Shown in pieces: positions 1 to 22,030 of a stretch of 22,030 nt of DNA. Position 1 is the stretch's first letter, and every line of letters begins with the position of its first letter. The DNA lies in contig USGN01000003.1 in assembly GCA_900554255.1 (NCBI GenBank), positions 1 to 22,030 of the forward strand. The letters run 5' to 3'. This stretch comes from an uncultured Collinsella sp. GTDB taxonomy: Bacteria; Actinomycetota; Coriobacteriia; Coriobacteriales; Coriobacteriaceae. Below the pieces are notes generated by a model. That model saw only the letters and a list, made by a program, of their open reading frames with translations, was not told the DNA's origin and did no database searches. The position numbers were made by a program, and so were the translations under genes.

Positions 1-553
1 GCGGTGCATGCGATCGTGGGCGGCAACGGATGCGGTAAGTCGACGATGCTCTCGGTGCTGGCGAAGACCGCCAAGCTGCAGCGCGGCCGCATGGTGCGCG
101 GAGCGGCCTCGGCGGCGCTGCTGCCTCAGAATCCCAAAGCATTGTTGGTTGCCGAGACGGTTCGCGATGAGCTGATGGAATGGGCCTCGACCTGCGGATA
201 TGACGAGACCGTGGCGCGGGAGCTTGGGGCTGGACGGCCTGGAGACGCGCCACCCCTACGACCTCTCGGGCGGACAGCGCCAGCTGCTCGCACTGGCAAA
301 GCTGCTGCTGATCGGCCCCGAGCTGCTGCTGCTTGACGAGCCCACGAAGGGCTTGGACCTGGAGAGCCGCCGCATCATCGCCCGCGCCCTGCGTGACCAT
401 GCGAAGGTTGGCGGCACCGTCATCATGGCCACGCACGATCTGGATTTTGCCGAGCAGGTTGCCGATGACGTTGCCATGATGTTTGACGGTGAGATTGCCT
501 GCATGGAGTCCCCGGCCGACTTCTTTGCCGACAACGTGTTCTATAGGGCGTGA
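1..553 (+). pseudogene. ECF-type ABC transporter ATP-binding protein, 5'-partial and frameshifted
   Basis: This is the ATPase of an energy-coupling-factor transporter, which would power uptake through the adjacent S component. The reading frame is open from base 1, so the gene starts upstream of the window. Frame 1 carries the Walker A motif GGNGCGKST and the Q-loop (LLPQNP). Frame 2 carries the signature LSGGQRQ, Walker B LLLLDEP, the D-loop region and the switch histidine in MATHD, ending at the stop 551-553. The two frames join naturally if one G is removed from the GGGG run at 226-229, giving ...ARELGLDGLETRHPYDLSGGQ. Frame 1 alone runs out at 336 without Walker B. The stop lies 4 bases before the start of the membrane protein, as expected for one operon. 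Either the gene is truly broken or the extra G is a homopolymer sequencing error. Family assignment is secure; whether it is a real pseudogene is not. Confidence 0.75.
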
Positions 554-557
554 TGGG

Positions 558-1271
558 ATGGCGGATTTTCGCGCCTCGCGCCTACTCACAAAACTTGAGA
601 TTCCGCTGTTGTTGGCGGTGCCGGCGGTGATGGCTGCCGCGTTGCTGGCGGGTGTTGAGCAGACAGCGTTGGCCATGCTGGTTGTGGTGGCGCTCGTGCT
701 CGCGCTGTTCTTTGCGGGTTACGAGGCATCTCGTCCGGGTTTGCGCCAGATTATGCCCACGTTGGTGCTGGCGGCGCTGGCGGCGGCGGGGCGCATCCTG
801 TTTGGACCCATTCCCGACTTTAAACCCGTGAGTGCCATCGCCATTATCGCGGGGGCGACGTTGGGTCGACGCAACGGCTTCATGGTTGGTGCGCTGGCAG
901 CGCTGACCAGCAATTTCTTTTTTGGACAGGGCATGTGGACGCCATGGCAGATGTATGCCTGGGGTCTGGTTGGCTATGTTGGCGGCGCGCTGGCGCATGC
1001 GGGCGCGTTCGACCGCGCCGACGGCACCGTGCGATTGCCGGCGCTACTGGCGTACGGCTTTGCGTCGGGCTTGCTCTATGGCGTCGTGATCAACGCGTAT
1101 GACATCATCGGTTTTGTGCAGCCGCTCACGTGGGCGGGAGCCGTGGCGCGTCTTGTCACGGCAGTGCCGTTCGATATCACACACGGCCTCGCGACCTGCG
1201 TGTTCTTGGCCGCCTTGTACAAGCCTTGGTGCCGTCGCATTAACCGTGTCGTCGTGAAATACGGGCTGTAG
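558..1271 (+). CDS. ECF transporter S component (substrate-binding membrane protein)
   Basis: A 237-residue integral membrane protein that probably binds a vitamin or vitamin precursor and is energised by the ATPase gene just upstream. About six hydrophobic segments are visible, starting near residue 17. The conserved-looking blocks GRILFGPIPDFKPVSAIAIIAG and FFFGQGMWTPWQM are typical of an ECF S-component group found in Lachnospiraceae and Coriobacteriia; I recognise the group but not its ligand. Cobalamin-type transport is one possibility and is only a guess. I chose the ATG at 558, 4 bases after the ATPase stop; an in-frame upstream ATG at 483 would lie inside the ATPase gene. The neighbouring ATPase is frameshifted, so this S component may depend on another copy of the energising module. 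Confidence 0.8.
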   Translation: MADFRASRLLTKLEIPLLLAVPAVMAAALLAGVEQTALAMLVVVALVLALFFAGYEASRPGLRQIMPTLVLAALAAAGRILFGPIPDFKPVSAIAIIAGATLGRRNGFMVGALAALTSNFFFGQGMWTPWQMYAWGLVGYVGGALAHAGAFDRADGTVRLPALLAYGFASGLLYGVVINAYDIIGFVQPLTWAGAVARLVTAVPFDITHGLATCVFLAALYKPWCRRINRVVVKYGL

Positions 1272-1295
1272 GGCATTTCGCGTTCCCTCACGAAC

Positions 1296-1358
1296 TTGCG
1301 GTGGAATAGTTCTTGTTTTTGGCTATTTGCTGCCCAAACAGGAACTATTCCACCGCAA
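1296..1358. repeat. Near-perfect inverted repeat with 23-bp arms
   Basis: Arms 1296-1318 and 1336-1358 are reverse complements with one mismatch, around a 17-base loop. The shared core is GGTGGAATAGTTC. The element lies between two convergent genes (the S component ends at 1271 and exonuclease III ends at 1420). It could act as a bidirectional transcription stop, but no clear U-run follows the arms. The length and near-perfection are more like a dispersed palindromic (REP or MITE-like) element. The structure is certain; the function is inferred. Confidence 0.85.
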
Positions 1359-1364
1359 CTTATA

Positions 1365-1404
1365 GGGGGAGAGGGGTCACATGATCTGTTTTCCTCTGTC
1401 CCCC
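1365..1404 (-). terminator. Possible hairpin terminator downstream of exonuclease III
   Basis: GGGGGAGAGG (1365-1374) can pair with CCTCTGTCCCCC (1393-1404), leaving a two-base bulge and an 18-base loop. It starts 16 bases past the exonuclease III stop on the minus strand. There is no strong U-tract, so intrinsic termination is only a possibility. It may instead belong to the same repeat patch as the neighbouring 23-bp inverted repeat. Confidence 0.35.
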
Positions 1405-1419
1405 AGGAATTACTTGGCG

Positions 1420-2232
1420 CTAGAGCTCTAGCGTGAGGGTAACGGGGCAGTGGTCGCTGCCAAAGATGTCGCCGCGGATGCCGGTGTCGCGTACGTTGTC
1501 GGCGATTGCGTCGCTTACCAGGAAGTAGTCGATGCGCCAGCCGGCGTTGTTCTTGCGGGCATTAAAGCGGTAGCTCCACCAGCTGTAAACGCCCTCGACG
1601 TCGGGGTTTGCCGCGCGCCAGGTGTCGGTAAAACCGGCGTCGAGCAGCTCAGTAAACTTGCCGCGCTCCTCGTCCGAAAAGCCGGCGTTGCCGCGGTTGG
1701 ACTTGGGGTTCTTAAGGTCGATCTCCTCGTGCGCAACGTTAAAGTCGCCGCAGGTCACGACGGGTTTGCCGGTCTCGCGCTCGAGCGCGCTCAAAAAGTC
1801 GCGGTAGGCATCGTCCCAGGCCATGCGCACGTCGATGCGGGCGAGTTCGTTTTGGGCGTTGGGCGTGTAGACGTCCACAAACCAAAACTTGTCGAACTCG
1901 AGCGCGCAGACGCGGCCCTCGGTTGCGGCTTGGGCGACGAGCTCGGCCGCCTCGCCGGCGTAGGGTAGCAGTGCGTCGGCGTGCAGCACACGCAGCGGTT
2001 CCTGGCGGCTAAAGACCGCAGTGCCCGAATAGCCCTTGCGCTCGGCGTAGCTCCAGGTTTGGTGATAGCCGGGCAGGTCGATATCGACCTGGCCCTCCTG
2101 CAGCTTGGTCTCTTGCAGCGCCAGGATATCGACGTCGAGTTCTTGCGCGACCTGGATAAAGCTCGGGTCCTTTTTGAGCACGGCGCGCAGGCCGTTGACG
2201 TTCCACGAGGCGAAAGTGTAAGTCTGAGGCAT
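1420..2232 (-). CDS. xth: Exodeoxyribonuclease III (AP endonuclease, ExoA/Xth family)
   Basis: A 270-residue, full-length member of the exonuclease III family, which cuts DNA 5' of abasic sites and removes nucleotides from 3' ends during base-excision repair. The catalytic set is complete: N11 in WNVNG, E41 in LQETK, Y122 in VYTPN, D163 and N165 in GDFNVAH, D235 in GWRIDYF, and D260-H261 in GSDHCP. The ATG at 2232 is preceded on the minus strand by AAAGGA at good spacing. It is divergent from the sirtuin gene, with 113 bases between the two starts, and convergent with the ECF S component. It looks monocistronic. Nothing is odd in the protein; the identification is firm. Confidence 0.96.
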   Translation of the reverse strand: MPQTYTFASWNVNGLRAVLKKDPSFIQVAQELDVDILALQETKLQEGQVDIDLPGYHQTWSYAERKGYSGTAVFSRQEPLRVLHADALLPYAGEAAELVAQAATEGRVCALEFDKFWFVDVYTPNAQNELARIDVRMAWDDAYRDFLSALERETGKPVVTCGDFNVAHEEIDLKNPKSNRGNAGFSDEERGKFTELLDAGFTDTWRAANPDVEGVYSWWSYRFNARKNNAGWRIDYFLVSDAIADNVRDTGIRGDIFGSDHCPVTLTLEL

Positions 2233-2345
2233 GGTGTCCTTTCGACGGGGTTGGCAGGCTTAAGATTAACGCAACAAGAGCGGGGCGGAGTCCGCGAGTG
2301 ATAGTGCGAACGCCGCCGTCCCTAAGACACGGACGGAGGACTCAT

Positions 2346-3098
2346 ATGACGCAGGCAATATCGGACCCCAAGCAGGCCTCCGCCGCGCTGGCGGATCTGT
2401 TTGACACCCACAAGCGCGTGGTCTTCTTTGGCGGCGCGGGCGTTTCCACGGCGAGTGGCATCCCCGATTTCCGCAGCGTGGACGGCCTGTATCACCAGCA
2501 GTTTGCCTACCCGCCCGAGACCATGCTCTCGCATAGCTTTTACGAGGCGCATCCGGCCGAGTTCTTCGACTTCTACCGCACCAAGATGATCGCGCTTGGC
2601 GCCAAGCCCAACCGCTGCCACACCAAGCTGGCCGAGCTGGAGCGCGCCGGCAAGCTAAATGCCGTGGTGACGCAAAATATCGACGGCCTGCATCAGATGG
2701 CCGGCTCGCAGCGCGTGTTCGAGCTGCACGGATCGGTCCATCGCAACATTTGCCAGTCGTGCGGCGCGGTCTATAGCGCCGAGTGGATTTGCTCGCGCGA
2801 GCACGAGGACGCCGCGGGCGTGCCCGTGTGTCCTGCGTGCGGCGGGCGTATTAAGCCCGATGTGGTGCTCTACGAGGAGCCGCTCGACGAGCGCGTGCTG
2901 ACCGGCGCCGTCGCCGCCATTGCCGCGGCCGATGCCCTCATCGTGGGCGGGACCTCGCTCGTGGTGTATCCGGCGGCGGGCCTTACGCGCTACTTTACCG
3001 GCGATACCCTGGCCATTTGCAATCTCGCTCCCACCGATCAGGATGCAAATGCCGACCTGCTGATTTCTTGCGACATCGCGGCCGCGTTTGCGTTCTAG
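2346..3098 (+). CDS. cobB: NAD-dependent protein deacylase, Sir2 family
   Basis: A 250-residue sirtuin that uses NAD+ to remove acyl groups from protein lysines. The NAD-binding motifs GAGVS (30-34), GIPDFRS (38-44), TQNIDGLH (109-116) and GGTSLVVYPAA (211-221) are present. H128 in ELHGS is the catalytic histidine. A zinc ribbon is formed by C136, C139, C162 and C165 (CQSC and CPAC). I chose the ATG at 2346 because GGAGGA (2335-2340) sits 5 bases upstream; the frame stays open to 2298 but has no better start. The gene is alone between the divergent exonuclease III gene and the folate fusion gene. Substrate preference (acetyl or longer acyl) cannot be read from the sequence. Confidence 0.95.
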   Translation: MTQAISDPKQASAALADLFDTHKRVVFFGGAGVSTASGIPDFRSVDGLYHQQFAYPPETMLSHSFYEAHPAEFFDFYRTKMIALGAKPNRCHTKLAELERAGKLNAVVTQNIDGLHQMAGSQRVFELHGSVHRNICQSCGAVYSAEWICSREHEDAAGVPVCPACGGRIKPDVVLYEEPLDERVLTGAVAAIAAADALIVGGTSLVVYPAAGLTRYFTGDTLAICNLAPTDQDANADLLISCDIAAAFAF

Positions 3099-3112
3099 CC
3101 CGTGTGCGCGGA

Positions 3113-3118
3113 TACAAT
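3113..3118 (+). promoter_or_regulatory. Putative -10 element of the folate fusion gene
   Basis: TACAAT at 3113-3118 is a good -10 hexamer, 75 bases before the start codon at 3193. The best -35-like match, TTGCGT (3088-3093), is 19 bases upstream and weak. The leader also contains a 7-bp hairpin, CCACCGC (3143-3149) with GCGGTGG (3162-3168). Confidence 0.45.
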
Positions 3119-3192
3119 AGAAAAACTGATTGCAAAGCGACCCCACCGCCTGCGCCCGAGCGCGGTGGCGCGGGCATTTTAGGAGGATGTTC

Positions 3193-4929
3193 ATGGCGAA
3201 CGATAGCAAGACATGGCGGTGCGGAAAGTATGAGCTCAGCTTTGACCGCCCGCGCATCATGGGCGTCCTCAACGTGACGCCCGATTCGTTTAGCGACGGT
3301 GGGGAGCACTTCGACCCGGATGTCGCCATCGAGTACGGCCTGGCGATGCTCGACGCCGGTGCCGACATCATCGACGTGGGCGGCGAGTCCACGCGCCCTG
3401 GTTTTACCCCGGTCAACCCCGACGAGGAGGCTCGCCGCGTGCTGCCCGTGGTGCGCGCGCTGGCCAAAGAGGGCGCTATCGTCTCGATCGACACGCGCCA
3501 CGTGGCGGTTGCCAAGGCGGCCGTGCGCTGCGGCGCCTCGATCGTCAACGACGTGACCGGCTTCACCGACCCCAAGATGGTCGAGTTTGTTAAGACGAGC
3601 ACCTGCGGCGTCATCGTGATGCATGCCGGCGAGGTCGCCGCGCCCACCCGCACGCACGCAACGGTGCAGCTCGATACCTCGGCAGCGGCGTTTGTTGCCG
3701 AGAAGGCGCGCGAGGCGGCTGCCGAGGCCGCGCGTGAGGCCGAGAAGCCGGCTCGCCGCCGTCGCGGCAAGTTGCTGGGCGAGCCTAAGTCGGAGGCCAA
3801 GCTTCCGGGCGGCGTGGTGCAGCCCTCGTTGCCGTTTGGCGAACCGGAGCCCACGTCCGAGTCTGCAACCGAGCTGGGGCAGGAGACGCCGGCCGCCGAG
3901 CAGGCTGCTGCCGCCGAGACCGTTGCGCCCGCGCCCGAGGCCACCGAGGCCGCATCGGAGTCCAATGACCGCCTGGCCGCCATGATGCGCCGCAGCGCCC
4001 GCCGCGAGGAGGCCTACGTGCCCACCTCTCAGCTCCGCCGCTTCACCCTGCCCGATTCGGCGCCCATCATGCGCCGCGTCATGGGCTTTCTGTCCGACCA
4101 GGCCCGCACACTCATCCATGCCGGCGTGTCGCGCGACCGCATCTGCATCGATCCTGGTCCGGGCTTTGGTAAGTCGGCTAACGAGGACATCGTCATCCAG
4201 CGCGAGACCGCCAAGATGGCGTCGCTGGGCTATCCGCTCATGTGCGCCGTGTCGCGCAAGCGCTTTGTGGGCGCCGTCTCGGGCGTGACCGAGGCCGCCG
4301 CGCGCGATGCCGCCACGTTTGGTGTGTGCCTGGGCGCCATCCAGGCCGGCGCCAACATTGTGCGCGTGCACGACGTTGCAGGCTTTGCGCAGTTCCTGAA
4401 CGGCTACTGGGCGGTTGCCAAGCCACAGCCGCGCCGCGCGTTTGTGGCCGTGGGTTCCAACCTGGGGCATCGCTGCGACAACATCCGCGCTGCGCGCGAC
4501 ATGATTGCCGAGATCCCGCTCACCTGCGTGTCCAACTGCTCGCGCATCTACGAGAGCGAGCCTGCCTACGAGACGCGCCAGGACGCGTTTGCCAACGCCG
4601 TCATCGAGATCAAGACCGAGCTTGCGCCGCTGGTGCTGCTCGACGAGCTCATGAAGATCGAGGCCGAGCTGGGGCGCGACCGCTCCAAAAAGGCCAAGGC
4701 CAACGGTCCGCGTACCATCGACCTGGACCTGCTGTGGATGGACGGCGAGACCCACGGCGGCAAAAAGCTGCGCCTGCCGCATCCGCTGATCGGCGAACGC
4801 GACTTTGTGCTGGTGCCGCTCGAGGACCTGATGCACGACCCGGCGCGGTTCTTCCGCTACAACGGTGTCGAGGTCAAGGAGCCCGAGGATCGCGTGGGCC
4901 ATATCGTGGGCGAATTGGGGCGTATGTAG
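3193..4929 (+). CDS. folP-folK: Fused dihydropteroate synthase / HPPK with a large internal insert
   Basis: A 578-residue bifunctional folate-synthesis enzyme. The N-terminal part is dihydropteroate synthase: NVTPDSFSDGG (27-37), DVGGESTRPG (61-70), VND (118-120), VMHAG (142-146), DPGPGFGKS (320-328), SRKRF (354-358) and RVHDV (391-395). The C-terminal part, from about 415, is hydroxymethyldihydropterin pyrophosphokinase: AVGSNLG (419-425), the catalytic GPRTIDLDLL (505-514, with D510 and D512) and LPHPLIGERDFVL (528-540). Between the pterin-side loop after VMHAG and the helix before DPGPGFGK there is an extra segment, about residues 150-288. It is rich in Ala, Glu and Pro, with an Arg cluster (188-191), and probably disordered; ordinary DHPS has only a short loop there. 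AGGAGG at 3181-3186 fits the ATG at 3193 (6-base spacing) rather than the ATG at 3187. The stop abuts the next start. Confidence 0.95.
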   Translation: MANDSKTWRCGKYELSFDRPRIMGVLNVTPDSFSDGGEHFDPDVAIEYGLAMLDAGADIIDVGGESTRPGFTPVNPDEEARRVLPVVRALAKEGAIVSIDTRHVAVAKAAVRCGASIVNDVTGFTDPKMVEFVKTSTCGVIVMHAGEVAAPTRTHATVQLDTSAAAFVAEKAREAAAEAAREAEKPARRRRGKLLGEPKSEAKLPGGVVQPSLPFGEPEPTSESATELGQETPAAEQAAAAETVAPAPEATEAASESNDRLAAMMRRSARREEAYVPTSQLRRFTLPDSAPIMRRVMGFLSDQARTLIHAGVSRDRICIDPGPGFGKSANEDIVIQRETAKMASLGYPLMCAVSRKRFVGAVSGVTEAAARDAATFGVCLGAIQAGANIVRVHDVAGFAQFLNGYWAVAKPQPRRAFVAVGSNLGHRCDNIRAARDMIAEIPLTCVSNCSRIYESEPAYETRQDAFANAVIEIKTELAPLVLLDELMKIEAELGRDRSKKAKANGPRTIDLDLLWMDGETHGGKKLRLPHPLIGERDFVLVPLEDLMHDPARFFRYNGVEVKEPEDRVGHIVGELGRM

Positions 4930-5631
4930 ATGATCGAGATGAATGCTGTTGCCGCCGGTACCGAGCTCGACGCGGCGCGCGACGCGGGCCGCGAGGGCAT
5001 GTCCGCGGGCTGGTGCGCGTGGAGCGCGGGCGATGCTTCGCTGATGTTTTCGCTGGTCGTGCGCCCCGATGTGAACATGCACGCCTTCCACGGCCTGCCG
5101 TTTGTGGCCGCAATGGGTATGATGGACGCGCTCGCGGGCACGGCCGCAACGCCGGGCCTGGGGCTTGCCGGCAAGGTGGGCATCCAGTGGCCGAGTGACA
5201 TCGTGTGCGGCGCGCCTGCGTTTGAGACATCGCTCGCGTGCGTCGCCGTCAACGGTGGTGCCGGTGCCGCGGGCATGTTCGGTGCCGTGACGGTGGATAT
5301 TGAGCGTTCGGCACTGAGCGAGCTTGGCGTGGATATGGCTGACGAAGCGCTGGTCGAGGAGCTGGCCGCCGCCGTGTTGACCCGCGTGGATGCCTGGGCG
5401 GTTGTCGCCAACACGCCACAGGGTGCTGCCGGTCCGCTGGCCCCCGTGCTGGGCGAGTACTTCGACATGGTGCCGCTGCTCGGTCGCCAAGTTGCGGCGG
5501 TGTCGCCCAACGGCTTGCCGCTTGCGGTCGGTGTGTTTGCGGGCCTGGACATCTGGGGCCGCGCGACCATCAAGACCGATGCCGGCGAGCAGGAGTTTCC
5601 GCCCGAGGCCGTACGGATTCGCGGGCTGTAG
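4930..5631 (+). CDS. Degenerate biotin-protein ligase-like protein (BirA catalytic-domain homologue)
   Basis: A 233-residue protein whose layout follows the BirA/LplA-type ligase domain without a DNA-binding domain. The segments resembling the family are LMFSLVVRPD (38-47), IQWPSDIV (85-92), a VNGG turn near 107-110 in place of the usual GIGIN strand, and a C-terminal barrel with GLDIWGRATI (205-214). The active site looks lost. The biotin-binding loop GRGRRGR is replaced by GREGMSAG (20-27), KWPND is QWPSD, and the region of the catalytic lysine (normally RKLAGIL) reads AFETSLACV. The start codon follows the stop of the folate fusion gene with no gap, so translation is probably coupled. It is convergent with coaX; birA and coaX are neighbours in many bacteria, which supports the family call. 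Function is unknown; catalysis of biotinylation is doubtful. Confidence 0.6.
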   Translation: MIEMNAVAAGTELDAARDAGREGMSAGWCAWSAGDASLMFSLVVRPDVNMHAFHGLPFVAAMGMMDALAGTAATPGLGLAGKVGIQWPSDIVCGAPAFETSLACVAVNGGAGAAGMFGAVTVDIERSALSELGVDMADEALVEELAAAVLTRVDAWAVVANTPQGAAGPLAPVLGEYFDMVPLLGRQVAAVSPNGLPLAVGVFAGLDIWGRATIKTDAGEQEFPPEAVRIRGL

Positions 5632-5671
5632 CGCGAGGCGCCAGCGCGCAAAGACAACGATGACAACAAGA

Positions 5672-5700
5672 CCCTCCTCGGCCTGTGCCGGGGAGGGTTT
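5672..5700 (+). terminator. Intrinsic terminator after the folate / biotin-ligase-like operon
   Basis: CCCTCCTCGG (5672-5681) pairs with CCGGGGAGGG (5688-5697) with one wobble pair, a 6-base loop and a short TTT. It lies 41 bases past the stop of the biotin-ligase-like gene. The gene on the other side, coaX, is convergent, so it may stop transcription both ways. Confidence 0.7.
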
Positions 5701-5776
5701 CGCCTGTCTGAGGAATAGGTTTGGCGAGCCTTTGCGGGGACTGTGGCATCGGGCGTGTTCGACTTAAGCCCCTGCT

Positions 5777-6550
5777 CTATCCCAGCTCCTGCATGCGGCG
5801 GTAGATTTCGCAGATGCCCTTGATGGTGAGCTGTCCATCGACCACGTCGAAGGCATCGGTCGAATCGGCGACGATGCCGGCGAGGCCGCCCGTGGCGATA
5901 ACGGTGGCATCCTCGCGGCCCAGCTCGCGCTTCATGCGCGCGACCAGGCCCTCGGCCATGGCGGCGGCGCCCGTTACGGCGCCGACCTTGATGCACTCCT
6001 CGGTATCGCGGCCGATGGCGTGCTCGGGCGCCTCGAGCGGCACGCTGGCGAGCTTGGCGGCACGGGCGGCAAGCGCGTCCATGGAGATGCGAATGCCCGG
6101 CGCGATCGCTCCGCCAATGTAATAACCGTCCTCATCGATGACGTCGATATTGGTCGCGGTGCCAAAGTCCACCACGATTGCCGGCGCGCCGTAGAAAGTT
6201 TCGGCCGCAACGGCGTTAGCGACGCGATCGGCGCCTACGGCTTGGGGACGCGCCGCGCGCAGCTTGGTCACCGCGGCCGTCTGCGGCCCGATGACGATGG
6301 CGTCCGCGGCAATGCGGTCGGCCACGGCGTGCCATTCGCGCGAGAGCTGCGGCACCACGCCGGCAAAGGCGATCGCGTCGACCGCATCGAGCGAAAGGCC
6401 GTACATCTTAAAGAAGCCCATCAGGCGCACGTGGATCTCATCGGCGGTATAGGAGCGGTCGGTGGGCATGCGCCACGACTGCACCAGCTCGTCTCCGTCA
6501 AACAGGCCCATGGCCGTCTGCGTATTTCCCATATCGATAGCGAGCAGCAT
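5777..6550 (-). CDS. coaX: Type III pantothenate kinase
   Basis: A 257-residue CoaX-type kinase that phosphorylates pantothenate in the first step of coenzyme A synthesis. Diagnostic motifs are AIDMGNTQT (4-12, the acidic phosphate-site residue D6), GADRVAN (106-112) and VDFGTATNIDV (127-137), and the length is normal for the family. I chose the ATG at 6550 because GGGAG lies 7 bases upstream on the minus strand; an upstream in-frame ATG at 6571 has no ribosome binding site. A -10-like TACAAT is present further upstream. It is transcribed away from the initiator tRNA and convergent with the biotin-ligase-like gene. The identification is firm. Confidence 0.95.
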   Translation of the reverse strand: MLLAIDMGNTQTAMGLFDGDELVQSWRMPTDRSYTADEIHVRLMGFFKMYGLSLDAVDAIAFAGVVPQLSREWHAVADRIAADAIVIGPQTAAVTKLRAARPQAVGADRVANAVAAETFYGAPAIVVDFGTATNIDVIDEDGYYIGGAIAPGIRISMDALAARAAKLASVPLEAPEHAIGRDTEECIKVGAVTGAAAMAEGLVARMKRELGREDATVIATGGLAGIVADSTDAFDVVDGQLTIKGICEIYRRMQELG

Positions 6551-6586
6551 GTCTACTCCCAGTGTTGGCATAAAAGGACGCGCACC

Positions 6587-6592
6587 ATTGTA
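6587..6592 (-). promoter_or_regulatory. Putative -10 element of coaX
   Basis: On the minus strand TACAAT (complement of 6587-6592) lies 36 bases before the coaX start codon. No convincing -35 hexamer is seen at 16-18 bases upstream of it, so this is a single-element call. Confidence 0.4.
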
Positions 6593-6686
6593 TACGCGCC
6601 GCCGACGGCACTCGGCTGCGATTCGTTTACGGTGATAGGGGCTGAGGGGTTTAAATATGAAGGAATTATGCTCCACGAGTTTTTCC

Positions 6687-6715
6687 TTGCCGTTTACCGA
6701 ACTCCCGCGTAATAT
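6687..6715 (+). promoter_or_regulatory. Promoter of the initiator tRNA gene
   Basis: TTGCCG (6687-6692) and TAATAT (6710-6715) are separated by exactly 17 bases, a near-consensus housekeeping promoter. Transcription would start near 6722, about 25 bases before the mature tRNA. Confidence 0.75.
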
Positions 6716-6746
6716 TCTTTCTTGCGCACATGAGGCGCCCAGACAT

Positions 6747-6823
6747 TGCGGGGTGGAGCAGTCTGGTAGCTCGCCGGGCTCATAACCCGGAGGTCGTAGG
6801 TTCAAATCCTGCCCCCGCGACCA
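6747..6823 (+). tRNA. Initiator tRNA-Met (anticodon CAT)
   Basis: A 77-base cloverleaf with encoded CCA. The 7-bp acceptor stem pairs TGCGGGG (6747-6753) with CCCCGCG (6813-6819). The D arm is GAGC/GCTC, and the anticodon loop CTCATAA (6779-6785) has CAT at 6781-6783. The T arm is GTAGG/CCTGC with loop TTCAAAT. The three consecutive G-C pairs at the base of the anticodon stem (GGG/CCC) mark it as the initiator rather than the elongator. Position 1 is T and position 72 is G, so the normally mismatched 1:72 pair is a U-G wobble here. It has its own promoter and terminator. Confidence 0.96.
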
Positions 6824-6832
6824 AGAACTTGC

Positions 6833-6862
6833 AGCTCGTCGGCCTAGTCGGCGAGCTTTTTT
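6833..6862 (+). terminator. Intrinsic terminator of the initiator tRNA
   Basis: AGCTCGTCGGC (6833-6843) pairs over 11 bp with GTCGGCGAGCT (6847-6857), including two G-T wobbles, with a CTA loop. A run of six T bases (6857-6862) follows directly. It lies 9 bases past the tRNA CCA end. Confidence 0.9.
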
Positions 6863-6911
6863 GTTATTCCGGGATCGTTTCTTCGGTTCAATTCTCGGCC
6901 TCTCAAACAAA

Positions 6912-6968
6912 ATCTCGATCTGTAACATCTAGACCCGATTTGGGCGGCTAGGTGTTACAGATCGAGAT
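6912..6968. repeat. Inverted repeat 1 of 3, TCTCGATCTGTAACA arms
   Basis: Arms 6912-6927 and 6953-6968 are perfect 16-bp reverse complements. Pairing extends inward by 5 more pairs with one wobble (TCTAG with CTAGG), giving a 21-bp stem around a 15-base loop. It is the first of three related elements spaced about 80 bases apart. Confidence 0.9.
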
Positions 6969-6997
6969 ATACCGGTGGGTTGGGTCATGTTTGTCTA

Positions 6998-7044
6998 AAT
7001 CTGTAACACGAGGGACGGATTTTGCCGAGTTGTTGTTACAGATT
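6998..7044. repeat. Inverted repeat 2 of 3, shortened arms
   Basis: AATCTGTAACA (6998-7008) pairs perfectly over 11 bp with TGTTACAGATT (7034-7044). It has the same core as its neighbours but the outer TCTCG part has decayed on the left and reads GATTGAGA on the right. It looks like a degenerate copy of elements 1 and 3. Confidence 0.85.
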
Positions 7045-7072
7045 GAGATTTTCCCTTAAGGGGGATTCGAAT

Positions 7073-7129
7073 GTCTCGATCTGTAACAGATAGGCCGGAA
7101 AATGAGCTCTAACTGTTACAGATCGAGAC
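7073..7129. repeat. Inverted repeat 3 of 3, TCTCGATCTGTAACA arms
   Basis: GTCTCGATCTGTAACAG (7073-7089) and its perfect 17-bp reverse complement (7113-7129) flank a 23-base interior. The arms match element 1 exactly over TCTCGATCTGTAACA, while the interiors are unrelated. The conserved part is therefore the arm and not the loop. Confidence 0.9.
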
Positions 7130-7160
7130 GTTTTGGGACCGCGGCTGAGCCATTGCGGCA

Positions 7161-7199
7161 AAACTACCACAAAGGTGCCTGTCCCCATTGTGGTGGTTT
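7161..7199. repeat. Hairpin with GGTGCCTGTCCCC loop overlapping the RluA-family stop
   Basis: AAACTACCACAA (7161-7172) pairs with TTGTGGTGGTTT (7188-7199), 12 bp with one wobble. The loop contains GGTGCCTGTCCCC, a phrase I remember from intergenic repeats in several bacterial groups (memory, not checked). Read on the minus strand, the hairpin begins in the stop codon of the pseudouridine synthase gene and is followed by a short T-rich stretch, so it may also terminate that transcript. Confidence 0.7.
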
Positions 7200-7857
7200 A
7201 GGGCTCCCAGGGGCAGGGGGCTTCGATGTGGATGTGCTCGCCGGTTACGGGATGCGTAAAGGACACGCTGTGGGCATGGAGCATCAGGCCGCAGGGACGC
7301 GGCGTGCCGTAGAGCTCGTCGCCCACCAGGGGATGACGCTCGCTCGCCAGATGCACGCGGATCTGGTGTTTGCGGCCGGTGAGCAGCTCGACATCGATAT
7401 ACGAGCGCGTGGGCAGGCCACGACGGCTCTTAAGACGCTTGAGCACCTTCACGCGCGTTTGAGACGGCTTGCCACTGGCGCCGACGCGCATCTTGCGGCT
7501 GTCGTGACGGTCGCGGGCGATGGGCTTGTCGATGAGCTTCTCGTTCCAGTCGATCTTGCCCTCGGCGAGCGCCAGGTAGTGCTTTTCGAAAGCGTGGTCG
7601 ATGACCATCTGGTCAAAGGCGGGCTGCGTCTGCTTGTCGAGCGAAAACAGCACTACGCCGGTGGTGTCGCGGTCCAGGCGGTTGAGCGGCTGCATGTCGG
7701 TCGCGGCAAAGCCGTCGCCCATCGCCAGCAGCAGGTCGCTGGCGTAGTCAGTAAGCGTGCGCTCGCCGGTGCCGTCGCCGTGGACGATCATGCCGGCGGG
7801 CTTGTCGATGGCCATGAGCCAGGCGTCGCAGTAGAGGACTTGAGGTTCTTCGTTCAC
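7198..7857 (-). CDS. RluA-family pseudouridine synthase
   Basis: A 219-residue enzyme that isomerises uridine to pseudouridine in rRNA or tRNA. The catalytic aspartate is D62 in LNRLDRDTTG (58-67). The RluA-type substrate-binding block is ELLTGRKHQIRVHLA near 157-171, followed by HPLVGDELYG. There is no S4 RNA-binding domain, so it resembles RluA or TruC more than RluC/D. Translation probably starts with GTG at 7857, with GAAAGG upstream on the minus strand. It begins 15 bases after the U32 gene stop, so the two form an operon of likely RNA-modification genes. Its target position cannot be deduced. Confidence 0.88.
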   Translation of the reverse strand: MNEEPQVLYCDAWLMAIDKPAGMIVHGDGTGERTLTDYASDLLLAMGDGFAATDMQPLNRLDRDTTGVVLFSLDKQTQPAFDQMVIDHAFEKHYLALAEGKIDWNEKLIDKPIARDRHDSRKMRVGASGKPSQTRVKVLKRLKSRRGLPTRSYIDVELLTGRKHQIRVHLASERHPLVGDELYGTPRPCGLMLHAHSVSFTHPVTGEHIHIEAPCPWEP

Positions 7858-7872
7858 GTGTAAGCCTTTCGG

Positions 7873-10365
7873 TTAGCTGATTCCCACAAACATGCAGCCC
7901 GAGGTCGCCCCGCGCAGACGGGCGGCGGGCTTACGGCCGGCCTGCGCTGCTTCGATGGCACGACGGACGCGGGCGACGGCACGGCCCACCTCATCCGTCT
8001 CGAGCAGCGTTCCGTCTACCATGAGACGACGCACGCCGGCATCGAGCAGCTGAGGGACCTGCGGCGTGAGGTCGATGGGGTAGGCATCGTACAGGCGAGA
8101 GCGGCCGTGGATATCGGTGCGGACAGGCATGACCTTCCCGTCGATATTCTTGAGCGAGAGCTTGCGGGCGCGCAGGCGGCAGTTGGCGCAATCGTGGATG
8201 CAGCCGTTGGCAACCTGCAGGATGCAGTGCTCACTCGTCATAACGCGCGGGCGGCCGAACACAGTGATGCCCAGGGCTGCGGGCGCGGCGGTGCCAAGCG
8301 AGACGATCTCGTCGAGCGTGATCTCGGGCGAGAGCCAAAACGCACCGGCTCCGCGCTCGGCAAGCGCCTCCATGCAGGGCGTGTTGTGTACCGGCAGGCA
8401 AGAGCGAATCTCGGCCGTGGCGCCGGTCTGCGCGGCTACGGCGAGCTCGGAGATATTGCCGACGGCGACGGTGGCTCCGGCATTGATCCAGGGGTCGACG
8501 CGCTCGTGGTCAACAGCGCGGCAGACCTCGTCGAGTACGGGCACGATACCCTGCTCAAATGCATCGGCAGGGGAGAGTCCGACAGCCTCGAGCACGTCGG
8601 TGGTTATGTAGAGGCGCGTGGCACCCTCCGCGCGGGCTGCCTCGGCGGCCTCGAGCGAGGTGACGGTGGCGCAGATCTGCGGCTCGTCGCGGTAGTGCTT
8701 GGGCATGGGGCGCGTACATTTGTCGAGCACCGGCAACTCGAGCGTTTTCGCACGCTCCTGGTAGGGTGCCAGAATGGCCTCCTCCAGCGCTTTGCAGGCG
8801 GCGGCGCGCACCTTGTGCACAGCGGAGAAGCCCATGCCGCAGCCCTCATCGAGCGCCACATCAAAGCTCGCTGCCTCAAAGGGCGAGGAGCCCATGCGGC
8901 CCACATGCTCAACCAGGTCTGCCGCCTCGACGGCGCGGGTCTTGGCGGCCTCGACGGTGAAGCCCGTGGCGGTGGCGGTGAGCGCGGGGTTGTCACAGCA
9001 GGTGAGTGTGACAGTAAACGGCTCGCCCAGGCGCGCCACGACGGACACGTCAACAGCTCGGCGGCGCAGCACATCGCGCTTGAGCGCGGCGCCGGCAGCG
9101 TCAATGGCGCGCTGACTGCGAATCACGCGCACACGGCAACCCTCGGGCATGCTACGGGGCACGCGGCACTCAATGATGTCACCGGCGGCGGCATCATCGG
9201 CGGCAATGGTGGTCAGGAATTGGTCGAACTCATCGTCGTGGCGAAGCTCCAGCAGGTCGCCTTTGCCCACGGGCTCAAACAGCTCAATGCGGGCGATGGC
9301 GGCGCGGCGACGGCGGTCGTCGGACTTGAGGCCGCGCACATCGCGGTTGGCCGGGCGGCTGCCCAGCACCGTGCCCACGATCTGGCCGCGGTTGTTGGAG
9401 CGCTCGTAGCTCATCATCTCGTCGCCCGAGGTGCCGTCCTGATAGGCGTGCGTAAAGTCGCGGTTGAAGCAGCGCTTGAGCTGGCGCTGGCGGGCGGCTT
9501 CCTCGTCCTTGGCAACGGTGGCTCCGGATAGCATGTCGTCAATTTCGCGACGATACACATCAACGATGGAGTACACGTAATCGGGCGCCTTCATGCGGCC
9601 CTCGAGCTTGAGCGATGCGGCGCCGGCGTCATACAGACGGCGAACAAGCTGTGAGGTGTTGGTGTCACGCGGGCACAGCGCGCGCTCGCGACCGGCAGGG
9701 GAGAGCGCGCGACCGTTCTCGTCGATCAACTCGTAGGGCAGGCGGCAGGGCTGGGCGCACATGCCGCGGTTGGCCGATCGTCCCGCCATGGCAAAGCTCG
9801 ACAGCAGGCACAGGCCCGAGTAGCAAAAGCAGATGGCGCCATGGCTGAAGACCTCAAGGTCCACATCGGGCGCGGCGTCGTGAATGGCGGCGATCTCGTC
9901 AATGGAGAGCTCGCGCGAGAGAGTCACGCGGTCGGCGCCCTGCTCACGGCACCAAAGGGTTCCGCGGTCGTCGTGGATGTTCGCCTGGGTCGAGATATGT
10001 GTCTCGATGCCGGGCATGGTGCGCTTGGACTCAAAGAACAGACCCCAGTCCTGGATAATGAAGGCATCGGCGCCCAGCGTGGAGCAGCGATGAATGAGCT
10101 GCAGTGCATCGCCCATCTCGGACTGCTTGATGACGATGTTGACCGTGACGTAGACGCGCGACCCGGCTAGATGCGCGGCGCGGCAGGCTTGCTCAAAGGC
10201 CTCGTCGGTAAAGTTGGTGGCCTTGCGGCGGGCGTTGAAGCTGCCCATGCCGCAGTAGATGGCGTCTGCCCCGGCAGCGAGTGCGGCGGCAAAGGGCTCC
10301 GGGCCTCCGGCGGGGGCCAAGAGCTCGGGCCTGCGGTTGGTGGTTCGACTGGCGGTTGCGGTCAT
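7873..10365 (-). CDS. Peptidase U32 family protein, tandem, RlhA/TrhP-like RNA hydroxylation factor
   Basis: An 830-residue U32-family protein. Members such as E. coli RlhA (23S rRNA C2501) and TrhP (tRNA U34) take part in prephenate-dependent RNA hydroxylation; others are called collagenase-like proteases. The first domain opens with PELLAPAGGPEPFAAALAAGADAIYCG and holds the conserved cysteine set C169, C176, C193 and C197 (HGAIC, SGLC, GMCAQPCR), probably for an Fe-S cluster. A middle region resembles the DUF3656 part of RlhA. A second U32-like half, from about residue 590, carries its own cysteines in HCILQVANGCIHDCANC. The length and two-part design match RlhA-like proteins in Clostridia and Coriobacteriia. 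The start at 10365 has AAAGGCAGGA upstream. It shares an operon with a pseudouridine synthase, which supports an RNA-modification role. The exact target is unknown. Confidence 0.88.
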   Translation of the reverse strand: MTATASRTTNRRPELLAPAGGPEPFAAALAAGADAIYCGMGSFNARRKATNFTDEAFEQACRAAHLAGSRVYVTVNIVIKQSEMGDALQLIHRCSTLGADAFIIQDWGLFFESKRTMPGIETHISTQANIHDDRGTLWCREQGADRVTLSRELSIDEIAAIHDAAPDVDLEVFSHGAICFCYSGLCLLSSFAMAGRSANRGMCAQPCRLPYELIDENGRALSPAGRERALCPRDTNTSQLVRRLYDAGAASLKLEGRMKAPDYVYSIVDVYRREIDDMLSGATVAKDEEAARQRQLKRCFNRDFTHAYQDGTSGDEMMSYERSNNRGQIVGTVLGSRPANRDVRGLKSDDRRRRAAIARIELFEPVGKGDLLELRHDDEFDQFLTTIAADDAAAGDIIECRVPRSMPEGCRVRVIRSQRAIDAAGAALKRDVLRRRAVDVSVVARLGEPFTVTLTCCDNPALTATATGFTVEAAKTRAVEAADLVEHVGRMGSSPFEAASFDVALDEGCGMGFSAVHKVRAAACKALEEAILAPYQERAKTLELPVLDKCTRPMPKHYRDEPQICATVTSLEAAEAARAEGATRLYITTDVLEAVGLSPADAFEQGIVPVLDEVCRAVDHERVDPWINAGATVAVGNISELAVAAQTGATAEIRSCLPVHNTPCMEALAERGAGAFWLSPEITLDEIVSLGTAAPAALGITVFGRPRVMTSEHCILQVANGCIHDCANCRLRARKLSLKNIDGKVMPVRTDIHGRSRLYDAYPIDLTPQVPQLLDAGVRRLMVDGTLLETDEVGRAVARVRRAIEAAQAGRKPAARLRGATSGCMFVGIS

Positions 10366-10547
10366 ATCCTGCCTTTCAAAATGCTCAGATATTCAAAAGT
10401 ATAGTGGTGCCGTTGCGGCAGGCGATGCCCTTGCTCCAAGCGGGATAAAGTCTTCAGCAGCTTGGGCTGGCTGACCCCGTGGAGAACCGTTCAGCGGTTC
10501 GGGGAAACCGTTGGGCGATAAAATATTCTCGCAACGTGATAATAATC

Positions 10548-10576
10548 TTGCATCGCGCGGAAACCTTGGGTACTAT
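10548..10576 (+). promoter_or_regulatory. Promoter of ridA
   Basis: TTGCAT (10548-10553) and TACTAT (10571-10576) are separated by exactly 17 bases. The predicted start, near 10583, falls just before the leader hairpin, leaving an untranslated leader of about 83 bases. Confidence 0.7.
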
Positions 10577-10585
10577 CCCAAATCA

Positions 10586-10633
10586 AGCGCGGTGTTCAGA
10601 CCGAACTGTGCCTCCCGGTGCGAACGCCGCGCT
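10586..10633 (+). promoter_or_regulatory. Structured 5' leader hairpin of ridA
   Basis: AGCGCGGTGTTC (10586-10597) pairs with GAACGCCGCGCT (10622-10633) over 12 bp with one wobble. Inside it ACCG (10600-10603) can pair with CGGT (10616-10619). The hairpin sits at the very 5' end of the predicted transcript and ends 20 bases before the ribosome binding site. It matches no riboswitch class that I can recognise. Confidence 0.5.
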
Positions 10634-10665
10634 CACGCTTTCTAGTTAACCGTAAGGAGATAAAC

Positions 10666-11043
10666 ATGAGCAAGACCGTCGTGTCTTCCGATAACGCACC
10701 CGCAGCCATCGGACCGTATTCCCCCGGTATCCAGACCGGCAACATGGTGTTCCTGTCCGGCCAGCTGGGCATCGACCCCACAACTGGCAAGATGCCCAAG
10801 GGCGTCGAGGCCCAGGCCAAGCAGTCCCTTGCTAACGTCGAGGCCCTGCTGACTGCCGCCGGCGCTACGTTTGCCGATGTCGTCAAGACCACGGTCTACC
10901 TGGCCGACATCGCCGACTTCGCTGCCGTGAACGAGATCTACGCTTCCAAGTTCGAGGCTCCGTTCCCCGCGCGCAGCGCTTTCCAGGTTGCCGCCCTTCC
11001 GGCTGGCGGTCTGGTCGAGATCGAGGTCGTCGCCGCTCTCTAA
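10666..11043 (+). CDS. ridA: RidA family enamine/imine deaminase
   Basis: A 125-residue RidA (YjgF/YER057c/UK114) protein. The family hydrolyses reactive enamine/imine intermediates such as 2-aminoacrylate released by PLP enzymes. The signature PARSAFQVAALPAGGLVEIEVVA near the C terminus includes the substrate-binding arginine in ARSAFQV and the conserved glutamate in VEIEVVA. The N terminus AIGPYSPGIQTGNMVFLSGQ is also typical. AAGGAG at 10653-10658 precedes the ATG at 10666. The gene is monocistronic, with its own promoter, leader hairpin and a strong terminator. It is convergent with the purine-locus regulator. Confidence 0.95.
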   Translation: MSKTVVSSDNAPAAIGPYSPGIQTGNMVFLSGQLGIDPTTGKMPKGVEAQAKQSLANVEALLTAAGATFADVVKTTVYLADIADFAAVNEIYASKFEAPFPARSAFQVAALPAGGLVEIEVVAAL

Positions 11044-11073
11044 GGCGTTGGCAACAACTAAACATGACATGCA

Positions 11074-11111
11074 AAAAGACCCTGCAGCGCGTGCGAGCTG
11101 CAGGGTCTTTT
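11074..11111 (+). terminator. Strong intrinsic terminator after ridA, probably bidirectional
   Basis: AAAAGACCCTGCAGC (11074-11088) pairs perfectly over 15 bp with GCTGCAGGGTCTTTT (11097-11111), with an 8-base loop. Because the arms begin with A4 and end with T4, it works on both strands, serving ridA and the convergent regulator gene. Confidence 0.93.
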
Positions 11112-11155
11112 GTTAAGTGACGGATCGCTTGTGGAGCTGCGCTCCATTTTGCTCG

Positions 11156-11863
11156 TTAGCCCTCCTTGCGAACTTTTTGCAGGTAGCGGTAGACGCTGGG
11201 CTCCGAGATGCCCAGCGCGGTGGCGGCGCAGGCCACGGCGCCCTTGAGCATGAACACCCCGTTGCCGTTGAGGTGGCGAATGACGTCCACGCGGTCGCCC
11301 TGACCAAGCGACGCTACATCCAGCCCGCGCGCGCTCAGCAACTCGGCAATGCTGCGGTCGATGAGCTCCTGTGTGGACTCCGAAAGGCTTTCGACCTCGA
11401 TAGGGGCGGGCTCCGTGCGCGTCGGCGCCGCGTCGAAGCACGCCATGAGCTGCTGCGCCATGGCGTTGATGGAGCGTACGGTCGAGAGGTCGGTGTTGAC
11501 GCAGAGCATACCGACGATCTCGTCATTCTCGCGGATAAAGTACGTCGCCGACTCCAACGTCTTGCCACCGGCACCGCGGCCCTCGTAGCCCGTAATAAAC
11601 GGCAGGTCGCGATACTTGTCGTCGTGCATGATCTTGAGTGCCAGATCGGTGGCGGGACCGCCGACCTTGCGGCCGCTCACGATGCCGTTGCGAATATCGA
11701 CGATGGCGTGGTCGGGATCTGAGAAATCGTGCAGCACGATTTCGCTGTTCTTACCGAGTATCTGCTCCAGGAAATCGACCATCGGCAAAAAGCGACGTAC
11801 GGTCTCGTTCACGGGCAACTCCTTGGGGTGAAATCGGAAATGTTCATAACAATTTTTTCTCAT
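11156..11863 (-). CDS. YheO/DauR-like transcriptional regulator (PAS-like domain plus HTH)
   Basis: A 235-residue regulator. Residues about 20-130 match the YheO-like PAS family: VDFLEQILGKNSEIVLHD, then IVDIRNGIVSGRKVGGPATDLAL, and ESATYFIRENDEIVGMLCVN. The C-terminal 70 residues form the DauR-type helix-turn-helix, ending in the recognition-helix-like ALGISEPSVYRYLQKVRKEG. Relatives include DauR, which controls D-arginine use, and other amino-acid or nucleobase catabolism regulators. The gene is divergent from the purine permease operon, with 301 bases between starts, so it is the prime candidate for its ligand-responsive regulator. I chose ATG 11863 (MRKNCYEH) for family length; the ribosome binding site GAGGAA is rather far away, and an in-frame upstream start at 11953 is possible. 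Confidence 0.85.
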   Translation of the reverse strand: MRKNCYEHFRFHPKELPVNETVRRFLPMVDFLEQILGKNSEIVLHDFSDPDHAIVDIRNGIVSGRKVGGPATDLALKIMHDDKYRDLPFITGYEGRGAGGKTLESATYFIRENDEIVGMLCVNTDLSTVRSINAMAQQLMACFDAAPTRTEPAPIEVESLSESTQELIDRSIAELLSARGLDVASLGQGDRVDVIRHLNGNGVFMLKGAVACAATALGISEPSVYRYLQKVRKEG

Positions 11864-12006
11864 GGTAACACGCCATTCCTCATCTCGTATATTCGCAGGT
11901 ACATTGCGTAATACAGACGAACGGTAGGAATTTGGCGGTAAACGGTTGACCAAAAGAAAAGTTAGATGCTATTTTGACCGGACACTTTCCTGACCTGCGG
12001 AAATTC

Positions 12007-12036
12007 GTTATCTCAGCTTAAGAATAGTCTGATAAC
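12007..12036. promoter_or_regulatory. Inverted repeat, candidate operator upstream of the purine operon promoter
   Basis: GTTATC (12007-12012) and GATAAC (12031-12036) are perfect inverted half-sites separated by 18 bases and end 12 bases before the -35. The position suits an activator or repressor such as the divergent YheO/DauR-like protein. Six-base half-sites can arise by chance. Confidence 0.25.
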
Positions 12037-12048
12037 AAAAAATTATTA

Positions 12049-12077
12049 TTGAGAATGAGAATCATCTTTAATACGAT
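12049..12077 (+). promoter_or_regulatory. Promoter of the purine permease-ssnA-ygfK-xdh operon
   Basis: TTGAGA (12049-12054) and TACGAT (12072-12077) are separated by exactly 17 bases, 87 bases before the permease start codon. A Fur-box-like sequence overlaps the -35 element. Confidence 0.6.
12050..12064. promoter_or_regulatory. Fur-family-box-like sequence
   Basis: TGAGAATGAGAATCA (12050-12064) matches the 7-1-7 Fur/PerR-type consensus TGATAATNATTATCA at 11 of 14 defined positions. It overlaps the -35 of the purine operon promoter. The downstream enzymes are rich in Fe-S clusters, so metal- or peroxide-dependent control would make sense, but this is a single match in an AT-rich region. Confidence 0.3.
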
Positions 12078-12164
12078 ATCCAACGAAGGCACAACCTCAA
12101 CCCCGCACTGCGTCACAATAGAGCGTTAGATGCGAAAACAACTATTTCGAGGATTGGTGGTCAA

Positions 12165-13559
12165 ATGACCCAGGAGACGGTTACGAACGGCACTGAAGCC
12201 CTGTTCACTCGCGAAGGCATGCCTCCCGTTAAGGAAATGATCCCGTGTGCCCTTCAGCACGTACTGGCATCGTTTGCCGGCATCATTACCCCGGCGGTCA
12301 TCATGGCCGGCGTCTACGGCTTTAATAGCCAGCAGAGCACCGACATCATTCAGGTTGCGCTCATTCTTTCGGCAATCGACACGGCCCTTCAGGCCTTCGC
12401 TCCCTTCCGTCGCATCGGCGGCGGCCTGCCCATCGTCATGGGCGTTTCCTTCGCGTTCCTGCCGGCCCTGCAGGCCATGGGTGCCTCGGGCTTTAGCTTT
12501 GGTGCGCTGCTGGGCGGCGAGATCGTCGGTGGCGCCGTCGCGGTCCTCTTTGGTCTGGCCTACAGCAAGATCAAGTGGCTGTTCCCGCCCGTCGTGACCG
12601 GTACGGTCATCTTCTCCATTGGCGTCTCTCTCTATCCCACGGCTGTCAAGTATATGGCCGGCGGTATGGGTACGCCGCTGTGGGGCACCCCGCAGGCCTG
12701 GTGCGTCGCTCTTATCACCTTCGCCGTGGTCTTTGCGCTCGCCAACTTTGGCAAGGGCACGCTCAAGCTGGGCTCCGTATTCTTTGGCATGATCGTTGGC
12801 ATGATTGTCTCCATCCCCTTTGGCATGATCGACTTCTCCAGCGTCGCCACCGCCCAGGTCTTCGCCCTTCCCAAGCTCATGCCCTATGCGCTCGAGTTTG
12901 ATCCCGAGGTCTGCATTACCCTCGCCGTCGTGTTCCCCATGGTTGCCATCCAGGTTATCGGCGACGTCTCTGCCGCCTGCCTGGGCTCCATCGACCGTAT
13001 GCCCACCGAGCGCGAGCTCTCCGGCGCTATCGTGTCCCAGGGCCTCACCTCTATGGTCGGCGGCCTGCTGGGCGGTCTTCCCACCAGCGCCCTTGGCCAG
13101 AACGTGGGCATCATCTGCTCCAACAAGGTCGTCAACAAGTGGGTCTTTGTGATCATCGCGGCCGTCTTTGCCATCGCCGGCCTGTTCCCGCAGCTCTCTG
13201 CCGTCCTTTCCGCTATCCCGCAGCCCGTCATCGGCGGCGCGACCGTCGGCGTCTTTGGCACCATCACCATGAACGGCGTGCGCATGTTCACCCGCGAGGG
13301 CCTTACGCAGCGCACTACCACCATCGTCGGTACCTCCGTCGTCTTTGGCCTGGGTATCTGGATGGCCAGCGGTTGCCTTGCCGGCGAGGGTATGCCCGCT
13401 TGGGTGTCCACCGTCATCGGCTCCAATGCCGTAACCCCCACCGCCATCATGGCCATTGTCCTTAACCTGATCCTTCCGCAGACGCCGGTCGTGGCTCAGC
13501 ACATCGATGCTGCCAAGGACGCTGCCGTGGATCTGGTCTTGCCCGAGAGCAAGAAGTAA
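12165..13559 (+). CDS. NCS2 family purine (xanthine/urate-type) permease
   Basis: A 464-residue polytopic membrane transporter of the nucleobase-cation symporter-2 family, importing a purine substrate with protons or sodium. Family marks are QHVLASFAG in TM1 (H32), the TM8 region with IGDVSA (265-270) and the signature QNVGIICSNK (312-321). Two usually conserved binding-site positions differ: the TM8 glutamate is Q263, and the threonine of the QNxGxxxxT signature is N320. Xanthine or urate is inferred from the downstream SsnA, YgfK and xanthine dehydrogenase genes, not from the sequence. A GGTGG lies just before the ATG at 12165. It is the first gene of the operon and divergent from the regulator. 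A 195-base hairpin-containing gap separates it from ssnA. Confidence 0.9.
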   Translation: MTQETVTNGTEALFTREGMPPVKEMIPCALQHVLASFAGIITPAVIMAGVYGFNSQQSTDIIQVALILSAIDTALQAFAPFRRIGGGLPIVMGVSFAFLPALQAMGASGFSFGALLGGEIVGGAVAVLFGLAYSKIKWLFPPVVTGTVIFSIGVSLYPTAVKYMAGGMGTPLWGTPQAWCVALITFAVVFALANFGKGTLKLGSVFFGMIVGMIVSIPFGMIDFSSVATAQVFALPKLMPYALEFDPEVCITLAVVFPMVAIQVIGDVSAACLGSIDRMPTERELSGAIVSQGLTSMVGGLLGGLPTSALGQNVGIICSNKVVNKWVFVIIAAVFAIAGLFPQLSAVLSAIPQPVIGGATVGVFGTITMNGVRMFTREGLTQRTTTIVGTSVVFGLGIWMASGCLAGEGMPAWVSTVIGSNAVTPTAIMAIVLNLILPQTPVVAQHIDAAKDAAVDLVLPESKK

Positions 13560-13576
13560 CCAATTCGGTGCTATTC

Positions 13577-13649
13577 GTCGGCGGACGCATCGCCTCGTCC
13601 GCCGACGCCATGCGGTGCCAAGCCGCACTTCAAAGGGTTCGTCCCTTTG
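13577..13649 (+). promoter_or_regulatory. Two intercistronic hairpins between permease and ssnA
   Basis: GTCGGCGGACG (13577-13587) pairs perfectly with CGTCCGCCGAC (13596-13606). A second hairpin pairs CAAAGGG (13631-13637) with CCCTTTG (13643-13649). Neither is followed by a U-run. They may partially terminate, or protect the upstream permease message after processing, rather than end the operon. Confidence 0.5.
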
Positions 13650-13754
13650 GTGAAGCGTTGACGGGAGAGGGCCCGTTTCCGGTGTAGGCCGGCGCTTCGC
13701 ACTCCGCCATGTCAGAGGTGTCAAACCCCGCCCCTGATGTTGAAGGGAGCATTT

Positions 13755-15110
13755 ATGCTTCTGGTCGCTAACGGTTCCGTCTTTACCCGCAACGCTCAGA
13801 CCCCGTTTATTCCAAACGGTGCGGTCGCCATTGACGGAGATACGATCGTCGAAGTGGGCCCCGAGCGCGAGCTCAAGGCCAAGTACCCGGATGCCGAGTA
13901 CGTCGACGCCCAGGGCAACCTCATCATGCCCGGACTTATCAACTGCCACACCCACATCTACTCGGGTCTGGCCCGCGGCCTCGCCATTAAGGGATGCAAC
14001 CCCACCAACTTCCTGGAGAATCTTGAGCAGCAGTGGTGGAAGATCGACGACAACCTGACGCTCGACGGCACCAAGGCCAGCGCCTATGCCACGATTCTGG
14101 ATTCCATCCGCGACGGCGTCACCACGATCTTCGATCACCACGCGAGCTTCTGCGAGATTCCGGGCAGCCTCTTTACCATTAAGGACGCCGCTCAGGAGCT
14201 GGGCATGCGTTCGTGCCTGTGCTACGAGGTTTCCGACCGCCGTGGCCAGGAAAAGTGCGATCAGGCTATTGCCGAGAACGCCGAGTTTGCCCAGTGGGCC
14301 GCCAAGGAGCGTCGCGATAACGACAACCACATGATCGCCGCCATGTTTGGCGGACATGCTACCTTTACGCTTTCGGACGAGACCATGGATAAGATGGCCG
14401 AGGCCAACAACGGTCTGACCGGCTTCCACATCCATGTGTGCGAGGGCATGAACGACGTGTGGGATTCCCGCCTCAACCGCGGTGGTATCAGCCCCGTCGA
14501 GCGCCTGCTGCAGCACAACCTGCTGGGTCCCGACACCATGCTCGGCCACTGCATCCACGTGACGCCTGCCGAGATGGATATCGTCAAGGAGTCCGGCACC
14601 TGGCTGGTTAACAACCCCGAATCCAATATGGGCAACGCCGTGGGCTGCGCCCCCGTGCTCGAGTTCTTCCGCCGCGGCATCCCCGTGTGCATGGGCACCG
14701 ACGCCTACACCCACGATATGCTCGAGAGCCTTAAGGTCTTCCTGATCATTCAGCGCCACAACGCCGCCATGCCCAACGTGGGCTGGTGCGAGGCCATGAC
14801 GATGCTGTTCGAGAACAACGCCAAGATGGCGAGCAAGTACTTCGATCGCAAGCTCGGTGTGCTCGAGGCCGGCGCTGCCGCCGACGTTATCGTTATGGAC
14901 TACAAGCCCTTTACGCCGCTGAGCGAGGAGAACATCGACGGTCACATGCTCTTTGGCATGATGGGCAAAAACTGCCGCACCACCATCATCAACGGCCGCG
15001 TCCTGTACAAGGATCGCGAGTTCGTTGGCATTGATGAGGACAAGATCAACGCGTGGACCATGGCCGAGTCCAAGAAGCTCTGGAGCACGCTCAACGATCG
15101 CGCCTACTAA
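13755..15110 (+). CDS. ssnA: SsnA-type amidohydrolase of anaerobic purine degradation
   Basis: A 451-residue amidohydrolase-superfamily enzyme matching SsnA. The metal site is visible: NCHTHIYSG (HxH near residues 64-66), the histidine in GFHIHVCEG, the histidines in GHCIH, and the aspartate in MGTDAYTHD near 315. In E. coli ssnA lies in the ygfK-ssnA-ygfM-xdhD cluster. Work on anaerobic urate breakdown, recalled from memory, gives it a hydrolytic role on a purine-derived ring. Older annotation says only putative aminohydrolase. I chose the ATG at 13755 because AAGGGAG (13743-13749) is correctly spaced; an in-frame ATG at 13737 has none. It is co-directional with ygfK, 148 bases downstream. 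Confidence 0.9.
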   Translation: MLLVANGSVFTRNAQTPFIPNGAVAIDGDTIVEVGPERELKAKYPDAEYVDAQGNLIMPGLINCHTHIYSGLARGLAIKGCNPTNFLENLEQQWWKIDDNLTLDGTKASAYATILDSIRDGVTTIFDHHASFCEIPGSLFTIKDAAQELGMRSCLCYEVSDRRGQEKCDQAIAENAEFAQWAAKERRDNDNHMIAAMFGGHATFTLSDETMDKMAEANNGLTGFHIHVCEGMNDVWDSRLNRGGISPVERLLQHNLLGPDTMLGHCIHVTPAEMDIVKESGTWLVNNPESNMGNAVGCAPVLEFFRRGIPVCMGTDAYTHDMLESLKVFLIIQRHNAAMPNVGWCEAMTMLFENNAKMASKYFDRKLGVLEAGAAADVIVMDYKPFTPLSEENIDGHMLFGMMGKNCRTTIINGRVLYKDREFVGIDEDKINAWTMAESKKLWSTLNDRAY

Positions 15111-15124
15111 TTACAAGTAGATTC

Positions 15125-15184
15125 ACGCGCGTCGGATGTTTCGCCGCATCCGACGCGCGTATAGGCGACCTCCGCGGGGTCGCC
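15125..15184 (+). promoter_or_regulatory. Intercistronic hairpins between ssnA and ygfK
   Basis: ACGCGCGTCGGATG (15125-15138) pairs perfectly over 14 bp with CATCCGACGCGCGT (15147-15160), loop 8. A second hairpin follows, GGCGACC (15164-15170) with GGTCGCC (15178-15184). No T-tract follows. The stem shares GTCGG/CCGAC with the hairpin in the preceding gap, so a common mRNA-stability or attenuation role is plausible. Confidence 0.55.
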
Positions 15185-15258
15185 GGCGCTGTGCTAGCGC
15201 TACACCGTATTTGCGCCCGCCGCGCGGTCTCGCCGGGCGTTACAGAGAGGAGCTCATT

Positions 15259-18258
15259 ATGAGCGACATCATGAGGCCGATCCCGTTTTCGCAGCTGATG
15301 AACTGGATCATCGAGGAGAATAAGACCCAGGGCGCCGTCTTTGGCGTGCGCAAGATGGTCACGACCAACCAGGAGGGCGCGCTTCCCATTTTTGACGAGC
15401 GCATCGAGACTCCGTTTGGCCCGGCCGCCGGCCCCAACACGCAGCTGGCCCAGAACATCGTGGCATCCTACGTGGCCGGTTCCCGCTTCTTTGAGCTCAA
15501 GACCGTTCAGGTTATGGACGGCGAGGAGCTCTCCAAGTGTGTGAACAAGCCCTGCATCGTGGCGCAGGACGAGTGCTACAACTGCGAGTGGTCGACCGAG
15601 CTCGAGGTTCCGCAGGCCTTTGCCGAGTACGTGAAGGCATGGTTTGCCTGCCACCTGATCGCTCGCGAGTACGGCCTGGGCAGCCCGGATGGTTTTGTCT
15701 TCAACATGTCCGTGGGTTATGACCTGGAAGGCATCAAGAGCCCCAAGGTCGACGCCTACATTGAGGGCATGAAGGACGCCAGCGGCTCCGAGGTTTGGAA
15801 CGAGTGCCGCACGTGGGCGCTCGCTAACCTGGACAAGTTTGAGCATGTCGACGCCGCGTTTGTCGAGTCCATCCCGGCACGCGTCTCCAACTCCATCACC
15901 GAGTCCACCCTGCACGGCTGCCCGCCGGCGGAGATCGAGCGCATCGCGACCTATCTGATCACCGAGAAGGGCCTCAACACCTACATCAAGTGCAACCCCA
16001 CGCTGCTGGGCTATGAGTTTGCCCGCCAGCGTCTGAACGAGCTGGGCTTTGACTACATCGTCTTCGATGACACGCACTTCCGCGAGGACCTGCAGTGGGC
16101 CGATGCCGTGCCTATGTTCGAGCGCCTGATTGCCCTGTGCGCCGAGCGCGGCCTGGAGTTTGGCGTCAAGCTGACCAACACGTTCCCCGTCGACGTGACG
16201 AGGAACGAGCTGCCCTCCACCGAGATGTACATGTCCGGCCGTTCGCTGTTCTCGCTGACCATCGAGGCTGCCCGCCGCATTACCGAGCAGTTCGATGGCA
16301 AGCTGCGCATCAGCTACTCCGGCGGTGCCACGGTCTACAACATCCGCGCCCTGTACGATGCCGGCATTTGGCCCGTCACCCTGGCGACCGACGTGCTCAA
16401 GCCCGGTGGCTACGAGCGCTTTAGCCAGATGGCCGGCGAGTTTACCGACCTGGATGGCAAGCCGTTCGCGGGCGTCTCTCTCGACGCCGTGACCGCGATC
16501 CAGACCGACTCGCTCACCAACCCGCTCTACAAGAAGCCGCTGCGCCCGCTGCCCGACCGCAAGGTCGCCGGCAAGAGTCCGCTTTCCGACTGCTTTACCA
16601 CGCCGTGCCGTACGAGCTGCCCCATCCAGCAGGATATTCCCGCCTATCTGGCGGCTGTTGACGAGGGCCGCTACGAGGACGCACTCAACATCATCATCGA
16701 GCGCAACGCCCTGCCGTTCATTACCGGCACCATCTGCCCGCATCCCTGCGGCCGTGCCTGCGAGCGTGCGTTCTACGAGCCCGAGGGCGCCCAGATTCGC
16801 GCCAGCAAGCTCAAGGCCGCCCGCGAGGCCATGACCGCCGTGCTGCCCAAGCTACGCGCCCAGGCCATCGCAAGCGACGGCGAGCGCAACGTTGCCGTTA
16901 TCGGCGGCGGCCCGGCCGGTCTGGCGACGGCGTTCTTCCTGACTCGTGCCGGCGTGCCCGTCACCATCTTTGAGGCCCGCGATTCGCTCGGCGGCGTGGT
17001 CCGTCACGTCATTCCTGAGTTCCGCATTGCGAGCGACGATATCTCCCACGATGCCGAGCTCTGCTTGGCCTTTGGCGCCAAGGTGCAGCTCAACGCCCGC
17101 GTGGAGTCCATCGACGATCTCAAGGCCCAGGGCTTTACCGACGTGGTCGTGGCCACCGGTGCCTGGATGCCTGGCTCTGCAGGCCTGGGCGAGGGTGCCG
17201 AGCTTGACGTGCTGGAGTTCCTCGAGGCCGCCAAGAAGGGCGAGAAGCTCGAGCTGGGCGAGGACGTCGTAGTCATTGGCGCCGGCAACACCGCCATGGA
17301 CGCGGCCCGCGTGGCTAAGCGCCTGGCTGGTGTGAAGAACGTGCGCCTGGTGTATCGCCGCACCAAGAAGCAGATGCCCGCCGACGAGGAGGAGCTCGAT
17401 CTTGCTCTTGCCGACGGCGTTGAGTTCTGCGAGTTGCTGGCGCCTAAGGCGCTCAACGGCGCTGTGCTGACCTGCGATGTTATGGAGCTTGGCGAGCCGG
17501 ATGCAAGCGGCCGTCGTAGCCCCGTCGCTACGGGCGAGACCGTCGAGCTTCCCGCCACCACGGTGATCTGCGCCGTGGGCGAGGGCATCGATGCCAGCCT
17601 GTACGATGCCGCGGGCGTCGAGCACGACCGTCGCGGCCGCCTTGCCGCCACCTCCACCGGCGTTGAGGGCGTCTGGGCTGCGGGCGACTGCCGCCGCGGT
17701 CCTGCCACCGTGGTCGAGGCCATCGCCGACGCCGCCGAGGTCGCCCGTGCCATCGCCGGCGTGGACTTTAACAAGTACGCCGACTGCAACGAGCAGGCCG
17801 GCCGCGAGGACACCTGCTACGAGCGCAAGGGGTCGCTGTGCCGCGACAAGCGCAACTGCACCAAGACCCGCTGCCTGGGCTGCGGCTCGGTGTGCGAGGT
17901 CTGCTGCGACGTGTGCCCCAACCGCGCCAACGTGGCAATTAAGGTGCCGGGCCTGGCCAAGCATCAGGTCGTCCATGTCGACGGCATGTGCAACGAGTGC
18001 GGTAACTGTGCCGTGTTCTGCCCCTATCAGGAGGGTCGTCCCTACAAGGACAAGCTCACCCTGTTCTGGAGCGAGGAGGACATGGAGAACTCCGAGAACG
18101 AGGGCTTCCTGGCCGTGGGCGAGGACCACTTTAAGGTCCGCGTCGCCGGCACGGTCCGCACCGTCTCGGTCGATGCCGTCAACACCGGTCTTCCCGAGGC
18201 CGTCCGCCTGACCATCAGGGCCGTGCGCGACAACTATTCGTACCTTCTTAAGAAATAG
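15259..18258 (+). CDS. ygfK: YgfK-type Fe-S flavoprotein oxidoreductase (putative selenate reductase subunit)
   Basis: A 999-residue multidomain oxidoreductase, close to E. coli YgfK in length. Residues 1 to about 430 resemble a dihydroorotate/dihydropyrimidine dehydrogenase-like barrel. From about 447, CRTSCPIQQDIPAYL and CPHPCGRACE form the Fe-S part of a GltD-like module. Then come an FAD fold (GGGPAGLATAFFL, near 552) and a second dinucleotide fold (GAGNTAMDAARVA, near 674). The C terminus carries two cysteine clusters, CLGCGSVCEVCCDVCP and CNECGNCAVFCP, near 873-925. It probably moves electrons between NAD(P)H, flavin and Fe-S centres for a redox step on purines; the name selenate reductase is historical. 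I chose the ATG at 15259 because GAGGAG (15247-15252) is 6 bases upstream; the longer frame from 15136 overlaps the intercistronic hairpins. It sits 11 bases before the ferredoxin gene. Confidence 0.93.
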   Translation: MSDIMRPIPFSQLMNWIIEENKTQGAVFGVRKMVTTNQEGALPIFDERIETPFGPAAGPNTQLAQNIVASYVAGSRFFELKTVQVMDGEELSKCVNKPCIVAQDECYNCEWSTELEVPQAFAEYVKAWFACHLIAREYGLGSPDGFVFNMSVGYDLEGIKSPKVDAYIEGMKDASGSEVWNECRTWALANLDKFEHVDAAFVESIPARVSNSITESTLHGCPPAEIERIATYLITEKGLNTYIKCNPTLLGYEFARQRLNELGFDYIVFDDTHFREDLQWADAVPMFERLIALCAERGLEFGVKLTNTFPVDVTRNELPSTEMYMSGRSLFSLTIEAARRITEQFDGKLRISYSGGATVYNIRALYDAGIWPVTLATDVLKPGGYERFSQMAGEFTDLDGKPFAGVSLDAVTAIQTDSLTNPLYKKPLRPLPDRKVAGKSPLSDCFTTPCRTSCPIQQDIPAYLAAVDEGRYEDALNIIIERNALPFITGTICPHPCGRACERAFYEPEGAQIRASKLKAAREAMTAVLPKLRAQAIASDGERNVAVIGGGPAGLATAFFLTRAGVPVTIFEARDSLGGVVRHVIPEFRIASDDISHDAELCLAFGAKVQLNARVESIDDLKAQGFTDVVVATGAWMPGSAGLGEGAELDVLEFLEAAKKGEKLELGEDVVVIGAGNTAMDAARVAKRLAGVKNVRLVYRRTKKQMPADEEELDLALADGVEFCELLAPKALNGAVLTCDVMELGEPDASGRRSPVATGETVELPATTVICAVGEGIDASLYDAAGVEHDRRGRLAATSTGVEGVWAAGDCRRGPATVVEAIADAAEVARAIAGVDFNKYADCNEQAGREDTCYERKGSLCRDKRNCTKTRCLGCGSVCEVCCDVCPNRANVAIKVPGLAKHQVVHVDGMCNECGNCAVFCPYQEGRPYKDKLTLFWSEEDMENSENEGFLAVGEDHFKVRVAGTVRTVSVDAVNTGLPEAVRLTIRAVRDNYSYLLKK

Positions 18259-18269
18259 GCGAGTCTCTT

Positions 18270-18749
18270 ATGGCCAAATCCATTCAACATAATGTGGCCT
18301 ACGTTGCCTGCGGAAGCGGTTGCGCCTCCGCAGGCGGCGACGCCCGCTGCAGCGAAGGCTGCATTGGCTGTGGCGCCTGCGTCACGGCTTGCCCCCACGG
18401 TGCCATCTCACTGGTCGACGGCGTTGCCCGCGTGGACCGCTCCAAGTGCACGGGCTGCGGCCTGTGCGGCATGGCGTGCCCGCAGCGCGTGATTGCCTTC
18501 GTTCCCGGCTACCAGAACATCCTGGTGCGCTGTAACAACACCGACAAGGGCGCCATTGCGCGCAAGATCTGCGACACGAGCTGCATCGGTTGCGGTATGT
18601 GCGCCAAAAAGTGCCCTGCCGGCGCTATCCGCATCGAGGACAACTGCGCCCATATCGACGGCGTGGACTGCCTGTCGTGCGGCATGTGCGCCGTCGTCTG
18701 CCCTCATGGCGCCATCCACGACCGCACCGGCATCGCCGCTGGCGTGTAG
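18270..18749 (+). CDS. Ferredoxin-like protein with four [4Fe-4S] motifs (RnfB-like C-terminal type)
   Basis: A 159-residue soluble protein made almost entirely of Fe-S motifs: CIGCGACVTACP (near 31), CTGCGLCGMACP (near 60), CIGCGMCAKKCP (near 105) and CLSCGMCAVVCP (near 134). The spacer NNTDKGAIARKIC resembles the link between clusters in RnfB. There is no N-terminal membrane anchor, so it is not RnfB itself. Four clusters in one small protein imply an electron wire. It lies 11 bases after ygfK and 12 before the xanthine dehydrogenase gene. In E. coli the FAD subunit gene ygfM lies between ssnA and xdhD instead. It probably carries electrons between XDH and YgfK. The start is ATG 18270; the ribosome binding site is weak, which suggests translational coupling. 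Confidence 0.9.
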   Translation: MAKSIQHNVAYVACGSGCASAGGDARCSEGCIGCGACVTACPHGAISLVDGVARVDRSKCTGCGLCGMACPQRVIAFVPGYQNILVRCNNTDKGAIARKICDTSCIGCGMCAKKCPAGAIRIEDNCAHIDGVDCLSCGMCAVVCPHGAIHDRTGIAAGV

Positions 18750-18761
18750 AAGGGAATCACC

Positions 18762-21539
18762 ATGGCACAGGAATTCACTTTTACCGTTAACGGCGTCGAG
18801 CGCACGACGACTCAGAACAAGCCGCTGCTGCGCTATCTGCGCGACGACCTGCACATTCACTCCGCCAAGGACGGCTGCTCCGAGGGCGCCTGCGGTACCT
18901 GCACCATCCATGTGGACGGTGCGGCCGTCAAGGCGTGCGTGCTGACCACCGCTCTTGCCGCCGGCCGCAACATCGTGACCGTCGAGGGCCTGCCCGAGGA
19001 CGTGCGCGAGGCCTTTGTGTACGCCTTTGGCGCCGTGGGCGCCGTGCAGTGCGGTTTTTGCATCCCCGGCATGGTCATGGCGGGCGCGGCGCTCATCGCC
19101 GAGGATCCCGAGCCCACCGAGGAGCAGATCAAGTACGCCATCCGCGGCAACGTCTGCCGCTGCACCGGCTACAAAAAGATTATCGAGGGCATCTCGCTGG
19201 CCGCTGCGGTGCTCCGTGGCGAAAAGCAGATCGACGAGGACCTGGAGCGCGGCGATGACTACGGCGTGGGCAAGCGCGCCTTCCGTATCGACGTGCGCAA
19301 GAAGGTGCTCGGTGAGGGCAAGTACCCCGATGATATCGACGAGCTTGATCAGCCGGGCCTGACCTATGCCAGCGCCGTGCGCTCCAAGTATCCGCGCGCC
19401 CGTGTGCTCTCCATCGACACCTCCAAGGCCGAGGCCCTGCCCGGTGTGGTGGGCATCCTGCGCGCCGAGGACGTGCCGGTCAACCAGGTCGGCCACCTTA
19501 TCCAGGACTGGGACGTCATGATCGCCCAGGGCGATATCACCCGCTGCGTGGGTGACGCCATCGTGTTGGTGGTCGCCGAGGACGAGGCGACGCTCGAGAA
19601 GGCCAAGAAGCTCGTCAAGATCGATTATGAGCCTCTGGAGCCCGTGCGCAACATCGCCGAGGCCAGGGCCGCCGACGCCCCGCGCCTGCATGACAGCTTC
19701 TTTGCCTTCGGCAACACGGTGGAGCTCAAGGACAACGTGTGCCAGAGCCGCCACGTGACGCGCGGCGACGCCGCCAAGGCGCTGGCCGAAAGCGCGTTCA
19801 CCGTGACGCAGCGCTTTACCACGCCCTTTACCGAGCATGCCTTCTTGGAGCCCGAGTGCGCCGTCGCCTTCCCGTACAAGAACGGCGTCAAGGTGCAGTC
19901 GACCGACCAGGGCGCCTACGATACGCGCAAAGAGTGTGCCCACATGTTTGGCTGGGATAGCGAGCCCGAGCGCGTGGTCGTCGAGACCATGCTCGTGGGT
20001 GGCGGCTTTGGCGGCAAGGAGGACGTGTCCATCCAGCACCTTGCCGCGCTCGCCGCGTATAAGTTCCAACGCCCTGTGAAGTGCAAGCTCACGCGCGCCG
20101 AGTCGCTCGCGTTCCATCCCAAGCGCCATGCCATGGACGGTACCTTTACGCTGGGTTGCGACGCCGAGGGCAACTTTACCGGTCTGGACTGCGAGATCAA
20201 CTTTGATACCGGCGCCTACGCATCGCTGTGCGGTCCGGTGCTCGAGCGCGCCTGTACGCATGCCGTCGGCCCCTACAAGTACCAGAATACCGACATTCGC
20301 GGCTTTGGCTACTACACCAACAACCCGCCCGCCGGCGCGTACCGCGGCTTTGGCGTTTGCCAGTCCGAGTTTGCGCTCGAGAGCCTGATCGACCTGCTGG
20401 CCGAGAAGGTCGGCCTGGATCCGTGGGAGATCCGCTACCGTAACGCCATCGAGCCGGGCGAGGTTTTGCCCAACGGCCAGATTGCCGACTGCTCCACGGC
20501 GCTTAAGGAGACACTGCTCGAGGTCAAGGATGCCTACTACGCGCATCCCGGACACGCCGGTATCGCCTGCGCCATGAAGAACGCCGGTGTGGGCGTGGGC
20601 CTGCCCGATGCCGGCCGCTGCAAGATTCGCGTCGAGAACGGCGTGGCCGTGGTCTATGCCGCCACGTCCGACATCGGCCAGGGCTGCAACACGGTCTTTT
20701 TGCAGGACGTTGCCGAGGCCTGCGGTCTGCCGCTGAGCTGCATTGCCAACGGCGAGTGCTCCACCGAGAACGCTCCCGACTCCGGCACTACGTCTGGCTC
20801 GCGTCAGACGGTCGTGACCGGCGAGGCCGTGCGCGGCGCCGCCTTCCTACTGCGCGATGCTATGGTTGGCGTCGAGGCCGGCAAGCCCGCGCCCGATGCT
20901 CCCGTGAGCGCACATGGCGACGGCGTCAAGATCGAGTACGACGACGGCCGCGCCTATCAGCTTCGCACGCAGGAGCTCGTCGCCGGCCAGGGTATGCATC
21001 CTCAGGATCCTGCGGCAGCTATCAAGGCACTCGAGGGATGCGAGTTTGGCTACGTATATCTGGAGCCGACCGACAAACTGGGTGCCGACGTGCCCAACCC
21101 TAAGAGCCACATCTGCTACGGCTTTGCCACGCATGTGGTCATTCTTGATGATGACGGCCGCGTGAGCGAGGTCTATGCCGCGCACGATTCCGGCAAGGTG
21201 GTCAATCCCATCTCCATCCAGGGTCAGATCGAAGGCGGCGTGCTCATGGGTATGGGCTATGCGCTTACCGAGGACTGGCCGCTCAAGGACTGCGTGCCCC
21301 AGGCAAGGTACGGTACGCTCGGGTTGTTCCGTGCGCCCGAGATTCCGGATATCCACGCCATTTACGTGGAGAAGGACGAGCTGCTGCCCGTGGCATACGG
21401 CGGCAAGGGCATCGGCGAGATCGCCACGATCCCCACGGCGCCCGCCGTGCAGAATGCCTACCGCGCGTTTGACGGCAAACTGCGTCCAGATCTGCCCATG
21501 GTGGATACGCCGTACAGCCGCGCCCGTCACCGCGGGTAG
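18762..21539 (+). CDS. xdhD: Selenium-type xanthine dehydrogenase, fused 2Fe-2S and molybdopterin domains
   Basis: A 925-residue molybdenum hydroxylase resembling E. coli XdhD and the family annotated as selenium-dependent xanthine dehydrogenase. Residues 1-155 hold two [2Fe-2S] centres: CSEGACGTC plus a later cysteine (near 38-65), and CGFC (near 96-99) with CRC (near 131-133). From about 170 the molybdopterin-binding part follows, with VGGGFGGKED near 413, AYRGFG near 526 and the catalytic glutamate in GKGIGEI near 885. No FAD domain is present, either fused or as a neighbour. It would oxidise xanthine or related purines, or run in reverse. The reading frame has no internal TGA, so selenium, if used, would be a labile cofactor, not selenocysteine. 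AAGGGAA precedes the ATG at 18762. It is the last gene of the operon, followed by a terminator. Confidence 0.92.
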   Translation: MAQEFTFTVNGVERTTTQNKPLLRYLRDDLHIHSAKDGCSEGACGTCTIHVDGAAVKACVLTTALAAGRNIVTVEGLPEDVREAFVYAFGAVGAVQCGFCIPGMVMAGAALIAEDPEPTEEQIKYAIRGNVCRCTGYKKIIEGISLAAAVLRGEKQIDEDLERGDDYGVGKRAFRIDVRKKVLGEGKYPDDIDELDQPGLTYASAVRSKYPRARVLSIDTSKAEALPGVVGILRAEDVPVNQVGHLIQDWDVMIAQGDITRCVGDAIVLVVAEDEATLEKAKKLVKIDYEPLEPVRNIAEARAADAPRLHDSFFAFGNTVELKDNVCQSRHVTRGDAAKALAESAFTVTQRFTTPFTEHAFLEPECAVAFPYKNGVKVQSTDQGAYDTRKECAHMFGWDSEPERVVVETMLVGGGFGGKEDVSIQHLAALAAYKFQRPVKCKLTRAESLAFHPKRHAMDGTFTLGCDAEGNFTGLDCEINFDTGAYASLCGPVLERACTHAVGPYKYQNTDIRGFGYYTNNPPAGAYRGFGVCQSEFALESLIDLLAEKVGLDPWEIRYRNAIEPGEVLPNGQIADCSTALKETLLEVKDAYYAHPGHAGIACAMKNAGVGVGLPDAGRCKIRVENGVAVVYAATSDIGQGCNTVFLQDVAEACGLPLSCIANGECSTENAPDSGTTSGSRQTVVTGEAVRGAAFLLRDAMVGVEAGKPAPDAPVSAHGDGVKIEYDDGRAYQLRTQELVAGQGMHPQDPAAAIKALEGCEFGYVYLEPTDKLGADVPNPKSHICYGFATHVVILDDDGRVSEVYAAHDSGKVVNPISIQGQIEGGVLMGMGYALTEDWPLKDCVPQARYGTLGLFRAPEIPDIHAIYVEKDELLPVAYGGKGIGEIATIPTAPAVQNAYRAFDGKLRPDLPMVDTPYSRARHRG

Positions 21540-21608
21540 GGTAGGGCGCGGGTGGTCATTGCTGATGGGCTGTTTGCGCTTAACACCAACTGCATATGCT
21601 GTGCCTTT

Positions 21609-21645
21609 GGCCTCGGCTCCATCGCGAGCCGGGGCCCTTTGTTTG
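21609..21645 (+). terminator. Terminator of the purine catabolism operon
   Basis: GGCCTCGGCTC (21609-21619) pairs with GAGCCGGGGCC (21626-21636) over 11 bp with one wobble and a 6-base loop, followed by CTTTGTTTG. It lies 70 bases past the xanthine dehydrogenase stop. Confidence 0.8.
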
Positions 21646-21649
21646 GAGT

Positions 21650-21766
21650 GGAAACTGCGTCCCGGATTTGGCGCTCAGAACGGGACACGCTTTCCGGATG
21701 GGATGCTTGGCGGAAACTACGGCCCAGTTTTTGGCTCCAGAACGGGATGCATTTTCCGGAACGGTC
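21650..21766. repeat. Two imperfect tandem direct repeats, period 62
   Basis: Copy A (about 21650-21704) and copy B (about 21712-21766) share GGAAACT, then CGtCCCgg or CGgCCCag, then the core CAGAACGGGA, and end in TTTCCGGA. The offset is 62 bases at the left end. Identity is roughly three quarters by eye. Each copy also contains a short internal complement, most clearly CGTCCCG with CGGGAC in copy A. The copies look like a decayed dispersed repeat, with no open frame of note. Confidence 0.65.
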
Positions 21767-21812
21767 CACGTGCGGTGGTGTGCCGCCCCTTTCGTGTGCG
21801 CCGCTTGTCGAA

Positions 21813-21868
21813 TTACGTTATAGCTAGCTATATTATAGGAAGGTATAATATAGCTAGCTATAACGTAA
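21813..21868. promoter_or_regulatory. Perfect palindrome with 25-bp arms, promoter/operator of the ATPase gene
   Basis: Arms 21813-21837 and 21844-21868 are perfect reverse complements around the 6-base loop GGAAGG. Each arm contains TATAGCTAGCTATA, itself a perfect 14-bp palindrome, so two identical dyads are nested in a larger one. A promoter TTGTCG (21805-21810) with TATATT (21829-21834) at 18-base spacing would run into the left arm, and TATAAT appears at 21844-21849. The element ends 14 bases before the ATPase start codon, so binding by an autoregulator is likely, and mRNA folding could also affect translation. Confidence 0.7.
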
Positions 21869-21882
21869 AGGAAGGATGGTCT

Positions 21883-22030
21883 ATGTTTGTCGGAAGAACA
21901 GCGGAAATGTCCGAGCTCAATCGACTGTATGGCACGGACTCCTTTGAGATGCCTGTGATTTACGGCCGCCGTCGTGTGGGTAAAACGCGCCTTATCACAG
22001 AGTTCATCCAAGGCAAGAAGGCTATTTACT
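21883..22030 (+). CDS. ATP-binding protein, archaeal-type ATPase family (COG1672-like), 3'-partial
   Basis: Only the first 49 residues are in the window; the frame is open to the last base. The start MFVGRTAEMSELNRLY, followed by IYGRRRVGKTRLI, is the typical opening of the PF01637/COG1672 AAA-type ATPases, where GRRRVGKT is the Walker A motif. Full members are usually about 450 residues, often with a C-terminal DUF234 domain, and occur in many copies in gut anaerobes; their role is unclear and some are linked to toxin- or defence-like loci. GGAAGG (21870-21875) is the ribosome binding site for the ATG at 21883. The codon and base use of the leader is AT-rich, unlike the preceding operon, which may mean recent acquisition. 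Confidence 0.85.
   Translation, partial: MFVGRTAEMSELNRLYGTDSFEMPVIYGRRRVGKTRLITEFIQGKKAIY

Follow-up and report, generated by a model that had tools for sequence, protein, structure and literature searches.

An RnfB-like ferredoxin gene adjoins the gene for a FAD-less molybdenum hydroxylase in a Collinsella uric-acid cluster and may encode its redox partner

The window (the whole stretch of DNA that we analyzed, 22,030 nucleotides from an uncultured Collinsella sp.) contains a gene for a YheO-type PAS/HTH regulator on the reverse strand (positions 11156 to 11953; Pfam PF08348 and PF13309), followed on the forward strand by a gene for an NCS2 purine permease of the xanthine/urate type (12165 to 13559). 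The permease scores above the cut-off of PF00860 and below that of TIGR03173 (340.9 bits; cut-off, 414.15). The regulator and permease genes are divergently oriented in most of the 20 loci compared. Further along the forward strand lie ssnA, encoding an aminohydrolase (13755 to 15110; NF005540, 633.5 bits; cut-off, 444), and ygfK, encoding a 999-amino-acid yanthine reductase with a GltD-like FAD/NAD(P) domain (15259 to 18258; TIGR03315, 1286.1 bits over the full length; cut-off, 835.3). They are followed by a gene for a 159-amino-acid RnfB-like ferredoxin with four [4Fe-4S] motifs (18270 to 18749) and by xdh, which encodes a 925-amino-acid XdhAC-like hydroxylase that fuses two [2Fe-2S] clusters to a molybdenum part (18762 to 21539). 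As the initial annotation had noted, the ferredoxin gene sits between ygfK and the molybdenum-enzyme gene, separated from them by 11 bases (18259 to 18269) and by 12 bases (18750 to 18761, in frame), respectively; all three genes are intact and lie on one strand. The annotation was also right that the operon holds no FAD-subunit gene, and that E. coli has such a gene, ygfM, between ssnA and xdhD.

The identification of the molybdenum enzyme as XdhD, however, does not agree with its family scores: 1128.8 bits for TIGR03311 (selenium-dependent xanthine dehydrogenase; cut-off, 830.45) and 225.5 bits for the XdhD family TIGR03313 (cut-off, 1101.9). On the same scores we rejected the idea of an XdhD operon that has lost ygfM. 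The enzyme and E. coli XdhD share 26 to 29% identity in different alignments, and Glu606 of XdhD, a residue proposed in PMC12507026, falls opposite a gap in a loosely aligned region. Its [2Fe-2S] motifs comprise Cys39/44/47/59 and Cys97/100/132/134, and it has Pfam matches to the molybdenum domains and none to a FAD domain. Among solved structures, it scores best against the aldehyde oxidoreductase chains 1dgj and 1sij of Desulfovibrio, which likewise fuse two [2Fe-2S] clusters to the molybdenum part. The Desulfovibrio enzyme has no FAD subunit, acts on aldehydes and has a flavodoxin as its partner; we know of no polyferredoxin encoded with it. When loci were scanned with a profile built from nine FAD-subunit proteins (score limit, 40), a FAD subunit rarely adjoined members of TIGR03311, and the flavin-less state of the window enzyme is thus a habit of its family. 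E. coli XdhD, for which the same pathway step has been proposed, differs in having a FAD subunit (YgfM) and using NADH, and PMC3519856 describes a xanthine dehydrogenase with a FAD subunit from C. acidurici. We also considered an insertion at about residues 700 to 760 of the window enzyme as a dock for the ferredoxin, and dropped the idea because the enzymes of four genomes that show no ferredoxin (G526, G607, G490, and G502) likewise match the profile only to about position 680.

The ferredoxin has four C-x2-C-x2-C-x3-C motifs, and its cysteines 27/31/37/41, 60/63/66/70, 105/108/111/115, and 134/137/140/144 are invariant in an alignment of 20 sequences. Its closest solved relatives are the RnfB chains 9eri_B (E = 2.9e−33) and 7zc6_B, with whose four C-terminal [4Fe-4S] motifs it aligns end to end. 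In contrast to RnfB (about 260 to 330 amino acids), it is short, has no PF04060 domain among its Pfam matches, ends in a different C-terminal tail (signature CGMCAxxCPxxxIxDxxGI), and scores below the curated cut-offs of RnfB-type families (NF005504, 118.5 versus 437 bits; NF005503, 102.5 versus 252 bits). It belongs to a stand-alone RnfB-like family that tracks the TIGR03311 enzyme. A tree of the ferredoxins is mostly unresolved (24 of its 41 inner branches are open) and gives no order for the appearance of the two- and four-cluster forms. E. coli YgfS is also a small Fe-S electron-transport protein encoded near the urate cluster, but it resembles the window ferredoxin weakly (31.2% identity over 128 aligned positions), and its gene does not adjoin xdhD.

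We found that the ferredoxin and the TIGR03311 enzyme are closely associated across genomes. Among 296 Coriobacteriia, 84 carry the enzyme and 42 carry the four-cluster ferredoxin (profile A2, E ≤ 1e−40), which lies directly upstream of the enzyme gene in all 42 copies (gaps of 20 to 44 bases, measured from match to match). Of the other 42 enzyme-bearing genomes, 27 carry a two-cluster form in the corresponding position and 13 show no ferredoxin there, while 2 could not be judged. Among 80 named loci, a set in which 11 extend less than 1 kb on one side, 12 have a ferredoxin adjoining the enzyme gene; its neighbor is the enzyme gene in all 12 and ygfK in 4, all of them from Coriobacteriia. Its position varies in Clostridia-type loci, being upstream of the enzyme gene in L091, L092, L098, and L101 and downstream in L111, L114, L118, and L119. 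The enzyme gene stands between the ferredoxin gene and ygfK in L111 and L118, and ygfK was not found in the examined stretches of L092, L114, and L119. In 391 Clostridia, just two A2 matches fall below 1e−60, both stand-alone and both adjoining the enzyme gene; since both are rows of A2, they score high by construction. The remaining Clostridia matches listed include only two frames shorter than 259 amino acids, both of which are RnfB-like and have neither the tail motif nor an adjoining enzyme gene. No fusion of ferredoxin and enzyme was seen among the 23 full-length, above-cut-off enzyme frames of the Clostridia sample (853 to 890 amino acids), to which this check applied; Coriobacteriia frames reach 1,248 amino acids. 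These observations support a tie between the ferredoxin and the enzyme in two phyla. An adjoining ferredoxin was not found in 13 of the 84 Coriobacteriia that carry the enzyme. The same holds for 68 of the 80 named loci and, among the 21 Clostridia genomes whose enzyme scores above the cut-off, for 19; the ferredoxin is therefore not essential to the family. In its place, the cluster of Vagococcus acidifermentans (G057) encodes NfnAB-like proteins and a pyruvate:ferredoxin oxidoreductase (TIGR02176, 1904.1 bits). E. faecalis has similar genes, and one for a flavodoxin as well, in the neighborhood of EF2570, a fused protein (PMC2432076).

The genomic association also bears on the role of YgfK, which is 46% identical to its E. 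coli counterpart. The FAD fold and the two C-terminal clusters ascribed to it are present, but that cluster count was incomplete: two more cysteine motifs (Cys445/450/454 and Cys493/497/501) lie in the middle of the protein, in the PF14691 region. E. coli YgfK has been modeled with an additional FMN site, its N-terminal half forming an FMN barrel (PMC12507026). YgfK thus has four Fe-S motifs in all, together with a FAD domain of the GltD/NfnB type. As initially suggested, it could form one complex with the ferredoxin and the molybdenum enzyme, so that its flavin would feed the molybdenum site through the ferredoxin and NAD(P)H electrons would reach an enzyme that has no FAD. The closely spaced gene order in the window fits such a complex, as does the finding that the end of ygfK lies next to the enzyme gene or its ferredoxin in 46 of 66 Coriobacteriia loci (a strict motif that misses some cases, in a set that repeats a few genomes). 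Because the order ygfK-ferredoxin-enzyme is common in Coriobacteriia, the association there cannot tell YgfK from the molybdenum enzyme as the partner. Outside this class, however, the ferredoxin follows the enzyme and not ygfK; the enzyme and YgfK coexist without the ferredoxin in G610 and G028; and E. coli YgfK has a substrate of its own, yanthine, whose reduction uses NAD(P)H and SsnA but no xanthine dehydrogenase (PMC12507026). We therefore consider the three-protein complex improbable. A version confined to Coriobacteriia, in which a single NAD(P)H-fed flavin would drive both reductions (urate to yanthine to dihydroyanthine), possibly by bifurcating electrons at the NfnB-like FAD domain of YgfK, in which case the ferredoxin would form the low-potential branch, strikes us as slightly less probable still.

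The window encodes SsnA, YgfK, and the molybdenum enzyme together and so carries the first part of the reductive uric-acid pathway known from published work, here in a C. aerofaciens-like gut bacterium. In the nearest C. aerofaciens genome (G001, contig C8), the back half (YgeX, YgeY, YgeW, and HyuA) is encoded about 13 kb downstream, with yqeB and yqeC homologues near it, and ygeX is present in all 20 relatives that have an above-cut-off YgfK. The cluster resembles that described for E. coli and C. difficile (PMC12507026) in SsnA, YgfK (E. coli), a fused Fe-S/molybdenum hydroxylase, and a purine permease, as well as in the YgeX/YgeY/YgeW/HyuA set of the nearest genome. It differs in having a TIGR03311 enzyme for XdhD-YgfM and an adjoining RnfB-like ferredoxin. 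In the published pathway, urate is reduced to yanthine and not to xanthine, and SsnA opens the ring of reduced yanthine (PMC12507026). The coupling of urate reduction to xanthine oxidation that the initial annotation had suggested is not supported. Reduced ferredoxin has been suggested as the donor for C. difficile XdhD, which has no YgfM (PMC12507026). The urate reductase of the same pathway in C. sporogenes, XdhAC, is by its name a fused A and C protein, and its name and gene context suggest that it is a TIGR03311 member; the commentary PMC12990295 does not mention a ferredoxin.

We propose that the ferredoxin is a dedicated redox partner of the FAD-less molybdenum enzyme, most likely feeding urate reduction in the reductive uric-acid pathway, and assign this reading a probability of about 0.6. 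The ferredoxin, resembling the C-terminal polyferredoxin part of RnfB, probably replaces the flavin subunit as electron carrier. It would accept low-potential electrons from the cellular ferredoxin pool and pass them via the two [2Fe-2S] clusters to the molybdenum site, where urate would most likely be reduced to yanthine (2,8-dioxopurine); yanthine would next be reduced by YgfK at the expense of NAD(P)H, and SsnA would open the ring. The chemistry of this scheme is taken from published work; how the ferredoxin docks, which way the electrons flow, and what supplies them upstream are what we infer. In the human gut, a molybdenum enzyme carries out the step that commits urate to anaerobic breakdown, and its natural electron donor, which may be an accessory protein, is stated to be unknown for XdhAC (PMC12990295). 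The ferredoxin is a conserved and specific candidate from a common human gut species, and its reading as a dedicated carrier thus offers a testable answer to that published question. An mSystems report of 2025 described a Fer4 gene common to clusters of C. aerofaciens, Anaerobutyricum hallii, and Blautia and ascribed iron storage to it (PMC12542679); our evidence points to electron transfer rather than iron storage. In the literature collection searched, we found no paper joining xanthine dehydrogenase, RnfB, and uric acid.

The assignment of urate reduction to this enzyme has to be weighed against a second molybdenum hydroxylase in related genomes. Searched genome-wide for FAD subunits, the relatives of the window genome gave a PF00941 protein somewhere in 80 of the 84 enzyme-bearing Coriobacteriia, versus 21 of the 212 without the enzyme. 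A ygfM homologue elsewhere, which the initial annotation had named as evidence against a flavin-free system, is thus usually present, but in the C. aerofaciens-type genomes examined it adjoins a different molybdenum hydroxylase. The nearest genomes have one such FAD_binding_5 protein; in G001, the sole PF00941 match lies on a contig other than the operon's. On G001 contig C61, the molybdenum hydroxylase gene overlaps a FAD-subunit gene, and the pair adjoins selA and selB; these two genes and the yqeB and yqeC homologues near the back half are the only context seen for selenium in the active TIGR03311 enzyme. That the window enzyme borrows this FAD subunit, leaving the ferredoxin to another function, would agree with the skewed distribution of PF00941 proteins. 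Nevertheless, the PF00941 protein sits beside its own molybdenum subunit in G001, G581, and G601, and G526, G603, G610, and G688 have the enzyme (below cut-off in G688) and no PF00941 match, making such borrowing highly improbable.

The second hydroxylase of C. aerofaciens is 34 to 36% identical to E. coli XdhD, and the C61 enzyme is nearer to XdhD than the TIGR03311 enzyme is (36.4% versus 26.1%). Together with its overlapping FAD-subunit gene and the NCBI name of TIGR03311, which is that of a xanthine dehydrogenase, this fits a division of labor in which the TIGR03311 enzyme would oxidize xanthine or hypoxanthine to urate, with the ferredoxin as acceptor, and the FAD-bearing enzyme would reduce urate. 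Loci L098, L099, and L101 encode an E. coli-type XdhD (51 to 52% identical) in the same cluster as the TIGR03311 enzyme, which may therefore oxidize xanthine there instead. We regard this division of labor as rather unlikely, given that the TIGR03311 enzyme is encoded within the ygfK/ssnA cluster, whereas the C61 pair lies by selA and selB, and that it is the only molybdenum hydroxylase found, without any PF00941 match, in G610 (a single contig), G603, G057, and G063. Of these, G610, whose enzyme is 72.5% identical to that of the window, has the whole pathway set (ssnA, ygfK, ygeX, ygeY, ygeW, yqeA, and hyuA), and locus L156 of G063 has ssnA, ygfK, hyuA, ygeY, ygeW, and yqeA. As alternative partners, we also considered and rejected the FAD genes that neighbor a second TIGR03311-like paralogue in G559, G546, and L145: in G559 the FAD gene is the last of a separate Mo/FeS/FAD trio, and the G546 and L145 paralogue loci, as far as their partial annotation goes, resemble that trio.

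The window operon belongs to the known uric-acid pathway, in a variant that probably combines a urate enzyme predicted to lack FAD with an RnfB-like ferredoxin dedicated to it. The genes encoding YgfK, the ferredoxin and the molybdenum enzyme (XDH) are all intact and closely spaced; the initial annotation had picked out the right oddity. Genes for SsnA and an NCS2 purine permease lie upstream of these three genes, and a divergent YheO-type regulator heads the operon. The five operon proteins are 97.5 to 99.8% identical to those of G001, the nearest genome compared, and our genome-wide statements of presence or absence refer to relatives of the window's source genome. According to PMC12507026, E. 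coli XdhD-YgfM converts urate to yanthine with NADH, and yanthine is then reduced and opened by YgfK and SsnA. On the same contig as the operon, G001 carries ygeX, ygeY, ygeW, a mocA-like gene (TIGR03310, 98.7 bits, under the cut-off of 186.45), hyuA, yqeC and yqeB, starting ~13 kb downstream. Above-cut-off YgfK was found in 20 of the 39 relatives, all 20 of which have ygeX, and ygeX was found in 21 of the 39. An earlier paper already connects C. aerofaciens with urate clusters and records a Fer4 gene there (PMC12542679).

Several smaller features accompany these genes. In G001, yqeA (carbamate kinase) was not seen in the ygeX half but is present in that of the compared genomes G036 (locus L173) and G009 (L174). 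On G001 contig C8 (L171, 12380-19530), the ygeX half has a divergent YheO-type regulator of its own, which shares 33% identity with the one in the window. Just ahead of the window's own regulator, positions 10666-11040 encode a Rid-family deaminase (TIGR00004, PF01042). Rid proteins clear 2-aminoacrylate, the product of YgeX-type ammonia-lyases. E. faecalis likewise has an L-PSP gene, EF2574, near EF2570 (PMC2432076).

The initial annotation treated the operon as an E. coli-type XdhD operon without ygfM, which was a comparison with the wrong enzyme. The window protein scores 1128.8 bits against NCBIfam family TIGR03311 (cut-off 830.45) versus 225.5 bits against the XdhD family (cut-off 1101.9), and E. 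coli XdhD differs from it at 26-29% identity. An XdhD operon that lost ygfM is therefore ruled out. Among solved chains, 1dgj and 1sij score best; both are aldehyde oxidoreductases and are not known to carry FAD. C. sporogenes XdhAC carries out the urate step when given an artificial donor; the same source asks what supplies the electrons in the cell and suggests that it may be an accessory protein (PMC12990295). In the clusters of L098, L099 and L101, an E. coli-type XdhD lies beside the TIGR03311 enzyme, which may therefore oxidise xanthine there.

We found a FAD-subunit open reading frame (ORF) anywhere in the stretch examined in 16 of 80 loci from named genomes, and as an immediate neighbour of the enzyme in one (L145, behind an apparent Mo/FeS/FAD trio); 69 of the loci have 1 kb or more of flanking sequence on each side. 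Because the 80 are the best-scoring part of a longer list, near relatives are over-represented among them. The TIGR03311 enzyme occurs in 84 of 296 Coriobacteriia (E of 1e-150 or better; 80 have a match over the curated cut-off), and PF00941, the FAD-subunit domain, has no match in four of the 84: G526, G603, G610 and G688, the last with an enzyme match below the curated cut-off. Among seven assemblies checked, G610, G603, G057 (Vagococcus acidifermentans) and G063 have the TIGR03311 enzyme as their single Mo hydroxylase and no PF00941 match, and thus the enzyme appears to function without a FAD subunit, single-contig status being established for G610 only of these four. Nevertheless, a PF00941 protein is present somewhere in the genome in 80/84 XDH-bearing Coriobacteriia versus 21/212 without XDH, so the XDH and a FAD-linked enzyme are connected in some way. 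The C. aerofaciens-type G001, G581 and G601 have two Mo hydroxylases each. In G001 the second one (contig C61, L076, 4802-8547) is a Mo/Fe-S enzyme of 943 residues that shares 34-36% identity with E. coli XdhD; a FAD-subunit gene overlaps its gene, and selA and selB lie near the pair. Second TIGR03311-like paralogues lie behind a Mo/FeS/FAD trio in L328, L331 and L145 (G559; by partial annotation, G546 and L145), which suggests a second purine enzyme set.

The top solved relatives of the ferredoxin are RnfB chains, but RnfB has an N-terminal part that the ferredoxin lacks, and the ferredoxin falls under the cut-offs of RnfB-type families. Across 20 aligned relatives, the sixteen cysteines of the four clusters and three further cysteines are invariant. 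A tail motif, drawn up after the sequences were seen, occurs in every one of the 17 examined ferredoxins that adjoin XDH, two-cluster copies among them, and in 65 of the 120 homologues listed (best 120 of 616). Among the 55 without it are all nine of RnfB length (one, P0087, narrowly missing the pattern), fragments and near misses.

We searched with A2, a four-cluster ferredoxin profile of 20 rows that mixes known XDH-adjoining copies with database proteins of unknown genomic place. The four-cluster ferredoxin was found in 42 of 296 Coriobacteriia (E of 1e-40 or better), in all 42 on the same strand and directly upstream of XDH. The other 42 XDH-bearing Coriobacteriia have a two-cluster ferredoxin at that site in 27 genomes and no ferredoxin upstream in 13 (nor downstream in the nine of these scanned on that side); in the last two the contig ends there. 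Of 391 Clostridia genomes, 21 encode an XDH that scores over the cut-off, and in two of these a ferredoxin gene adjoins it; these two copies, themselves A2 rows, are the only A2 matches below 1e-60. The remaining Clostridia matches, listed down to E of ~5e-43, include two frames shorter than 259 aa. Both are RnfB-like, with no tail motif and no XDH alongside; one lies next to an RnfD-like gene and the other at a contig end. The TIGR03311 family can do without the ferredoxin, which is lacking beside the enzyme in 13 of the 84 Coriobacteriia that have XDH and in most of the Clostridia examined.

The initial annotation also placed YgfK in a single electron-transfer complex with the ferredoxin and XDH, for which we found no specific support. 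In the 80 named loci, the ferredoxin adjoins XDH in 12 (upstream in eight, downstream in four) and ygfK in only four of those 12. Within Coriobacteriia, ygfK is also just upstream in 46 of 66 loci (strict motif), so adjacency there is not enough to show whether YgfK or XDH is the partner. Clusters elsewhere point in the same direction as a ferredoxin carrier for XDH. V. acidifermentans, with no PF00941 match and no ferredoxin gene adjoining XDH, encodes NfnAB-like proteins and a pyruvate:ferredoxin oxidoreductase (TIGR02176, 1904.1 bits) in its XDH cluster. E. faecalis has a similar set and a flavodoxin near EF2570 (PMC2432076), and reduced ferredoxin is proposed as the donor for C. difficile XdhD, which is without YgfM (PMC12507026).

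In the Collinsella genome G018 (L045, 7065-10336), ygfK seems to be split into two ORFs with intact neighbours, through sequencing error or real decay. Elsewhere in the window, a single long ORF (3130-4929) joins dihydropteroate synthase (TIGR01496) and folK (TIGR01498) domains by a long linker. The window ends within an ORF; its G001 relative (L033, 12892-14280) is an ATPase_2/DUF234 protein. Immediately ahead of this ORF, 25-bp arms form a perfect inverted repeat around a 6-base loop (21813-21868), and two copies of a 49-bp direct repeat (21650-21760) adjoin it.
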